A stretch of 64,000 nucleotides of DNA, from the NCBI RefSeq assembly GCF_029266855.1, contig NZ_JAQSWB010000010.1, forward strand, positions 1 to 64,000, in the 5' to 3' direction. The DNA comes from Fluviicola sp. (GTDB taxonomy: Bacteria > Bacteroidota > Bacteroidia > Flavobacteriales_D > Crocinitomicaceae). This document shows, in pieces, positions 1 to 64,000 of the stretch (position 1 is the first letter of the stretch; each line of letters begins with the position of its first letter). A program made the position numbers and the translations under genes. The notes under the pieces were generated by a model. The model did no database searches and was not told the origin of the DNA. It worked only from the letters and a program-made list of their open reading frames with translations.

Positions 1-50
1 TACTTTTCAACTCCCTCCGTTTCCGAAGTGCTTATCGTTCTAAGCGGTGG

Positions 51-80
51 CAAAGGTACCCACTTATTTTACTTCTGCAA
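51..80 (-). promoter_or_regulatory. Bacteroidetes-type promoter firing leftward out of the window
   Basis: On the minus strand a TTG (78-80) is followed after 19 nt by TACCTTTG (51-58), a full match to the Bacteroidetes housekeeping promoter (-33 TTG, -7 TAnnTTTG). It points toward the left edge, so its gene lies outside the window. The downstream 50 nt are less AT-rich than most spacers here and contain no start codon with an open frame that I can follow. They could be the leader of a stable RNA operon, but that is a guess. Confidence 0.6.
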
Positions 81-172
81 GAGTTTTTGAAGATTATTTT
101 GTGAAAAACATTCAACACAGATTCTAACTCCCTGAATCAATAGTTTTTAAAGGGTAAAATATTTTTCAGAAA

Positions 173-1156
173 TTATCCTTTCGTCAGCAATGACCGCAGT
201 AATTCAATACCAGAATCATCCATAGAGACATTTCCAGTAGTACCTTCCAGAATATTTTGGCACACCAGATCCTTCCCGATTAAACCAATCATGAGTGATT
301 TTTCTCCATCAATTAACAGATCAACTGCCTTAACTCCCATTCTTGTAGCGAGAATTCTATCGAATGCAGATGGACTACCTCCTCTTTGAATATGTCCCAG
401 GACAGAATATCTCAGATCATATCCTTCAAGGAAAGGCCTTACCTTTTCCATGATTTCGCGAGCTCCTCCTTCTTCATCACCTTCCGCTACTATTATAATA
501 GAACTTCGAATTCCTTTATTTTGATTCTTTATTTCTTTGGCCAGCAAATTAATCTCGGTTAACGTTTCGGGAATTAATACCGATTCAGCCCCACTTGCAA
601 TAGCACTATTCAAGGCAATGTAGCCGGAAGCTCTTCCCATTACTTCAACAAAAAAAACGCGATGGTGACTCGAAGCTGTATCTCTGATCTTATCAACGGC
701 TGCTGCAACTGTATTCAAACAGGTATCATAACCTATTGTGAAGTCTGTCCCGTGAATATCATTGTCAATTGTTCCCGGCAATCCGATTACCGGAATATCA
801 AACTCTTTTGTCAAAGCCATTCCACCGGCATAGGTTCCATCTCCACCAATTAATATAAGTCCTTCTATTTGGTGTTTCCTTAAATTCGCAACTGCTTGCT
901 TCCTTCCTTCGATGGTTTTAAAGGCTTCGCTCCTGGCTGTCCCTAATATTGTACCTCCCAAATGAATGATGTTATTGACATCTGTGTAAGTTAATTCCCG
1001 AATTCGGCCTTCAATCATTCCTTTATATCCGTCTTCTATGCCGAACACTTCGATTCCTTTCCCAATTCCAGCTTTAACAACTGCCCGAATACACGCATTC
1101 ATTCCAGGGGAATCTCCACCGGAAGTCAAAACTCCAATTCTTTTCAGATTACTCAT
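173..1156 (-). CDS. pfkA: ATP-dependent 6-phosphofructokinase
   Basis: This enzyme phosphorylates fructose 6-phosphate to fructose 1,6-bisphosphate, the committed step of glycolysis, in the cytoplasm. The 327-residue length is normal for bacterial PfkA. Visible motifs are the N-terminal GGDSPGMN (13-20), the nucleotide loop GGDGT (104-108; Thr replaces the Ser seen in E. coli), the catalytic TIDND segment with Asp131, and the late IQRGGSPSAFDR substrate segment. GGDGT marks the ATP-using rather than the pyrophosphate-using type. The gene is divergent from the ECF sigma gene at 1235 and no operon partner is visible. The 45-80 bp between them has no clear TAnnTTTG box for pfkA. Confidence 0.96.
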   Translation of the reverse strand: MSNLKRIGVLTSGGDSPGMNACIRAVVKAGIGKGIEVFGIEDGYKGMIEGRIRELTYTDVNNIIHLGGTILGTARSEAFKTIEGRKQAVANLRKHQIEGLILIGGDGTYAGGMALTKEFDIPVIGLPGTIDNDIHGTDFTIGYDTCLNTVAAAVDKIRDTASSHHRVFFVEVMGRASGYIALNSAIASGAESVLIPETLTEINLLAKEIKNQNKGIRSSIIIVAEGDEEGGAREIMEKVRPFLEGYDLRYSVLGHIQRGGSPSAFDRILATRMGVKAVDLLIDGEKSLMIGLIGKDLVCQNILEGTTGNVSMDDSGIELLRSLLTKG

Positions 1157-1234
1157 AATACTTGTAAATTTAAGTCCTTACTTTTATAGTATATAAATTT
1201 TATGGAATTATTTCATTTAATGCATCTCTATGTC

Positions 1235-1807
1235 ATGATGTTGTTTCAACGCGGACATAAAAGGTACAGCAATCTGTCGGACCTGGATTTAATCCAACTT
1301 TATAAGCAGGAAGAAAACTTGTTTACCATACCTCTATTATATGAAAGATATGGACACTTGGTTTTGGGAACATGCATCAAATACTTAAAACGATACGAAG
1401 ATGCGGAAGATACTACAATGAAAATCTTCGGTGAATTGAATCAAAAAATAGAAAAGCACACGATACAACATTTTAAATCCTGGCTCTACCAGGTAACCAA
1501 AAACGAATGTTTGATTCATCTTCGCAAGCAGAAAACACATCAAACCCCGATCCATGAAAACCTCCTGCAGGCTGACAGCCATGAAACAGATGAAGTGAAT
1601 GAGCGGGAACTTAAACTGACAAAACTCGAACAAGCTATTCAGCATTTAAAGGATGATCAGCGGATTTGTATCGAGTTATTCTATTTACAAGATAAGAGCT
1701 ATCAGGATATAAGTGATGAATTGAATATTCCTTTAAATACTGTAAAGAGTTCAATTCAAAATGGGAAACGGAATTTAAAAATTTGGATGGAAAGTCATGA
1801 AGAATAA
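1235..1807 (+). CDS. RNA polymerase sigma-70 factor, ECF type
   Basis: An ECF sigma factor of about 190 residues. Region 2 (helix around YERYGHLVLGTCIKYLK and the following acidic DAEDTTMKIF) would bind core polymerase and the -10 element. Region 4 (LKDDQRICIELFYLQDKSYQDI...PLNTVKSSI) is a helix-turn-helix for -35 recognition. The reading frame is open from an ATG at 1202, but the family usually starts just before the segment equivalent to LFQRGHKRYSNLSDLDL, so the double ATG at 1235/1238 was preferred. It overlaps the next gene by 11 bp; that gene encodes a membrane-anchored protein and is the obvious candidate regulator. Target genes are unknown. Confidence 0.88.
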   Translation: MMLFQRGHKRYSNLSDLDLIQLYKQEENLFTIPLLYERYGHLVLGTCIKYLKRYEDAEDTTMKIFGELNQKIEKHTIQHFKSWLYQVTKNECLIHLRKQKTHQTPIHENLLQADSHETDEVNERELKLTKLEQAIQHLKDDQRICIELFYLQDKSYQDISDELNIPLNTVKSSIQNGKRNLKIWMESHEE

Positions 1808-2843
1808 AGATTATATCTCTCGAAATGAATTTGAGAAACTCCTCCAAAAGTTCTCACCGGAGGATGCGACCGATCAATTAACTGATTTTGAACGCGATGC
1901 GCTTGAAGGATGGAAACATTCTGACATATCGTTCTCCAAAATGAAGCAATTGGATCGCAAAATGAAGTTTCCCAAAGGAAATTTCACTCCTTATATATTA
2001 GGTCTTTCGGCTCTGCTGGTTATCGGAGTGGTATTTTTATTAACTCCACAAAAGAACAATTCTCCCGAACAAAAGAAACCATTAGTAGTAAAATTGGAGA
2101 ATACAGATATTAATATTCCTGAAGAAATAGACACACTTGAGGTGATCCCCAAAAAAGATCAGATTACAGTGCACGAGATCAAAACATCTCAAAACGAAAT
2201 CAAGAACCTGCCGATTGAAGATAAAAAAGAAGAAAATATCGAAATCCCTTTCCCGGAATTGGTTTTAGAACCTTTACCACCAATGATCGAACAGAAACCG
2301 GTAACCGTTTCAAAGCAAAAGATTGCAAAAGAAATTTACCTACAGGATCTAAAAGCGATTGATTACTCTCATTACAGAACTAAACCTACCGTGCAAATCG
2401 AGCAAATTATCCTTACCGGAATTCCGGCTGATCAGGAAAACAAGGATGATATTGTTCAGGAAGAACCTCAAATGAAACTTATCAATATTCCATACATGGA
2501 TTATTTAGACAAAACATTGAGTTATACGAACCGGGGGAAATGGAAGCAAGCGCTTTCCAGATTCAATGAGATCATTCAAAATTATCCGGATGATGTGAAT
2601 GCCCGCTTCTACGCCGGTTGGTGTTATTACAATTTAGGTCAATACAACGAGGCATGCATTAATTTCTCTGCTTGCCTGCAATTGGAATTTTCGAATTTCA
2701 ATGATGAAGCTGAATGGTATCTGGCCGAAAGTCGATTAGCAAACGGTGACAAGAGTAGTGCGAAGGAGTTATTTATCAAAATCAAAAATCAAAAGGGTTT
2801 CTACTCCAAACAAGCTGAAAAGGTTTTGAAGAATTGGAAGTAA
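1797..2843 (+). CDS. membrane-anchored TPR protein, putative partner of the ECF sigma factor
   Basis: 348 residues in three parts. An N-terminal cytoplasmic segment (about 1-62) is followed by one transmembrane helix (about 64-82, TPYILGLSALLVIGVVFLL). A long Lys/Glu/Pro-rich stretch (85-230) follows, then a C-terminal pair of TPR-like helical repeats (about 235-345, with NRGKWKQALSRFNEIIQNYP and ARFYAGWCYYNLGQYNEAC). Translational overlap with the sigma gene suggests co-expression. The arrangement resembles the ECF/anti-sigma pairs of Bacteroidota, but I see no ZAS zinc motif (HxxxCxxC), so anti-sigma activity is inferred from position and topology only. The TPR part would face the periplasm. 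Confidence 0.7.
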   Translation: MKNKDYISRNEFEKLLQKFSPEDATDQLTDFERDALEGWKHSDISFSKMKQLDRKMKFPKGNFTPYILGLSALLVIGVVFLLTPQKNNSPEQKKPLVVKLENTDINIPEEIDTLEVIPKKDQITVHEIKTSQNEIKNLPIEDKKEENIEIPFPELVLEPLPPMIEQKPVTVSKQKIAKEIYLQDLKAIDYSHYRTKPTVQIEQIILTGIPADQENKDDIVQEEPQMKLINIPYMDYLDKTLSYTNRGKWKQALSRFNEIIQNYPDDVNARFYAGWCYYNLGQYNEACINFSACLQLEFSNFNDEAEWYLAESRLANGDKSSAKELFIKIKNQKGFYSKQAEKVLKNWK

Positions 2844-2920
2844 TGAATATTACTTATCTTAGGATATCTTTTCCACCTTTATTTTGTTTCATTATTCAAT
2901 AACTTCAAAAAAGAAATATC

Positions 2921-3334
2921 ATGAAAAGAAAGGCTGAAGCCGTGTGGAACGGAACGATCAAAGAAGGAAGCGGACACCTTACAACGCAAAGTACTACTTT
3001 AAATAAAACTCAGTATTCTTTTAACTCCCGTTTTGAGGAGGGTGTGGGGACAAATCCGGAAGAATTACTGGCTGCAGCACACGCAGGTTGTTTCACCATG
3101 AAATTGAGTGCGGATTTAACGGAAGCAGGTTACACTCCTGGAGAACTGAAAACAAGTTCAAGCATTACATTGGATAACGGAAAAATCACACTTTCAGCTT
3201 TGAAACTGTCGGCAAAAATTCCTGGAATTTCTAATGATGAATTTCAACGAATTGCAAAAGGTGCGGAGCAAAATTGTCCGGTTAGCGGAGCTTTTAGTTT
3301 TGAGATTACCTTAGAGGCTGAATTGGTGGCTTAA
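2921..3334 (+). CDS. OsmC/Ohr-family peroxiredoxin
   Basis: A 137-residue protein of the OsmC family, which reduces organic hydroperoxides with a pair of cysteines. The two expected cysteines are present: Cys57 in [10 protein letters not shown] and Cys119 in [11 protein letters not shown]. The spacing and the [13 protein letters not shown] segment fit the OsmC rather than the Ohr branch. It probably acts in the cytoplasm with a dihydrolipoyl or thiol reductant. It stands alone, followed by a strong bidirectional terminator shared with the convergent paaH-like gene. No clean promoter box was found in the 77-bp spacer upstream. Confidence 0.93.
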
Positions 3335-3346
3335 TCATATAAAAAA

Positions 3347-3370
3347 AGCCCGGACATTTTTGTCCGGGCT
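3347..3370. terminator. bidirectional intrinsic terminator between osmC-like and paaH-like genes
   Basis: A perfect 10-bp stem AGCCCGGACA/TGTCCGGGCT with a TTTT loop. It has A-rich sequence on the left and T-rich on the right, so it can end transcription from both convergent genes. Confidence 0.92.
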
Positions 3371-3373
3371 CCT

Positions 3374-4516
3374 TTATTTTGCTAATCTCTTCAACAACGG
3401 ATTTGGGCGATACCTGTCTTCTCCATACTCCAGGAATAAATTCTCCATCCTGCTCAAAACAGTTTTCAGACCAATTTCTTCCGACCAAGCCAATAATCCC
3501 TTCGGGTAATTCACTCCTTTTATCATTGCCAAATCAATATCTTCACGACTTGCAATATTTAAAAACAATGCATCATAGGCTTCATTAATAAGCATTGCAA
3601 GAATGCGATCTACAATTTGCTGTCCTAATTTTTCATCTTTTTTTGGAGCCGGCATCTCTGCTCCTTCCGAATAATCATAATATCCACGGCCCGTTTTTCG
3701 TCCGAGAAACCCGGCTTCCATATGTCTCTTTTGAGTAAATGAGGGTTTGAAGCGCGGATCGTAATAAAATGCAGCAAAAACGGTTTCGGTTACTGTATAA
3801 TTGATGTCATTTCCGATATAATCCATCAGTGTAAATGGCCCCATTCTGAATCCGGCCAATTCCGTCATTGCCCAATCAATCGTTGCGAAATCTGCCAGAC
3901 CTTCTTCGTAAATACGTAAAGCTTCTCCATAAAATGGCCTCGCAACCCGATTCACGATGAAGCCCGGAGTGTCTTTACAAACAACCGTTCGTTTACCCCA
4001 TGAATCAATAATCGATTTCGCAGCAGTCAGGATCTCTTCACTTGTTTGAACAGCAGGAATAATTTCAACCAGGGGCATTAAAGGTGCTGGATTGAAAAAA
4101 TGAATACCTATTACACGGGCAGGAAATTTCAATACAGAACCAATAGACGCTATTGATAAGGATGAAGTATTCGAAGCGATAATACAATCCATTCCAACAA
4201 CTTCTTCGATTTCCTTAAATACGGCATGTTTTACCTCCAGTTTTTCGACAATGGCCTCGATGATCAAACCTGCTCCCATGAAATCAGTCAGCTGAGTGGA
4301 AAACTTCAATCGATTCAATAATTGGCTTTTCCCTGATTCATCCAAGCTGCCTTTTTCAATCATCCGATCAAGAACCTTAATCAAAGACATTTTTGCTTTA
4401 TCCAGTTGCACCTGGTTTACATCCACCAAAACCACCTCGTGCCCTGATTGAGCTGCTACCTGTGCAATTCCAGCCCCCATTGTTCCGGCACCTAAAACTC
4501 CAATTTTACTTTTCAT
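3374..4516 (-). CDS. paaH: 3-hydroxyacyl-CoA dehydrogenase, PaaH type
   Basis: This NAD-dependent enzyme oxidises a 3-hydroxyacyl-CoA to the 3-ketoacyl-CoA; next to paaG the substrate is probably 3-hydroxyadipyl-CoA of phenylacetate catabolism. The N-terminal Rossmann motif is GVLGAGTMGAGIAQ. The NAD-binding domain continues to the catalytic-region HFFNPAPLMPLVEII, followed by a first C-terminal HCDH domain (FIVNRVARPFYGEALRI...GPFTLMDYIG) and a second one (about 300-380). The frame is open 13 codons upstream, but the ATG at 4516, directly before KSKIGVLGAG, fits the family. It lies 95 bp downstream of paaG on the same strand. General beta-oxidation is an alternative role. Confidence 0.85.
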   Translation of the reverse strand: MKSKIGVLGAGTMGAGIAQVAAQSGHEVVLVDVNQVQLDKAKMSLIKVLDRMIEKGSLDESGKSQLLNRLKFSTQLTDFMGAGLIIEAIVEKLEVKHAVFKEIEEVVGMDCIIASNTSSLSIASIGSVLKFPARVIGIHFFNPAPLMPLVEIIPAVQTSEEILTAAKSIIDSWGKRTVVCKDTPGFIVNRVARPFYGEALRIYEEGLADFATIDWAMTELAGFRMGPFTLMDYIGNDINYTVTETVFAAFYYDPRFKPSFTQKRHMEAGFLGRKTGRGYYDYSEGAEMPAPKKDEKLGQQIVDRILAMLINEAYDALFLNIASREDIDLAMIKGVNYPKGLLAWSEEIGLKTVLSRMENLFLEYGEDRYRPNPLLKRLAK

Positions 4517-4549
4517 TATTATTATGAATGAAATTATCAATGGAATACC

Positions 4550-4585
4550 GATCAATTATCAAGGAAATTCCTTATTTAATTGATC
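4550..4585. repeat. AT-rich inverted repeat in the paaG-paaH spacer
   Basis: GATCAATTA (4550-4558) pairs with TAATTGATC (4577-4585), and an inner AAGGA/TCCTT stem adds to it. Around it, the decamer AATTATCAAT (about 4531-4540) recurs inverted as ATTGATAATT (about 4593-4602). It would form a long hairpin in the paaG-paaH transcript. There is no T-tract, so it is more likely a processing/stability element or a dispersed repeat than a terminator. Confidence 0.6.
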
Positions 4586-4611
4586 ATTCATGATTGATAA
4601 TTAGTACTAAA

Positions 4612-5385
4612 CTATTTTCCTATAAAAACCGGGCTTCTCTTCTCTAAAAAGGCATTCACACCTTCAGTAAAATCCTCAGATCTTCCGGCAAGTGTCTGCA
4701 ATTGTTCCTCAACTGCCAGTTGTTCTGTCAAGTCATTTGTAAAACTTGCATTGATTGCGCGTTTTGTCAAACCTAAACCATATGTAGGCATGGAAGCTAT
4801 ATTTTCAGCCAATTTGATCAATTCATCCTCAAATACATCATCAGCAACGGATTTATAAATCATATTCATTGATACTGCATCTTTTGCGGACACTTTTTCT
4901 CCTGTCATCATCAGAGCCATTGCTTTTTGCATTCCTACCAGACGGGGCAGGAAGAATGTTCCTCCAGAATCCGGAATCAAACCGATCTTTGAAAATGCCT
5001 GGATGAATGAAGCGGATTCCTTTGCTATAGTTAAATCACAAGCCAAAGCAATATTTGCTCCTGCACCGGCAGCAACGCCATTTATTCCAGCAATGATCGG
5101 CTTTTCAATATTTCTGATCCGTTCAATAATCGGATTGTAGTGATCTCTAACGATGGATTGCATTTCAGGGCCATTCGGATTAGTAGCTTCAGCGAGGTCT
5201 TGTCCGGCACAAAAAGCTTTCCCTTCTCCTTTGATAACGATCGCACGAACAGAATCATCTTTCTCACATTCATCCAAAGCTTTTTGTAAAGCAATGGCCA
5301 TTTCTTTATTAAAGCTATTGAAAACCTGTGGCCTGTTTAAGGTGAGTGTACAAACTCCGTTTTTGAATTCTTGAATCAGTGTCAT
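4612..5385 (-). CDS. paaG: PaaG-type enoyl-CoA hydratase/isomerase
   Basis: A 257-residue crotonase-fold enzyme. The segments GVAAGAGANIALACDLTIA, ASFIQAFSKIGLIPDSGGTF and LPRLVGMQKAM are characteristic of PaaG, the 1,2-epoxyphenylacetyl-CoA isomerase. The Asp of IPDSGG is the family's catalytic acid. The oxyanion hole is formed by FCAGQDL and the GAGAN loop. It is immediately upstream of paaH on the same strand, so the pair looks like a piece of the phenylacetate pathway. The ring epoxidase (paaABCDE), paaZ and paaJ are not in the window, so the pathway must be split or the pair serves other acyl-CoAs. Confidence 0.85.
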   Translation of the reverse strand: MTLIQEFKNGVCTLTLNRPQVFNSFNKEMAIALQKALDECEKDDSVRAIVIKGEGKAFCAGQDLAEATNPNGPEMQSIVRDHYNPIIERIRNIEKPIIAGINGVAAGAGANIALACDLTIAKESASFIQAFSKIGLIPDSGGTFFLPRLVGMQKAMALMMTGEKVSAKDAVSMNMIYKSVADDVFEDELIKLAENIASMPTYGLGLTKRAINASFTNDLTEQLAVEEQLQTLAGRSEDFTEGVNAFLEKRSPVFIGK

Positions 5386-5628
5386 TCTCGATATTTTTTA
5401 GAAACAAAGATAAGAAAAAGCGCTAGTCCGCCGCGGTGCCAGGATTGAATTACAATCTGTGGCTGACGTATTCGTAAGACAGTAAGAGAAAGTAACGCCT
5501 GTTTCTAAAAGGAAGAAATCGCAGAATCCTGGAATCGGTCAAATGTTAAAAACAGCATTTAAAATGTTAAAATTCAAAATATTTATTTGTAATTCACTAA
5601 TTTTCAGGCAACTATTATTCATTAAATC

Positions 5629-6726
5629 ATGCTGAAATCCACAATTCTCTCATTGGCATATTGCCTATTGTTTATCCCGAACGCATTCTTTGCTCAATGC
5701 GTAGACGGTGAATCCGAATTAGTAGCACCCTATGCAAGCACCGACTCCAACGATGGAATAATGTTTGATATCACTACAACAAACGAGATTACCATTTTCT
5801 GTTTTGACGCAAATCTACCGTCTTCAACCACCGGATCTTATGAGATTTATTACACAATCGGCACTTATGTTGGCTCGGAAAATACAGCTGCCAATTGGAC
5901 ACTTGTTGGGTCTTCGGGATCAGTAACAAGTAATGGAGCAAATACTGCAACTCCTTTGGATATTCCTGTAAATCTCGTTATTCCGGCAGGACAAACTTAT
6001 GGATTTTACATTACAGCTTCGAATCCCGCTCAATCTACAGCCTTATTATCAACTTCAAATGCAGGATATGGAACTATTTCTTCGAATGCAGATCTGACTA
6101 TTTCCGGTGGAATCGGAATCACGTATCCCTTCAGTACTATTAGTCCGGACAAGAGTTTCAACGGAACTGTACACTATATGCCGGGAAGTGCTCTTCCAGT
6201 AGAGTTCATCGACTTCACAGCGGTAAAAATCAACGAATCAGTTCTCTTGGAATGGGGAACAGAGTTCGAAATCAACAACGATTATTTTGAAATTGAGCGT
6301 TCATCAAATGCAATAGACTGGAATCGGCTTTTAACAACAAAGGCGGCCGGGGAAAGCACTTCTCCCAAAGAATATCAGGAAGTGGATACCGAACCACTTG
6401 ATGGAATAAGCTATTACAGATTAAGTCAATATGATTTTGACGGTAAACAAACGGTTTTAAAAACTGTTTCGCTGAACAACAAACTGGAAATCGGACCTTT
6501 TGAAATTCGTGTTTTTCCAAATCCGGTAACTGAAAGAGTAAGAGTTTTTGGCAGCAAAAACGAATTGGAGAGTTTGAGAGTTTTCAATTCAATAGGCCAG
6601 GATATTTCGCGAAATTTGTCAATACTTCCCCATAATGGCTACTCAGAAGTTTATTTTGATAATCAGCAAGAAGGAGTTTTTGTTCTTAAGACCAAAACAA
6701 ATTCTCAAATTATAATCAAAAAATAA
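5629..6726 (+). CDS. secreted protein with T9SS type A sorting domain
   Basis: 365 residues with a Sec signal peptide (about 1-22, ending FFAQ). The middle part (about 25-185) is Ser/Thr/Asn-rich and looks like a beta-sandwich. A fibronectin-like segment follows (ALPVEFIDFTAVKINESVLLEW ... YYRLSQYDFDGK), common just before T9SS domains. The last 80 residues are a type A sorting domain (FPNPVTERVRV ... VFVLKTKTNSQIIIKK), which routes the protein through the type IX secretion system to the cell surface or medium. No catalytic motif is seen. The stop codon is 1 bp from the end of the convergent WYL gene. Confidence 0.85.
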   Translation: MLKSTILSLAYCLLFIPNAFFAQCVDGESELVAPYASTDSNDGIMFDITTTNEITIFCFDANLPSSTTGSYEIYYTIGTYVGSENTAANWTLVGSSGSVTSNGANTATPLDIPVNLVIPAGQTYGFYITASNPAQSTALLSTSNAGYGTISSNADLTISGGIGITYPFSTISPDKSFNGTVHYMPGSALPVEFIDFTAVKINESVLLEWGTEFEINNDYFEIERSSNAIDWNRLLTTKAAGESTSPKEYQEVDTEPLDGISYYRLSQYDFDGKQTVLKTVSLNNKLEIGPFEIRVFPNPVTERVRVFGSKNELESLRVFNSIGQDISRNLSILPHNGYSEVYFDNQQEGVFVLKTKTNSQIIIKK

Positions 6727-6727
6727 T

Positions 6728-7741
6728 CTACTGATGATAGTTTTCTACCATAGTTTTGATGCGATCCATAATATGATTTCGCAATAATTCCGGTTCAATC
6801 ACAATGATTTCACCTCCATAACTCAGAATAGTCCGGATCAGTTCTTCGGAAATATACACCTTCATTTCAAAGGTTGTTTTATTCTTGCCTTCCTTGATTA
6901 TCTTCTGAGTTGCATGAAAAGGCTGCGATTCAATATATTTCGCCGCAATATTATCTGCTTTAAAAACAACAATTTCAGGCTTGCCGTTACTTGCGGTAAT
7001 TCCAATTGCATGTTCAAAAAACTGGTCGGGATTAAATGTAATGGGAGAACGAAACACTTCTTCTGATTCCTGCAGATCATAAATCCGATCCAAACCATAG
7101 GTAATAATTCCTTCCTTAATTAAATCATAACACAACAAATACCAGCGATTTCTATACTCTTTCAATAAAAGCGGTAATACTTTGCGTGCTTTTCTTTTTT
7201 GTGTCTGGAAGCTTTCGTAATCAAAATAAATGACCTTCCCATCTTTGATTGCATTCAAAATCGGGTTCAGGAATTCACTTCCACGTGAAGAAACCGGTGT
7301 TTCGAACTCTACAAAGCGGTCGATTGATTTATCATTAATATCATTCGAAATATTTACCCGATCGACAATCTTATCAATTGCGAATCCGAATTGTTTGAAC
7401 ATTCCCACGTCCTTGAACTGGCTCAGTGTATTTGCAGCAAATCGAATTGCTTCAATATCCGATTCGTTCAAAGGAATTTCATCAAGGGAAAATTCGGGAT
7501 CACTGTAATAATATCCGTTATACCTTTTGGAATATTTAATCGGTGCATCATGTTCCATTTTCATGGCAAACATGTCTTTTTCGATGGTGGAATCACAAAT
7601 ATTTGCACCATCAACACTTCCGAACAATGCTTCTTCACAAGCTTCACGCAGCATTGCTTTTGTCGGATAAGGTTTGTAATTATTTCTCAATGCGCGATCA
7701 ATAATTCTAAATCTCAACAAGGCATTCTTAATATGCGGCAT
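6728..7741 (-). CDS. WYL-domain transcriptional regulator
   Basis: 337 residues. The N-terminal ~80 residues form a winged-helix-like DNA-binding region (LRFRIIDRALRNNYKPYPTK ... STIEKDMFAMK). The middle holds the WYL domain (about 165-240) with the YRNRWYLLCYDL and YGLDRIYDLQ segments that name the family; WYL is a ligand- or nucleic-acid-sensing SH3-like fold. A WCX-like C-terminal domain ends the protein. The regulated genes are unknown. There is no defence or DNA-repair gene next to it, although WYL proteins often accompany such genes. It is transcribed in the same direction as the downstream part of this block, alone or after the histidine kinase (35-bp gap). Confidence 0.85.
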   Translation of the reverse strand: MPHIKNALLRFRIIDRALRNNYKPYPTKAMLREACEEALFGSVDGANICDSTIEKDMFAMKMEHDAPIKYSKRYNGYYYSDPEFSLDEIPLNESDIEAIRFAANTLSQFKDVGMFKQFGFAIDKIVDRVNISNDINDKSIDRFVEFETPVSSRGSEFLNPILNAIKDGKVIYFDYESFQTQKRKARKVLPLLLKEYRNRWYLLCYDLIKEGIITYGLDRIYDLQESEEVFRSPITFNPDQFFEHAIGITASNGKPEIVVFKADNIAAKYIESQPFHATQKIIKEGKNKTTFEMKVYISEELIRTILSYGGEIIVIEPELLRNHIMDRIKTMVENYHQ

Positions 7742-7775
7742 AACACTTCTTTCAATCTAAATTATCAAAAAAAAC

Positions 7776-9602
7776 TCAATTGAACTTCGAATGCCGCTCA
7801 TCAATTGAAAATTCAATAAACAAACCGAAGCCCTCCCCCTCACTTATATAAGAATAGCTTGCATCCAATTGCTGGATAAAGGCACTCATAATTTCCACTC
7901 CTGTAGATGATTGCTCCAGGAATTCTGTTTTTCCGTTATATCCGATTCCATTGTCTTTTACAAGGAGTTCATAGCTTAAATTCTTTTCAGGGTGGTTCTT
8001 TAATTCAATCTCAATTAGACCGTCTTTTCTGTCAACGAAAGCATGCTTATAGGAGTTCGAGAGGAGTTCACACATGATTAATCCAACCGGAACTGCATAA
8101 TCAATTGCCAAATTGATTTCTTCCACGTTGACCTTCACTTCAATGTTCTTATTGTAACTCGAAAATGATTCCCCCATTTGCGAAATCAATTTATTCAGGT
8201 AAGCACCCATTTCGACGTAAGCTGAATCATTATTTAAATGAAGCTGGTTATGGATTAAAGCAATTGCACGAATTCGTTCTTTTCCTTCTTCAAGGATTCG
8301 AAGTGCTTCAGGATCCTTTACATTTCGCGATTGGAGGTTCAAAATACTTGAAACCACTTGTAAATTATTTTTGACACGGTGGTGAATTTCCTTCAAAAGG
8401 CTTTCCTTCATTGCCAAAGAGTTCGAAATTTCTTTGTTTTTATCGTCTATTTCTTCTTTTTGAAGTTGAAGTGCCTTATTTGAATCACTTTTCTGACGGA
8501 TGAATAAATAAGAAATACTGATTATCACGACAATACTCATAAGAATTAAAATAAGGACCAATCTTAGCTGCTGGTTCTTACCGCGTTCTTCTTCCAATAA
8601 ATATTGGTTTGATTCCGTTTGGAAATCCTTTTCCAGTTCGAATACCAAATTTTCACTTCGGAGGTTTTCAAGTAAGTCATCTATTTCATTTCTTCTAACC
8701 GAATAGTAATAGGATGAATCTCTATTGTGTTTAAGCTCATAATAATGTTCCAAACATCCATATACCTGAAATAAATCCCGTAATTCAGTAGCCTTTTCAT
8801 TCCTCAAAACCTTATCAAAGTAGGTTTTTGCAAAGTCTAATTGATTGGTGTACAAATAAATCTCGCCCAAACTTGCATTGGCATACTGTTCAGCGAACCT
8901 CCAATTATTGGATTGGGCAAGCTTCTTGGCAAATTGAAATTCCCGGATCGAGTTACCGATGTCATTATTAAAGAAATAAACTTGTCCGGCAGAATTTGCT
9001 ACCTGGAAACCATAAGCAGCACTCATCTTATCAGTCAATGTTTTAGCTTCTTGAATGTGATTCAGCGATTTTTCAAATTCACCTTTTTCGCTGTAACAAT
9101 TAGCCAGTACCAGACGGCATTGAAGTAAAAGGTACTTATCTGTTTTGTTAGACTCAGCAAGGATTTTATTCGCTTTTTCTATGAGCAAATCATAGTTTTG
9201 ACCAAGACTTTCATAAACAGCACTGTATAAATTCAAATACAATTTATCCTGCTTCTTAACTTTAAAAAAAAATTGAAAGCGCTTGGCCTTATTGATCTCA
9301 AATTTTACACGGGCAAAATCTCCATATGCGCTAAAAAATTTGATCTTCTTAATGGTGAGGATGTAATTGATTTCTGCATTACGGAAATCTTTGTATTTGT
9401 TATCCAGGAATCGAAGTCTTTCATTTGCCTTTGAAATATCCACAATCATCTCTTCCTGCAACTTCTGTATTTCCCGATTAAACTCCCCTCGGTCGTAATT
9501 TTTTTTCTGGGAATAACTTATAATTGAACAATGTATGAACAGAAAGAGCAGAAGGCAATGCTTCCGGTTAAATAGAGGTAAACTTTCTGACAAGCGAATC
9601 AT
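7776..9602 (-). CDS. TPR-containing sensor histidine kinase (HisKA_2 family)
   Basis: About 608 residues. A signal peptide (ending ISYSQ) leads into a periplasmic domain of TPR-like helices (about 25-330). One transmembrane helix (RLVLILILMSIVVIISISYLF) follows, then a cytoplasmic kinase. The dimerisation box is KEIHHRVKNNLQVVSSILNLQS, the HisKA_2 type, with the phosphoacceptor His in the first HH. The ATPase domain has the N box (GLIMCELLSNSYKHAF) and a G box (VKDNGIGYNG). The frame extends 16 codons further, but the start at 9602 gives a proper signal peptide. No response regulator is adjacent, so the partner is unlinked. Confidence 0.88.
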   Translation of the reverse strand: MIRLSESLPLFNRKHCLLLFLFIHCSIISYSQKKNYDRGEFNREIQKLQEEMIVDISKANERLRFLDNKYKDFRNAEINYILTIKKIKFFSAYGDFARVKFEINKAKRFQFFFKVKKQDKLYLNLYSAVYESLGQNYDLLIEKANKILAESNKTDKYLLLQCRLVLANCYSEKGEFEKSLNHIQEAKTLTDKMSAAYGFQVANSAGQVYFFNNDIGNSIREFQFAKKLAQSNNWRFAEQYANASLGEIYLYTNQLDFAKTYFDKVLRNEKATELRDLFQVYGCLEHYYELKHNRDSSYYYSVRRNEIDDLLENLRSENLVFELEKDFQTESNQYLLEEERGKNQQLRLVLILILMSIVVIISISYLFIRQKSDSNKALQLQKEEIDDKNKEISNSLAMKESLLKEIHHRVKNNLQVVSSILNLQSRNVKDPEALRILEEGKERIRAIALIHNQLHLNNDSAYVEMGAYLNKLISQMGESFSSYNKNIEVKVNVEEINLAIDYAVPVGLIMCELLSNSYKHAFVDRKDGLIEIELKNHPEKNLSYELLVKDNGIGYNGKTEFLEQSSTGVEIMSAFIQQLDASYSYISEGEGFGLFIEFSIDERHSKFN

Positions 9603-9782
9603 TTGCACATAGATAGCAGCATTGTTTACCAATGTAAGGAATAAATTCACATCCCGAAAATATAATGAAACATTTGTGGGAGAAATTCGAAAATGAAAAT
9701 ATTGAATCTAATTCGGAACAAACGTATTTCTTACCGGCAAGCTTTGTGTTTTAAACCGGTAAACCAGAGTGACATAATAAAA

Positions 9783-9813
9783 AAACAGGAGGAACTTTAC
9801 ATTCCCCCTGTTT
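9783..9813 (-). terminator. intrinsic terminator after the 478-residue protein gene
   Basis: AAACAGGAGGAA (9783-9794) pairs with TTCCCCCTGTTT (9802-9813) with one mismatch. On the minus strand it is followed by a T-run. It lies 45 bp past the stop codon of the gene at 9859. Confidence 0.85.
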
Positions 9814-9858
9814 CATTTAATATTGATTGAAATACTATATAATCTGCTATTGTTTTTA

Positions 9859-11295
9859 CTAGGAGTTAACTAAAGCATTTTTCTTCTTCTCATAACCAAA
9901 GAGTTCGAAATGCTTGATCGCTTTTACTACATTTTCCGGAACGTCATCTTCCCAACTGGTAATTCCAGCGCGAATTTTTGACAACACATCATCAGAAAGG
10001 ATTTTCAATGCATCCATATCAAATTCCGAAATTGCTGCCAGCTTGTTATTATCCTGTAAAAACTGAACCAAGCCACGAAGGTGTTTTGGAATAGTCAACT
10101 GATCCAATGTGTACAAATCTCCGGTATCTACGTTGAGAGCCGGATAAACATACATTTTCACATTATGCCCGAATCCGACACCAAATGCTTCCAGCAATCC
10201 ACCAGGCAGATTGTCATAATAACGCTCATCAAAGATGGTATGCAAATTATAAATTCCGGCGATTACCCCCATTTTTTGTCCACGGGCGATCGTTGCCAAA
10301 TAATCCAGCATTTTATAATGCTTCAGGTAATTTGAAATCATTACCGTGTATCCTAATGATTCCAGTAATTCAGCACGATCGATAAAGTCCTTATCCGAAA
10401 TTTTCCCGTCAGCTGTTAAATCTTTCAGAGTCAATTCAAAAATCACCGACAAATTATCCTCACGGACTCCTTCTTCTTTCAGGAACTGTTCTGTTCCATG
10501 TGCGATCATATCCAAATGCACTTTCGTAACAGGTCTGAATCGACCACGCATTAACAAAATATTCTTTTTGTACAATGCAGCGGCAGGTTGAAGAACTGTA
10601 CCACATAAATCAAACATGGTTGCATCGGTCATTCCTCTCTTAACCAGGTTCAGTGCAATAATCCGGTTATCTACCAAACCAAGATCCGGTCCGGAAACAC
10701 GTAACATATCTACTTCTACCCGATCCCGCGGAATGCGGTGCACCAGGTTCGTTAAAAATTCTTCTAAATCTTCCGTTGAGAAGTAAGCAGCATGAATCAG
10801 ATTCACACCCAAAATACCCAAAGCTTCCTGTTGTGCCTTATGAGAATTATCATGCATTTTTACGTGCAGAATAATATCATTGAATTCACCGCCCTGTTTT
10901 AACTGAAAGCGTAACCCAACCCAACCCTGGCCTTGATTTGTTTTATGGTAATTTAAAGATTCAACGGTATTACAGAACGCAAAAAAACGAGCTACTTCCT
11001 GTTTTTTAGGAAGACGTTCGCACAGCGTATCGTATTCTGTCCGAAGCATGGTAATTAAACGCTCTTCGCAAACATATCTCGATGCAGCACCATACATGGC
11101 ATCCGACACTTTCATATCGTATGCCGACTGAGTGTACGCTATCGTTCCGGAGCTACCTCCGGCTTTAAAAAAGTTGGCTGCAACTTCTTGCCCGGCACCA
11201 ATTTCTGCGAAACAACCATAAATGTCACTTGTTAGATTAATTTTCAAGGCTTTCTCCTCGGTGGTTAATCTTCTTTCGTCTACCATTTCTTCCAT
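9859..11295 (-). CDS. conserved protein of unknown function (478 residues)
   Basis: I recognise the sequence type as a large family conserved in Bacteroidota and other bacteria, but not a function. Automatic annotation sometimes calls such proteins nicotinate-nucleotide adenylyltransferase or TonB-dependent receptor. I see neither the nucleotidylyltransferase HxGH/ISSTxxR motifs nor a signal peptide or barrel. It is a soluble, mixed alpha/beta protein. The N-terminus is strikingly specific (FAEIGAGQEVAANFFKAGG, then GTIAYTQSAYDMKVSDAMYG), and there are several His/Asp/Glu-rich stretches (VKMHDNSHKAQQEALGILG, TKVHLDMIAHGTEQF). It stands alone with its own terminator; the spacer to mbnH is 39 bp, on the same strand. 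Confidence 0.6.
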   Translation of the reverse strand: MEEMVDERRLTTEEKALKINLTSDIYGCFAEIGAGQEVAANFFKAGGSSGTIAYTQSAYDMKVSDAMYGAASRYVCEERLITMLRTEYDTLCERLPKKQEVARFFAFCNTVESLNYHKTNQGQGWVGLRFQLKQGGEFNDIILHVKMHDNSHKAQQEALGILGVNLIHAAYFSTEDLEEFLTNLVHRIPRDRVEVDMLRVSGPDLGLVDNRIIALNLVKRGMTDATMFDLCGTVLQPAAALYKKNILLMRGRFRPVTKVHLDMIAHGTEQFLKEEGVREDNLSVIFELTLKDLTADGKISDKDFIDRAELLESLGYTVMISNYLKHYKMLDYLATIARGQKMGVIAGIYNLHTIFDERYYDNLPGGLLEAFGVGFGHNVKMYVYPALNVDTGDLYTLDQLTIPKHLRGLVQFLQDNNKLAAISEFDMDALKILSDDVLSKIRAGITSWEDDVPENVVKAIKHFELFGYEKKKNALVNS

Positions 11296-11334
11296 ATCAC
11301 TTGTACAAATGTACTAACAATTAGACTTACTTCG

Positions 11335-12414
11335 TTAGGGGTTTAACGGTTTAAAGTCAGGATTAGTTACAAAATTAGGATCTGTTAACGTTAATAAAAA
11401 AGCTTTCAGCTGATTCCGTTGCGCCGGATCCAATTGAACACCTCCCTGACTTGCAGATTCCATAGACGGATCTATTGTTGACGATTGCTGAATACCCGTT
11501 GAATAATGCTCAATTACATCATCCAATGAAGTAAATCTTCCATCATGCATATATGGAGCAGACAAAGCAATGTTTCTCAAAGTAGGAATTTTGAATTTTC
11601 CGTTATCCATAGGATTATTGGTTACACCCCCTCTTCCAAGATCTGAAAACACAGCATCCAACCCATTATTGGAAAATTTCTGCACTTGTAACAGGACTCC
11701 GTTATGACAATGAAAACAATCAGCACCATTCAAACTTTTGAACAAATCAAAACCCGCCCATTCTTCCGATGTAACTGAGTTTTTAACAAGCAATTCTTGT
11801 GATGTCAATGGAATATTATTCGCAAACTTATACATCACATCGTATTTGGATTCTCCTGAAATCATTGTCCGTAAAAACTGTGCTATTGCCTTTGCTACCA
11901 ATTCTTTAGTAACGAGTGTTTCACCAAATGCCCGGTAGAATTGGTTGCGATATTCCAAATTACCCTGAATGCGAGATACTGCCACCTTCCATTCCAAATG
12001 CATTTCAATTGGATTCTGAACGGGTTGTAAAATTTGCTCTTCCAATGTGGCAGAACGCCCATCCCAGAAAAAGAAGTTTTGCCATCCCAAATTAACCAAA
12101 GCCATAGAATTTCTGGTGCCCAAAGCTCCGTTAACACCCTCGGAAAACTGGTTAGGATCTGAAAAAGCTGCATCCGGAGCATGGCAGGAACCACAGGAAA
12201 TTGAATGATCTAATGAGAGTTGTTTATCATAAAAAAGCATTCTTCCCAACAAAACGCCTTCTTCCGTCATAGGATTATCCGAAGGAATATTCATTTGTGG
12301 AAAATGACTTGGAGTTTTAAGAATATAAGGTGTTGGATCATATCCTACCTTTTCCTTTGTACATCCAATAAACAAGATCAGTAATCCTAGTACACCAATA
12401 AAAATCCGATTCAT
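11335..12414 (-). CDS. mbnH: MauG/cytochrome c peroxidase-family dihaem protein, MbnH-like
   Basis: 359 residues. A lipoprotein signal peptide ends at Cys18 (ILFIGC). Two c-type haem sites, CGSCH (74-78) and CFHCH (233-237), are placed as in dihaem peroxidases. The start codon overlaps the stop of the upstream MbnP-like gene by 4 bp (ATGA). Such coupled pairs are known as MbnP/MbnH; MbnH uses a bis-Fe(IV) state to convert a tryptophan of MbnP into kynurenine, which creates a Cu(I) site. Alternatively it could be an ordinary H2O2-reducing cytochrome c peroxidase. The pairing is the main argument for MbnH. It is probably membrane-anchored and faces the periplasm. Confidence 0.78.
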   Translation of the reverse strand: MNRIFIGVLGLLILFIGCTKEKVGYDPTPYILKTPSHFPQMNIPSDNPMTEEGVLLGRMLFYDKQLSLDHSISCGSCHAPDAAFSDPNQFSEGVNGALGTRNSMALVNLGWQNFFFWDGRSATLEEQILQPVQNPIEMHLEWKVAVSRIQGNLEYRNQFYRAFGETLVTKELVAKAIAQFLRTMISGESKYDVMYKFANNIPLTSQELLVKNSVTSEEWAGFDLFKSLNGADCFHCHNGVLLQVQKFSNNGLDAVFSDLGRGGVTNNPMDNGKFKIPTLRNIALSAPYMHDGRFTSLDDVIEHYSTGIQQSSTIDPSMESASQGGVQLDPAQRNQLKAFLLTLTDPNFVTNPDFKPLNP

Positions 12415-13166
12415 AATTTGCTGATTGAGGCTACGAAATTTTGCCGCGCTTTTTCTGTAATCACGAATTCTGCATGGTCACTGTTCGTTATGGGTTCCGT
12501 TTTCACATCAATCGGACTCGCCGGATTTTCAAAGAAATTTTTCACATCAATCTTTAACCAAGCTTCATTAAGTGTTGAATTCACTGCTGACCAATTCAAA
12601 TTGGAAATCGTTTTTGAAGTATAATAATCATCCGTTCCAACGTGGTACATCAAGTTAAAATCTGTATTCACCACTCCATCAACAATTGTATCCACCTTAG
12701 CTTCCACCTTAAAAAAAATATAACCCGGATTCCAATCCCAGTGCATATCACTTGCAATGGCAATATTTAAGGGATTTGAAGTTGGGAAAAAGCTTGGGTC
12801 ACTATGGTTTATTGAACTTGGCACACCAATTCCAAATTGAATGGATAATGGATTCGAAACAACTTGATTTGCCTGAAAAACACGAGTTCCTGTTTCTCTA
12901 AAATTAAATAAGGCAGCATCCTTGAGAATAGAGTTTCCTGATTTGATATCTGTAAAATAAGCTTTCAATTCATAAAAACGAATTTTATATCCATTGCTCA
13001 AGGTGTAAATTGAGTCCAGGTTTAATTCTTCCGAGCCAAACATCGGTTTCATAGATAACCTTGCTTGCATAACAGTTGGAGTATCCTCTATTGCTTCATC
13101 CTTCTTCTTTTTACATGAAAACAAAGTTACAGCCAGAGATAACGCAAGAATTGAAAAATAGTTCAT
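12411..13166 (-). CDS. mbnP: MbnP-like copper-binding lipoprotein
   Basis: 251 residues with a lipobox Cys at 18 (TLFSC followed by Lys-rich KKKK). The family hallmarks are present: a FYELKAYFTDIK-type beta strand, a central HWDWNPGY motif (His142, Trp143, Trp145) in MHWDWNPGYIFFKVEA, and NLMYHVGTD with His175. In characterised MbnP a tryptophan is oxidised to kynurenine by MbnH and helps bind Cu(I). Which Trp would be used here cannot be told from sequence alone. The frame is open to 13223, but the ATG at 13166 gives the correct signal peptide. No methanobactin genes are near, so a general copper acquisition or storage role is more likely. Confidence 0.8.
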   Translation of the reverse strand: MNYFSILALSLAVTLFSCKKKKDEAIEDTPTVMQARLSMKPMFGSEELNLDSIYTLSNGYKIRFYELKAYFTDIKSGNSILKDAALFNFRETGTRVFQANQVVSNPLSIQFGIGVPSSINHSDPSFFPTSNPLNIAIASDMHWDWNPGYIFFKVEAKVDTIVDGVVNTDFNLMYHVGTDDYYTSKTISNLNWSAVNSTLNEAWLKIDVKNFFENPASPIDVKTEPITNSDHAEFVITEKARQNFVASISKL

Positions 13167-13271
13167 TGAGTTCTTTTGCAACGAATTTAAAATAAAATGT
13201 AGAGAAATCCTAAAACTACCCACAAAGACCTAGGATTTTAGGTAATTTCGAAAGATTATTGATTGATCGGT

Positions 13272-16200
13272 ATGAATTCGGATGTAAGCAAGCCTTTTTT
13301 GATCGTAAACGCTTCTGCCGGAAGCGGTAAAACGTACAATCTGGTGCGTAATTACCTGCGTTTGCTCTTATCTGAAAATGAAAACAGGGCAGAAATCAAC
13401 CAGATCATGGCAATGACCTTCACCAATAAGGCAAGCATTGAAATGAAGTCGCGGATTATGAGTGATTTGGACAAGCTTGCTAATGGAAAAGAAGAGGCCA
13501 AATCGTATTTGGAAGAAATTGCCGGTTTTGTGGGAACAACTCCGGAGGCAACTCAAAAAAAGGCTCGCCTGGTACTTCGGAAAATCCTGCATCAATATGA
13601 AGACTTCAATGTGATGACCATTGACAAATTCAATCTGAAACTAATCCGTTCTTTTGCCAGAGATTTGGATTTGCCGGAAAATTTTGAGATTTCATTGGAT
13701 GATACATTGATCCTTGAGAAGGCGATCGATGAGCTTTTAAGCAATATTGACGCAAAAAATCAAACGAAGCTATACCAGCTTGCACTGAATTTTGCGAAAT
13801 CAAACCTCGAGGAAGAGAATGACTGGAACCTGAAAAAAATTCTTTTAACGAAGGCCAAAGTATTAACAAACGAAGGATATTTTCAGATCATTAAAACACT
13901 TTCAAAAACAGATTTTAAAAAAGAACAACTGGATCTTTGGAAATTGCAGTTCAAGGCCGAAAAGGAAGAATTAACACTTCGGCTGAATGCTTTGAACAGA
14001 TTACTTTTGGATACAGGAGTTGATGCCAATGCTTTCGCCGGAAAATCGACCACTTTTAAACCCATAATTTTCAACCTGCAATTGAATCCCGAACTGATCT
14101 TTTTCCTAAAAGAAAGCAAACGGACAGATGCGAACCATGCGAATATCATAAAAACCATCGAGGAAGGAAAAGAAACGGCATTTTCAAGTGCTTACCTGAA
14201 ATTCCTTGAGTTTATTGCAGAGAAAAGTGCTCACTGGATCGAATTGGATTTTAAGATCCAGCAATTTCATTTGCTTGCAATTCTAAAAGAACTGGCTCTT
14301 AGCATGGATGAGATCCGGAACAAGGAATCCATTATCCGGGTAAGTGAATTTAATAAATTGGTTGCCGAGTTGGTTCAAAACGAAGACGCTCCGTTCATAT
14401 ACGAACGCCTGGGTTCCCGATTCAATCATTTCTTTCTGGATGAATTCCAGGATACTTCACGCCTGCAATGGCTCAACATTGTTCCTTTGATTCATAATTC
14501 ACTGGGGGGCAATTATTTCAACTTTATTGTTGGTGATCCCAAACAATCCATTTACCGTTTCAAAAACGGAGTAGCCGAACAATTTATCGCATTACCGGCA
14601 ATTTACAACCCGGAAGAAGAGCCGTCCATTGCACAGCGCTCACTCTTTTTTCAAACAATGGGAACAGTTCAAGGCCTGGAAGACAATTGGAGGTCAGCCG
14701 AAAAAATCGTAGCCTTCAACAACCAGTTCTTTGAAGAACTACTGCAATTTATGCCCGAAAACGGTCAGGAATTTTACAAGCACCTGAAACAAAATCCCAA
14801 AGGAAAAAAAGGCGGCTATGTAGAAATGATTCTGAATCCGCAAAAAAATATTGATACAATTAAATTCACCAATGATCAATTACTGCTTTGGGTGGAGCAA
14901 TGTATTGCAGATGGGTATAAGCCTTATGAAATTTGCGTTCTGGGAAGAAAAAAGCGCGACTGCAATCAGTATGCGAACTTCTTAAAATCCAAAGGCTATC
15001 AAATTGTTTCATCCGATTCATTGCTGGTCAACAGCGATCAGTTTGTTCAGCTTGCAATTTGTTATTGCAAATGGAAGGTCAATCGCTTTGATTATCAGCG
15101 TGCCATGCAATTCGCTTATTTTTATTTTGAGATCCTGGAGAAAAGAGATGCATTTGAAACCTATGGAAATTGCTTTCGCATCAATGAGGCTGATAAAACT
15201 GTTTATTTCTCGGAGCAGCTCTTTTTTGAAAACAGCAGGCTGAATGCCGATTTCCTGGATGCCAGCTTTCAGAATATTTATTCCCTGCTTGTTGATTTCC
15301 TGATGCTTGTGGAACTGGATCCTATTGAAAACACCTATTTGCAGCAGCTATTGGACTTGGCTTACCAATTTGACATGTCGAACGGTCCCGATTTAATGGA
15401 GTTCATCAATTATTATGAAAAAAACGAAGGCAAATTCAGCGTCCAGCTTTCTGAAAATGAACAAGCCATTCAAATCATGACTGCGCACAAATCGAAAGGA
15501 TTGGAGTTTCCTGTCGTGATTATCCCTTCTTTTAATTTTTTCAATGAAGGAAATAACAACGATTCCTATTTAATGGAAATCAATGAACATGTTATTGAAA
15601 CCAAAATGAGCAAATTTGAAACCGCAATTCCGGCAATTCAAATTGAAGCCGATAAGGAAGATGCTGCTCAGAAAATGGATGCTATCAACTTGCTTTATGT
15701 AGCTTTCACCCGTCCCCAGGACCGGTTATACGCCATCAATTTAAAGGGATCACGTAATAGTTTCTACGAAAAATTCAATACGATCTTCAAAAATCTATTC
15801 CCCGATGCTTACGAAGAAGACATGCTTCATTTAAAATTCGGGGAATTTCCTGAGATCAAACATCCTTTCAGGAAACATTCTACAAACTATAGTCCGCAAT
15901 CCATCCAAAACTTCCTGTGGTTTCCAGAAATCAGTATCCAATCGACAAAAGAACAGGAAGAAGATAGCCTGACAACTGCTCAGCGAATCGGAAAGCAATT
16001 TCATTTCATCATGGAAAAATCAAACTCCAGTGAAACTGCATTTTCAGCTTTGCGGACCGGACTTCTGAAAGGGGAAATAGAACAGGACTTTGAAGAGATT
16101 TTAATCCGGCTTTTAGAGGAAGCTTTTGAAAACAATCTATTGGTCGGATTATTTCAGGGAGGAAAACATCTGAATGAGCGCACCTTGATTTTCGATTCCA

Positions 16201-16418
16201 AAACAAGATTACGACCCGACAAACTCATTGTCTCAGATCAACAAACAGTTGTAATTGATTTTAAGACAGGTGAGAAAAGCGCCAAACACGAAAAACAGGT
16301 ACAAGGTTATATGACAGTTTTAAACGAAATTGGGATGTCAAATATTAAAGGGTATTTGTATTATACGGGAGGATTGGGATTGGTGGAAGTTTCTTCAGCA
16401 AATATGTTGAATTTGTAA
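13272..16418 (+). CDS. UvrD-like helicase-nuclease, RecB/AddA-type
   Basis: 1048 residues starting at the ATG (13272) rather than the in-frame TTG three codons earlier. Helicase motifs in order: Walker A NASAGSGKT near residue 15, AMTFTNKAS (Ia), FLDEFQDTSRLQW (II), VGDPKQSIYRF (III), TAHKSKGLEFPVVI (V) and LLYVAFTRPQDRLY (VI). The C-terminus is a PD-(D/E)XK nuclease: RIGKQFHF, RPDKLI, VIDFKTG, then Q...Y. This is the architecture of AddA/RecB, which process double-strand breaks for recombination. The AddB partner, usually adjacent, is not in this neighbourhood. It is divergent from mbnP with a ~100-bp spacer. Confidence 0.88.
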   Translation: MNSDVSKPFLIVNASAGSGKTYNLVRNYLRLLLSENENRAEINQIMAMTFTNKASIEMKSRIMSDLDKLANGKEEAKSYLEEIAGFVGTTPEATQKKARLVLRKILHQYEDFNVMTIDKFNLKLIRSFARDLDLPENFEISLDDTLILEKAIDELLSNIDAKNQTKLYQLALNFAKSNLEEENDWNLKKILLTKAKVLTNEGYFQIIKTLSKTDFKKEQLDLWKLQFKAEKEELTLRLNALNRLLLDTGVDANAFAGKSTTFKPIIFNLQLNPELIFFLKESKRTDANHANIIKTIEEGKETAFSSAYLKFLEFIAEKSAHWIELDFKIQQFHLLAILKELALSMDEIRNKESIIRVSEFNKLVAELVQNEDAPFIYERLGSRFNHFFLDEFQDTSRLQWLNIVPLIHNSLGGNYFNFIVGDPKQSIYRFKNGVAEQFIALPAIYNPEEEPSIAQRSLFFQTMGTVQGLEDNWRSAEKIVAFNNQFFEELLQFMPENGQEFYKHLKQNPKGKKGGYVEMILNPQKNIDTIKFTNDQLLLWVEQCIADGYKPYEICVLGRKKRDCNQYANFLKSKGYQIVSSDSLLVNSDQFVQLAICYCKWKVNRFDYQRAMQFAYFYFEILEKRDAFETYGNCFRINEADKTVYFSEQLFFENSRLNADFLDASFQNIYSLLVDFLMLVELDPIENTYLQQLLDLAYQFDMSNGPDLMEFINYYEKNEGKFSVQLSENEQAIQIMTAHKSKGLEFPVVIIPSFNFFNEGNNNDSYLMEINEHVIETKMSKFETAIPAIQIEADKEDAAQKMDAINLLYVAFTRPQDRLYAINLKGSRNSFYEKFNTIFKNLFPDAYEEDMLHLKFGEFPEIKHPFRKHSTNYSPQSIQNFLWFPEISIQSTKEQEEDSLTTAQRIGKQFHFIMEKSNSSETAFSALRTGLLKGEIEQDFEEILIRLLEEAFENNLLVGLFQGGKHLNERTLIFDSKTRLRPDKLIVSDQQTVVIDFKTGEKSAKHEKQVQGYMTVLNEIGMSNIKGYLYYTGGLGLVEVSSANMLNL

Positions 16419-16487
16419 CTTCTGGTTGCGAATTCGCGATATTGCGAACAGCCCTCTATTTATAAGTGATCCAGCGTACTTTCAAGT

Positions 16488-16850
16488 CTATTCTTTATCC
16501 AAAAATACCACTCCTTCAGCCACCCGGAAAATCAAGGAATTCTTATCCATATCTTCAATTAACCAATCAATTTCGCTATTTGTGACGGAGTTTTTTATCC
16601 GGATTACATTTTTTTTAACGACCTGGTAGGTCCACTGCGTAGTATCCTGACCATAGATCACAAAAGGGAGACCGGATTCATCATCCTTATCTCCCCCTTC
16701 AAATTCATAAACTTCCGAATGCTCGATATATTCGCCATTGTTCATCAACATCTTTGTGTATTTCCATCTTCCTTCCAAACGATTTACTACCCGTTGTTTC
16801 GCACAGGAAAAAAAGAAGAAAAGTGAAAAGATCAATAAAACGATGCGCAT
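16488..16850 (-). CDS. small lipoprotein, lipocalin-like
   Basis: 120 residues with a lipoprotein signal peptide (FSLFFFFSC, Cys16). The rest is a predicted all-beta domain beginning with the motif LEGRWKYTKM, typical of small lipocalin-like proteins of Bacteroidota that often have the pattern G-x-W. The start codon abuts the stop of frr with no gap, so it is probably co-transcribed with pyrH and frr. The function is unknown. Localisation is inferred to be inner-face outer membrane or periplasmic, from the lipobox only. Confidence 0.75.
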   Translation of the reverse strand: MRIVLLIFSLFFFFSCAKQRVVNRLEGRWKYTKMLMNNGEYIEHSEVYEFEGGDKDDESGLPFVIYGQDTTQWTYQVVKKNVIRIKNSVTNSEIDWLIEDMDKNSLIFRVAEGVVFLDKE

Positions 16851-17414
16851 TTAGATAGTCATTATATCTTTTTCTTTCAAATCGACCAAATCGTCCACTT
16901 TTTTGATAAACGTATTTGTCAAATTTTGAATCTCATTCTCCGCATCCTTTGTCATATCTTCCGAAAGACCGTCTGCTTTTAAGCCCTTAACCATATCAAG
17001 TGCATCCTTGCGGTTGTTTCTGATTCCAACTTTCGCATGTTCGCCTTCAGCTTTCGCTTTCTTTACCAAATCGCGTCTGCGGTCTTCTGTCAAAAGTGGG
17101 ATTTGTATGATTAATTGTTCACCATTATTTTGCGGATTCAAACCCAGATTGGCATTCATGATTCCCTTCGCAATTTCGTTCAGCATCGCTTTTTCGAAAG
17201 CCTGGACAGTCAGTGTACGCGCATCCATGGAATTGATATTTCCGACTTGTTGAATGGGAGTTGGAGAGCCATAATAATCAACCAATACTCCGGAAAGCAT
17301 GGAAGGTGTAGCTTTTCCTGCTCTTACTTTCGTCAATTCATTTTCCAAGTGATCTAATGCTTTTGCATTTGATGACTTCAAATCATCGTAAATCATTTCT
17401 AACTCTTCGGTCAT
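16851..17414 (-). CDS. frr: ribosome recycling factor
   Basis: 187 residues, the normal length. It releases 70S ribosomes from mRNA after termination, together with EF-G. Diagnostic segments are KVRAGKATPSMLSGVLVDYYG and IPLLTEDRRRDLVKKAKAEGE, followed by VGIRNNRKDA and the C-terminal helix. It lies 27 bp downstream of pyrH, the classic bacterial gene order. Confidence 0.97.
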   Translation of the reverse strand: MTEELEMIYDDLKSSNAKALDHLENELTKVRAGKATPSMLSGVLVDYYGSPTPIQQVGNINSMDARTLTVQAFEKAMLNEIAKGIMNANLGLNPQNNGEQLIIQIPLLTEDRRRDLVKKAKAEGEHAKVGIRNNRKDALDMVKGLKADGLSEDMTKDAENEIQNLTNTFIKKVDDLVDLKEKDIMTI

Positions 17415-17441
17415 AATGTATCTAAATTGAATCTTAGCTAT

Positions 17442-18149
17442 TTAATTTTTAACAATTGTTCCTACCTGTTCACCTTCCATTAACCGTTTCAGATTTCCCG
17501 GTGTATCCATATCGAAAACAATAATCGGTAAATCATTCTCCATACAAAGTGTAAACGCAGTCATATCCATAACTTTCAATCCTCTGCTGTATGCATCTTC
17601 GAAAGTAATCACATCAAACTTTGTAGCAGTCGGATCTTTTTCAGGATCTGCGGTATAAATTCCATCCACACGTGTCCCTTTCAGGATTACATCCGCATTG
17701 ATTTCAATTGCTCTGAGAGATGCTGCCGAATCTGTTGTAAAATAAGGATTTCCGGTTCCTGCTCCAAAGATCACTACACGACCTTTTTCCAAATGTCTTA
17801 CAGCTCTCCTTCTTACGTACGGTTCGGAAATTTCCTTCATTTCAATTGCAGATTGAAGTCTTGTTTGAAGACCTGCAGATTCCAATGCCGATTGAAGGGC
17901 CATGGAATTGATCATGGTAGCCAACATTCCCATATAATCTCCATGAGTGCGGTCCATTCCACCTTCTTCAGCCTGAACACCGCGGAAAATGTTTCCTCCG
18001 CCGATAACGATTGCCACTTCCGCTCCCATATCGTGAATTTCCTTGATTTGCTTAGCGTAAACACTAAGTCTTTGGTTATCAATTCCAAATTGTTTGTCTC
18101 CCATAAGGGACTCACCACTTAATTTGAGCAGAATTCGACGGTATTTCAT
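17442..18149 (-). CDS. pyrH: UMP kinase
   Basis: 235 residues of the amino-acid kinase fold. It phosphorylates UMP to UDP and is normally allosterically controlled by GTP and UTP. Motifs: [16 protein letters not shown] at the N-terminus, [10 protein letters not shown] for phosphate binding, [18 protein letters not shown] for UMP binding, and [19 protein letters not shown]. First gene of pyrH-frr-lipoprotein. A TATATTTG box lies 20 bp upstream. Confidence 0.97.
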
Positions 18150-18169
18150 AATTATTGAAAGAAGTTGCG

Positions 18170-18177
18170 CAAATATA
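18170..18177 (-). promoter_or_regulatory. -7 box for pyrH-frr
   Basis: TATATTTG on the minus strand, 20 bp before the pyrH ATG, matches TAnnTTTG. No TTG is seen at the expected -33 distance, so the call rests on the -7 box and its position. Confidence 0.5.
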
Positions 18178-18241
18178 GTTGCTTTAATTGAATATTTTAG
18201 ATATTGAGACGGTTTGAAATTACCTTTTGAAGCAAAAAAAC

Positions 18242-18249
18242 TAACTTTG
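18242..18249 (+). promoter_or_regulatory. -7 box for the 18267-19030 gene pair
   Basis: TAACTTTG, 17 bp before the ATG at 18267, with TTA (one off TTG) 19 nt upstream. This is a good match to the Bacteroidetes promoter and gives a short leader. Confidence 0.6.
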
Positions 18250-18266
18250 TTCGAAAAATTACCCGC

Positions 18267-18623
18267 ATGGAAAATAACCTAATACTTGACCAGGCATCTT
18301 TAATGAGTTCACTTGACGAAACGGAGTTAAATCTTCTATTCAATTATTTCCAGCAGGAATACAACGATAAATCCATTATCCGAAAATTGCTAAAAAAAGG
18401 GTATGATGAACCAAAAGCCATACAAATGATTGTAGAAGCCCGAAAACTTTATGTCGGATATACTTTAAAAAAGAAAGCTCAAAGAGATATTATTTTTGGC
18501 AGTTTGTGGTTTATTGGTGGAATTATAGGGACCCTTGCCAATATTGGGTTTATATTTTGGGGAGCCATTCTTTTTGGAATGATGCAAGGTGTTAAGGGAA
18601 TTACTAATTACAAAAATCTCTGA
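18267..18623 (+). CDS. small membrane protein of unknown function
   Basis: 118 residues. The first ~70 are a soluble, acidic-to-basic helical region ([27 protein letters not shown]). Two hydrophobic helices follow (about 75-92 [19 protein letters not shown] and 93-108). No family recognised. The stop overlaps the start of the next gene by 1 bp (TGATG), so both are translated from one mRNA. Confidence 0.65.
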
Positions 18624-19030
18624 TGGGACTAATTACTTTCAAAACATTTGACAATTCAATTGATGCGCATATTCTAAAAATTAAATTGGAAAGCGAAGGA
18701 ATCACCTGTTTTCTGTTCGATGAAAATATTGTATCTGTAAATCCTTTGTATTCCAATCTGGTTGGTGGAATAAAACTGAAGATCAACGAAGAAGATCTGC
18801 CACATGCAAAGAACATCGTATTCGAACTGGAGCAAACTCCTTACACAACGGATGATGAACAAGTCATTGCTTGTCCGGAATGCAAATCCACCCGAATTGA
18901 ATCAGGATACAAATCAATGCGTAGTTTAGGAGCAGTCATCTCAGCTATTGCGTCATTTCTGTTATTCATTTTCCCTGTTTACCGGAAAACGGTCTACAAA
19001 TGTTTGGAATGTGGAAGTGAATTTAAATAA
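18623..19030 (+). CDS. DUF2007-like protein with C-terminal zinc ribbon
   Basis: 135 residues. The N-terminal ~70 residues (LITFKTFDNSIDAHILKIKLESEGI ... DLPHAKNIV) match the DUF2007 pattern, sometimes called a putative signal-transducing domain and related in fold to PII-like ferredoxin folds. The C-terminal part carries two Cys pairs, CPEC and CLEC, flanking a hydrophobic helix (SLGAVISAIASFLLFIFPVY). This suggests a membrane-associated zinc ribbon. Co-translated with the preceding small membrane protein. Role unknown. Confidence 0.72.
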   Translation: MGLITFKTFDNSIDAHILKIKLESEGITCFLFDENIVSVNPLYSNLVGGIKLKINEEDLPHAKNIVFELEQTPYTTDDEQVIACPECKSTRIESGYKSMRSLGAVISAIASFLLFIFPVYRKTVYKCLECGSEFK

Positions 19031-19032
19031 AA

Positions 19033-19056
19033 GGGGACACGAATCGTCGCGTCCCC
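19033..19056 (-). terminator. terminator for the T9SS protein gene at 19099
   Basis: GGGGACACGA/TCGCGTCCCC stem (one mismatch) with a 4-nt loop. On the minus strand it is followed by TTTTATTT. It also lies 3 bp after the plus-strand gene end but lacks a T-run in that direction. Confidence 0.75.
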
Positions 19057-19098
19057 AAAAAAGTAGAAAAACCATACAAAATGGTCAATTCATTCTAA

Positions 19099-19983
19099 TT
19101 ACAATATTTCAACTTTCTTAATGATTGTTTTATTATTAGTATAAACTTTTAAGTGATAAATTCCTTTCTCCAAAAAGCTCAAATCAACAAAAGTATCTTT
19201 TCCATACAGATTCCCCTCGTATACTTTCTCTCCCAACAATGAGTATAATTCTACCATTGAATTAGAATCATCGCTATTTGACCGGATGTAAACTCCTCCT
19301 TTATCTGTTGGATTAGGATAAACTGACAGCTCTGATTCATATTCTTCCTGAATTCCAGCTGTAGACGTGTAAGTGATCACCAACTTCGGTCGTTTGGAAG
19401 CAGTAGGATAATTCCGGGACGCAAAATTAAGTCGTCTGTAATGGCTTTCTGTCTGCAACTTCATCATGAATCCGAAGCTACTTTGCGGGTTATCAACCAT
19501 ATCTTGAACGAGGTCCGTAACATTGGCCTGAAAATTCTGATCACTGGTTGTAGATGCCGGCATACTTACTTGATTCGAAGTTGTCGCTGTAGGACTTGTA
19601 GCCCATGTTGTACTTAAATTCCAAGAAGAAACAACACGCTGGATCAGCCATTCGTTACTTCCACTTAAAGTTGAATGACCTCCTGATCCCAAATCTGTTG
19701 CTCCGTATAGAAATAGCTGTGCGTCTGTAACAGAAGAACCTGCCGGTATACTTGATAGATCAAAGTAAATAAAACTGTGATCGATACCCGGTGTTCCCTG
19801 ATAGGTCCACGCGGCAATGGGTAATTCAGGTGAACTGGAAGAACTATAACCTGCAACACTGCAAAGCCTTGTATCCATACCATCAGCCGGACCGGGTTGA
19901 AGTGTTAGGGTTTGTCCATTGACAATAGAGATTCCAATAATTTGAAAAAAAGAAAGAAATAATAGTAAAAAAGTTGTTTTCAT
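19099..19983 (-). CDS. secreted DNRLRE-like protein with T9SS type A sorting domain
   Basis: 294 residues. A signal peptide (ending IVNGQ) precedes a domain of about 175 residues with LQPGPADGMDTRL, HSFIYFDLSSIPAGSSVTDAQLFLY and SSWNLSTTW. This is the pattern of DNRLRE/carbohydrate-associated beta-sandwich modules. The last 75 residues are a T9SS type A domain (LSVYPNPTDKGGVYIRS ... HLKVYTNNKTIIKKVEIL). It is likely displayed or released by the type IX system; the ligand is unknown. It sits alone between a terminator and its own -7 box and separates tsf from the pyrH operon. Confidence 0.82.
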   Translation of the reverse strand: MKTTFLLLFLSFFQIIGISIVNGQTLTLQPGPADGMDTRLCSVAGYSSSSSPELPIAAWTYQGTPGIDHSFIYFDLSSIPAGSSVTDAQLFLYGATDLGSGGHSTLSGSNEWLIQRVVSSWNLSTTWATSPTATTSNQVSMPASTTSDQNFQANVTDLVQDMVDNPQSSFGFMMKLQTESHYRRLNFASRNYPTASKRPKLVITYTSTAGIQEEYESELSVYPNPTDKGGVYIRSNSDDSNSMVELYSLLGEKVYEGNLYGKDTFVDLSFLEKGIYHLKVYTNNKTIIKKVEIL

Positions 19984-20009
19984 AGCTGGTATTATTTGAT
20001 TGATTGCGG

Positions 20010-20017
20010 CAAACTTA
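20010..20017 (-). promoter_or_regulatory. -7 box for the T9SS protein gene
   Basis: TAAGTTTG on the minus strand, 27 bp before the ATG at 19983. No good TTG at 19-21 nt upstream. Supported by consensus and position only. Confidence 0.45.
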
Positions 20018-20039
20018 CAAAAAATTAATCCACAAAAAA

Positions 20040-20060
20040 AGCCCCGATAAAATCGGGGCT
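20040..20060 (-). terminator. intrinsic terminator after tsf
   Basis: Perfect 9-bp stem AGCCCCGAT/ATCGGGGCT with a 3-nt loop. On the minus strand it is followed by a run of seven T. It ends the rplM-rpsI-rpsB-tsf transcript. Confidence 0.93.
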
Positions 20061-20087
20061 TTCATTTCAATATCTGTAATTCTCTGA

Positions 20088-20918
20088 TTAGCTCAAAGAG
20101 AAACGTTTGAATTCTGTAACTGTCAAACCATTCTCAGTAGAATTCAAGAATTGTTCAACTGTCAATTTATTGTCGCGGATGAATTCCTGGCTCAACAAAG
20201 TGTTTTCTTTGAAGAACTTGGACAAACGTCCCTGAGCGATTTTCTCAGCCATATCAGCCGGTTTTCCTTCCTGGATTGCCAACTCTTTACCAACTTCGAT
20301 CTCGCGCTCAATTGTACGTGCATCAACTCCGTCCTTATCCAAAGCGATTGGGTTCATCGCAGCAACTTGCATTGCTACCTGACGGCCAGCTTCAGCAACA
20401 GCCTCTCCGTTTTTATTCAAAGCAACCAAAGTAGCCAATTGGTTTCCAGGGTGATTGTAAGCAACAACCGTGTCACCTTTCAATACAGCATATCCTGACA
20501 AATCCAATTTTTCTCCGATAACACCAACTTGTTCAGTAATTTTCTCCTCAACAGTTAATTTATCGTCGTACTTCAATCCTTTCAATTCTTCAGAAGTTGA
20601 AGGCAAGTTTTTCATTGCGATATCAACTAAAGATTGAACGAAATTGCGGTAAGTATCGTTTTTAGCAACGAAGTCTGTTTCACAGTTCAACGTTAACAAT
20701 ACACCCACTTTGTTGTCTGCGCTTGTTTGAGCAAAGACCAAACCTTCAGCAGCTTCGTTCTCACCTCTTTTCGCAGCAACTTTTTGACCTTTTTTACGCA
20801 AGATATCTACAGCAGCTTCGAAATCGCCGTTTGCTTCTACCAATGCATTTTTACAGTCCATCATACCAGCACCTGTTTGCTGGCGTAATTTGTTTACATC
20901 TGACGCAGTAATTGCCAT
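20088..20918 (-). CDS. tsf: translation elongation factor Ts
   Basis: 276 residues from the ATG at 20918 (MAITASDVNKLRQQTGAGMM); an open frame 12 codons upstream lies in the repeat-bearing spacer and is not used. It exchanges GDP for GTP on EF-Tu. Diagnostic segments are TGAGMMDCKNALVEANGD in the N-terminal UBA-like domain and CETDFVAKND, the EF-Tu contact. It lies 79 bp downstream of rpsB, the usual order, but the spacer is occupied by an unusual 7-bp periodic inverted repeat. Confidence 0.97.
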   Translation of the reverse strand: MAITASDVNKLRQQTGAGMMDCKNALVEANGDFEAAVDILRKKGQKVAAKRGENEAAEGLVFAQTSADNKVGVLLTLNCETDFVAKNDTYRNFVQSLVDIAMKNLPSTSEELKGLKYDDKLTVEEKITEQVGVIGEKLDLSGYAVLKGDTVVAYNHPGNQLATLVALNKNGEAVAEAGRQVAMQVAAMNPIALDKDGVDARTIEREIEVGKELAIQEGKPADMAEKIAQGRLSKFFKENTLLSQEFIRDNKLTVEQFLNSTENGLTVTEFKRFSLS

Positions 20919-20933
20919 TTTCTTATAGATTTT

Positions 20934-20990
20934 AGACAAAAAGACGAAAGACAAGAGACTCTAAAATCTCTTGTCTTATGTCTGAAGTCT
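20934..20990. repeat. inverted AGACNNN heptamer array in the rpsB-tsf spacer
   Basis: Units of 7 bp beginning AGAC run rightward (AGACAAAA at 20934 with one extra base, AGACGAA, AGACAAG, AGACTCT to 20962). After AAAATCT they return as NNNGTCT units (CTTGTCT 20970, TATGTCT 20977, GAAGTCT 20984-20990). The core AGACAAGAGA/TCTCTTGTCT is a perfect 10-bp stem. The same periodic unit flanks the four-helix-bundle gene near 56.4-56.9 kb. There is no T-run adjacent to the core stem, so it does not look like a standard terminator. Confidence 0.8.
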
Positions 20991-20997
20991 TTGTTTA

Positions 20998-21765
20998 TTA
21001 TTCTTTTGTTTCTTCTACTTTCGCAGGAGCTTCTTCAGTTGCAGCAGGAGCTTCGTCCTTATCTTTCGTTGCAGTTGCTTTACGATCATCCAAACCTTCT
21101 TTGATTGATGCGCAAATTGCGTCCAAGATAATTGCAATTGATTTTGTAGCATCGTCATTTGCAGGGATAGGGAAATCTACCAAACGAGGGTCAGAATTCG
21201 TATCTACCATTGCAAATGTTGGGATACCCAAACGTTTTGCTTCAGCCAATGCGATATGCTCTTTCAAGATATCAACGATGAAAATCGCTGCCGGTTGACG
21301 AGTCATGTCAGCAATTGAACCGAATGTTTTTTCCAGTTTGTCACGTTGACGAGTTTTGAATAAACGCTCGCGCTTATTCAAAGTCTCCCAAGTACCATCC
21401 GTTTTCATTTTGTCGATAGACACCATTTTACGGATAGACTTACGTGTTGTTTGGAAATTTGTTAACATACCACCAGACCAACGTTCAGTAACATATGGCA
21501 TGTTGATCGAAGCAATACGATCTGTGATAATTTCTTTTGCTTGTTTTTTAGTAGCTACGAAAAGAATTTTTTTACCCGACTTAGCAATTTGTTTCATTGC
21601 CGCACAAGCTTGATCAAGATGTGCAATTGTCTTATTAAGGTCAATAATGTGGATACCTTTTTTCTCGTCAAAGATATACGGCGCCATTGCCGGGTTCCAT
21701 TTTCTTTTTAAGTGTCCGAAGTGAACACCTGCTTCTAATAAACTATCAAAATTTACTTTAGACAT
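20998..21765 (-). CDS. rpsB: 30S ribosomal protein S2
   Basis: 255 residues. Diagnostic segments are LLEAGVHFGHLKRKWNPAMAPYIF at the N-terminus and IADMTRQPAAIFIVDILKEHIALAEAKRLGIPTFAMVDTNSDP. The C-terminal tail is extended and rich in Ala, Glu and Lys (about residues 235-255), as often in Bacteroidota. Preceded by a 131-bp structured spacer after rpsI. Confidence 0.97.
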   Translation of the reverse strand: MSKVNFDSLLEAGVHFGHLKRKWNPAMAPYIFDEKKGIHIIDLNKTIAHLDQACAAMKQIAKSGKKILFVATKKQAKEIITDRIASINMPYVTERWSGGMLTNFQTTRKSIRKMVSIDKMKTDGTWETLNKRERLFKTRQRDKLEKTFGSIADMTRQPAAIFIVDILKEHIALAEAKRLGIPTFAMVDTNSDPRLVDFPIPANDDATKSIAIILDAICASIKEGLDDRKATATKDKDEAPAATEEAPAKVEETKE

Positions 21766-21807
21766 ACTTTTTTTTTTAATTGTTTACGTTCCTTAGTAAT
21801 CAGCGAA

Positions 21808-21881
21808 ACAAAGGGGTCAGTCATCCGACTGATAATACTTTGTGCTTGGATACTAAACAACCTTCTTTCATCAACTGAAAG
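21808..21881 (-). promoter_or_regulatory. candidate structured leader of rpsB
   Basis: In the rpsI-rpsB spacer two hairpins are visible on the minus strand. One is CTTTCA/TGAAAG (21865-21881). The other is two-tiered: ACAAAG/CTTTGT (21808-21813 with 21838-21843) enclosing TCAGTC/GACTGA (21817-21832) around a 4-nt loop. Autoregulatory leaders upstream of rpsB are known in other bacteria, but I cannot assign this one to a family. A full TAnnTTTG promoter was not found in the spacer. Confidence 0.4.
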
Positions 21882-21896
21882 AAAATAAAATTCAAA

Positions 21897-22283
21897 TTAA
21901 CGTTTAGAGAACTGGAATTTCTTACGTGCTTTTGGTTGTCCCGGTTTCTTACGCTCAACCATTCTTGGGTCACGTGTCATTAAACCTTCTGCTTTCAACA
22001 ACGTTTTAAAATCTGCTGAAACCTCTACCAATGCACGGGATACTCCTAAACGAATAGCCTCAGCTTGTCCGTTAATTCCACCACCAGCTACATTTACTTT
22101 AATGTCATACTGACCTAAAGTATCAGTCAAGTTGAACGGCTGCTCAACTTTCCCTTGCAAAATAGCTACCGGAAAGAACTCTTTGTAATCACGTTTATTA
22201 ATTGTCATCTTGCCTGTACCTTTCATCAAGTATACACGGGCAACTGAAGTTTTTCTTCTTCCTAATGCGTTTACTACTTCCAT
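21897..22283 (-). CDS. rpsI: 30S ribosomal protein S9
   Basis: 128 residues. NALGRRKTSVARVYLMKGTGKMTIN at the start, the VNVAGGGINGQAEAIRLG core, and the basic C-terminus ending QFSKR that reaches the P-site tRNA. It lies 5 bp downstream of rplM. Confidence 0.97.
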   Translation of the reverse strand: MEVVNALGRRKTSVARVYLMKGTGKMTINKRDYKEFFPVAILQGKVEQPFNLTDTLGQYDIKVNVAGGGINGQAEAIRLGVSRALVEVSADFKTLLKAEGLMTRDPRMVERKKPGQPKARKKFQFSKR

Positions 22284-22288
22284 ATCCT

Positions 22289-22744
22289 TTATTTCTTAGC
22301 TTTTAAGTTAATAGCCTCAGGGTTTTGAGCTTCGTGTTTGTGATCTGTTCCGGCAAAAACCTTCACATTTCTAAACAAGTCACGACCCAAAGTGTTCTTT
22401 GGCAACATTCCTTTAATTGCTTTTTCGATTACACGCTCAGGGTTACGTTGCAATAATTCTTGCGCAGTCAATGAACGTTGTCCTCCCGGATATCCAGTGT
22501 AACGAACGTATTCTTTGTTCTCCAATTTTGTACCAGAGAACGACACTTTCGCTGCGTTGATAACGATCACGTTATCTCCACAGTCAGCGTGTGGTGTGAA
22601 GTTTGGCTTGTGTTTTCCACGTACTAACTTCGCTACCTCACTCGCTAAACGACCAACTGTATGGCCTTCAGCATCTACTAACAACCACTTTTTGTTCGCG
22701 GTTTCCTTGTTAGCAGAGACAGTTTTGTAACTTAAAGTATCCAC
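22289..22744 (-). CDS. rplM: 50S ribosomal protein L13
   Basis: 151 residues. The N-terminus DTLSYKTVSANKETANKKW is typical of Bacteroidota L13, which fixes the start at a GTG codon (22742-22744). The core has GRLASEVAKLVRGKHKPNFTP and GMLPKNTLGRDLFRNVKVFAG. First gene of rplM-rpsI, probably reading on into rpsB-tsf. Confidence 0.96.
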   Translation of the reverse strand: MDTLSYKTVSANKETANKKWLLVDAEGHTVGRLASEVAKLVRGKHKPNFTPHADCGDNVIVINAAKVSFSGTKLENKEYVRYTGYPGGQRSLTAQELLQRNPERVIEKAIKGMLPKNTLGRDLFRNVKVFAGTDHKHEAQNPEAINLKAKK

Positions 22745-22789
22745 TACCTTTTAATTTTTAAATAAGACAATATCCCCAATTTGGGGGTG

Positions 22790-22820
22790 CAAAGATAGAA
22801 ACTCTATTTTTTAATAACAA
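22790..22820 (-). promoter_or_regulatory. promoter of the rplM-rpsI operon
   Basis: On the minus strand TTG (22818-22820) is followed after 20 nt by TATCTTTG (22790-22797), a complete Bacteroidetes promoter. It is 46 bp upstream of the rplM GTG. A small CCCCA/TGGGG stem (22774-22786) lies in the leader between them. Confidence 0.8.
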
Positions 22821-23055
22821 GGGAAATTGAAATAAAACTGAATATTAATCATTTAGATTGTAGATTATCATTCATTTTCAGGAAAATCACCCCTTTTAAT
22901 TAAAAATAGGGAAGTGAAAACGGAAAAGATTTTCAAGCTTTCTCTGGCTTTCAATTTTACATTCTCATTTTTAAATTCACCTTCGGGCAACCTTTGCTTT
23001 TTCAGTTTTGTATTAGAGGAAACACATTAGATAATTCATCAACAAAAATACAAAA
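22821..23055. other. AT-rich intergenic region between divergent rplM and T9SS genes
   Basis: The gene-free stretch from 22745 to 23055 holds the rplM promoter at its left end. The remainder contains no ORF or stable hairpin that I can support. A near-match to a -7 box for the rightward gene (AACCTTTG near 22990) is the only other signal. Confidence 0.5.
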
Positions 23056-23706
23056 ATGAACACAAGTACACTAAAACAATTCCTGGCATTCAGCACCTTT
23101 CTGGTGTGTCAAAATACTTTCGGACAGATTCCCGCCATCGATAGTCTGATACTTATTCCTGAAAACCCGAATACCGGTGATGAGATCAAACTGATTTGTT
23201 ACAGCACATTCCCTACAGGTGGCTGTGATATGCAAAATTCTTCCGTAACGATCCAGGGAGATCAAATAACTGTGAGCATGGAACATGAACCCGGAATGTT
23301 AACTTACATCTGCCACAATGTTGACACTATTTCATTGGGCGATTTAAATCCAGGTGATTACGAACTTCATGCTAATTTGATTATTCAACCCATGGATGAA
23401 ATAGTAGATTCAGACAGCCTCTTCTTTTCAGTCGACGCCCAATTGAGAATCGACGAACACTCTGATACGGGCAGCCTATCAGTTTATCCGAATCCTTTCG
23501 ACCGGGAACTTCAAATCCAAACGGATGCTGTTATCGAAGAGGTGGAAATAAGTTCCGTTTCCGGACAAAAAATCAGTGTAAATAAAGAGCATATTCCGGT
23601 TGACAAAACGATCGATACATCTGATCTGAAAAACGGTATTTATCTTCTTAAGATGACGGATAATAAAGGAAATAAATACACCCGAAGAATTATCAAGAAT
23701 AGTTAA
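23056..23706 (+). CDS. small secreted protein with T9SS type A sorting domain
   Basis: 216 residues. A signal peptide (about 1-24, ending NTFGQ) leads into a beta domain of about 110 residues containing a Cys-rich loop (LICYSTFPTGGCDM ... MLTYICHNVD), reminiscent of small Ig-like domains. The T9SS type A domain starts at LSVYPNPFDRELQIQ and ends YTRRIIKNS. The domain fills almost all of the mature protein, so it may bind another surface factor. It is followed after 25 bp by a lipoprotein gene on the same strand. Confidence 0.8.
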   Translation: MNTSTLKQFLAFSTFLVCQNTFGQIPAIDSLILIPENPNTGDEIKLICYSTFPTGGCDMQNSSVTIQGDQITVSMEHEPGMLTYICHNVDTISLGDLNPGDYELHANLIIQPMDEIVDSDSLFFSVDAQLRIDEHSDTGSLSVYPNPFDRELQIQTDAVIEEVEISSVSGQKISVNKEHIPVDKTIDTSDLKNGIYLLKMTDNKGNKYTRRIIKNS

Positions 23707-23731
23707 TAAAACAATCTAAAATAAGAAAACC

Positions 23732-24166
23732 ATGAAAAAGTTAATTTACAGTTCGTTCACAGTACTTTTCGTACTTCTATTATTCACTTCCTGCAAAAAA
23801 GAAGTAACCAACAGACAAGGTCATTCAACAAAAAGCACCATTGATGGAAAATGGAGCGTGGTGAGAGTTTACGGAGGAATTGCAGGAGCTGATGAAAACC
23901 ACCCGGTGGGAGAAATCGAATGGACATTCAATTCTCAAAATGGAACTCTGACAGTTAATAATACTACTGGAAATTCCGTTTATTACTATTTGCCTGCGGG
24001 AACGTACAGCTTCCAGGAAATTTCCAACGCCTCTCAAAATTACCTGGTGATTGATGCCAATGAATTGGGACAGTTTGTTATCTCCGGCAATCAGATGCTG
24101 ATTGATGAAAATAAGAAATCAACGGGGGAAGGTGCCTGCGGATTTTACTTGGTGCTGGAGCGCTAA
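23732..24166 (+). CDS. lipoprotein, lipocalin-like
   Basis: 144 residues with a clear lipobox (LLLFTSC, Cys21, then KKE). The mature domain begins with GKWSVVRVYGG and is predicted all-beta with a C-terminal Cys (GACGFYLVLER). It resembles the many small lipocalin-like lipoproteins of Bacteroidota, including the one at 16488. It is probably co-transcribed with the T9SS protein before it. Function unknown. Confidence 0.72.
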   Translation: MKKLIYSSFTVLFVLLLFTSCKKEVTNRQGHSTKSTIDGKWSVVRVYGGIAGADENHPVGEIEWTFNSQNGTLTVNNTTGNSVYYYLPAGTYSFQEISNASQNYLVIDANELGQFVISGNQMLIDENKKSTGEGACGFYLVLER

Positions 24167-24203
24167 ACAAAACTTATTGCAAGATCTTCTGCCAAAGTTA
24201 CTT

Positions 24204-24211
24204 TACCTTTG
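24204..24211 (+). promoter_or_regulatory. -7 box for the second ECF sigma gene
   Basis: TACCTTTG, 45 bp before the ATG at 24257. It overlaps the codons of an upstream in-frame TTG, which argues that the true start is the downstream ATG. The nearest TTG is 24 nt upstream, longer than usual. Confidence 0.5.
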
Positions 24212-24256
24212 AAGGAAGATTATCACATAACTGCTGTTAAAATCCGAAAAATCGGG

Positions 24257-24796
24257 ATGGAGGAAAACATAGAAGAATTTATCAAAGGAAATAAAAAAGC
24301 TTTTGACTGGGTATACGAAAAATATGCCCCTTCTATGTTTGGTATTTGTATGCGTTACGCGAATTGCAGAGATGATGCACAGGAAATTCTGCAAGAAACA
24401 TTTATTAAAGTCTATGAAAATCGCGGGAAAATGAATCCGCAACTCCCATTGGGACCATGGATCAAAACAATTACAATTCGAACTGCAATCAATTTTTTGA
24501 AAAGCCAAAAAAGGATGGTTTTGAAAGAAAATGATGACTTTTTCGAAGCCCCGCAGGAATCATTTGTGCAAGAGAATGAAATGAAAGACGAGAAAAGTTC
24601 ACTTCTCAAACTGCTGACGGAAATGCCCGCAGGTTATAGAATGGTGTTTAATTTATTTGTTTTGGACAATCTTACCCATAAAGAAATTGCAGAATACCTT
24701 GACATAACAGAAGGAGCTTCAAAATCTCAACTGTCTAAAGCAAAAAGCTGGATTAAAATCAATCTGGAAAAAAAAAGAATAAATGAAAGAGCTTGA
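24257..24796 (+). CDS. RNA polymerase sigma-70 factor, ECF type
   Basis: 179 residues from the ATG at 24257 (MEENIEEFIKGNKKAF). Region 2 covers WVYEKYAPSMFGICMRYANCRDDAQEILQETFIKVYEN. Region 4 covers LLKLLTEMPAGYRMVFNLFVLDNLTHKEIAEYLDITEGASKSQ, with the helix-turn-helix at the end. This subgroup, with the EGASKSQLSKAK ending, is abundant in Bacteroidota. The next gene overlaps by 14 bp and encodes a membrane-anchored partner. Confidence 0.9.
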   Translation: MEENIEEFIKGNKKAFDWVYEKYAPSMFGICMRYANCRDDAQEILQETFIKVYENRGKMNPQLPLGPWIKTITIRTAINFLKSQKRMVLKENDDFFEAPQESFVQENEMKDEKSSLLKLLTEMPAGYRMVFNLFVLDNLTHKEIAEYLDITEGASKSQLSKAKSWIKINLEKKRINERA

Positions 24797-26117
24797 CGAA
24801 ATAGACCGCTTGTTTCAAACAACATTTGAAGAGTTCGAGTTAACTCCGGACCCGATTGTTAAAGTAAACATCGATCGTGCCATTGCTTCCAAAAAGAAGC
24901 GAAGGTTCTTATTCATTCTATTTCCGGTCCTTTTCGGAACAGCTTTGGCTGCGCTCCTGTATACCGGTTCAATATCCGGAAAGCTGGCAGCAGAAAAACC
25001 TGTCACATCTCAAAATTCATCTTCTCACCACGAGAAAAATCCGATTAACACATCCAATAAACCGGCCACCCACTTAGAAAACGGACGAACTCACCAGTTT
25101 ACTGTAAAACAAGAAACAGGTTCTTTATCACAATCCAGCAAGAAAATAAAACGTTTTAAGAGCGGATCTTCCGGAGGAACAAAAGCGGTAAACCATTCCA
25201 AAAGCAATTCCGCATCCGCGGTAAATTCCAAAGCCGTTTTGTCGAATGTGCAAATCCTTGTTGCTGCAGAAACAAAAATACCTGTTCGATCAGACGAGCT
25301 TCTTGCACAAACAGAGGATCAAACGGAAGAAAACGCGAAACAAGACACCTCAAAAGAGAAAGTTCAGGACAGTACAACGACAGCTCTTCAAGCAGATTCT
25401 TTAAGTAATGAGATTACTGAAACTGCGGAGACACCTGCTTTGCCAAAAGTTGAAAAGATTCCGGGAAAATGGTCTTTAGCCATTGTTACCGGTTGGGAAA
25501 ACGAGAAAAAAAGAGCGGCCGAGAACTTCGATACCACTTCTTTTTCCGGTAATCCAAGGGAATTTGCCCGAATTCACACGACTAGCTTTTATGGTAAAAT
25601 CGAGGTGACCAGAAAATTAAGTAATCGCTTTGATGCAATTGCAGGACTTGGATTCCGCTCAAGCAACGTGAGGCAAACTGGTTCTTTATACAGTCGGGAT
25701 AGTTTTGTAACAATTGAAGGAGTTGGCAGTGTTCCTCCTCTGGATTCATTTTCCTATTTTATCAGAAAACAAAATGGGGCACTTAGTTACCAGGTAAATT
25801 CAATCCTTCTTCCATTGGGATTATCCTTTTCAACTCCACTTAGTCAACGATTCAATTTCCGTTTATCAGGCGGTACTGAATTTGCCTACGGATGGATTTC
25901 AAACAAGCAGCTCCACCCGGATTTAAGCTCTGCCAGATTTCGTCCATTCGGATGGAATGTTTGGTTGAGACCCGAAATTCATTATACCTTCGGAAAAGTC
26001 CGGTTATTTGGTTTCGGAAGCTTCAACCAGCCGCTTTACCAGCAGTTGAAATGGGATTTCAAAGTCCGCCGAAATCCTTTATTCGGAGCAGGAATAGGAT
26101 TATTGATCCGTTTATAA
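24783..26117 (+). CDS. membrane-anchored protein with C-terminal outer-membrane-type beta domain; putative anti-sigma partner
   Basis: 444 residues. A short cytoplasmic N-terminus (1-38) is followed by one transmembrane helix (about 40-62, RRFLFILFPVLFGTALAALLY). A low-complexity linker rich in Ser, Lys, Thr and Gln spans about 70-220. The C-terminal ~210 residues (from GKWSLAIVTGWENE) have alternating hydrophobic strands and end in GAGIGLLIRL, like an outer-membrane barrel (PorT/OmpW-like). Combining an inner-membrane anchor with a barrel-like domain recurs in Bacteroidota sigma loci. Translational overlap with the sigma gene supports a regulatory partnership, not yet proven. Confidence 0.7.
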   Translation: MKELDEIDRLFQTTFEEFELTPDPIVKVNIDRAIASKKKRRFLFILFPVLFGTALAALLYTGSISGKLAAEKPVTSQNSSSHHEKNPINTSNKPATHLENGRTHQFTVKQETGSLSQSSKKIKRFKSGSSGGTKAVNHSKSNSASAVNSKAVLSNVQILVAAETKIPVRSDELLAQTEDQTEENAKQDTSKEKVQDSTTTALQADSLSNEITETAETPALPKVEKIPGKWSLAIVTGWENEKKRAAENFDTTSFSGNPREFARIHTTSFYGKIEVTRKLSNRFDAIAGLGFRSSNVRQTGSLYSRDSFVTIEGVGSVPPLDSFSYFIRKQNGALSYQVNSILLPLGLSFSTPLSQRFNFRLSGGTEFAYGWISNKQLHPDLSSARFRPFGWNVWLRPEIHYTFGKVRLFGFGSFNQPLYQQLKWDFKVRRNPLFGAGIGLLIRL

Positions 26118-26126
26118 GTTGATTTA

Positions 26127-27212
26127 TTAAAACTGCAAAGTCAGCTGTTTACTCTGATCCGATTCAGTTTCTTCCGTATTCAATTTTGAAAGAGAGATTC
26201 CCAGCAAACGAACCGGTTTTTCAAGTTCAAGGAGATCCAATAAAGCTTCTACAAGCGGAAAGAAATCGGTTTTATTCCACATATATTCCGTAATGGTTTT
26301 TGCACGGGTCAGGGTAGTGAAATCAGAATATTTGATCTTGATCGATACACATTTCCCGGCAATTGAGCGCTTTTCCATTCTTCTTTCCAGGTCAAATGCA
26401 ATTTCTTCCAGTTTCTCCAGGATCTCGCGTTTTGAATGAATATCAGTAAAATAAGTGTGTTCTACGGCAAATGACTTCCGGATCCGGTCCGGCTTAACCT
26501 GGCTCAGGTGAATACCGCGAACTATATTATAAAAATGCGTTCCCTGCTTGCCAAAATGCTGGATCAGGAAAGTCATGCTTTTTTTCTTCAGATCTTTACC
26601 TGAGCGCACACCCAGTTCCTTCATCTTGGCAGCCGTTACTTTTCCAATACCAAAGAAGCGTTCTATCGGCAGTTTTTCCAGGAAAGGTTCAACTTCAGCG
26701 GGAGGAACCGTTAATTGCCCGTTAGGTTTGTTGACATCCGAAGCAATTTTGGCGGTGAATTTATTGATTGAAATCCCGGCACTTGCAGTTAATCCCACTT
26801 CCTTAAAAATACGCTCCCGAATTTCTTTTGCCAGTAAGGTTGCCGACGGAATTCCCTTCTTATTGGTTGTGACATCCAGGAATGCCTCGTCCAGAGAGAG
26901 CGGCTCCACCAAGTCTGTATACTCATGAAAAATGGCCTTGATCTGCGAAGAAATTTCCTGGTAGCGATCAAAACGCGGTCGTACAAAGATGAGTTCGGGA
27001 CACAAACGCGCAGCCGTTGAACTTGGCATTGCCGACCTGACCCCGAATTTACGCGCTTCGTAACTCGCCGCAGCAACTACTCCCCTCAGCTTACTTCCAC
27101 CAACAGCAATGGGTTTACCTTTCAGATCGGGATTATCCATTTGTTCCACAGAAGCATAAAACGCATCCATGTCGATGTGAATTATTTTCCGATCTTCCGC
27201 CTGGCTCTCCAT
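26127..27212 (-). CDS. dinB: DNA polymerase IV
   Basis: 361 residues, Y-family translesion polymerase. Catalytic carboxylates: Asp14/Asp16 in IHIDMDAFYASVEQ and Asp108/Glu109 in PLSLDEAFLDVT. The little-finger domain follows (about 240-345). The protein ends with QLTLQF, a typical beta-clamp binding motif, so it should be recruited to the replisome. A TAACTTTG -7 box lies 22 bp upstream. No imuAB or lexA neighbours. Confidence 0.95.
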   Translation of the reverse strand: MESQAEDRKIIHIDMDAFYASVEQMDNPDLKGKPIAVGGSKLRGVVAAASYEARKFGVRSAMPSSTAARLCPELIFVRPRFDRYQEISSQIKAIFHEYTDLVEPLSLDEAFLDVTTNKKGIPSATLLAKEIRERIFKEVGLTASAGISINKFTAKIASDVNKPNGQLTVPPAEVEPFLEKLPIERFFGIGKVTAAKMKELGVRSGKDLKKKSMTFLIQHFGKQGTHFYNIVRGIHLSQVKPDRIRKSFAVEHTYFTDIHSKREILEKLEEIAFDLERRMEKRSIAGKCVSIKIKYSDFTTLTRAKTITEYMWNKTDFFPLVEALLDLLELEKPVRLLGISLSKLNTEETESDQSKQLTLQF

Positions 27213-27234
27213 GATTCTGTTTCCTGTTCAGGTA

Positions 27235-27242
27235 CAAAGTTA
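27235..27242 (-). promoter_or_regulatory. -7 box for dinB
   Basis: TAACTTTG on the minus strand, 22 bp before the dinB ATG. It lacks a visible TTG at -33. No SOS-like palindrome was noticed. Confidence 0.5.
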
Positions 27243-27294
27243 CACAGGAATCCTTGCATTTCATTCCGGAACTCTAGCGGAAGAAAAATAATCC

Positions 27295-27302
27295 TACATT
27301 TG
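27295..27302 (+). promoter_or_regulatory. -7 box for the DUF2891 gene
   Basis: TACATTTG, 16 bp before the ATG at 27319, divergent from the dinB box. No TTG at the expected distance. Confidence 0.5.
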
Positions 27303-27318
27303 GAAAAATTCAGGAACG

Positions 27319-28362
27319 ATGAAACAATTAGCGTGGGTATTTCTTTTCATTACATCTGTCGGTATGGCGCAGGAAATTTCGCTAACAGAAGCAAAAAGGC
27401 TTCTCAGCTTACCAATGAAATGTGTTCAAAAAGAATATCCGAACAAATTGGGTCAGGTCCTGAATGAAGAGAGCGATTTAAAATCACCTGCAGCACTTCA
27501 TCCTTCCTTTTATGGCTGTTTCGACTGGCACTCTTCCGTTCACGGGCATTGGCTCATGGTCAAATTAGTAAGCAAATACCCGGAACTGATCACCGATTCC
27601 GTATTGACGGTTCTTCAGACTAATCTCAGCAAAGACAACATTCAGAAAGAAATTGCTTACTTCGGCATCAAAAACAACGGTTCATTCGAGCGGACTTACG
27701 GATGGAACTGGCTGTTGAAACTGCAGCTCGAATTAGAGAACTGGAACCATCCGGTTGGTAAAGAACTAAGTTCGAACCTGAAACCTTTATCCGATCTATT
27801 CTGCCGCAAATACATTGAATTCCTGCCGAAACTGAATTACGCCATCCGATCCGGAGATCATATCAACACTGCTTTCGGGCTTACTTTCGCATACGATTAT
27901 GCCATTGCCCATTCAAACGATTCATTGAAAACCGTGATCGAAAAACGAGCTCGTGATTTCTACTTCAACGATAAATCCTATCCCTTACACCTGGAACCAA
28001 GCGGTTATGACTTTCTTTCCGGTGGTTTCGAGGAAATCGATATTATGCGCCGGATCTTAAGCAAAGAAGAATTCAAAAGCTGGCTGAAAAAATTTGCCCC
28101 ACAATTATTCAGCAAGAAGTTTACGCTTGAGCCCGGCAAAGTCTCTGATCGCTCAGATGGTCATTTAGTGCATTTAGATGGACTTAACTTCAGCAGAGCG
28201 TGGTGTTTATACGGAATCACGAAAACATTGCCGGAATTGAGGCATTTGAATCAAATTGCAGATCAGCACATCCAGACCTCACTTTCTAATATCGTAGACG
28301 GCGATTACATGGGAGAACACTGGCTGGCAAGTTTTGCATTATTGGCTTTGCTAAGCAGATAA
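27319..28362 (+). CDS. DUF2891-family secreted protein
   Basis: 347 residues with a signal peptide (about 1-18, ending GMAQ). The family signature CFDWHSSVHGHWLMV is present near residue 70, followed by GWNWLLKLQLELENW, YAIRSGDHINTAFGL and a C-terminal LVHLDGLNFSRAWC. The fold is an (alpha/alpha) toroid, as in many glycan-processing enzymes. The conserved His, Trp and Asp in these segments suggest an enzyme, but no activity is established that I can name. It would act in the periplasm. Monocistronic by appearance. Confidence 0.85.
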   Translation: MKQLAWVFLFITSVGMAQEISLTEAKRLLSLPMKCVQKEYPNKLGQVLNEESDLKSPAALHPSFYGCFDWHSSVHGHWLMVKLVSKYPELITDSVLTVLQTNLSKDNIQKEIAYFGIKNNGSFERTYGWNWLLKLQLELENWNHPVGKELSSNLKPLSDLFCRKYIEFLPKLNYAIRSGDHINTAFGLTFAYDYAIAHSNDSLKTVIEKRARDFYFNDKSYPLHLEPSGYDFLSGGFEEIDIMRRILSKEEFKSWLKKFAPQLFSKKFTLEPGKVSDRSDGHLVHLDGLNFSRAWCLYGITKTLPELRHLNQIADQHIQTSLSNIVDGDYMGEHWLASFALLALLSR

Positions 28363-28432
28363 GTTATTAGTAAACTGGCAATAGTGATTAGGCATCAGGC
28401 ACTAGGTTGTGTCAATTGCGAATTACATAGCA

Positions 28433-28550
28433 AACCATATATGGTTAAATACGTCACTTGAATGTTAAATTCATATACAAACGTCGCTATATCTATGCTT
28501 CATTCATGCTATATCCATACTTCATCTATACTTGAAACGTATATGACCCT
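28433..28550. repeat. intergenic repeats and palindrome after the DUF2891 gene
   Basis: A perfect 14-bp palindrome AACCATATATGGTT (28433-28446) is followed by two imperfect direct copies spaced 22 bp, TATATCTATGCTTCAT (28488-28503) and TATATCCATACTTCAT (28510-28525). They lie between the inverted arms TCATATAC (about 28471-28478) and GTATATGA (about 28539-28546). No ORF is supported in this 285-bp gap, which ends in the terminator of the leucine-rich-repeat gene. Confidence 0.55.
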
Positions 28551-28590
28551 ACAAGATTCTTCAGGGCATAAAATTTACCACATGAAAAAA

Positions 28591-28613
28591 GGCCGCAAGT
28601 AACACTTACGACC
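28591..28613 (-). terminator. terminator of the leucine-rich-repeat T9SS gene
   Basis: GGCCGCAAGT/ACTTACGACC, a 10-bp stem with two G-U pairs and a 3-nt loop. On the minus strand it is followed by six T. It lies 35 bp past the stop codon. Confidence 0.85.
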
Positions 28614-28647
28614 TTTCAATATCTTTAAAGAAGTGAGAGAGTCTCAA

Positions 28648-30993
28648 TTACCGAACAATCAAACGTTTTGTCACTATGGATTGGTTTGTTTGAACGGTTG
28701 CAATATACATTCCGGATTTCAAACCCGATACATTGATCGAAGTGTTTTTTGCATTCGGAGAAACAGTTTTCACCAGCATTCCGTTCAGATCATAAAGCAT
28801 CACCTGTTCAATTGTATTATCCGAGCGAATGAAAACCTGGTTGTTCGAAGGATTTGGGTACAATTGAATTGTCTCATCGATCAGTTCCGTAAACCCAGCA
28901 GTTTCAGAAAATAAATTCTCGGATGTATTCGTAACAATCGGAGTATTGAAATCAAAATAGATATATGCCGTGTTTTTAATGATTGTTCCATCAAGTAATC
29001 CGGCAACTGGTTTTACACGGTATTGGATAAAACCGATTGAAGCCTGCGGATCACTGACACTATCCGGAAGCATTATATTCGGGAAACGCACTGTTAATAA
29101 ACGTGATCCAGCATTGACAGTTGTTGAGAATGTATGACTGGCGTTCACCACCTTAAATGTTGACAAATCTAAATTCAAGTCCAATGTATCCGCCAAACGA
29201 ATATTTATTGCCGGTGCATTTCCGGTATTTTGAAAATAGATGGTATACGTAAATTCATCCTGATAACCAGGTTCTACTCCTTCCGGAGAAGTTTCTTTGA
29301 TATTCGGATCATAGGAGTTGACAACCTGGTAACAGTAACTGTATGAATTGTTTGTAACATCCAATTCTCCAGAAGTATTCGTATTAACAGATACTGTGAC
29401 ACAAAACTCTTCTCCTGCATGCGCAGTAGTATCTGTAAGCATACTCGCCGTAAATGCATTTGCACCCGGAGCACCAAAATCAGCAATCGAATAAACAGCA
29501 GTGTTTCCGGAAACATTCGTAGGTGAACCACCAAAAACAACCGTTCCGGGACCAGTAACAGAAACAGACACCTCTCCTGTAATTCCGGATGCGCAATCCA
29601 TATTATATTGCCCGGTCACATCTCCTGCAAGCATCGCAAGTTCATGTGTTTGCCCGGGGAAAACCAATCCATAATGAACAATTGATTGCACTCCGAGATC
29701 AAATCCGTTACATACCAATCCAAAATCTCCGCCGGAAACAACTGTATCTGAAGCTGAGACTATTGTACCGGATGAATTTCCCGCCGGACACGTAACGTGA
29801 AGCGCCGGTGTTAGATTTGCAGTATCAATACTTAATGCATACGTTCCTTGAGAAGCAGTAAAAAAATAATTCCCGTCAATCAAACTTGTTGATGAGGTCA
29901 TCAGCGTTCCAAGCGAATCATACACCAACATGGGTATATAGCTCAATGCTTGACCGGTATTAATGCAATTCGCATTGACATCATTAAATACTGTTCCTTG
30001 CATTCCCGAAGCTACAGTACAGCCAGCGGGGTTATTTACCGGGTCGTTTGCATCACACAAAGGATACATCAATAAGTTAGTGCCGACATTAGGAATATAA
30101 TTCGGGAGACAAGTAAACGGATTTCCTTCTATCGATAAATAAATCAGGCTCACCGGAAAAGGTTCGAAGCAATGAATCTGGTTATCCATACAGTCAAGAT
30201 GAACCAAACCTGCCGGGATTGCAGGCAGCCCGGTTAGTTGGTTTCCGTCACAAGACAAATTATTTAACGAACCCGGAAGCTGGGGCAATGCTATTATCCC
30301 GTTGTATCTGCATGTGAGTCCATGTAATGTAGATGGCAAAGCAGGTAAGGTAGACACCCCAATGCTATCACAAAACAACAAAAATAATGTTGGAGGAAGT
30401 ACCGGTAAATTAATTAACTGATTATTTGAACAAATCAATTGTTGCAGATTAGTTGGCAAACCTGTTAATTCTGTCAATAAATTATATGAACAACTTAATA
30501 TATTAAGCGAAGAAGGTAAAGCCGGCAGCGTAGTTACCTGATTTCCATCGAAACCAAAAATCACCAATGAAGGTGGTAATGCAGCAAAAGTTGTTAGCAG
30601 GTTATTCTTACAAAGAAGAATATACAAGGAACCCGGTAAGGCAGGTAAACTGCTTAACTGGTTACTGCTGCAATCCAGGAATTCCAGAGTAGAAGGCAAA
30701 GCGGGTAATACGCTTATTTGATTATTATAGCAGTTTAAGTTGATTAAATTCACAAACGCCTCAACTCCATCTATACTTGAAATATTCAAACCAGAGATTT
30801 CCAGACTGTCCTCAACCTGAATATCCGTATGATCGGAATCCACAAAGAAATTACCGCCACTAATCATAAAAGCTGAGGCCGGATAATGCGCTGTTAAATA
30901 CGATTGAAAATTAGCGTCGGGTACCTGAACCCAGGTTTGGGCTTTCAATTGAAGGCTGAGAAACGTAAGGAGAGTTAAAAGTAGTGTTTTCAT
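28648..30993 (-). CDS. leucine-rich-repeat surface protein with DUF7619-like domain and T9SS sorting domain
   Basis: 781 residues. A signal peptide (ending QLKAQ) precedes about 12 tandem repeats of roughly 21 residues (about 70-305) with the theme LPALPSTLxxLxCSxNQL, a proline-rich LRR variant. A carboxypeptidase-regulatory-like segment (about 330-400, GTVFNDVNANC) follows. Then comes the DUF7619-type domain (about 560-690, DPNIKETSPEGVEPGYQDEF ... NTAYIYFDFNTPIVTNT). The end is a type A T9SS domain (IQLYPNPSNNQVFIRSD ... IVTKRLIVR). Probably an adhesive protein displayed on the surface. Confidence 0.87.
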   Translation of the reverse strand: MKTLLLTLLTFLSLQLKAQTWVQVPDANFQSYLTAHYPASAFMISGGNFFVDSDHTDIQVEDSLEISGLNISSIDGVEAFVNLINLNCYNNQISVLPALPSTLEFLDCSSNQLSSLPALPGSLYILLCKNNLLTTFAALPPSLVIFGFDGNQVTTLPALPSSLNILSCSYNLLTELTGLPTNLQQLICSNNQLINLPVLPPTLFLLFCDSIGVSTLPALPSTLHGLTCRYNGIIALPQLPGSLNNLSCDGNQLTGLPAIPAGLVHLDCMDNQIHCFEPFPVSLIYLSIEGNPFTCLPNYIPNVGTNLLMYPLCDANDPVNNPAGCTVASGMQGTVFNDVNANCINTGQALSYIPMLVYDSLGTLMTSSTSLIDGNYFFTASQGTYALSIDTANLTPALHVTCPAGNSSGTIVSASDTVVSGGDFGLVCNGFDLGVQSIVHYGLVFPGQTHELAMLAGDVTGQYNMDCASGITGEVSVSVTGPGTVVFGGSPTNVSGNTAVYSIADFGAPGANAFTASMLTDTTAHAGEEFCVTVSVNTNTSGELDVTNNSYSYCYQVVNSYDPNIKETSPEGVEPGYQDEFTYTIYFQNTGNAPAINIRLADTLDLNLDLSTFKVVNASHTFSTTVNAGSRLLTVRFPNIMLPDSVSDPQASIGFIQYRVKPVAGLLDGTIIKNTAYIYFDFNTPIVTNTSENLFSETAGFTELIDETIQLYPNPSNNQVFIRSDNTIEQVMLYDLNGMLVKTVSPNAKNTSINVSGLKSGMYIATVQTNQSIVTKRLIVR

Positions 30994-31108
30994 AATTTAG
31001 GGGTCTTTCACTGTAAAGTTATTTAAAATTCATTGTAACCGACTTGAAAATTAGTCAGATGAATGAATTGAGTTTCAAATTGAATGATTCGAAACCCTAC
31101 TAAAACAA

Positions 31109-31136
31109 AAAGGGTATCCCGTTAAGAATACCCTTT
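31109..31136 (-). terminator. terminator of the enoyl-CoA hydratase gene
   Basis: AAAGGGTAT/ATACCCTTT, a 9-bp stem with a 10-nt loop, followed on the minus strand by TTTTGTTTT. It is 21 bp past the stop. Confidence 0.85.
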
Positions 31137-31156
31137 CTCTATTTCGATTGAAGTAA

Positions 31157-31930
31157 TTATTTTTTCTTGAATGAATTTATCGCATTCACGGTGAAATCCG
31201 ACAGAACCAAGGTTCCGCTAATCCCGGCGCGCTCTGCCAATAACTGATCCCAATCTTCTGTTCCTTTCCAAAAGACCTTTTTCAATTCTGCCATGGCTTC
31301 CGGGCTTGATTTTGCAAGGATTGTTGCCAAACGCGCAATTTCTTCGTCCATTTCGTCTTCACCGTCAAACACATCCGCATACAAACCGTTCAGCATTGCC
31401 CATTCAGCTGTTCTCCATTCCGTAGCATTAATGGCCAACTGAGACATTGCAGAAAGTCCCATTTTCCGTTCAACCGCCGGACCAACCACGAAGGGACCGA
31501 TTCCTACGGCAAGTTCAGAAAGTTTCACTTCACCGAAACGCGTCGCATAACAGTAATCAACCGCAGCAGCAATTCCTACTCCTCCTCCAACAGCTTTCCC
31601 CTGAATACGACCGATAATAAATTTCGGGCATTTTCTACAGGCATTGATCACCTGGGCGAATCCGGAAAAGAACACTTTACCGGTCTCCAGGTCCTTGATG
31701 GAAATCAATTCATCAAAACTTGCCCCGGCACAAAATGCTTTGTCGCCTGCAGATCTTAATACAATCACTTTCACTACCGGATCGTTTCCTGCACCTGTGA
31801 TTGTTTCAGCTAATTTTCGAAGAATTTGTCCTGGCAACGAATTACTTAAGGGATGTCCGAACTCGATAGTAGCAATACCGAATTCATCTACACGCATTTC
31901 TACGTGACCTTGATTGACAGCTTCTGACAT
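31157..31930 (-). CDS. enoyl-CoA hydratase/isomerase family protein
   Basis: 257-residue crotonase-fold protein. The oxyanion loop FCAGASFDEL and the second loop GKAVGGGVGIAAAVD are present. The catalytic-Glu position is probably the Glu of KLSELAVGIGPFVVGPAVERK. The sequence differs clearly from the PaaG type at 4612. Methylglutaconyl-CoA hydratase (leucine degradation) or general enoyl-CoA hydratase activity are both possible. It is 16 bp downstream of the RRM gene on the same strand, with no metabolic partner nearby. Confidence 0.78.
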   Translation of the reverse strand: MSEAVNQGHVEMRVDEFGIATIEFGHPLSNSLPGQILRKLAETITGAGNDPVVKVIVLRSAGDKAFCAGASFDELISIKDLETGKVFFSGFAQVINACRKCPKFIIGRIQGKAVGGGVGIAAAVDYCYATRFGEVKLSELAVGIGPFVVGPAVERKMGLSAMSQLAINATEWRTAEWAMLNGLYADVFDGEDEMDEEIARLATILAKSSPEAMAELKKVFWKGTEDWDQLLAERAGISGTLVLSDFTVNAINSFKKK

Positions 31931-31946
31931 GATTTAATTTAACTAG

Positions 31947-32471
31947 TTAGTTATCAAATTTTCTGCGAGGACGCATCTGACGTTCACCTGACCCTGATGA
32001 TGATCCGGCACTTGAACCCGATCCGGAAGAACCTGAACCAGGAGTACTGCTTCCACCCTCTCTTTTAGGATAACTTGAGGTCCGGTCGTTTGATCTGTAA
32101 GATCCGCCGCCGCCTTGCCCACCTTGTCTTGGTCCGTTGTTATTGAACTTTTTGGGTCCTCCGAAACCTCCGGGCTTGTTCCCGAATGCAGGTTTTTTAG
32201 GTTTGTCCTCCGGTTTTGGACGATTTGCTTTCGGTGAAGCAATTTTCACGTCCAGTTTCCGTCCGTTTACTTCAAAACCGTTTAAGGCCTGAATAGCATT
32301 AATAGCTTCTTCCGCACTTTCCATTTCTACGTATCCAAAACCTTTGGATTGTTTTGTCTTGGCATCAAACACTACATGTGCCAAGTGAACCGCACCAAAC
32401 GCTGAAAACGTTGCTAGCAAATCTTCTGATGTAATCTCCCAGTCGAGATTTGCGATAAAAATATTTGTCAT
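31947..32471 (-). CDS. RRM-domain RNA-binding protein with Gly/Ser-rich tail
   Basis: 174 residues. One RRM (about 1-80) with RNP2 IFIANL at residues 4-9 and RNP1 KGFGYVEM. The basic linker (KPEDKPKKPAFGNKPGGFGG) and the tail (about 95-174) are disordered and rich in Gly, Ser, Arg and Asn. This resembles the cold-inducible RNA-chaperone proteins of cyanobacteria and Bacteroidota. The tail also has an unusual Ser-Gly repeat run (about 142-163). It probably binds single-stranded RNA in the cytoplasm; targets are unknown. Confidence 0.9.
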   Translation of the reverse strand: MTNIFIANLDWEITSEDLLATFSAFGAVHLAHVVFDAKTKQSKGFGYVEMESAEEAINAIQALNGFEVNGRKLDVKIASPKANRPKPEDKPKKPAFGNKPGGFGGPKKFNNNGPRQGGQGGGGSYRSNDRTSSYPKREGGSSTPGSGSSGSGSSAGSSSGSGERQMRPRRKFDN

Positions 32472-32557
32472 TTACCTAACTTTAATTTGGAACTGATTCC
32501 TGTGGGTCTAATTTACCTAAAACGTTTCAACGTTTACTCTCTTTTTTTAATAAATAA

Positions 32558-32583
32558 CTCCCGGACTAAGAAAAATCCGGGAG
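32558..32583 (-). terminator. terminator after the coiled-coil protein gene
   Basis: CTCCCGGA/TCCGGGAG, an 8-bp stem with a 10-nt loop. On the minus strand it is followed by an AT-rich TTATTTATTA. It lies 20 bp past the stop at 32603. Confidence 0.75.
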
Positions 32584-32602
32584 CTATTATTTCTTATCTG
32601 AT

Positions 32603-33580
32603 TTACTTTAAAGTAAAGCTATCGGAACCGATAACCTGACCGTCACAGTAAATTTTTACTTTATAATTTCCTTTTACCGGCTCTTCGCCATTGAAGTCGT
32701 AGAATATTGTTACGTCCAATGCTTTGTTTCCGTATTGAATATCGCGTTTTGCAGAGTAAACAAAATTTCCTCCATCAGCAGCACTTGCTGTACCACCCGT
32801 ACGACCCTGTAAGGTTTTACCGTCCGGATCAATGATCTGCATGTAAACCGCACGATCTCCCGCTGTAGCGATATTGTTCTCACCGATTGTGAATGTTGAT
32901 TTTGCCTGAACACAGTTGCGAGCTTTCGTTGTTGGCTCTGTTGTGTCATTCAATTTCATACGCAAACCTGTAGATGTGAAACCATAAGCGGCAAGTTTCG
33001 AACCTTTTTTCACCTGTTCTGCACTTTCTTCTGCCTGACCTTTGTATGTGTCGCGCTCATTTTGTGTTTCAGCCAACTGGGTTGATGTTTCATCCAATTC
33101 GGAAGTCAACTTCAAATTCATTGTATTCAGCTGATCGATCTGCTTCACGTAACCGATCATGATCTGACGAAGGGTTTCATTTTCACGCTTCAACTTCGCA
33201 ATCAATGACGCTGTTACACGACCATTCTTCTTTGCTGTTTCCAACTCAGTTATCAAACCTTGAATCTTATCCTTCTGAGCATTCAAGCTATCGGATTTGG
33301 ATGCATCTTTCTTCATTAACGCATCGTATGTATCCATCATATTCGTGAAATCCGACATCAAGTCGTTAGTGGTTTCACTCCCTAAGAACGGAGCCATCAT
33401 TTTGTTCATTTCTTCGATGTCCGCCTGAAGTTCTTCATTTTTCTTGGTTGCTTCTTTCAAAGCACCATTTTTTGAACTCCATAAGTAAGTCATCGTTCCT
33501 AACAAAACAACCAACAAAACAATAATCGCTGTTAGTGCCGGTGTCATGTTTTTCTTTGAGCCTGATTCTAATTCTGACAT
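32603..33580 (-). CDS. membrane-anchored coiled-coil protein of unknown function
   Basis: 325 residues. One N-terminal transmembrane helix (about 13-33, TPALTAIIVLLVVLLGTMTYL). A long coiled coil (about 40-185) has two Glu/Lys-rich segments split by a Met/Asp-rich hinge. A C-terminal beta domain (about 200-325, LRMKLNDTTEPTTKARNCVQ ... KGNYKVKIYCDGQVIGSDSF) follows, with two Cys. Topology predicts a periplasmic coiled coil and domain. I do not recognise a family name. Monocistronic, with its own -7 box and terminator. Confidence 0.7.
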   Translation of the reverse strand: MSELESGSKKNMTPALTAIIVLLVVLLGTMTYLWSSKNGALKEATKKNEELQADIEEMNKMMAPFLGSETTNDLMSDFTNMMDTYDALMKKDASKSDSLNAQKDKIQGLITELETAKKNGRVTASLIAKLKRENETLRQIMIGYVKQIDQLNTMNLKLTSELDETSTQLAETQNERDTYKGQAEESAEQVKKGSKLAAYGFTSTGLRMKLNDTTEPTTKARNCVQAKSTFTIGENNIATAGDRAVYMQIIDPDGKTLQGRTGGTASAADGGNFVYSAKRDIQYGNKALDVTIFYDFNGEEPVKGNYKVKIYCDGQVIGSDSFTLK

Positions 33581-33597
33581 AATCTAAAATTTAAATA

Positions 33598-33605
33598 CAA
33601 ATATA
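33598..33605 (-). promoter_or_regulatory. -7 box for the coiled-coil protein gene
   Basis: TATATTTG on the minus strand, 17 bp before the ATG. No TTG at -33. Confidence 0.45.
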
Positions 33606-33678
33606 ACAATAGAACTAATGAACGATAGGGAATTCATCATGGCAAATAACGTATTTTTAATTTGACTCACCAATACGT

Positions 33679-35238
33679 TTATTGGTATTTTCCGTTAAGA
33701 AAATGTAAAAAAATACTATTTCCGTTGAAATTCACCTTTTTAGAATTAAAATCTTCCGGGAAGTTTTGAAAAGTAACAGGTCGTTGGAAGCGTTTAATGG
33801 CGTCCCACCCCACCGATGTGAAGTAAGAATTCAGGCTGCTGGGAAAAGGTCCGCCGTGCTGCTGGGCGAAACTAACCTCTACTCCGGTTGGCACCCCATT
33901 CAAAATAATCCGTCCGGATTTCGCGGTCAGAATCGGGAGAAAACCATCAATCTCTTCCGGCGTATCAGCATACAAACTGGTTGTAAGCTGTCCTTCCAAA
34001 AGCTGCAGACACTGTTTGATCTCCGATTCATCCTGACATTTCACAATGGTCAGGTACGAACCAAATATTTCCTCCTGGATTTCCGGATGAGCTATGAATT
34101 GAGAAGCAGTTGCTTCGGCTAAAGTCGGTTGTATAAAGTTTCCTTCGTGCCTTCCTTCAAAAATTACATTTACCAAAAGGGCATGTTCTTTTACCCGTTC
34201 CAAATAACGCTTTGAAATGCCGGGATGCAACATACACTGCAATTCACTTTCAGAAAAAGCACGAACCAATTCTTCTTTAAAAGAAGAAAAATTTGCAGTT
34301 TCTTCTATAAACAGGATTCCGGGAGAAGTACAAAACTGGCCTGCATTCAATAAAACCGAAGCGCTGATCTGTTTCGCTATTTCCGGCGAACGTTTTTGCA
34401 AAGCACTTTTTGTAACAGCAATCGGATTGGAACTTCCCATTTCCGCATATAACGAAATTGGTTCTTTCCGTTCGTTAATCAATTTCTGAAGTGCCATTCC
34501 GCCGCCGATACTTCCTGTGAATCCGACCGCTTTTACACGCAGATCCTGAACCAGGAACTGTCCGACCGTGAAATCCTCTGCCAACAAATGACACAGAATT
34601 CCATCCGGCATGTTATGTTCTTTTGCAGTGTCCAAAATAAATTGAGCCGAAATGGAACTTGTATGCGGATGCATTGCGTGAGCTTTCACGATAACCGAAC
34701 AACCTGCAGCAAGAGCAGAAGCCACATCTCCTCCTAAAGCAGAATATGCAAAAGGAAAATTGCTGGCTCCAAAAACCACAACCGGTCCGACCGGAATATT
34801 TAATTTGGTGAGTGATGGTCTGGGATTTGGTTTGCGTTCCGGGTTTGCCGGATCCAGTTTAATTTCGAGAGCGTACCCGCTTTCAACCGCTTCGGCATAA
34901 TATTCAAACTGGAAACACGAACGGGTAAATTCAATCTCTGCACGATCTTTCGGCAAACCGCTTTCAGCACAAAACCAATGAATGAGCAAATCCTTATTCG
35001 CTTTCAGTTTTTCCGAAATTGCTTTCAGAAAGCGAACTCTTTTTTCAATCGAGATCAAGCGGTATTGCTCAAATGCTTCTTTTGATTTGGTAAGAGCAGC
35101 ATCCACTTCTTCAGCAGACGCCTGGTGAAAAGCCGTTTCAAACTTCTGATTCGTTCTTGGATCTATTCCAAAAAAAACATGGTTACCAAGAGCACTTACC
35201 TGATAACCAATGTGATTTTTACCTAAGTATCGGTTCAT
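33679..35238 (-). CDS. NAD(P)-dependent aldehyde dehydrogenase, ketoglutaric-semialdehyde-dehydrogenase type
   Basis: 519 residues. The cofactor segment FGASNFPFAYSALGGDVASALAAG and PVVVKA-like VIVKAHAMHPHTS match the 2,5-dioxopentanoate (alpha-ketoglutaric semialdehyde) dehydrogenase branch. The catalytic Glu is in LYAEMGSSNP and the nucleophile Cys in LLNAGQFCTSPGI. Family members oxidise the semialdehyde to 2-oxoglutarate in pentose, hexuronate or hydroxyproline catabolism. No such pathway gene is adjacent; the gene follows purS after 3 bp in the pssA-purS run, so context does not help. Confidence 0.82.
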   Translation of the reverse strand: MNRYLGKNHIGYQVSALGNHVFFGIDPRTNQKFETAFHQASAEEVDAALTKSKEAFEQYRLISIEKRVRFLKAISEKLKANKDLLIHWFCAESGLPKDRAEIEFTRSCFQFEYYAEAVESGYALEIKLDPANPERKPNPRPSLTKLNIPVGPVVVFGASNFPFAYSALGGDVASALAAGCSVIVKAHAMHPHTSSISAQFILDTAKEHNMPDGILCHLLAEDFTVGQFLVQDLRVKAVGFTGSIGGGMALQKLINERKEPISLYAEMGSSNPIAVTKSALQKRSPEIAKQISASVLLNAGQFCTSPGILFIEETANFSSFKEELVRAFSESELQCMLHPGISKRYLERVKEHALLVNVIFEGRHEGNFIQPTLAEATASQFIAHPEIQEEIFGSYLTIVKCQDESEIKQCLQLLEGQLTTSLYADTPEEIDGFLPILTAKSGRIILNGVPTGVEVSFAQQHGGPFPSSLNSYFTSVGWDAIKRFQRPVTFQNFPEDFNSKKVNFNGNSIFLHFLNGKYQ

Positions 35239-35241
35239 GGC

Positions 35242-35493
35242 TTACGCCTCCTCTACCGTATACGAATAACTTTCCATGATTTGGTTTGAAAGTAATTTCT
35301 TACAAGCCAATTCCACTTTCTCTGTTGCTACCTCTTTAGAAGGCGCGTCCACAAAAAGACGTACATGTCTTCCAACTCGTACACCTGTAATTTCAGGCAA
35401 ACCAATTGTCGGCATACTGTTAGTAACTGCTTTTCCTTGAGGGTCTAACAATGCCTCTAATGGCATCACATCGATTTCAGCTTTGAATTTCAT
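35242..35493 (-). CDS. purS: phosphoribosylformylglycinamidine synthase subunit PurS
   Basis: 83 residues from the ATG at 35493 (MKFKAEIDVMPLEALLDPQGKAV). PurS is the small structural subunit that, with PurQ and the short PurL, makes the FGAM synthase of purine biosynthesis. The typical segment is LDPQGKAVTNSMPTIGLPEITGVRVGRHVRL. The frame is open 20 codons upstream, but this start fits the family. It overlaps pssA by 17 bp. No purQ or purL is in the window. Its presence means the organism should use the multisubunit rather than the large single-chain enzyme, or carry both. Confidence 0.85.
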   Translation of the reverse strand: MKFKAEIDVMPLEALLDPQGKAVTNSMPTIGLPEITGVRVGRHVRLFVDAPSKEVATEKVELACKKLLSNQIMESYSYTVEEA

Positions 35494-36292
35494 GCGTTCG
35501 ATTTTTTCGAAGAATGTGTTGAATAAATGATAATAACAGGTACAAAAGTACAATAATTGGAATGGACCAAATCAATAAAGTTGAAATAAGTATTCCACAA
35601 CTTATTAAGAAAATGTAGCGGGTTGCATTCCCTTTCCACTTGAAGTGCTTGAATTTCAGTGCAAACAAAGGCAGTTCCGACACCAAAAGAAGCGACATAA
35701 TCACAATGATCGGGATCAAAACAATCGGCTGTATTAACCACATGATCAGGTCGTGTTCCCAACCGGTTGTTCCTCCATATCGTGACAATAACAATGGAAA
35801 CGCCATAAAGAAAATCGTGTTTGCAGGAGTTGGCAGACCGATGAACGATTCCGACTGACGGGTATCAATATTGAATTTTGCCAGGCGGAATAAGGAAAAG
35901 AATGGGATGATTAGAGCTAAGAACGGTAGCTTATTCTCAAGCTGAAAATTTACCAGGCCAGAAAGATGGACCCCCACTGAAAGATTCAACGATACAGTAT
36001 CCTCAAACAACCTATTGATATCATTTTGTTCAAGGAGTATTAAAACGAACATTATTATCCCCGGAGCCAAACCAAACGAAATCATATCCGCCAGGGAATC
36101 CAGTTGTTTACCCAATTCGCCTTGCTGTTTCAAAAGCCGTGCTGCAAATCCGTCAAAGAAATCCAGGATGGCTGCCAGGAAAATAAAATAGGGAGCGATA
36201 TCGATTCTTCCTGCAAAAGCTAAAATAATGGCAAAGACTCCGCACAGCATATTACTGGCAGTGATTAAATTAGGGATATTGAACATTTTCAT
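35477..36292 (-). CDS. pssA: CDP-diacylglycerol-serine O-phosphatidyltransferase
   Basis: 271-residue integral membrane enzyme that makes phosphatidylserine, the precursor of phosphatidylethanolamine. The CDP-alcohol phosphotransferase motif D-x2-DG-x2-AR-x8-G-x3-D-x3-D is intact in DFFDGFAARLLKQQGELG and KQLDSLADMISFG. About seven hydrophobic helices are visible, the last at the C-terminus. First gene of pssA-purS-ALDH. No psd (decarboxylase) is adjacent, although it is often nearby in related genomes. Confidence 0.93.
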   Translation of the reverse strand: MKMFNIPNLITASNMLCGVFAIILAFAGRIDIAPYFIFLAAILDFFDGFAARLLKQQGELGKQLDSLADMISFGLAPGIIMFVLILLEQNDINRLFEDTVSLNLSVGVHLSGLVNFQLENKLPFLALIIPFFSLFRLAKFNIDTRQSESFIGLPTPANTIFFMAFPLLLSRYGGTTGWEHDLIMWLIQPIVLIPIIVIMSLLLVSELPLFALKFKHFKWKGNATRYIFLISCGILISTLLIWSIPIIVLLYLLLSFIQHILRKNRTHEIQS

Positions 36293-36332
36293 CTGGGGAA
36301 TGAATATTTTGTTAGTCTAAAAGTTCGAAAAG

Positions 36333-36346
36333 GTGTAAATTTACAC
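36333..36346. repeat. 14-bp palindrome in the pssA/PorV-like divergent spacer
   Basis: GTGTAAATTTACAC is a perfect palindrome about 40 bp upstream of pssA and 83 bp upstream of the barrel gene. It could be an operator for either. There is no second copy in the window that I noticed. Confidence 0.5.
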
Positions 36347-36428
36347 TTCGATTTTATGAATAAACCATTCGGACACACAATTTTTTATAAAAGATGCAGT
36401 TAAAGCATTCGTAAGGAACTTGTATACT

Positions 36429-37532
36429 ATGAAATTTTACCTAATTGTTTGCTTATTTTTCTGCACCTTATTTTCCTTTGGACAAGGTTCTGTAGCACCC
36501 AAATACTCGAATGAATTTTTAGCGATCGGAATCGGAGCTGATGCTCTTGGGCTTTCCAATGCTGTTGTAGCGCAAACCAGCGGCGTTAACAGTGGCTACT
36601 GGAATCCGGCGGGATTAACACGAACGAACAAATGGCTGGATATTGGCCTGATGCATTCCGAGTATTTTGCTGGAATCGCCAAGTATGATTACTTAGGTCT
36701 GGCGCACCAGATCGATGAGAAAAGTGCCGTTGGTTTATCCATCATTCGTTTTGCAGTGGATGATATTCCAAATACCACTCAACTTATCGACAACGAAGGA
36801 AGAATCGATTACGACAAGATCACGACTTTTACCGCCGCGGATTATGCATTTTTACTTTCATATGCCCGTAAAACCAAAATTCCGGGATTGTCATTGGGAG
36901 GAAACTTCAAAGTAATCTATCGCAAAGTAGGTGATTTCGCCAAATCCTGGGGATTCGGATTAGATGCGGGACTTACCTATGAAAAAAACGAGCGCCTGAA
37001 GTTCGGAGCTGTGATCCGAGATGTAACTTCTACATTCAACGCCTGGATTTTCACTCTAGACGATCAAACCAAAGAAGTATTTACACTAACCGGAAATGAA
37101 TTGCCTAGTAATGGTTTAGAGCTGACACTTCCACGTGTGATCCTGGGAACCTATTACAAGCAACCACTTGGCAAAAAAGGAATTTATGCTTCCGGGGAAT
37201 TAGACCTGGACATTACTACCGACGGTAAAAGAAATACCATTCTGAAAACAGATGTTGTGAGTTTTGATCCGCACATCGGAATTGCATTCGGGTTCAAGGA
37301 TCTGGTTACTCTGAGAGGTGGAATCTCCAACATGCAGTATATTAAGAACTTCGACGACTCAAAGAAACTGACCATTCAACCAAACATCGGTATTGGTTTA
37401 CATATTAAAGCTGTATATTTAGACTATGCATTTACGGATATAGGTGATGCTTCAACTGCATTGTACTCACATGTTATTTCATTACGTCTTGCACTGAATA
37501 AACCAAAAAATGCCATAAAAACGGATGAATAA
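36429..37532 (+). CDS. PorV/PorQ-family outer-membrane protein
   Basis: 367 residues from the ATG at 36429 (the open frame begins at a TTG 3 codons earlier). A signal peptide ends FSFGQ. The mature part opens with EFLAIGIGADALGLSNAVVA and SGYWNPAGLTR, the PorV/PorQ/FadL-type start in which the N-terminus plugs a 14-strand barrel. The rest is a run of alternating strands. PorV shuttles T9SS cargo to the PorU sortase. It is 9 bp from the C25 peptidase gene, so the pair should work together. The N-terminal motif differs from canonical PorV (no AGGMGD), so it may be the paralogue used with PorU2. Confidence 0.78.
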   Translation: MKFYLIVCLFFCTLFSFGQGSVAPKYSNEFLAIGIGADALGLSNAVVAQTSGVNSGYWNPAGLTRTNKWLDIGLMHSEYFAGIAKYDYLGLAHQIDEKSAVGLSIIRFAVDDIPNTTQLIDNEGRIDYDKITTFTAADYAFLLSYARKTKIPGLSLGGNFKVIYRKVGDFAKSWGFGLDAGLTYEKNERLKFGAVIRDVTSTFNAWIFTLDDQTKEVFTLTGNELPSNGLELTLPRVILGTYYKQPLGKKGIYASGELDLDITTDGKRNTILKTDVVSFDPHIGIAFGFKDLVTLRGGISNMQYIKNFDDSKKLTIQPNIGIGLHIKAVYLDYAFTDIGDASTALYSHVISLRLALNKPKNAIKTDE

Positions 37533-37541
37533 GAAGAGATT

Positions 37542-40500
37542 ATGAAAAAACTCTACTTAATACTACTAACACTTATACCTTTTGTTTACGCGTGGAGTCA
37601 GCCTTATGGGAATGAATGGATTGACTATTCCCAAAAGTTCTATGGCTTTAAAATTGTTCAAAACGGACTTTATAAGATAGATTACGCCACATTAAACAGT
37701 AATGGAATTCCACTTTCGGGATTAAACCCATCGAGTTTCCAGGTTTTCGGAAAAGACAAAGAAGTTCCCCTTTACATGGTCGATAACGGAGACAATTCAT
37801 TTGATCCGGGAGATTACTTTTTGTTTTATGCCTATAAAAACGACGGATGGCTTGATTCATTAATGTATCCTGATCCAGCCGTAATGGCGAACCCGGGATT
37901 CAGCTTGATCAACGACACGATCACTTACTTTTTTTCATGGAAGAATGCCGGAACAGGGCTTCGGTTTGCATTACAGGCAGATCAAAACTATTCCAATTAC
38001 AGCCCAAGCAATTTCGTACGGTCAGAATACAGAAGCCAATATTCGGGTTCTTATTGTGAGGGACTTATTGAAGGTGAAGCCTCCGGTTCGATCTATTCCA
38101 GAGGAGAAGGTTTCGGATTGCCGGAATTAGCAGCCACAACAGCCAATGAGTTATCCAATATTGCACTTCCGACTCCCAATGTTTATACGGGTCCGGGAGG
38201 ACTTCCCGTTAAGCTGGAGTGCCGGGTTTCATCCAATTCCTCCGGTGGAAATATTAATTTTCCCCAGCAAATCCCCCTCAACCATCATACCAGGCTGAGC
38301 TTTGGTGCTTCAAACCTGCTTTTAATCGATACTATTTATAAAAATTATTACCAGGTAAAAACTGTGAACAACCTGCAGGCTTCCGACCTGAGCAACGGGA
38401 CAAGCTATATTCATCATGAGATTATTGCCGACTTAAATGTAACAGTCGACAGACAGATCTTTACTTATGCCATGCTTTCTTATCCCAGGCTTCCAAACAG
38501 CAGCAATCAACCCTTCGACCGGTTCTTTGTTCAGAACGGAACTTTGAAAAGCAGAATTGATTTGGAAAACTTCACAGGTTCAGCCCCATTGGTTTTAAGT
38601 TTCGGCTCTGTTCCAAGATATGAAATCCCAACAGTGAATGCCGGATTAACTCAATTCATTGTACCCAACAACCCTTCAGGCAATGAAACAGAAGTTTTGG
38701 TTGTAGACATGAACAACACCATTCCCGTCAATTCATTAACCGCAGTAAACGGGACAGGAACATTCACTGATTTCAGTTCAATGAACATTGATTCGGCCAT
38801 GATCCTTGTTTATCATCCGTCCCTGTCGGGCAGTAAAGATTCTTATTTAAGTTACCGTTCTTCCATAGCAGGCGGCAGTCACAATGTACTTCAGGCAAAT
38901 ATTGAAGAATTATACCTCCAATTTGCCAGCGGAATAATCAAACACCCGCTTGCAATTCGACGGTTTGTACATTTCGTACACAACAACAGCACACAAAAAC
39001 CAGAAGGCTTACTCATTATAGGAAAAGGGTTGAATGTAGGTGAAACACGGGTTTCTCCCAGCGGTTTTGCCAGCTGTTTAATACCTCCTATGGGTTATCC
39101 TCCAAGTGATATTGCGATCACGGCCGGATTAATCAGTAATGGCAACTGGGAACCTTTGGTGCCGACAGGAAGACTTTCCATGACTTCCAACACGGAAGTT
39201 GAAAATTACCTCTCAAAAATCGAACAATACGAAGATGCACAAAACAATCCCGGGTTAAATTTTGCTGAAACCAAGAACTGGCAAAAGCAATTGCTACATT
39301 TCGTTGGCGGCAACAATTCACAGCAGCAAAACCAGTTCCAGGGATATATGAACACTATGAAGGCAATCGTTGAAGACACCGTTTTTGCCGGAAATGTTAC
39401 CAACTACTTCAAAACCTCCAGTAATCCGCTTGATCCCAACGTAGTTTCAACTGTCACTCAAAAAATTGAAGATGGCGTCTCAGTCATGAACTTCTTTGGT
39501 CATGCAGCAGCTTCAAACAATGGTTTTGAGATCAACATTGATGAGCCAAGTAACTGGAACAATTTTGGGAAATATCCCATTGTGATCGGTAACTCCTGTT
39601 ACAACGGAAACATCTTCAAACCAGGAAATTCAACGTCGGAAAACTTTGTCAATATTCCCAACGAAGGTGCAATTGCATTTTTATCGACTATTTCGGTAGG
39701 TTATGATGCACCACTTGCAGTTTATTCTACGGAACTTTATCGTCAGTTTTCCCATAAAAACTATGGAAACACTCTCGGGTTTCAAATAAAGAATACCATC
39801 AAACAGCTTTATCAGCAATACATTACCATGACGCCCGGAAGCGTGTATTACGAATCTGCATGCACACAGATGACCTTGCATGGAGACCCGATGATCAGAG
39901 TCAATTACAGCACTGATCCCGAGATTGATATCCGGGCAGCGGATTTGAGTTTAAGTCCGAATAATGTGAATCTTTCGGTTGACAGTGTAGAGTTAAGTTT
40001 CACTATCCGGAACCTGGGAAAATCAATTAAAACTCCGGTTTTTGTGGAAATCAGGAGAAACTTTCCCGGAAGTTCCGTTGACTCAGTGAAAACCTTGTTT
40101 TTACCTCGCCTGAATTACGACACCATCATCAAACGCAAGTTTCCATTACAAGCGGAATTTAGTGCCGGTGTAAACAATTTTACCGTTTCGGTTGACATTC
40201 CCAACTTCCACCAGGAACAGTTTGAAGAAATATCGAATAACCAGGCAAGTGCGAATTTCTTTTTGAACATTGACGGAATGCTTCCTGTGTGGCCATACAA
40301 TTACGCGGTTATTCCCTACGACACCATTACCGTCAAAGCATCCACGATCAACCCGATTGCGGGAATGAGAACTTACCGCTTCGAGTTGGATACAACCGAC
40401 ACTTACGACAGTCCGCAATTAAGACGATTCTCAGTAACAGGACTTGGTGGAGTAAAAAGTGTTCAGCCCAATCAGTGGCTATCGGCTTTTGGCTCCCCTT

Positions 40501-42740
40501 TCCCATTGATTTGTGCGGATAGTACGGTTTATTTTTGGCGTGTGGCTGCAGACAGTACCGTTCCGAATTGGGCAGAATATTCCTTTCAGTATATCCCGGG
40601 AAAACGCGGTTGGGGACAGGATCACTTTTTCCAGTTTAAGAATAATGGTTTTTCTAACATCAACTACGACAGAACTCTAAGAAAACGCCTGTTTAACCTG
40701 AACGATGTACACACCATTGGAATCCTGACAATGAAGTTCACGACAGTTGAAGACTCTTGGCACATCGCATGGTCTGTAGATAACGAAAATATGGATTATG
40801 CAACCTGCAATACATTCCCATATATCTATGTCGGTGTTGTTGACGCTACCACACTCGAACCATGGGAAACTCACTGCCCGGGATGTTCACAAGGAAGTCA
40901 CAATGATCCTTCCATGAATTTCGGAAACCTAAACAATTTAGGTATCGCTGGCGGGCAGGGTTGCAGAGACCGCTTTGAGCGTTATTTCACATTTGATCAG
41001 ACAGATCCGGTTTCCATGGCGAATTTCCAGAACATGATCACTAATGGAATTCCGGATAGTAATTACGTTGTGATTTACACTCCTTTCTCCACGGCTTTTG
41101 ATCAATGGAACACAAATAATCCCAGCGTATTTACAATGTTTCAAAATTTGGGCTTTCCTTCAATAACAGCTAGTCAGCCCAATGAGCCCTTTGCCCTGTT
41201 CTTCAAAAAAGGCACAACGGCACTTAACCAGGTGAAATTCTGGACAGATGCTCAAACAACCGGTATCCCTGATGGAGTTCCCAAGATCACCATCCAGGCA
41301 AATGTTTTAAAACCATCTTTTATCGGAGTAGAAAAAACGCCACAAATCGGACCTGCTTTTCAATGGGAAACCTTGTACTGGAGAAGAGACTCCCTGGAAT
41401 CTCCATCTACAGACAGTGTGCGCATATTTATTGAAAAGTATGATGTCATCAATAATTTATCAGGAATTATAGATACTGCTTTCACCCCAATTGATTCGAT
41501 TCTCAACCTGAATAACCTGATCGATGCTTCGATCTATCCACGGATTAGAATCGGAATCTACAATTCGGATAAAACGAACTTAACACCGGCACAGATCGAT
41601 CGTCTGCATGTGCTTTACGAACCCGTTCCTGAAGCTGCAATTGACGGATCATCGGGATATTATGCCTCTATCAGCGGAGACACCTTGTATGAAGGCCAAA
41701 ATTTCAGTTTTGCGGTGGATGTTGTAAATGTCAGCGAATTTGACATGGATTCTTTACTGGTGAATTATTGGCTGGAAGATCAGCAACACATCAAACATGT
41801 TATTCCATATCCGCGACAAGATTCATTGCATGTTCACCAGGTTTTAAGAGATACCATTCAATTCACTTCTATTGCCAAACCCGGTTACAACATTTTGTGG
41901 ATGGAAGTGAACCCTTATGTAAACGGTTCATTGGTTCAAACGGATCAACTGGAACAATACCATTACAATAACATTCTTCAGCTTCCGGTTTTTGTTGTTG
42001 AAGACAATAAGAACCCGATCCTGGATGTTACCTTCAATGGTCAGCATATCCTGAATGGCGATATCATTGACCCTACGAGTGAGATTTTGATCACTCTGAA
42101 AGACGACAATCCCTATTTGGTAATGAATGATATTTCAGACACCACTCTTTTCGGGATTTATTTAACCGGCCCGGATGGGATCCAAAAACGCATTCCTTTC
42201 ATTGATGGAAACGGAAATACGATCATGCAATGGATCCCCGCGAACGGACAGAACCTCAAATTTAAAATTGTCTATCCGAAGGAGTTTCTAAGCGACGGAA
42301 TGTATCAGTTGTTTGTCCAGGGAACCGACCGTTCGGGGAATGTTTCGGGAGATTACGAATATAAAGTGAGCTTTGAAGTCATTCGCGAATCATCGATTAC
42401 CCAAATGATGAATTACCCGAATCCTTTCTCCACCAGTACACGATTCGTCTTTACTTTGACAGGTACAGAGGTTCCGGATGACATAATTATCCAAATCATG
42501 ACCGTGTCAGGACGCGTAATCCGTGAAATAACCGAGGACGAACTAGGTTTGATCCGAATAGGACGGAACATTTCGGAATATGCCTGGGATGGAAAAGACG
42601 AGTTTGGAGATCAGCTTGCGAATGGAGTATATCTTTACCAGGTGAAGGCTAAAATTTCGGGAGAAGATATCAAACACCGTGAATCCGGAGCTGATCAGTA
42701 CTTCAAAAAGAACTTTGGGAAGATGTATTTGATGAGGTAA
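37542..42740 (+). CDS. porU2: C25-family cysteine peptidase, putative T9SS sortase PorU2
   Basis: 1732 residues. A signal peptide (ending WSQ) precedes an N-terminal domain (NEWIDYSQKFYGFKIVQNGLYKIDY). The C25 catalytic module lies around 500-780: the catalytic His is His654 in NFFGHAAASNN (GHA, not the usual GHG) and the nucleophile Cys686 is in IGNSCYNG. A long run of Ig-like domains follows (about 800-1600). The end is a FlgD-like strand domain (NYPNPFSTSTRFVFTL ... NGVYLYQVK), not a clear type A signal. PorU removes sorting domains and attaches cargo to A-LPS. The length and the PorV-like neighbour suggest the PorU2 variant. Assignment moderately sure. Confidence 0.8.
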   Translation: MKKLYLILLTLIPFVYAWSQPYGNEWIDYSQKFYGFKIVQNGLYKIDYATLNSNGIPLSGLNPSSFQVFGKDKEVPLYMVDNGDNSFDPGDYFLFYAYKNDGWLDSLMYPDPAVMANPGFSLINDTITYFFSWKNAGTGLRFALQADQNYSNYSPSNFVRSEYRSQYSGSYCEGLIEGEASGSIYSRGEGFGLPELAATTANELSNIALPTPNVYTGPGGLPVKLECRVSSNSSGGNINFPQQIPLNHHTRLSFGASNLLLIDTIYKNYYQVKTVNNLQASDLSNGTSYIHHEIIADLNVTVDRQIFTYAMLSYPRLPNSSNQPFDRFFVQNGTLKSRIDLENFTGSAPLVLSFGSVPRYEIPTVNAGLTQFIVPNNPSGNETEVLVVDMNNTIPVNSLTAVNGTGTFTDFSSMNIDSAMILVYHPSLSGSKDSYLSYRSSIAGGSHNVLQANIEELYLQFASGIIKHPLAIRRFVHFVHNNSTQKPEGLLIIGKGLNVGETRVSPSGFASCLIPPMGYPPSDIAITAGLISNGNWEPLVPTGRLSMTSNTEVENYLSKIEQYEDAQNNPGLNFAETKNWQKQLLHFVGGNNSQQQNQFQGYMNTMKAIVEDTVFAGNVTNYFKTSSNPLDPNVVSTVTQKIEDGVSVMNFFGHAAASNNGFEINIDEPSNWNNFGKYPIVIGNSCYNGNIFKPGNSTSENFVNIPNEGAIAFLSTISVGYDAPLAVYSTELYRQFSHKNYGNTLGFQIKNTIKQLYQQYITMTPGSVYYESACTQMTLHGDPMIRVNYSTDPEIDIRAADLSLSPNNVNLSVDSVELSFTIRNLGKSIKTPVFVEIRRNFPGSSVDSVKTLFLPRLNYDTIIKRKFPLQAEFSAGVNNFTVSVDIPNFHQEQFEEISNNQASANFFLNIDGMLPVWPYNYAVIPYDTITVKASTINPIAGMRTYRFELDTTDTYDSPQLRRFSVTGLGGVKSVQPNQWLSAFGSPFPLICADSTVYFWRVAADSTVPNWAEYSFQYIPGKRGWGQDHFFQFKNNGFSNINYDRTLRKRLFNLNDVHTIGILTMKFTTVEDSWHIAWSVDNENMDYATCNTFPYIYVGVVDATTLEPWETHCPGCSQGSHNDPSMNFGNLNNLGIAGGQGCRDRFERYFTFDQTDPVSMANFQNMITNGIPDSNYVVIYTPFSTAFDQWNTNNPSVFTMFQNLGFPSITASQPNEPFALFFKKGTTALNQVKFWTDAQTTGIPDGVPKITIQANVLKPSFIGVEKTPQIGPAFQWETLYWRRDSLESPSTDSVRIFIEKYDVINNLSGIIDTAFTPIDSILNLNNLIDASIYPRIRIGIYNSDKTNLTPAQIDRLHVLYEPVPEAAIDGSSGYYASISGDTLYEGQNFSFAVDVVNVSEFDMDSLLVNYWLEDQQHIKHVIPYPRQDSLHVHQVLRDTIQFTSIAKPGYNILWMEVNPYVNGSLVQTDQLEQYHYNNILQLPVFVVEDNKNPILDVTFNGQHILNGDIIDPTSEILITLKDDNPYLVMNDISDTTLFGIYLTGPDGIQKRIPFIDGNGNTIMQWIPANGQNLKFKIVYPKEFLSDGMYQLFVQGTDRSGNVSGDYEYKVSFEVIRESSITQMMNYPNPFSTSTRFVFTLTGTEVPDDIIIQIMTVSGRVIREITEDELGLIRIGRNISEYAWDGKDEFGDQLANGVYLYQVKAKISGEDIKHRESGADQYFKKNFGKMYLMR

Positions 42741-42776
42741 AAATAAAGACCGCTCCTTTCGAAGCAGTCTTTATTT
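42741..42776. terminator. bidirectional terminator between porU2-like gene and secreted-protein gene
   Basis: AAATAAAGAC (42741-42750) pairs perfectly with GTCTTTATTT (42767-42776), with inner GCT/AGC pairs after a mismatch. Flanking A and T tracts suit both directions, and the two genes converge on it. Confidence 0.8.
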
Positions 42777-42793
42777 TTATTTGATTTCTTTTA

Positions 42794-44374
42794 TCATTCC
42801 TCAAACTCCACTTTGAACATCATATCACTTTTTTGTTTGATATAAAGCTCAATTGCGAATGAGTTATCCGTTAAAGGAATTACCCTATTGGATGAATATT
42901 GATAGACAGGCGTACCATCAATCTGCTTGAATCCGAAAAGAGCCATGTGTTTTCTTTCCCCGGTCTTGTTATCCGTTCTATAGGTAATCACAAAACGTTC
43001 CTTTGCAAAACTAAGATGCGGGTTCTGATCTTCCGGAAGGTCGGCATTCTTAGGGTTATCCGTAAACAAGATGTAGGTGTATTTTTCCGAAGTGAATAAT
43101 CTGAACGATTCGACAGTTGAACGTTTCGGAAACTTCTGCATCCAGCCCAGTTCTCCATCGGCATTGATCTTCACCACAATCACATCATCGTAATGATAAG
43201 TAGTATGAGTATTCCCCTTCGAATCAGTATAAGTTGTTACATAGTAAATCTCTCCAGCCAGAACGATTCCTCCATCATCCAGAATTTCCACATCGCGCAT
43301 AGTTAAATTTGCCAAAGTCAATTTGTCATTTTCATCCGCTTCTGCCATTTTCTTTTTACCACGTTCGGAAATACGTTTGTATTTCTTAATAAAATCAAGC
43401 GAAAACTCGTAAAATTTAGGAGTGCTCAGATTTCCCTTACTGTCTAAAATCGAGACAAAGGTACCATCCACCCCATAAGACTTTGGTTTACGGTAATAAC
43501 CGGCACAAACGATATCTCCATTCTTGTTCTCCTGCATTGTAACATCGTCGATCATAGATCCACCCAGGCTAAACTCAACCTCATTCAGGTTTCCATCTGC
43601 ACTCGCTATTAAAATCGCAACCGACTCGTTATCCGGATCGTTCCGGTTTCTCAATTTCAGTTCTTCCTTATACTTTTTAATAAGGAAAAAGCCATTCCCT
43701 TCCGAATCTACGGCGAAGTCCAGGTTATCCATCATACTTTCCGTGTATGGCATCGTGAAATCCGCTCTCCACATTTGATTCAGTTCACTGTCGAAAACAT
43801 GCATTCCCAATACATCGTTGTTTTTTGAATCATCTTTAACAGCAGGCTTGTAACGGTATTTAACTACAAAGATTTTTTTGTCTGCAGAAACATCAAAGCT
43901 GAACAAACCATAAGAAGTGCGTGCAAAACCAAAGGCGGATATTTCTTTGTCAACTGTCATTAATACTTTGGCCTCACCGGCAAAAGCTCCTTTTTCCTTA
44001 TCGATTGCCTGCGCATACAAAGTTTCTACACCAGCCTTCTTGTCCAGAATGGAATACATCATAACCAATGAGGAATTCAGCTCATAGATCCCGTACGGGA
44101 CACTGCCTTTAATTTCAAAGGCTTCAGTAAATGAACTTTTCAGGTTCAGGTTCTCACCCGAAAACTTTTGGAACAGCAGGCCTTTTTTATTTTTTTTGAT
44201 CGCCAGGATCTCATCGTTAGCCAACCTGTAATACATCTTTGAATATGCATCCACTACCGGATATGGTTCACTCTTGGTTATTTTTACCTCAGACGAACGC
44301 TCCATTTCACCATCTTGTGCAAACAGCGTAAAGCCCCCCAATAGAAACAGGAGTGTTAAATTGATTATTTTCAT
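42794..44374 (-). CDS. secreted protein of unknown function
   Basis: 526 residues from the ATG at 44374; the open frame starts 17 codons earlier but the -7 box lies inside that stretch. A signal peptide ends GFTLFAQ. The mature chain is rich in repeated short beta strands with polar turns (for example MHVFDSELNQMWRADFTM and IVVAGEIYYVTTY-like segments), consistent with a beta-propeller. There is no T9SS domain, so it is probably periplasmic or outer-membrane-associated. I do not recognise a family. Confidence 0.65.
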   Translation of the reverse strand: MKIINLTLLFLLGGFTLFAQDGEMERSSEVKITKSEPYPVVDAYSKMYYRLANDEILAIKKNKKGLLFQKFSGENLNLKSSFTEAFEIKGSVPYGIYELNSSLVMMYSILDKKAGVETLYAQAIDKEKGAFAGEAKVLMTVDKEISAFGFARTSYGLFSFDVSADKKIFVVKYRYKPAVKDDSKNNDVLGMHVFDSELNQMWRADFTMPYTESMMDNLDFAVDSEGNGFFLIKKYKEELKLRNRNDPDNESVAILIASADGNLNEVEFSLGGSMIDDVTMQENKNGDIVCAGYYRKPKSYGVDGTFVSILDSKGNLSTPKFYEFSLDFIKKYKRISERGKKKMAEADENDKLTLANLTMRDVEILDDGGIVLAGEIYYVTTYTDSKGNTHTTYHYDDVIVVKINADGELGWMQKFPKRSTVESFRLFTSEKYTYILFTDNPKNADLPEDQNPHLSFAKERFVITYRTDNKTGERKHMALFGFKQIDGTPVYQYSSNRVIPLTDNSFAIELYIKQKSDMMFKVEFEE

Positions 44375-44392
44375 TTTTTTAAAAGTTTGCTG

Positions 44393-44400
44393 CAAATGTA
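44393..44400 (-). promoter_or_regulatory. -7 box for the secreted protein gene
   Basis: TACATTTG on the minus strand, 18 bp before the ATG at 44374. This supports that start over the upstream open frame. No TTG at -33. Confidence 0.5.
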
Positions 44401-44409
44401 GCAAAAGGA

Positions 44410-45657
44410 CTAGAAGAAGCGGCATGAAAAGATCGCGGTATCATCCACCAGTTTACGGTTTCCGCGCCATTCATCTAATTTGGAAAAGACAATGTTATTC
44501 ATATCTTCCATGCTCAATCGGTAAAAATTGTGGTAGATCTTAATCAGGCGTTCCAATTCAAAATGGCAGTTCCTTTCGTCCTCCAATTCCACCACTCCAT
44601 CAGTATAAAGGATTAAGGTTGTGTTTGGTTTGAGCACTTCTTTTCCTAATTGGATAAATGGCATTTCATCAAACATTCCTAACCCGACACAACCTATATC
44701 CAGGAGTTTGTATTCTTTGCCATTCGTAATAATCGGTTGGTTATGCCCGGCATTTACGTAATTCAGTTCGCGCGTTTCCGCATCGTATACAGCAATGAAA
44801 AAGGTAATAAACTTCTCCCCCTTTGCACTGGTCATTACTTTCTTATTGAGTTCTTCAATCAGGAATTCCAGTGAAAAAGGACGAATCTGGTGCACCGTCG
44901 AATAAAACGTACGGATAGTGGCCTGGAAATTTGCCATGAGCATAGCAGCACTAATCCCTTTCCCACTGACGTCTGCAATACAAATCACATACTTGTTATC
45001 TCCAAGCGGGATGAAATCATAATAATCACCACCAACCTCGTGACGCGGAATATACTTTGCAGAAATATCCATTTGCCTGTTGGAAGGCAGATCAGACGGA
45101 AAGAGCAATTTCTGCATTTCGGAAGCCACCTCCAACTCCTTTTTCAAACGCTCTCTCTTCACCTCTTCCCTTGCCATCCGCTTGTTTTCAATGGCCATAA
45201 CAACCATATTCGTAAGCGTCTGAACAAAGCGCATATCTGCCAGGGTTTCCGATTTTTTGATTCCCGAACCTTCAATTCCGGCGATCAATAAATAAGCTAA
45301 GGGCTTATCCTTGTGGAAAACCGGAACGATGATGTCAAATTCATCAATGATCGGGGAATAACTGGATTCAATAACCGTAATCTCACGGAAGCGGTATAAT
45401 TCCTTTTCTACAGAAATATCTTTGACCTTGCTTTTCAGTCCGACCTTTAAAAGCGGGCTCCATTGATTTTCCTTATTAAAAAGGAGAAAATGGTCAAAGC
45501 CCAATTGTTCGCGCATGACAAACTCAAACAAACGCACAATCTGCTCGATACTTTGATTTGTTGCAATAGCCCGTGTAAGTTCCAAAAGAGAATTCAGGCG
45601 AAATTCACCTAACTCTACCTGTGACTCTAAATTTGCTATGCGGGCTTCTACCTTCAT
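44410..45657 (-). CDS. GAF domain plus SpoIIE-type PP2C serine phosphatase
   Basis: 415 residues. A short N-terminal helix leads to a GAF-like sensor domain (about 20-165). A linker coiled coil (MAREEVKRERLKKELEVASEMQKLLFPS) follows, then the SpoIIE/RsbU phosphatase (about 185-415). Metal-binding segments are GGDYYDFIPLGDNKYVICIADVSGKGISAAMLMA, LILYTDGVVE and DDTAIFSC. These phosphatases usually dephosphorylate a STAS-domain protein in a partner-switching cascade. The start overlaps the lpxD-like gene by 4 bp (ATGA). A STAS gene exists at 63382, but no kinase is adjacent. Confidence 0.9.
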   Translation of the reverse strand: MKVEARIANLESQVELGEFRLNSLLELTRAIATNQSIEQIVRLFEFVMREQLGFDHFLLFNKENQWSPLLKVGLKSKVKDISVEKELYRFREITVIESSYSPIIDEFDIIVPVFHKDKPLAYLLIAGIEGSGIKKSETLADMRFVQTLTNMVVMAIENKRMAREEVKRERLKKELEVASEMQKLLFPSDLPSNRQMDISAKYIPRHEVGGDYYDFIPLGDNKYVICIADVSGKGISAAMLMANFQATIRTFYSTVHQIRPFSLEFLIEELNKKVMTSAKGEKFITFFIAVYDAETRELNYVNAGHNQPIITNGKEYKLLDIGCVGLGMFDEMPFIQLGKEVLKPNTTLILYTDGVVELEDERNCHFELERLIKIYHNFYRLSMEDMNNIVFSKLDEWRGNRKLVDDTAIFSCRFF

Positions 45658-46580
45658 GATTTGTTTTTCGACTCCGAAAGATTTTTCAGTGCGATCAATT
45701 CACGCATTTTAGTTTTTGCTTCATCACACGGACTGCCAAAATAAACTTTACCGGCTTCGAGTGATTTCCCGATCCCGGATTGCGCCAGTACGACAACACC
45801 ATCTCCGATAGTAATACCGGATGCACAGCCTACCTGGCCCCATAAAGTAACATTGTCACCGATTGTGCAACAACCGGCAATTCCAACCTGTGAAGCAAAA
45901 AGACAGTTCTTACCAATTACCGTATCATGACCGATCTGGACCAGATTATCAATTTTAGTTCCTTCACCGATTCGTGTTATTGCACTGACTCCGGCATCAA
46001 TTGTAGATCCGGCACCAATCTCCGCATTCTTTTCTATGTAAACAAAACCACAGCTATGCATACGATCATAACCCTGAGGCTTCTTTTTATAATAAAATGC
46101 ATAATGTCCGATAACCGCATTCGGACCGATGATCACATTCTCCTCAATGACTGTTCCATCGCCGATATATGCTCCGGGATGAATAGTGACGTTCTCACCG
46201 ATTATCACGTCGTGACCGATAAAACAATTGGGGGAAAGATGCGCAGAATCAGCAATCTCACAATTTTCGCCTGTCATGGACATCTGAGGTCTGTACGGAG
46301 CAAACTTTTTAGTCAGTTTGTTATAATCATCAAAGGGTACGGGAGAAATAATCAGTGCCTTTCCTTCCGGAACTGTTACTTCTTTATCAATCAGGATAAA
46401 AGAAGCAGCTGAATTCACCGCTTTATCATAATATTTCGGGTGATCAACAAAGACCAGATCACCTGGTTCAACGCGATGAATCTCATTAATCCCGGTAACG
46501 ATCAAATTTTCATCACCAATAACTTCTCTGCCCAAAAATTGCGCAATTGCGCCGATGGTATGTATGCTTCCGATTTTCAT
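45654..46580 (-). CDS. LpxD-like UDP-3-O-acylglucosamine N-acyltransferase paralogue
   Basis: 308 residues from the ATG at 46580 (the frame also has a TTG 4 codons earlier). An N-terminal uridine-binding-like domain (1-100) is followed by a left-handed parallel beta-helix of hexapeptide repeats (about 110-275). The LpxD catalytic His is kept (His218 in DNLVQIGHDTVIG), then the LFASQVGIAGCCTIG segment. It would add the N-acyl chain in lipid A synthesis, or act on another nucleotide sugar. The usual lpxC/fabZ/lpxA neighbours are absent, which fits a second copy in Bacteroidota. Overlaps the phosphatase gene by 4 bp. Confidence 0.8.
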   Translation of the reverse strand: MKIGSIHTIGAIAQFLGREVIGDENLIVTGINEIHRVEPGDLVFVDHPKYYDKAVNSAASFILIDKEVTVPEGKALIISPVPFDDYNKLTKKFAPYRPQMSMTGENCEIADSAHLSPNCFIGHDVIIGENVTIHPGAYIGDGTVIEENVIIGPNAVIGHYAFYYKKKPQGYDRMHSCGFVYIEKNAEIGAGSTIDAGVSAITRIGEGTKIDNLVQIGHDTVIGKNCLFASQVGIAGCCTIGDNVTLWGQVGCASGITIGDGVVVLAQSGIGKSLEAGKVYFGSPCDEAKTKMRELIALKNLSESKNKS

Positions 46581-46669
46581 AGACTTACTCAATATAAAAG
46601 TAAGGCCTAATAAAGCTGTTTTCTTAAAAAATCCAATTACTTATAAAAGCAGAATTGTTTACAAGTTAT

Positions 46670-47323
46670 TCACCTGTTAGCTCGCAATACAAGACGTATT
46701 ATCAGCAATACAACCATCAAAACGATTACAATAATTGTTTTAGTATAATCTTTCTTTTGTTCAATTTTTTCTTTTTCGGCTTTTATCTCATTAAGGTAGT
46801 CAGTAACTTCCTTTTTTTGATCATCACTTAGCGGTAAGTTTTTCTGGATTGCAGCGATACGTTTACCCACAGTGGTTTTATCATCCAGGTGGTACCTTGA
46901 AAACAGTTTAAACTGCAAATCCGTTACCTCTTTATCATTTAAACCTGTAACTAAATTTGAAAATCCAGGATGCAGGAAGAGTGCATTTACTTCCGTATCA
47001 TTTTTTAGTCCCTTGATATAAACCAGGAAATCCCGGCTGATTGCTTGTCTGATCTCTACCTGGTCCTTTTCAGGAAACAAAACAACATAAGAGTACAGGG
47101 CACTCACGCGGGCCAAATCCTGTTTTAAAAAGGCATCATTTAGAGCGGCTAGTAATTGTTTTGTATTTTCCGATGTAACAGAAGACCTGATCTCATCCGT
47201 TTCAGGTAAGTTCCGGATATTTCCGTCAAGTGAAATGGACATTGTAACTCCTGAAAAATCAGTCTTTACCAATTCCATTCTATCTAACATTGCTTTGATT
47301 TTAGGTGGGTGGTTTTGATTCAT
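46670..47323 (-). CDS. tail-anchored protein of unknown function
   Basis: 217 residues without a signal peptide. The body is helical and charged (TKQLLAALNDAFLKQDLARVSALY ... DYLNEIKAEKEKIEQKK). A single transmembrane helix at the extreme C-terminus (about 195-212, IIVIVLMVVLLIIRLVL) makes it tail-anchored with the bulk in the cytoplasm. It starts 4 bp after the fused E1 gene, so it is very likely in the same transcript. No family recognised. Confidence 0.65.
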   Translation of the reverse strand: MNQNHPPKIKAMLDRMELVKTDFSGVTMSISLDGNIRNLPETDEIRSSVTSENTKQLLAALNDAFLKQDLARVSALYSYVVLFPEKDQVEIRQAISRDFLVYIKGLKNDTEVNALFLHPGFSNLVTGLNDKEVTDLQFKLFSRYHLDDKTTVGKRIAAIQKNLPLSDDQKKEVTDYLNEIKAEKEKIEQKKDYTKTIIVIVLMVVLLIIRLVLRANR

Positions 47324-47327
47324 GCAA

Positions 47328-49418
47328 TTAATAGTTTAAAAGTTTTTCAAGAGCTGTCTTCACTTTGTCTGCATTTGGCAACAACTCAGCCTCCAGGGTT
47401 GAATTCAAAGGAATAGCCGGGGTGTCAATTGCCCCTACCAATCCGATCGGAGCATCCAAGGATTCAAAACAATCCCGCTGGATTCTTCCTGCCAGTCCAA
47501 GAGTGAAAGATGCTTCAACAGATTCTTCCGTAACCAGCAGAACCTTTCCATGTTTTTCAACAGAAGCAGCAATTGCATCCATATCAAGCGGATTGATCGA
47601 ACGTAAATCCAAAATCTCTACTTTTCCTTCGAATTGTTTTGAAGCTTCCAAAGTCCAGTAAACTCCGCGACCATAAGTAATCACTACACAAGACTCTCCA
47701 TTTTCGATTGCAGAACCGGCAGCTTCCTGTACAATTCGGGCTTTACCGATCGGAATGATGTAATTTTCATCCGGTTCGATAGACATAGCACCCTCAGTTC
47801 CTGGAATTTTAGACCAATACAAACCTTTATGCTCCAAAATAACAACCGGATTCGGATCGTAATATGCGGCTTTCAACAAACCTTTCAAATCAGCTCCCGT
47901 TGACGGATAAACCACTTTTATTCCGCGAATATTCGCCAGAACCGATTCCACACTGGAAGAGTGGTAAGGTCCACCCGAACCGTAAGCCCCAATCGGAACC
48001 CGGATTACACAACTAACCGGCCATTTTCCGTTTGACAAATAATTCGAACGGGAAACTTCGGTAAATAACTGATTCAGTCCGGGCCAGATATAATCGGCGA
48101 ACTGAACCTCAACAAAGGGTTTTAATCCTACAGCCGACATTCCGACAGTGGATCCGATAATAAATGCTTCCTGGATCGGAGTATTAAAGACACGGTCATC
48201 GCCGAAAGTTTGGGCAAGTGTTGCCGCCTCTCTAAAAACACCTCCTAATCGTCCGCCTACATCTTGCCCGTAAAGCAGGGCCTCCGGATGCTGAGACATG
48301 ATTTCACGAACCGCAAACAAAGCACTGTCAACCATCACGGTTTTCTTCTTTCCTGCAGGTTCACGCTCACCTTTCTCTTCCGTAATCGGTGTAGGAGCAA
48401 AAATGAAGTCAGTAACGCTTGACGGAGACGGATCTTCTGCATTCAATGCTTTATCGTAATCTTCATCAACTAATTTCCGTACTTCCGCTTCAATATTAAT
48501 GATATCCGCTTCACCTTCCAGTTCGCGAATAATTTCTTTCAATTTCGGGTAAGGATCGCGTGAAGCGGCCTCTTCCAGATCGTCCCGGTACCATTCTTTT
48601 CTTACCCCGGAAGTATGATGTCCCAAAAGCGGAACCTTCGCATGGATGATAAAGGGTCTTCTTTCTTTTCTGACAATTTCAAAAACCTCCTGAACAGTTT
48701 GAAAAGACAAATCAAAGTCGCTTCCATCAATGGTGCGCACTTCGATTCCTTTAAATCCTTGTGCATAATGTGTTATATCCTGTGCCCTGGTTTCGGCTGC
48801 ATTTGCGGAAATATCCCATCCATTGTCCTGGACCAGGTAAACGATTGGAAACTGCTTCAGCGCCGCCATTTGAAAGGCTTCGGAAACCTCTCCCTCTGTG
48901 CAGGATGCATCTCCCAAAGAACAAACTACAACCGGATTTTCACCTTCGTAATCTTCGGCAAGACCTGTTTTTTCCTTGTACTGGATTCCCATTGCAATCC
49001 CGGTTGTGGGAATTGCCTGCATTCCGGTAGCTGAAGACTGGTGCGGAATTTTAGGCATATCATCCCGTTTAAGGGAAGGATGAGAATAATAAGTTCTACC
49101 ACCCGAAAAAGGATCTTCTTTCTTGGCAAAAACCTGGAGCATCAATTCATAAGGAGTCATTCCGATTCCCAGGAGAATACTGTCGTCGCGGTAATATGGA
49201 GAAACCCAATCCTGAGGCTTTAACTGCAAACCTACAGCCAATTGAATTGCTTCATGCCCTCTCGAAGTAGCATGAACATATTTTGCCGTGACTTCCTTGT
49301 TCGCCTCGTATTTCTCAGCCAATGTTTTTGCTGTAGCCATCAAACGAAAAGCTTTCAGTAGAACATCTTTATTTGTCTTAATAGTAGATTTCATGGTCTT
49401 CGAAAGAGTATCTGCCAT
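47328..49418 (-). CDS. fused alpha/beta 2-oxoacid dehydrogenase E1 component (branched-chain type)
   Basis: 696 residues. The alpha part (about 1-340) holds the TPP motif GDASCTEGEVSEAFQMAA ... QDNGWDIS. The beta part (about 355-696) contains LYGQDVGGRLGGVFREA, GGPYHSSSVESVLANI and VEILDLRSINPLD. E1 decarboxylates the 2-oxoacid and passes the acyl group to lipoyl-E2. Fused E1 of this kind in Bacteroidota is annotated as branched-chain 2-oxoacid dehydrogenase. E2 and E3 genes are not nearby. A -7 box TATCTTTG lies 19 bp upstream. Confidence 0.9.
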   Translation of the reverse strand: MADTLSKTMKSTIKTNKDVLLKAFRLMATAKTLAEKYEANKEVTAKYVHATSRGHEAIQLAVGLQLKPQDWVSPYYRDDSILLGIGMTPYELMLQVFAKKEDPFSGGRTYYSHPSLKRDDMPKIPHQSSATGMQAIPTTGIAMGIQYKEKTGLAEDYEGENPVVVCSLGDASCTEGEVSEAFQMAALKQFPIVYLVQDNGWDISANAAETRAQDITHYAQGFKGIEVRTIDGSDFDLSFQTVQEVFEIVRKERRPFIIHAKVPLLGHHTSGVRKEWYRDDLEEAASRDPYPKLKEIIRELEGEADIINIEAEVRKLVDEDYDKALNAEDPSPSSVTDFIFAPTPITEEKGEREPAGKKKTVMVDSALFAVREIMSQHPEALLYGQDVGGRLGGVFREAATLAQTFGDDRVFNTPIQEAFIIGSTVGMSAVGLKPFVEVQFADYIWPGLNQLFTEVSRSNYLSNGKWPVSCVIRVPIGAYGSGGPYHSSSVESVLANIRGIKVVYPSTGADLKGLLKAAYYDPNPVVILEHKGLYWSKIPGTEGAMSIEPDENYIIPIGKARIVQEAAGSAIENGESCVVITYGRGVYWTLEASKQFEGKVEILDLRSINPLDMDAIAASVEKHGKVLLVTEESVEASFTLGLAGRIQRDCFESLDAPIGLVGAIDTPAIPLNSTLEAELLPNADKVKTALEKLLNY

Positions 49419-49437
49419 TTTGGGGTATATTTTGTAA

Positions 49438-49445
49438 CAAAGATA
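49438..49445 (-). promoter_or_regulatory. -7 box for the fused E1 gene
   Basis: TATCTTTG on the minus strand, 19 bp before the ATG. No TTG at the usual -33 spacing. Confidence 0.5.
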
Positions 49446-49505
49446 AGATTCAAAAAGGAAATGAACCGAATAACAAAAGAATAATCGGTATTTCGAGCAA
49501 AAAAA

Positions 49506-49524
49506 AGGAGCTTTTAAAGCTCCT
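49506..49524 (-). terminator. terminator after the DPP-IV-like gene
   Basis: AGGAGCTTT/AAAGCTCCT around one central T, followed on the minus strand by a run of T. It lies 5 bp past the stop of the peptidase gene. Confidence 0.88.
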
Positions 49525-49529
49525 CTTAT

Positions 49530-51662
49530 CTAGTTATTGTTTTCAATAATATAATCAAGTACTTTTTGGATCAAATGAACCCGGTCCCTTCCAATCACGT
49601 TATGTTTATGCATCGGGTAATGGAAAAAGTCGATCTGGATTCCCAGATCAATGAACTTTTTCACCAAAGCATCATTGTGTTGCGGCACAACCACATCGTC
49701 TACCGTTCCATGAATGAGCAGCAAGTCACCTTTCAATTTGTTTGCATGTGTAAACAGAGATGCTTCCTCATATCCTTTCGCATTTTCCTCCGGGCGATCC
49801 ATATAACGTTCACCGTACATTACTTCATAATATTTCCAGTCGGTAACCGGTCCGCCGGCAACACCAACCTTGAATGTTTCGGATTGCTTCAACATTAATG
49901 AGGTAGTCATGAAGCCACCAAAAGACCAGCCATGTACCGCAAAACGGGAAGTATCCACGTAAGGCAGCGATCTCAGATAATCAATTCCTTTCATCTGATC
50001 TTTTATTTCAACAACACCCAGTTGCCTGTGGATCTGATTTTCAAATGCAAAACCACGTTCCCCGGAACCTCTGTTATCTAAAGTGAAGACCAAATAACCT
50101 TGCTCAGCCATCCAATACATCCATAAATTAGCACCATCCAACCAGGAATTGGTAATCATTTGTGCATGTGGTCCGCCATAAACGTAAACCATTACCGGGT
50201 ATTTTTTATTCGGGTCAAAATTACTCGGCTTAATCAGACGGGTGTACAAAACCGACCCGTCTTCTGCTTTTATCTGTCCGATATCAGCTGTCCCAAGCTG
50301 AATCTCAGCCAGTTTATTTTTAGCTGAGGCAATTGTCTTTACGATCTTCCCGTTAATTGTTTTCAATTCTACTTTACCAGGAACCGAATGAGAAGAATAT
50401 TGATCAATCAGGTAAGTGCTCGCTTCATTAAGTACAATACCATGAGTTCCCTCTTCCAATGTCAGGCAACGCTGTTTCCCATTCAAATCAACAGCATAAT
50501 ACAAGGTATTCAAAGGACTTGTTCCTGTTGCTGCGAAGACGATTTCTTTTCCTTTATTGATGGATTGTAAAATTTCTTTCGCAACAAACTTGTTCGCGGT
50601 CAATTGTTTGATCAGTTTACCCTCAATCGAATAATAGTACAAGTTATTAAAACCATCTTTCTCGGAAATCCAAATGAAATTATTGGAATTTGCCATCGGG
50701 AAGAATGCAGTATGTTCAGGTTCTACCCATTTTTCATTTTGTTCTTCCAGAATAGTTCTTACAAATGCACCCGTTTTCGCATCGTACTGATTCAACCACA
50801 TATGGTTTTGTTCGCGATTCACCTCCGCAAGGAGAATAAAATTCTCGTCCGGTGTCCAACACAAATTTGTCAGGTAATTATCCGCGGCACCTTTAGGAGA
50901 AATATAGACCGTCTTACCAGCTGAAACAGAATAGATTCCCACTTTAGATTTTTCAGATCCCTGTCCTGCCATCGGATACTTTATATTCATCAATTCTGCC
51001 GGAACTTTTGTGACATCAACCAAAGGGTATTCCTTTACATTCGTTTCATCCTTTTGGTAAAAAGCTAAATACTGCCCTTTCCCGGACCAAAAAATTCCGT
51101 CTACAATTCCGAATTCACTCCGGGCAATTGTCTGACCCGAAACGATATTTTTGTCCGTATTGGAAGTCACTGCAATCTTTTCCCCTTTCGAGTTGACGAT
51201 CCACAGATTGTTATCTACCGTATAAGCCACGCTTCCGCTTGTCATTTCATATTCGGCACCAGCTCCTCCTTCAACAACCGATACCAGTTTAGCACCGGTT
51301 TTAGTTTTCAGGTTATACGAATAATAGTTATTCCCGTCCGTTAATAACAACTCATCCGTATTTCTAAATGAAAATCCGTAGAAACTATATAATTGAGCAC
51401 CTAATGCAGCGTTTGCCGCCTGAATAGTCAAAATTTGTTCAGGTTCCGTTTTCTTAACAGAAGCCTGATACATGGTTTGGTAATTATTGCTCACATACAC
51501 ATAGGAATCAGTTCCCGGAATCCAGGTAATTGAATTACATTGCTCATCTCTGAAGGCCCTGTTTTGCTGCAGTACTGCGTCCGAAAGTGATAATTGCTTC
51601 TTTTGCGCAATAACGTTGCATCCCAGGAATACAAAAAGAATTAGTCCAAAATATTTATTCAT
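49530..51662 (-). CDS. dipeptidyl peptidase IV-type S9 serine peptidase
   Basis: 710 residues with a signal peptide (ending CNVIAQ). The N-terminal ~430 residues form the beta-propeller (DPPIV_N). The C-terminal alpha/beta hydrolase has Ser580 in GWSFGGFM, acidic residues Asp655/Asp656 in HGTVDDVVVP, and His685/His687 in PMHKHNVIGRDRVHL. It would cleave X-Pro dipeptides from peptides in the periplasm or on the surface. It follows the DUF2461 gene by 3 bp on the same strand. Confidence 0.9.
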   Translation of the reverse strand: MNKYFGLILFVFLGCNVIAQKKQLSLSDAVLQQNRAFRDEQCNSITWIPGTDSYVYVSNNYQTMYQASVKKTEPEQILTIQAANAALGAQLYSFYGFSFRNTDELLLTDGNNYYSYNLKTKTGAKLVSVVEGGAGAEYEMTSGSVAYTVDNNLWIVNSKGEKIAVTSNTDKNIVSGQTIARSEFGIVDGIFWSGKGQYLAFYQKDETNVKEYPLVDVTKVPAELMNIKYPMAGQGSEKSKVGIYSVSAGKTVYISPKGAADNYLTNLCWTPDENFILLAEVNREQNHMWLNQYDAKTGAFVRTILEEQNEKWVEPEHTAFFPMANSNNFIWISEKDGFNNLYYYSIEGKLIKQLTANKFVAKEILQSINKGKEIVFAATGTSPLNTLYYAVDLNGKQRCLTLEEGTHGIVLNEASTYLIDQYSSHSVPGKVELKTINGKIVKTIASAKNKLAEIQLGTADIGQIKAEDGSVLYTRLIKPSNFDPNKKYPVMVYVYGGPHAQMITNSWLDGANLWMYWMAEQGYLVFTLDNRGSGERGFAFENQIHRQLGVVEIKDQMKGIDYLRSLPYVDTSRFAVHGWSFGGFMTTSLMLKQSETFKVGVAGGPVTDWKYYEVMYGERYMDRPEENAKGYEEASLFTHANKLKGDLLLIHGTVDDVVVPQHNDALVKKFIDLGIQIDFFHYPMHKHNVIGRDRVHLIQKVLDYIIENNN

Positions 51663-51665
51663 AAA

Positions 51666-52340
51666 TTATGATCTTTGAATGAATTTATTAAAAAATGTTT
51701 CAAGTGGAAGACCTACCTGAAAGCAATGATCCAATGTTTCCAGAAGATTGTCTTTCAAAATTAAGTCTGCATCAAATTTGGTAAAGAAATACCATTGTTT
51801 ATTTAAGATATAAGGTTGTTTTTCTGCTTCCTCTTTGAATTCTTTCGGTGCAATTTTATTTCTTTCGCCCCGGATCTCTCCAAAGACCTCTACAAATTGC
51901 TTATCGGCCATTAACGCATTGAACTCTTTCAAATTATGAGCTATTCCCTCGCGCACCAAAAACAGATCATCTTTTTCAATTTCATAAATCCCTCCATAAA
52001 CCCGGACCTCTTCCGGTCCGAATTCAAAGTAAATTCCATGAATGCTTTTGGATTTTTTGCCATTTGGCGCCACAACAGCCGAACACATCAGTTTGTAAGG
52101 TGTTTTGTCTTTAGAAAAGCGAATATCCCTGTTAATTCTGAAAATACATTCCGATGCCGTGAGATCTTTAAATTCAGGATGAGATTTTGCCAGATGATTG
52201 ATAAATACCTGAACAAACTCAGCAAAAGGTTTCTTCACCGAATTTTCATAACGCTTCCTGTTTAAGTCGAACCAGTCCTTATTGTTATTCGCAGCTAATT
52301 CAATAAAGAAATCGAGATAATCTTTTGTAAAATATGCCAT
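51666..52340 (-). CDS. DUF2461-family protein
   Basis: 224 residues. The family start MAYFTKDYLDFFIELAANNNKDWFDLNRKRYE and the core FRINRDIRFSKDKTPYKLM are clear. The function of the family is unknown. Soluble, cytoplasmic by appearance. It is 3 bp upstream of the DPP-IV-like gene and both share a terminator. A TATCTTTG box lies only 4 bp before the ATG, so transcription could start at or next to the start codon. Confidence 0.85.
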   Translation of the reverse strand: MAYFTKDYLDFFIELAANNNKDWFDLNRKRYENSVKKPFAEFVQVFINHLAKSHPEFKDLTASECIFRINRDIRFSKDKTPYKLMCSAVVAPNGKKSKSIHGIYFEFGPEEVRVYGGIYEIEKDDLFLVREGIAHNLKEFNALMADKQFVEVFGEIRGERNKIAPKEFKEEAEKQPYILNKQWYFFTKFDADLILKDNLLETLDHCFQVGLPLETFFNKFIQRS

Positions 52341-52344
52341 GCTT

Positions 52345-52352
52345 CAAAGATA
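52345..52352 (-). promoter_or_regulatory. -7 box directly before the DUF2461 gene
   Basis: TATCTTTG on the minus strand, 4 bp before the ATG. If used, the mRNA would be leaderless or nearly so. No TTG at -33. Confidence 0.4.
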
Positions 52353-52455
52353 GTATTTATCCAATTCCTACACTTGTTGATTTTTACAGATTTTCAATCC
52401 CGTAATTTTAGCCAAATGAAAAGACAAATAGGAACCATTTCTCTAAAGAATACAG

Positions 52456-52463
52456 TACATTTG
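52456..52463 (+). promoter_or_regulatory. -7 box for the 52481 gene
   Basis: TACATTTG, 17 bp before the ATG. No TTG at -33. Confidence 0.5.
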
Positions 52464-52480
52464 TCCTAAAATAAATTTAC

Positions 52481-52957
52481 ATGGCACAAGTCTCCATAGG
52501 ACATATTGAAGCAGCTATCCAAAAAGTTGATAGTCTGGATGATAACGCGTTAGACAGATTATCCGAAGCGCAAACAACAGCACAACCTGTGCTCTTGGGA
52601 TACATCATGTCTGCGGCTCAGGAATATCAAAATGAAGGATTAGAAAGTTTACTGATCTATTATTTCACTGTTGTTTTGGAAGCGTACTCCGAGGCAGGAT
52701 TACATCCCAAAAGCGTAACTGATGAGTTAATTGACAGTTTTGAAGAACCTTACTTTCAATTGCTGGATGAGTATTTTGAAAATGAAGACGAGAGTATTTT
52801 GGAAGAATTTTCAGACCAACCGGATCTGGTAAAATTTATGGCCATGGAAATCGGAATGGAAGATGCGGAAGGAGTTACTTTGGACGATGAAACTGCAACC
52901 CAGTTGTTCATTGTTATTTTAGCTATGATCTCATTACTTTCAAGATCGCTGGATTAA
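52481..52957 (+). CDS. acidic helical protein of unknown function
   Basis: 158 residues, strongly acidic (clusters of Glu and Asp at about 90-130, such as DEYFENEDESILEEFSDQPD). It is probably mostly helical with a hydrophobic C-terminal helix (TQLFIVILAMISLLSRSL). No signal peptide and no family recognised. It is 6 bp upstream of the paaI-like gene and may be co-expressed with the fatty-acid block. Confidence 0.65.
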   Translation: MAQVSIGHIEAAIQKVDSLDDNALDRLSEAQTTAQPVLLGYIMSAAQEYQNEGLESLLIYYFTVVLEAYSEAGLHPKSVTDELIDSFEEPYFQLLDEYFENEDESILEEFSDQPDLVKFMAMEIGMEDAEGVTLDDETATQLFIVILAMISLLSRSLD

Positions 52958-52963
52958 TTAAAA

Positions 52964-53371
52964 ATGAAAGAACCTCAGGATATTGTCAATGAAATGATGA
53001 GTAAGGATGCCTTTTCCCAATGGTTAGGCATCCGAATCCTTGAAGTTGCACCCGGATATTGCAAATTATCCATGATTGTTCGTCCTGAAATGGTAAACGG
53101 ACATCAAACCGGACATGGAGGAATTTCCTATTCCATTTCTGATTCTGCTTTGGCTTTCGCCGCAAACAGCCGCGGACAAAAAGCAGTCAGTATTGAAACC
53201 TCCATCGCTCATATTTCACCTGTATCCGTGAATGACGAGCTGCTCGTTATTTGCAAAGAAATCAACTGCGGAAAAACAATTGGACGCTATGAATCAATTG
53301 TTTATAACCAAAATCAAAAAATTATTGCTAGATTTAACGGAACGGTTTTCCGCCACCCTGATCTCTGGTAA
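52964..53371 (+). CDS. paaI: PaaI-type hotdog-fold thioesterase
   Basis: 135 residues. The hotdog segment MVNGHQTGHGGISYSISDSALAFAANSRG carries the family HGG and the acidic residue of ISDSA. The end RFNGTVFRH is typical of PaaI. It hydrolyses ring- or acyl-CoA thioesters and protects the CoA pool. It lies between the acidic protein gene and the MarR gene, 74 bp from the latter. The paaG-paaH pair is about 48 kb away. Confidence 0.88.
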   Translation: MKEPQDIVNEMMSKDAFSQWLGIRILEVAPGYCKLSMIVRPEMVNGHQTGHGGISYSISDSALAFAANSRGQKAVSIETSIAHISPVSVNDELLVICKEINCGKTIGRYESIVYNQNQKIIARFNGTVFRHPDLW

Positions 53372-53404
53372 TCCTCCCCGAAAAAAATCTGCACTTTACT
53401 ATGC

Positions 53405-53425
53405 ATACATAATATTATTTTGTAT
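53405..53425. promoter_or_regulatory. candidate MarR operator
   Basis: A 21-bp palindrome with 9 of 10 symmetric pairs: left arm ATACA (53405-53409), core AATATTATT (53411-53419), right arm TGTAT (53421-53425), centre 53415. It is 20 bp before the marR start and overlaps TATATTCG (53423-53430), a one-mismatch -7 box. Its right-hand end suits repression by steric hindrance. It is not conserved at fadN as far as I can see. Confidence 0.6.
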
Positions 53426-53445
53426 ATTCGTGACAAGTTCACAGT

Positions 53446-53892
53446 ATGCAAAATAAGCCCCAATACCTCATCGACTTAGATGTTCGATTAACGTGGCACA
53501 AGATGTCGCGCATGTATAACCAGCGTGCAAACAGCTATGGAATTAGCATGTCCGTTGGTTTTATCCTCCTTCATATCGACCGGGAAGGAACTCCGAGTAC
53601 TCAATTAGGCCCGCGAATGGGAATGGAACCGACCAGTCTTTCAAGAACATTGAAAACAATGGAAGAAAAAGGATTCATTCGTCGCGAAGAAGATAAACTG
53701 GACAAAAGAATTGTCCGCATTTTTCTTACCGAGGAAGGATTGAAAGCCCGCTACATTGCCCGAGATGTTGTTTTTGAATTCAATAACAAGGTAATCGAAC
53801 GAATTCCCAAAGAACACATTGATATTTTCGAATCCGTAGTTAATCAAATCCAGGAAATCCTGGATGAAGAAAACTCGGGTCCGTCGGAATAA
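53446..53892 (+). CDS. MarR-family transcriptional regulator
   Basis: 148 residues. A winged helix: helix-turn-helix at TPSTQLGPRMGMEPTSLSRTLKTMEEKGFI, the wing REEDKLDKRIVRIFLTEEG, and a C-terminal dimer helix. The neighbourhood (PaaI, fadN, fadA) suggests it senses an acyl- or aryl-CoA or phenolic ligand and represses this operon and itself. A palindrome directly upstream supports autoregulation. Confidence 0.9.
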   Translation: MQNKPQYLIDLDVRLTWHKMSRMYNQRANSYGISMSVGFILLHIDREGTPSTQLGPRMGMEPTSLSRTLKTMEEKGFIRREEDKLDKRIVRIFLTEEGLKARYIARDVVFEFNNKVIERIPKEHIDIFESVVNQIQEILDEENSGPSE

Positions 53893-53894
53893 GA

Positions 53895-53910
53895 GTCCGC
53901 CGCGGCGGAC
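53895..53910. repeat. GC-rich 16-bp perfect palindrome
   Basis: GTCCGCCGCGGCGGAC lies 3 bp after the marR stop, in a low-GC setting. The first 11 bases recur at 5426-5436 next to paaG as GTCCGCCGCGG. It is either a REP-like dispersed element, a weak terminator without a T-run, or a protein-binding site. Confidence 0.6.
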
Positions 53911-53991
53911 GATGAAAGACAAACGCCAGTACAATCATAAATAATACTGCGTAAAATCAACAGAGAATAGAATAGATTAAAAATATAAATT

Positions 53992-56397
53992 ATGAACAGA
54001 CACATTAAAAAAGTGGCCATTTTAGGATCGGGAGTTATGGGATCCAGAATTGCCTGTCACTTTGCCAATGTCGGATGTGAAGTTCTGCTTCTTGACATCC
54101 TTCCGAAAGAACCCAATGATGCTGAAAAAGCAAAAGGACTCACGATTGAAAGTAAACCCGTGAGAAACCGCATAGTGAACGAAGCGCTTCAGTTCGCTTT
54201 AACGTCCAACCCTTCTCCTATTTACCTGAAGTCATTTGCTTCCCGCATTCAAACCGGGAATTTTGAAGATGACATGCCAAAAATTGCGGAGGTAGACTGG
54301 ATCATTGAAGTGGTAATTGAGCGCCTGGATATCAAACAACAGGTATTTACCAACGTGGAAAAATTCCGGAAACCCGGAACACTTATTTCTACGAACACAT
54401 CCGGAATCCCGATTCATCTGATGCTGGACGGAAGATCTGACGACTTTAAAAAACATTTTGCAGGAACTCACTTCTTTAATCCGCCAAGATATTTGCCTTT
54501 ACTGGAAGTGATCCCAACAAAAGATACTGCGCCTGAAATCATTGATTTCTATATGACGTTCGGATCCAAAATTCTTGGAAAGAAAACGGTTTTATGTAAA
54601 GACACTCCTGCTTTTATAGCAAACAGGGTTGGTGTTTACAGCATCATGGCTTTGTTCCATGCAGTCGAGGAAATGGATCTGAGCATTGAAGAAGTCGACA
54701 AATTAACCGGTCCTGTTTTGGGAAGACCTAAATCGGCCACTTTCCGCACCTGTGATGTGGTAGGTCTGGACACACTGGTTCACGTAGCGAATGGTTTGAA
54801 AGAAAATTGCCCGGATGACGAGGAAAGAGCATTGTTCGAAGTTCCTTCTTTCGTGAAGAAAATGGTCGAGAATAACTGGCTTGGAAGTAAGACAAAACAA
54901 GGATTCTTTAAGAAAACGGTGGATGCGGAAGGCAAAAAAGTTTTTCTCGCTTTGAATTTAAAGACCATGGAATACGAACCGAGCAAAAAGGTTTCTTTCC
55001 CTACTCTTGAAATGACAAAGGCGATTGATGATTTGGAACAACGCACCAAAATGTTATTCGCCGGAATGGATAAAGCAGGAGAATTTTACCGCAAAACATT
55101 CGGTGGACTATTTGCTTACGTTACGAACAGAATTCCGGAAATCTCAGAAGATCTTTATAAAATCGATGATGCTATCAAGGCCGGATTCGGATGGGAACTG
55201 GGTCCTTTTGAAACCTGGGATATTTTAGGTTTCAAACAAGGAAAAGAATTAGCGGAAAAAGCAGGAAAAAAATTACCGGCATGGGTTGGTGAAATGGAAG
55301 CTGCCGGGTTTACCAGTTTCTATAAAACGGAAAATGGAAAACGTTTATATTATAATCAGAACAGCAAATCTTACGAAATCATTCCGGGAACAGAAGAATT
55401 GGTTTCTCTTCAAGCCTTAAGAGTATCCAATAAAGTTTGGGGGAATTCAGATGCAACCTTAGTTGATCTTGGAGATGGAATCCTGAACCTTGAATTCCAT
55501 ACAAAAATGAACACTATTGGCGGGGGTGTGATTGAAGGAATCAACAAATCCATTGAACTTGCAGAGAAAGAATACAAAGGATTGGTGATATCCAATACCG
55601 GCGGGAACTTTTCTGCGGGAGCAAATGTCGGTATGATCTTCATGATGGCAGTCGAACAGGATTACGACGAATTGAATTTTGCTGTAAAAGCCTTCCAGGA
55701 CACAATGATGCGCGTCCGATATTCAAATATCCCTGTAATTGTGGCTCCACACAACATGGCTTTAGGCGGTGGATGTGAATTGTCCATGCATTCGGATAAG
55801 GTTGTGGCTCATGCGGAGCTTTACATGGGCTTGGTTGAATTTGGTGTAGGCCTGATTCCGGGTGGCGGAGGTTCCAAAGAATTCGCAAAGCGATTTTCAG
55901 AAGAACTGAAAGACGGCGATATCAAGATCAACAGATTGCGTGAGCGTTTCCTTTCAATCGGGCAAGCAAAAGTTTCGACTTCTGCCTACGAAGCATTTGA
56001 TCTGGGCTATTTACGACCGGGAACGGATGAAGTAGTTGTTTCCCGCGAATATCAACTGACTAGAGCAAAAGCTGCAGCATTGGAACTGGCAAACAAAGGA
56101 TATATCGCTCCGAAAAGAGAAAAGAACATCACTGTCCTCGGGCAGGAAGGACTCGGGATCATTTATGTCGGGGCAAACTCTATGAAATCCGGGCACTACA
56201 TGTCGGAACACGACCAGGTAATTTCAGAAAAACTGGGTTGGGTCATGTGCGGCGGCGACTTAAGCGAGAACACGGTTGTTTCGGAACAATACTTATTGGA
56301 TCTGGAACGAAAAGCATTCGTGGAATTATGTCAGCAGCGTAAAACCCTGGAACGATTGGAGAGTTTGGTGAAATCGGGGAAGATTTTGAGGAACTAG
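53992..56397 (+). CDS. fadN: 3-hydroxyacyl-CoA dehydrogenase/enoyl-CoA hydratase fusion
   Basis: 801 residues in FadN order. The dehydrogenase comes first: Rossmann motif AILGSGVMGSRIA near residue 10, THFFNPPRYLPLLEVIP, then two HCDH domains to about residue 430. The crotonase domain follows (about 470-700) with GNFSAGANVGMIF, MALGGGCELSMHSD and VEFGVGLIPGGGGSKEF. It does the hydration and oxidation steps of beta-oxidation. It is separated from fadA by the four-helix-bundle gene and its repeat arrays. Confidence 0.92.
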   Translation: MNRHIKKVAILGSGVMGSRIACHFANVGCEVLLLDILPKEPNDAEKAKGLTIESKPVRNRIVNEALQFALTSNPSPIYLKSFASRIQTGNFEDDMPKIAEVDWIIEVVIERLDIKQQVFTNVEKFRKPGTLISTNTSGIPIHLMLDGRSDDFKKHFAGTHFFNPPRYLPLLEVIPTKDTAPEIIDFYMTFGSKILGKKTVLCKDTPAFIANRVGVYSIMALFHAVEEMDLSIEEVDKLTGPVLGRPKSATFRTCDVVGLDTLVHVANGLKENCPDDEERALFEVPSFVKKMVENNWLGSKTKQGFFKKTVDAEGKKVFLALNLKTMEYEPSKKVSFPTLEMTKAIDDLEQRTKMLFAGMDKAGEFYRKTFGGLFAYVTNRIPEISEDLYKIDDAIKAGFGWELGPFETWDILGFKQGKELAEKAGKKLPAWVGEMEAAGFTSFYKTENGKRLYYNQNSKSYEIIPGTEELVSLQALRVSNKVWGNSDATLVDLGDGILNLEFHTKMNTIGGGVIEGINKSIELAEKEYKGLVISNTGGNFSAGANVGMIFMMAVEQDYDELNFAVKAFQDTMMRVRYSNIPVIVAPHNMALGGGCELSMHSDKVVAHAELYMGLVEFGVGLIPGGGGSKEFAKRFSEELKDGDIKINRLRERFLSIGQAKVSTSAYEAFDLGYLRPGTDEVVVSREYQLTRAKAAALELANKGYIAPKREKNITVLGQEGLGIIYVGANSMKSGHYMSEHDQVISEKLGWVMCGGDLSENTVVSEQYLLDLERKAFVELCQQRKTLERLESLVKSGKILRN

Positions 56398-56399
56398 AA

Positions 56400-56434
56400 A
56401 GACAATAGACCTAAGACAGTAGACTAAAGACTAA
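56400..56434 (+). repeat. left AGACNNN heptamer array
   Basis: Five tandem 7-bp units: AGACAAT, AGACCTA, AGACAGT, AGACTAA, AGACTAA (56400-56434). They begin 2 bp after the fadN stop and end 5 bp before the start of the four-helix-bundle gene. The right array (56823-56850) has the same unit inverted, so the two could pair in RNA and loop the gene out. Confidence 0.8.
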
Positions 56435-56439
56435 AAAGT

Positions 56440-56790
56440 ATGTTGAAGCATAATTTTAGAAAACTAGAAATTTGGATTCAAGCAATGAACATCGTAAAGG
56501 AGATTTATGAGATTATTGCTCAGTTTCCAGTTGATGAGCGTTTCGGATTAAAATCTCAAATGTCACGTTGCGCTGTTTCTGTTCCATCAAATATTGCAGA
56601 AGGCAGCAGTCGTAGTTCAATCAAAGAATTTTCATATTTTTTGGATATTGCCTTAGGTTCCAGTTTCGAATTGGAAACACAATTGATTCTTGCTCAAGAG
56701 TTATTTAATCTTGAAACCAATTTGACTATTGAAAAATGTCAGAATTTACAACGGATGATAATCGGATTCAAACAAAAAATCAATAATTAA
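56440..56790 (+). CDS. four-helix-bundle protein of the S23/IVP family
   Basis: 116 residues. The family signature is clear: RKLEIWIQAMNIVKEIYEI, QMSRCAVSVPSNIAEGSSR and EFSYFLDIALGSSFELETQL. The family includes proteins encoded by intervening sequences in 23S rRNA genes of Leptospira and others, and is related in fold to Avd of diversity-generating retroelements. The biochemical function is unknown; nucleic-acid binding is likely from the basic face. It interrupts fadN-fadA and is bounded on both sides by inverted 7-bp repeat arrays, suggesting an inserted element. Confidence 0.9.
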   Translation: MLKHNFRKLEIWIQAMNIVKEIYEIIAQFPVDERFGLKSQMSRCAVSVPSNIAEGSSRSSIKEFSYFLDIALGSSFELETQLILAQELFNLETNLTIEKCQNLQRMIIGFKQKINN

Positions 56791-56798
56791 AGATCACG

Positions 56799-56850
56799 AG
56801 ACTAAGATAAAAGAAGCTTATCAAAGTCTTTTGTCTTAAGTCTTAAGTCT
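56799..56850. repeat. right inverted heptamer array and hairpin
   Basis: Four tandem units NNNGTCT: AAAGTCT, TTTGTCT, TAAGTCT, TAAGTCT (56823-56850), i.e. AGACNNN on the minus strand. A local hairpin AGACTAAGATAA (56799-56810) with TTATCAAAGTCT (56818-56829), 10 of 12 paired, sits at its left end. The array ends 15 bp before the fadA ATG. Confidence 0.78.
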
Positions 56851-56864
56851 CAAAATCCTAAAAA

Positions 56865-58043
56865 ATGAGTAAAGCATATATCGTAGCGGGATTCCGCTCA
56901 GCAGTAGGAAAAGCAGGAAAAGGAGGATTTCGGTTCTTCCGTCCTGATGATTTGGCGGCTCGTGTGATTGAGCACCTGGTAGCCAGTGTTCCGCAAGTAG
57001 AAAAAACACGTATCGACGATGTAATTGTCGGGAATGCGACTCCTGAAGCGGAGCAAGGATTAAATGTTGGCCGCCTGATTTCCCTGATGGGATTGAAAAC
57101 GGACAAGGTTCCGGGGATGACAGTCAACCGTTATTGTTCGTCGGGGCTGGAAACCATTGCACTGGCACAGGCAAAAATAGAAGCCGGAATGGCTGATTGC
57201 ATCATTGCAGGCGGAGTGGAATCCATGTCGGTCATGGCGATGGGAGGCTGGAGAATTGTTCCGAATCCGAAAGTGGGAAAAGAAAACCCGACCTGGTACT
57301 GGGGAATGGGATTAACTGCCGAAGCCGTTGCAACGCAATTCAAAGTAAGCAGAGAAGATCAGGACATCTTCTCCCTCAAATCACACGAAAAGGCCTTAAA
57401 AGCGATCGCTGAAGGAAAATTCAAGGAAGATATCGTTCCCATTGAAGTGGAAAACATCTTCCTGGATGAAAACGAGAAAAGACAAGTCAAAAAATATATT
57501 GTGGATACAGACGAAGGACCGAGAGCTTCCACGATTGAAGGATTGGCCAAATTACGTCCGGTATTTGACGCAATGGGAAGTGTAACTGCAGGGAATTCTT
57601 CTCAAACATCAGACGGAGCTGCTTTCGTAATGGTGATGTCAGAAAAAATGGTGAAAGAATTAAATATCGAACCGATTGCCCGTTTGGTAAGTTATGCCGT
57701 TGTTGGTGTAGAACCGCGAATCATGGGAATCGGTCCGGTAGACGCTATTCCGAAAGCATTGAAACAAGCTGGAATGAGTTTGAACGACATCAACTTATTT
57801 GAGCTGAATGAAGCATTTGCATCACAATCGTTAGCTGTCATTCGCGAAGTTGGTTTAAACCCGGATATCGTAAATGTAAATGGCGGAGCAATCGCCTTGG
57901 GTCACCCACTTGGTTGTACCGGAGCAAAACTCACTGTTCAGATGATCAATGAATTGCGCAGACGAAATCAAAAATACGGAGTCGTTACCATGTGCGTGGG
58001 GACGGGACAAGGTGCGGCCGGTGTGATAGAGTTGTTGAAATAA
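56865..58043 (+). CDS. fadA: acetyl-CoA C-acyltransferase (3-ketoacyl-CoA thiolase)
   Basis: 392 residues. The nucleophile is Cys91 in VNRYCSSGLETIAL. His347 is in GGAIALGHPLGCTGAKL and the acid/base Cys377 in TMCVGTGQGAAGV. It cleaves 3-ketoacyl-CoA with CoA, the last step of the cycle started by FadN. An acyl-CoA dehydrogenase gene, often third in this operon, does not follow; the operon ends at a strong terminator. Confidence 0.95.
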   Translation: MSKAYIVAGFRSAVGKAGKGGFRFFRPDDLAARVIEHLVASVPQVEKTRIDDVIVGNATPEAEQGLNVGRLISLMGLKTDKVPGMTVNRYCSSGLETIALAQAKIEAGMADCIIAGGVESMSVMAMGGWRIVPNPKVGKENPTWYWGMGLTAEAVATQFKVSREDQDIFSLKSHEKALKAIAEGKFKEDIVPIEVENIFLDENEKRQVKKYIVDTDEGPRASTIEGLAKLRPVFDAMGSVTAGNSSQTSDGAAFVMVMSEKMVKELNIEPIARLVSYAVVGVEPRIMGIGPVDAIPKALKQAGMSLNDINLFELNEAFASQSLAVIREVGLNPDIVNVNGGAIALGHPLGCTGAKLTVQMINELRRRNQKYGVVTMCVGTGQGAAGVIELLK

Positions 58044-58062
58044 TATTGGCTTAGAATTATTG

Positions 58063-58090
58063 AAACGCCGTTTGTCCGCAGACGGCGTTT
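58063..58090 (+). terminator. terminator of the fad block
   Basis: AAACGCCGTTTG/CAGACGGCGTTT, a 12-bp stem with one G-U pair and a TCCG loop, followed by TTCC. It lies 20 bp past the fadA stop. Confidence 0.9.
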
Positions 58091-58152
58091 TTCCTGTTAT
58101 AATTCTCTAAAAACAAAATCGGAAGGAGCTTTTTCTTAATTTCGAAGAATAT

Positions 58153-59211
58153 ATGGAAAACAGCTCTAAGAAAATAGCGAAAGTTCAAATGACAAGTCAC
58201 GCCTTGATCATTTTTTCCATTGTTGTAATCATTCTCTATTTGGGACGAAGTTTGATCATTCCGCTCATTTTCGGAATCATTTTGTGGTTGTTGATGCGCA
58301 AGATACGTTCGCTCTTTTACATCATCCGATTAAAAGATAAGTGGTTTCCGAAATGGCTGAAAACACTTCTGAGTTCTGCAATCTTATTCTCCCTGGTTTG
58401 GGTTATCGGTTTTATTTTCGAACGGAATATCCAGGAGCTGATCAAATACTACGATGTTTACGATGCTCATTTCACTTCAATCTTAAAGGAATTTGACAGT
58501 CTTTCTTCCTATAAAACAGAAGACATTATAAAGAGCTTCAGCTCCAACGACCTGATCAATAAATACATCACTTCAGTCATCACTTCCCTGCAAACTATTA
58601 TTTCAAATGTCATCATTGTTTTGATCTATATGCTTTTCATTATCCTGGAAGAATCTTCTTTCAAGGACAAGGTAAAAGCCATGTTCCCTCAACAGGATGC
58701 ATATGATGAACGAATTTTAGTTATCCGGAGAATTGAAAAGGCGATCACGAATTATTTAGGAATCAAATCCCTTATAGCATTGATCTCTTCTACGATTGCA
58801 TATTCGATTTTTACACTTATTGGCCTTCACGCCCCGTTCTTCTGGGCCTTGCTGATTTTCATGTTTAGCTTCATTCCTTTTTTCGGGGTATTGATCAGCT
58901 CATTCCTCCCGTCCATATTTGCCATTATTCAATTCGGTGGATACAGCGAATCACTTATTATTCTATTCAGTGTCGGTTCGATACAATTTATTGCCGGAAA
59001 CATCATCGAACCAAAGGTTATGGGAAATACCATGAACGTTAGCCCGATCGTAGTTATCCTTTCATTAGGTTTCTGGGGCTTTATCTGGGGTTTGCCCGGA
59101 ATGTTCCTGAGCGTTCCTATCACGGTGATCATGGTGATTATTTTCTCTAAGTTCAGATCTACGCGTGGAATAGCCATCATTCTTTCCGAAAAAGGAGAAA
59201 TCGACCACTGA
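58153..59211 (+). CDS. AI-2E-family transporter (PerM-like permease)
   Basis: 352 residues with about 8 hydrophobic helices. The N-terminal pair is ALIIFSIVVIILYLGRSLIIP. The middle amphipathic part (about 90-155) is followed by VIVLIYMLFIILEESS and the family end segment AGNIIEPKVMGNTMNVSPIVVILSLGFWGFIWGLPGMFLSVPITV. Members export small molecules or ions; the signal-molecule role of the name is not general. The stop overlaps the start of the WG-repeat gene by 1 bp. Confidence 0.88.
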   Translation: MENSSKKIAKVQMTSHALIIFSIVVIILYLGRSLIIPLIFGIILWLLMRKIRSLFYIIRLKDKWFPKWLKTLLSSAILFSLVWVIGFIFERNIQELIKYYDVYDAHFTSILKEFDSLSSYKTEDIIKSFSSNDLINKYITSVITSLQTIISNVIIVLIYMLFIILEESSFKDKVKAMFPQQDAYDERILVIRRIEKAITNYLGIKSLIALISSTIAYSIFTLIGLHAPFFWALLIFMFSFIPFFGVLISSFLPSIFAIIQFGGYSESLIILFSVGSIQFIAGNIIEPKVMGNTMNVSPIVVILSLGFWGFIWGLPGMFLSVPITVIMVIIFSKFRSTRGIAIILSEKGEIDH

Positions 59212-60404
59212 TGAGAGTATTTTTAATCACATATTTTTCTTTAATCTCCCTGCTTTCATTCTCTCAGTTCGAAGATGAGAACGAGAACATACCGGTGTTT
59301 GGCGGATCGAATGTCATTGCAAAAAATGCCGCCGGGCAGGTTGGAATCAAATCCAGGGACGGGAAAGAAATCGTGCCCTTTGTTTATAACAAGATCATAG
59401 AAAATCATTTGGGATTATTTGTTTTTAAAATCAACAAATCCAATGGATACGAACGTTCCTACTCATTGGGTTATTACAACAAACAATTCAAGCAAATCCT
59501 TCCCTGCCGGTATAACAGTTTACTGGCTTTAGACGACGGCTTTATTATTGCATCCCAAAATACAGACAAGAAATTCGGGCTGATCGATACTATCGGCAGG
59601 ATTATCATCCCGTTCGAATATGAAGAAATGGCTGCCCCGAGTGAAGGCTTGTTCCTAACCAAATTAAACGGGAAATACGGATATATCAATAAGAAAGACC
59701 ATGTTGTTATTGAACATAAATTCACTTATGCAAGTCCATTCTCAGAAGGATTGGCTGCAGCAAGCAAGTCTAATTTAATTGGTTTCATTAATCGGAAAGG
59801 CGATTTTGAGATCAAAGAAAAATTCACTTCAGCCGATGATTTTGAATACGGATATGCCCAGGTCTTTTTTCATAATCAAACGAGTGTGATCGACCCGAAG
59901 GGAATGATCCTGTTTCCATTTATCTTTAAAAGTATTCATTCGGTTGGAAACGGTCAATTTGTTTTCGAAACGAGTGAAGATCTTCGCAACACCCTGGCCT
60001 ATACCCTCCCCAAACTGGCAATTGCTCAGAAAATAGAGGAGCTTTCCCAATATGACTCCTTAATTACGAGCATGGATTCGGAAATCGATTCTGAGATCCT
60101 GGAAGAAAAGTTTATGGGAGTTATGAATTCAATTGGCCAGCTTATCGGCGGAAACGAATTTCAGCAGGTCGTGTTCATTCACTCTGACGGACCCAATCAG
60201 TTGTATGCCGTTCAGAAGCGATCCGATAATGAAAATGCAAACAGCAATTACAATTTTGCACTAATGGATGGTTCAGGGAAGATCCTGAGCGACTATCGCT
60301 TTTTTGAAGTGAAAGCAGATGAGAAAATCGTGGTAGAAGAAACCGGGGATGATTTTGTAAGTTACCGGGTTGATCCAACAGGGAAGTTGACGAAAGTGGA
60401 ATAA
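59211..60404 (+). CDS. WG-repeat protein
   Basis: 397 residues with a signal peptide (ending SFSQ). Five or so WG-type repeats of about 35-50 residues (for example FGLIDTIGRIIIPFEYEEM, YGYINKKDHVVIEHKFTYASPFSEGLA and LIGFINRKGDFEI) cover about 25-240. The C-terminal part is less regular. The repeats form beta hairpins used in binding. It shares an overlapping junction with the permease gene. Function unknown; periplasmic or surface-exposed. Confidence 0.82.
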   Translation: MRVFLITYFSLISLLSFSQFEDENENIPVFGGSNVIAKNAAGQVGIKSRDGKEIVPFVYNKIIENHLGLFVFKINKSNGYERSYSLGYYNKQFKQILPCRYNSLLALDDGFIIASQNTDKKFGLIDTIGRIIIPFEYEEMAAPSEGLFLTKLNGKYGYINKKDHVVIEHKFTYASPFSEGLAAASKSNLIGFINRKGDFEIKEKFTSADDFEYGYAQVFFHNQTSVIDPKGMILFPFIFKSIHSVGNGQFVFETSEDLRNTLAYTLPKLAIAQKIEELSQYDSLITSMDSEIDSEILEEKFMGVMNSIGQLIGGNEFQQVVFIHSDGPNQLYAVQKRSDNENANSNYNFALMDGSGKILSDYRFFEVKADEKIVVEETGDDFVSYRVDPTGKLTKVE

Positions 60405-60504
60405 ATCAAAACGATCAGTCATCTCCCTCAGTGTTTATAATATTTGCATGTTCGCGATATCAGGAACCAGCCTTTATTTACGAGGGGTTCAAACGTTTTT
60501 CGTT

Positions 60505-62112
60505 CTATTTATTCCTTCCGGATGTCTCCTTTTTTTCGCCCACAGTTTCCTTTGGAAGTTTCCTGGGTTCAAGCAATTCCTGCCAGGTTTTAGGCCGCAG
60601 CATCGGATTCCATTTGAATTCCTTCAAAAACTGCTCTTCCGGATTGATTTGATCTATCGGATAGAATTTCCCGTCGGGTTGGTTGATATAAGAGATTCCT
60701 GTTACTTCCCCGCTGTCCATGTAAACCTTCAGATCAGATGAAAAAATCCGGTTCAAACCAAGGCGCTTAATCACAATCGCCGAATCCGTCTTTTCTTCTT
60801 CTTCCGGATAAAAGATAGTTTTTGCCTGACCGTACACATCCGAACGGGTCAATTCGTTGTTCCTGAAAAAAGACCAAATCTCCTTACCCGAAAGTTGATT
60901 GTAATACTTTCCCGAATCCAGTTCATTGGCTGCAAAGGCATGAGGAAACAAATGTGCCCGGTCGATCAAGGTATCATTCTTGATAAAAACCCGAATAGTA
61001 TCGCCAGTCAATTCCGAGTTATAACTCCAGAAATGAGCATTCCCCCACAAATCCATTATTCCTTCTGTCTTTTTGTAATCCAGCGAATCCGAAACTCCCT
61101 GTATTTTATTTTGAAAGATGCGCACGTCCTGTCCTCCGGTAATTCGTAAAGTTTTCTCTAAAGTATCCCGTAAATGCACCAAGGTATCGGCTCTCAGGAA
61201 AAGTGTATCCTTCGATTTCATAATCCGAATCAAAGGATAATCAGTCAGGACATCTTTCAGGGTTTTTCCGTCAGAAGTAAAATACCCGGCATTGAATTGC
61301 ACTTTCTGAGCGGTATCCAGCATTTGGACATTTCCTCTTCCCTCAGCAAACTTTCGTTTGGGCGCATAAAACAAGCTATCTCCGGTAATGACTCTCGGTG
61401 CCTGCTCTATTTTGGCGTTCCTGGTCAGCAAACCTTCTTCTGTCTGCACATGATACCAACCTCTATCGCAATAAAATTTGGAATCCTTTGTGGTTCCGAC
61501 GGTTGGCCCGTAAAAGAACACTTTATGAACCAGGTAATTGTAATGCATCGTATCGGTAGTGAGTTTCAGATCATCGCTTTTATAAACGACGTTTCCTTTG
61601 AAGAAACTCTCTTCTGTATTCGGATAGAAATAACCGTATTGACTGGTTAAAACCTCATTGGTCGTAATATTTTCAATCCGTCCTTTATTCCGGTAAATCG
61701 CTTTGGAACTTTTCGCGTCGTAATCCAGCGAATCGGTAGTTAATTTGTACTCCCTATCACGAATCCGGACGTGTCCCCAAAGCTTTGCCAAACGAGTTCT
61801 TCCATTATAGTACATCGAGTCGCAAAACAAGTTCAGTGTATCTGCTTTATTGATCTGTACTTTTCCGTAGGCCCAAACTTCTCCCGTTCGTTCTTTGTAA
61901 TGAGCAGAGTCACAAAACATGACATTTCCCTGGTACTTAAAATTCAGGAAACCGGTCAGGCGTTGCTTTCCGCTTTTTTCATCATAAGAAAGTTTTTTCG
62001 CCCCGGGTAACAGTTCCAGCCAGGATCCCTGGCCATAGGAAAATTGCGCATACACAAAAATTGCGCTCAATAAAAGCGCAATTCGATAAGTATATGTATT
62101 GAATGACTTCAA
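60505..62112 (-). CDS. OstA-like protein (LPS-transport-type beta-jellyroll protein)
   Basis: 535 residues starting at a TTG (62112), 1 bp after the purA stop; no ATG is in frame before the signal peptide (MKSFNTYTYRIALLL ... YGQ). The mature part is a series of OstA/LptA-like strands (FLNFKYQGNVMFCDSAHY ... GEVWAYGKVQINKADTLNLFCDSMYY ... RLAKLWGHVRIRD), recurring through about residue 400. It is likely periplasmic and related to LPS transport, as in the OstA-like family of Bacteroidota. Last gene of fur-STAS-purA-ostA. Confidence 0.83.
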   Translation of the reverse strand: MKSFNTYTYRIALLLSAIFVYAQFSYGQGSWLELLPGAKKLSYDEKSGKQRLTGFLNFKYQGNVMFCDSAHYKERTGEVWAYGKVQINKADTLNLFCDSMYYNGRTRLAKLWGHVRIRDREYKLTTDSLDYDAKSSKAIYRNKGRIENITTNEVLTSQYGYFYPNTEESFFKGNVVYKSDDLKLTTDTMHYNYLVHKVFFYGPTVGTTKDSKFYCDRGWYHVQTEEGLLTRNAKIEQAPRVITGDSLFYAPKRKFAEGRGNVQMLDTAQKVQFNAGYFTSDGKTLKDVLTDYPLIRIMKSKDTLFLRADTLVHLRDTLEKTLRITGGQDVRIFQNKIQGVSDSLDYKKTEGIMDLWGNAHFWSYNSELTGDTIRVFIKNDTLIDRAHLFPHAFAANELDSGKYYNQLSGKEIWSFFRNNELTRSDVYGQAKTIFYPEEEEKTDSAIVIKRLGLNRIFSSDLKVYMDSGEVTGISYINQPDGKFYPIDQINPEEQFLKEFKWNPMLRPKTWQELLEPRKLPKETVGEKKETSGRNK

Positions 62113-62113
62113 T

Positions 62114-63385
62114 TTATCTGGTTGCCAAAGTTTGTTTGCGATCCGGTCCTACCGAAACTGTTTTTACGGGTACTTGCAAATGTTGTTCCAAATAAGTCAC
62201 ATAATCTTTTAAAGCTTGCGGAGCATCGGCATAAGAAGACAATTCAGTCAGATCTTTATTCCATCCCGGGATGTCTTCGTAAACCGGTTCAATAGTCACT
62301 CCGTCAATGTCGTAAGGCATATAATCCTGCTCTATTCCGTCTACTTTGTACTTTGTACATGCACGAATCGTATCAAATCTGTCCAATACATCGGCTTTCA
62401 TCATTGCCAGTTCGGTTACTCCATTGATCATGATAGCGTATTTCATAGCCGGAAGATCAATCCATCCACAACGACGCGGTCTGCCGGTTGTAGAACCGAA
62501 TTCCCGGCCTTCCTGGCGGATCTTTTCACCTACCTCATCCTCCAACTCTGTTGGGAAAGGTCCGGAACCGACACGTGTGCAATATGCTTTGAAAATTCCG
62601 ATCACATCGCCGATCTTTGAAGGTGCAATTCCAAGTCCGGTACAAGTTCCTGCCGTAACCGTATTGGAAGAAGTAACAAAAGGATACGTTCCGAAATCAA
62701 TGTCCAGCATAGTTCCCTGAGCACCTTCAGCCAGGATCTTTTTCCCGGAATTCATTGCATCATTCAAATAATGTTCGCTGTCAACAGCCGTTAAGCCCTT
62801 CAGGATCTCAATACCTTCCATCCACGGACCTTCCAGCTCTGCCAAATCGTATTCAAAACCTTCATAATGCTTCAGCATGTTCAGGTGTTTTTCTACCAAA
62901 GCATTGTATTTATCTTTAAAAGAAGGCAGGAAAATATCTCCTACACGCAATCCGTTTCTACCGGTTTTATCCATGTACGTCGGTCCGATTCCTTTCAAGG
63001 TACTTCCGATCTTATTTTTTCCTTTGGACGCTTCTGATGCGGCATCCAGCAATTTATGTGTCGGCAGGATCAAATGTGCTTTCTTCGAAACGATCAAACG
63101 CTTCTTCACATCGATATTGAAAGGCGCCAATTTCTCCAATTCCTTTTGAAAAACTACCGGATCGATTACCACACCGTTTCCAATCAAATTGATCACATTG
63201 CTATGAAAAATCCCTGAAGGAATCGTATGTAACACGTGCTTTACACCTTCAAATTCCAGGGTATGACCTGCATTTGGCCCTCCCTGAAAACGAGCAATAA
63301 TATCGTATTGCGGAGTAAGAACATCTACAATTTTTCCTTTCCCCTCATCTCCCCATTGTAATCCTAAAAGAACATCTACTTTCAT
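62114..63385 (-). CDS. purA: adenylosuccinate synthase
   Basis: 423 residues. It joins IMP and aspartate using GTP in AMP synthesis. N-terminal P-loop-like GLQWGDEGKGKIVD with the catalytic Asp13, GGPNAGHT, and later GAQGTMLDIDFGTYPFVTSSN and TTGRPRRCGWID. Overlaps the STAS gene by 4 bp. Confidence 0.97.
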   Translation of the reverse strand: MKVDVLLGLQWGDEGKGKIVDVLTPQYDIIARFQGGPNAGHTLEFEGVKHVLHTIPSGIFHSNVINLIGNGVVIDPVVFQKELEKLAPFNIDVKKRLIVSKKAHLILPTHKLLDAASEASKGKNKIGSTLKGIGPTYMDKTGRNGLRVGDIFLPSFKDKYNALVEKHLNMLKHYEGFEYDLAELEGPWMEGIEILKGLTAVDSEHYLNDAMNSGKKILAEGAQGTMLDIDFGTYPFVTSSNTVTAGTCTGLGIAPSKIGDVIGIFKAYCTRVGSGPFPTELEDEVGEKIRQEGREFGSTTGRPRRCGWIDLPAMKYAIMINGVTELAMMKADVLDRFDTIRACTKYKVDGIEQDYMPYDIDGVTIEPVYEDIPGWNKDLTELSSYADAPQALKDYVTYLEQHLQVPVKTVSVGPDRKQTLATR

Positions 63386-63735
63386 TTGACTGTATTAAAT
63401 TTTGCCTCAACCTCATCCGTAGAATTGAAGCAGCTAAAAATTTCGTTTAACTTGGATATTTCGAATAGTTTTTTGACTGTCGGCTGTAAATTCACCAGCA
63501 CACAATCCAATCCTGTTTTTCGTGATCTTGTAAGAATCCGTACAAAGAAATTCAAGCCCGTACTATTGCAGTATTCCAATTTGGAACAATCGCAAAGAAC
63601 CGCTTTCAGATCCTGTGAAACCGCTTTCTCAATTTGACTCAATGCATCTGTTAATCCTTCGTCAGAGATAATTCTTCCGGAAATTTTGACCAATACAAAA
63701 TTCGACGACTTCGTTATTTCAAACTGAGCGCTCAT
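63382..63735 (-). CDS. STAS-domain anti-sigma-factor-antagonist-like protein
   Basis: 117 residues, a single STAS domain (SpoIIAA/RsbV fold). The phosphorylation loop is LEYCNSTGLNFFVRIL, with Ser (about 58) as the conserved acceptor. It would switch partners between an anti-sigma kinase and a phosphatase, but no RsbW-type kinase is in the window. The SpoIIE phosphatase at 44410 is a possible upstream enzyme. It overlaps fur by 1 bp (TAATG) and purA by 4 bp. Confidence 0.88.
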   Translation of the reverse strand: MSAQFEITKSSNFVLVKISGRIISDEGLTDALSQIEKAVSQDLKAVLCDCSKLEYCNSTGLNFFVRILTRSRKTGLDCVLVNLQPTVKKLFEISKLNEIFSCFNSTDEVEAKFNTVK

Positions 63736-64000
63736 TATTGATTTTGTTCATTCTCTTCGTTTCTAACCCCGTAGAAATAAAGTGAATGGTGCTGGATTTT
63801 AACTCCGAAGATTTCTTCGATGGTTGCTTTGATACTTTGAACTCTCGGATCACAAAATTCAATCACTTCACCTGTATCCGTAATGATAACATGATCGTGT
63901 TGTTTGGATCCGTGAGATTTTTCAAACTGTGCCAGGTTTTTGCCGAACTGATGTTTCCGCACCAGGTTGCACGCCAACAGTAGCTCAATGGTATTATACA
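63735..64000 (-). CDS. Fur-family transcriptional regulator (C-terminal part; runs off the window)
   Basis: The reading frame enters from the right edge without a start and ends at 63735. The visible 88 residues begin YNTIELLLACNLVRKHQFGKNLAQFE, the end of the winged helix. They continue with KQHDHVIITDTGEVIEFCDPRVQSI, the Fur metal-site region, and finish with the dimerisation domain (HHSLYFYGV). The N-terminal helix-turn-helix is outside. The specific metal or peroxide specificity cannot be judged. It is first in the fur-STAS-purA-ostA run. Confidence 0.9.
   Translation of the reverse strand, partial: YNTIELLLACNLVRKHQFGKNLAQFEKSHGSKQHDHVIITDTGEVIEFCDPRVQSIKATIEEIFGVKIQHHSLYFYGVRNEENEQNQ

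Follow-up and report, generated by a model that had tools for sequence, protein, structure and literature searches.

Introduction

A close described counterpart of the element analysed here is the intervening sequence (IVS) of 23S rRNA that carries an S23p open reading frame, as in Coxiella and Leptospira (Warrier et al. 2016, PMC4990558). In that account, too, a reading frame of this family sits between complementary arms, has a sporadic distribution, and occupies a transcribed site where the interruption is tolerated. The same paper gives the function of the S23 family as not known and describes the S23 protein of Xanthomonas as a homopentameric ring. A second group of relatives consists of tandem 7-bp repeats, namely the cyanobacterial STRR, whose function is stated to be still not known (PMC2670836) and which, to judge by the title of Vioque 1997, also occur within the gene for RNase P RNA; the GGGAATC heptads of Xanthomonas, two genomes of which have 70 and 75 convergent pairs, and the GGGGAYT heptamers of Nostoc (Rehm et al. 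2015, PMC4692102); and the TAACTGA repeats, for which the source reports no evident transfer mechanism (MacGregor 2015, PMC4679880). There is no agreed role for such heptamer arrays, whether in Cyanobacteria, in Xanthomonas or elsewhere. A third relative is the REPIN/RAYT system, in which gene-less hairpins are dispersed through the genome, a gene is associated with the repeat, and each group has its own protein (Bertels and Rainey 2011, PMC3116915).

Here we analyse a locus that resembles all three, in a stretch of 64,000 nucleotides of Fluviicola sp. DNA that we call the window. With the heptamer arrays, as those sources describe them, it shares tandem 7-bp units, intergenic and often between co-directional genes. 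It is unlike the rRNA IVS in that its host is an mRNA spacer, each arm repeats a short degenerate unit in tandem, and gene-less hairpins are dispersed elsewhere. It is unlike the arrays of Rehm et al. and MacGregor, whose texts discuss quadruplex or translational roles and do not mention S23, in that here the array goes with a protein gene and has a motif linked to the clade of that protein. Unlike REPIN/RAYT, it has an S23 four-helix bundle in place of a Y1 tyrosine transposase, its repeats are tandem heptads, and it encodes no movement chemistry. Our analysis suggests, as a reading that we hold to be rather probable, an IVS-like unit, made of a gene and its cognate arms, that has spread among transcribed spacers, has REPIN-like derivatives, and encodes a protein that recognises its own array. 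The IVS, STRR and REPIN components are known; the combination, together with the link between clade and motif, appears to be new, and a search of full-text literature, with subscription journals and preprints outside its scope, gave no link between an S23 gene and a heptamer array among the matches listed.

Results

The upstream host gene is a fadN-type 3-hydroxyacyl-CoA dehydrogenase/crotonase fusion of 801 aa (53992..56397, + strand), the label fadN being taken from the preliminary description of the window; its best model matches at E 7.8e-181, yet under that model's cut-off. The TAG stop at 56395-56397 nearly touches the left (5') array (56400..56431, + strand), which consists of five AGACNNN units with AGAC at 56400, 56407, 56414, 56421 and 56428. 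The four-helix-bundle gene of 116 aa follows at 56440..56790 (+ strand), and after it comes the right (3') array (56826..56850), whose four units read AGACNNN on the - strand and GTCT on the + strand, at 56826, 56833, 56840 and 56847. Downstream lies a fadA-type thiolase of 392 aa (56865..58043, + strand), over the cut-off of TIGR01930; 50 of the 59 genomes, this one counted, have a match to it at E ≤ 1e-150. Both arrays were read directly, found independently by Tandem Repeats Finder, and recovered in the genome pattern count. The preliminary description had reported five tandem units from 2 bp past the fadN stop and an exact 7-bp period across nine units, and both statements agree with the coordinates and with Tandem Repeats Finder; its four inverted units are also there, but the gap before fadA, given as 15 bp, is 14 bp to the ATG at 56865.

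The arms form an imperfect inverted repeat in which the match is confined to the AGAC/GTCT cores. It had been proposed that they could pair in the transcript, and in the predicted RNA fold they do so, in both the minimum-energy and the centroid structure (z -3.2). The arms are thus predicted to form a stem around the reading frame like those of an IVS, through the core tetramers only, at a location between fadN- and fadA-type genes rather than inside an rRNA gene. No known RNA family appeared in an Rfam search of 56300-56950 at E 0.1, and a phage search gave no match at E 1e-4; a single-sequence search of genome contigs returned one locus, in Flavobacteriales bacterium UBA7666.

The encoded protein belongs, as had been suggested, to the S23 / 23S rRNA-IVP family found in 23S rRNA intervening sequences, with matches above the curated cut-offs to both PF05635 (E 2e-32, 112 bits, cut-off 33.8) and TIGR02436 (E 4.8e-31, 107 bits, cut-off 24). 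Its AlphaFold model has a pLDDT of 96, and the nearest solved structures in a fold search are the S23 proteins 2gsc (five chains) and 2rld, with Avd (4dwl) after them. By homology with the Xanthomonas ring, the protein is probably pentameric. Against the orthologue in relative G007, dN is 0.095 and dS 1.54, which indicates that selection maintains the protein; purifying selection is shown for this one measurable pair, with saturation in most of the others. Among the six copies in this genome one, L006 (G000:C1:902861-903064), is broken by two in-frame TGA codons, and 8-bp-type repeats can be seen by eye in its flank.

Could such an element be moved by an enzyme encoded elsewhere? A transposase or reverse transcriptase would then mobilise it by taking the arrays as ends, and the four-helix protein would be an accessory like Avd of the diversity-generating retroelements (DGRs). 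Avd indeed has the same fold, since 4dwl and the DGR complexes 8ub7, 8ub8 and 8ube are matched with probability 1.00, if at weak E-values of 0.08-0.25, and the Avd sequence model finds the protein weakly (E 1.1e-4), at 22 bits far below its cut-off of 80. The 116-aa frame itself matches no known nuclease, and this genome holds one weak Y1_Tnp match (E 7.4e-7). However, in searches that covered the RVT_1 and Y1_Tnp families, neither this genome nor G002, G009, G011 and G017 gave an RVT_1 match, so that the reverse transcriptase of a DGR was not found here, and no Y1_Tnp match was obtained in the array-bearing genomes G012, G018 and G031. RAYT genes, moreover, have flanks of their own, with heptad-type arrays at 1 of 21 loci. 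We consider mobilisation from elsewhere decidedly unlikely. Two specific routes were tried and set aside: that by reverse transcriptase, PF00078 occurring in 24 of 59 genomes and being absent here, and that by RAYT, PF01797 occurring in 40 of 59 with the one weak match here, being absent from the same three array-bearing genomes, and rarely having heptad arrays at its loci.

The preliminary description supposed a spreading element that inserts into mRNA spacers, for which other copies should be found in related genomes, and these turn out to be abundant. PF05635 is represented by 6 copies in this genome, in 51 of the 59 genomes in the search of relatives (this genome counted), and in 298 of the 395 Bacteroidota genomes that were sampled. 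At 88 of 161 loci, 146 from Bacteroidota and 15 from cyanobacterial plasmids, chosen mainly by best score and not at random, the flanks match each other in inverted orientation; they usually take the form of arrays with a period of 7 or 8, and the site is often an operon spacer. Our main set comprises 96 loci, 6 of this genome and 90 of relatives, mainly better-scoring matches. There a periodicity score of at least 16/21 was reached upstream at 45 and downstream at 49 loci, compared with 21 of 960 dinucleotide shuffles and 3 of 31 other gaps in those loci; the score undercounts AGACNNN arrays, in which four of seven positions are fixed. The dominant periods are 7, 8 and 14. The two arms of one locus matched (at least 15/18) in inverted orientation at 53 of 96 loci and in direct orientation at 14 of 96, and arms of different loci matched in 25 of 760 comparisons. 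Inverted, direct and cross-locus matches were 17/30, 2/30 and 9/293 in a phylum-wide set of 30 loci, and 9/15, 2/15 and 18/210 in the cyanobacterial set, which draws 15 plasmid loci from 26 records with a hit; additional loci of relatives, scored for the inverted orientation, gave 9 of 20. The association thus recurs in two phyla, a period-7/8 array being present on at least one side in 14 of the 15 cyanobacterial loci, among which L274 has no arrays and L271 has arms that are direct instead of inverted. Among the phylum-wide loci, 20 of 30 were searched for known RNA families, and none was found at gathering score.

Two sets of control loci are almost free of arrays. Around rpsB, inverted flanks occur at 0 of 29 loci and arrays at 0 of 29 upstream and 2 of 29 downstream; around RAYT genes (21 of 30 loci used, the others being clipped or short-flanked), arrays occur at 1 of 21 upstream and 0 of 21 downstream. 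RAYT loci do have inverted flanks in 8 of 21 cases, and direct ones in 4 of 21, from their own REPs, so that inverted flanks by themselves are not the signature. Nor is the gene at our locus a REP-associated Y1 transposase: it is of PF05635, and the RAYT flanks differ from its own.

At 70 of 94 loci the gene is in sense orientation to both neighbours, at 13 antisense to both, and at 11 mixed. This predominance of the sense orientation would be consistent with expression from the host operon, and we count the 13 antisense copies against our main reading. Host spacers include sdhA-sdhB (L065) and sufB-sufC (L069), other loci being assigned by eye from having the same protein ends as these. On cyanobacterial plasmids the gene and its arrays lie, as annotated, within cas operons at three loci (L271, L273, L278), twice between cas6 and cas4 and once between cas10 and cmr3, where the four-helix gene might be taken for a cas gene.

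The motif of the array differs from locus to locus, and includes AGACNNN, TTAGGAYN, AATKNNN, TTAGNNN, GTGAATA, GGTAGTTT and others in Bacteroidota, with AGGGAAC, AGTAGGG and AGTCAGA in Cyanobacteria; names such as AATKNNN and TTAGNNN are summaries by eye. When loci are placed in protein-tree order, related proteins have a common motif, though many of them stand beside different genes. We quantified this for 81 of 95 loci with an array score of at least 14 on some side, taking pairs from different gene contexts. Arrays were similar in 43% of pairs with at least 55% protein identity (n=30), in 15% at 45-55% (n=195), and in 5%, 3% and 3% in the lower identity bins (n=894, 1014 and 598); the Mantel correlation between array and protein was r 0.157, with 0 of 2000 permutations as high, statistics in which the pairs of loci are not independent of one another. 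For pairs inside one genome, array similarity was at background, and in the fadN-fadA spacer itself different protein clades have different arrays. Judged by these sequence comparisons, the motif tracks the protein clade rather than the genome or the position. Joint travel of gene and arms, reading of the array by the protein, or the two together would lead one to expect such a link, and the first can account for it in place of binding.

Within this genome (G000, 4.30 Mb), the pattern AGACNNNAGACNNNAGAC of three exact AGACNNN units occurs 91 times, which we grouped into 17 separate sites, and the backward pattern 0 times; the AGAC arrays are thus not due to chance. Ten of the 17 sites have two arms, all ten ordered AGAC then GTCT. 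The gene is absent from 16 of the 17, nine of which are two-armed compact hairpins in gene spacers. These are dispersed gene-less inverted doublets like those of REPINs, and the units are tandem, intergenic and dispersed, like STRR-type heptamers. One such hairpin, with three units per arm, occupies the rpsB-tsf spacer of the window (20942..20990), with an RNA fold z of -5.0 and -4.6 on the two strands; over eight folds of seven gene-less elements (rpsB-tsf on both strands), z ranges from -3.5 to -6.2. Across the ten two-armed sites the NNN triplets of the two arms are complementary at 19 of 60 positions, no higher than the mean of 0.36 for re-paired arms, which indicates that the conserved part is the core. 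A pure hairpin reading was therefore rejected, as stem stability alone is insufficient to explain the arrays. There are also long arrays of a single orientation, with 23 units at C1:314551 and 29 units at C1:900423. Arrays with an 11-bp period, different from that of the 7-bp element, were noticed in spacers as well, for example TCAAGTATGGG and ATCTATGCTTC, at 28507 of the window and at L209:17600, L210:3192 and L212:7596.

Across the sampled genomes, arrays away from the gene mostly go with its presence. Among 19 carriers, 54 of the 412 gaps sampled contained a period-7/8 array; the figure for 8 non-carriers was 1 of 141. One carrier, G053 (L202-L208), is rich in arrays, with 7-bp arrays of many motifs in 30 of 60 sampled spacers; without it the carriers show arrays in 24 of 352 gaps. 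A dispersed array matched a four-helix locus of its own genome in 30 of 54 cases, compared with 5% for other genomes. As good a match arose in 26 of 5000 permutations, and in 196 of 5000 without G053, in which 23 of 30 dispersed arrays match its own four-helix loci; with 20 fewer loci the match was 20 of 54, with 135 of 5000 permutations as good. The link of dispersed arrays to own-genome genes leans heavily on this array-rich genome. The four-unit AGAC pattern occurs in 20 of 59 genomes and in 0 of the 8 genomes that have no gene, the backward control giving 6 matches in four genomes. There are exceptions, which weigh against our main reading: 9 of the 19 carrier genomes have no period-7/8 array in their sampled gaps, and G037, with nine gene copies, nonetheless has 1 such array in 55.

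These counts bear on a neutral account, by which slippage grows the arrays, template switching inverts the arms, and the genes merely occupy tolerant spacers. Slippage probably does act, as the single-orientation arrays of 23 and 29 units would suggest. However, such an account sits poorly with a period of 7 or 8 common to many unrelated motifs, with a motif that follows the protein clade across gene contexts, with the difference between carriers and non-carriers, and with the nearly array-free rpsB and RAYT controls. It is already disfavoured, and we regard it as very improbable.

What do the orthologous spacers of relatives look like? For fadN-fadA we compared 30 loci, of this genome and 29 relatives. 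The four-helix gene is present at 13; G011 has a gene-less AGAC hairpin of 65 bp; in five (G006, G008, G016, G030, G053) the spacer measures 2-29 bp, and in five more it was not delimited. Gene and arrays are hence not a universal feature of this spacer, as they should not be for the kind of element that had been supposed. Where the spacer contains the gene, fadN ends in TAG at 7 of 13 loci; where it does not, at 0 of 12 (Fisher p 0.005), counted by hand after five loci were dropped (three with the fadN end unlocated, one without an anchor and one without upstream sequence). At L147, L148 and L152, the fadN-fadA loci of G013, G012 and G002, we noticed a G+C-rich palindrome of CCCCCTTT type, apparently another small repeat family.

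At rpsB-tsf, among 30 genomes, the AGAC hairpin occurs in 3 (G000, G005, G004) and a spacer of 10-34 bp in 18; seven close relatives have an unrelated spacer of 67-69 bp, and G030 and G033 have others of 74 and 62 bp. With such unrelated spacers in close relatives, the idea of one clean insertion was abandoned, and the history is better described as turnover than as a single clean event. The PNP-gatB spacer, 86 bp in this genome, is filled by an AGAC hairpin. Among 13 loci (five with another upstream neighbour and two unanchored; two further loci, of G003, lie outside this set), AGAC hairpins are found in G000 and G013, 8-bp-type hairpins in G012 and G005, and a spacer of 24 bp in G010. Like an IS or a MITE, the element has inverted arms; the unfilled spacers of relatives are too divergent to give an exact insertion point. 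Of the supposition of a spreading element, the abundance of copies elsewhere, many with inverted arrays, and the absence of the gene from many fadN-fadA spacers thus stand, but neither movement nor a target-site duplication was seen at the orthologous spacers compared, given their divergence. The idea of a spreading, IVS-like element is supported in good part, though within a wider association of S23 proteins with heptamer arrays, in which the AGAC motif is not confined to the fad genes.

The same spacers help to weigh a regulatory system, in which the protein would bind heptad arrays in untranslated RNA and act on its own operon and on other array-bearing operons by controlling stability or translation, the arrays having spread by ordinary selection and recombination. 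Several observations would be in its favour. By mechanical ORFs, 12 of the 17 AGAC sites (one of the 12 being uncertain) have co-directional genes on their two sides, and some arrays enter core operons such as rpsB-tsf and sdhA-sdhB; the protein is under purifying selection; its structural relatives include, at weak E-values, Avd of the DGR ribonucleoprotein; and translational control has been proposed for heptamer repeats by MacGregor (PMC4679880). A conserved regulon, on the other hand, should not be missing its arrays from the orthologous spacers of close relatives, and different arrays in one spacer of congeners, as at PNP-gatB, would be odd for it. Arrays are also kept where no cognate gene was found: in the AGAC-rich genomes G013, G012 and G008, no AGAC-flanked gene appeared among the copies examined (4 of 5, 3 of 5 and 2 of 3), which weighs on our main reading too. 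We think such a regulatory system unlikely.

Discussion

More generally, we propose that the element consists of an S23-type gene between two convergent arrays with a unit of 7 bp (7 or 8 bp in other copies), and that gene and arms would enter transcribed spacers as one unit, mostly in sense orientation, the reading frame then being carried in the mRNA of the host operon. In the transcript, the arms would come together as a bubbled stem whose loop contains the reading frame, as in a 23S rRNA IVS, and on our proposal this pairing is what would let the insertion be tolerated inside an operon; it could also shield the host mRNA. Gene-less hairpins of like arrays would be the non-autonomous relatives of this unit.

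How could motif and protein clade come to change together? In our proposal the protein, pentameric by homology, would recognise the tetramer or pentamer core of its own array, met every 7-8 nt, and the motif would change with the clade for that reason. A natural picture would be a ring whose subunits meet a unit every 7-8 nt. With the match between the arms confined to the cores, the protein would presumably recognise the core either in double-stranded DNA or in an RNA stem with bubbles; for a reader of single strands, mirrored arms should be superfluous. The binding of protein to array is suggested by the link between clade and motif and by the fold, whose relatives work in complexes with RNA. 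The route of movement, for an element that encodes no known recombinase, is something that we infer, as is any cleavage of the RNA.

As a broader and more tentative proposal, one that we would sooner doubt than assert, these loci could represent a new class of element, in which pentameric S23-type proteins read a core of 4-5 nt every 7-8 nt on paired arms, in clade-specific fashion, and by this means gene and arrays, with gene-less hairpins in trans, colonise transcribed spacers of Bacteroidota and Cyanobacteria. The rRNA IVS, the cyanobacterial STRR and the GGGAATC arrays of Xanthomonas would then be forms of it. The clade-specific link gives a concrete hypothesis for S23 proteins and heptamer arrays alike, namely that the protein acts on the array. 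It makes of the pairs of protein and motif a swappable set, and suggests how an element without a recombinase of its own might spread. A direct prediction of a link to arrays concerns XCC0516, the best-matching solved protein, which comes from the species of the GGGAATC arrays. For annotators, it is a warning that four-helix genes interrupt conserved operons, cas operons included.

One subclade of the family is free of arrays, which counts against our main reading: L004, L136, L138, L377, L378, L379, L383 and L386 are below the array threshold on both sides. Six of these eight loci share a 3.3-kb stretch with a tRNA-Leu gene, with four different anticodons, as if another kind of landing site were used there.
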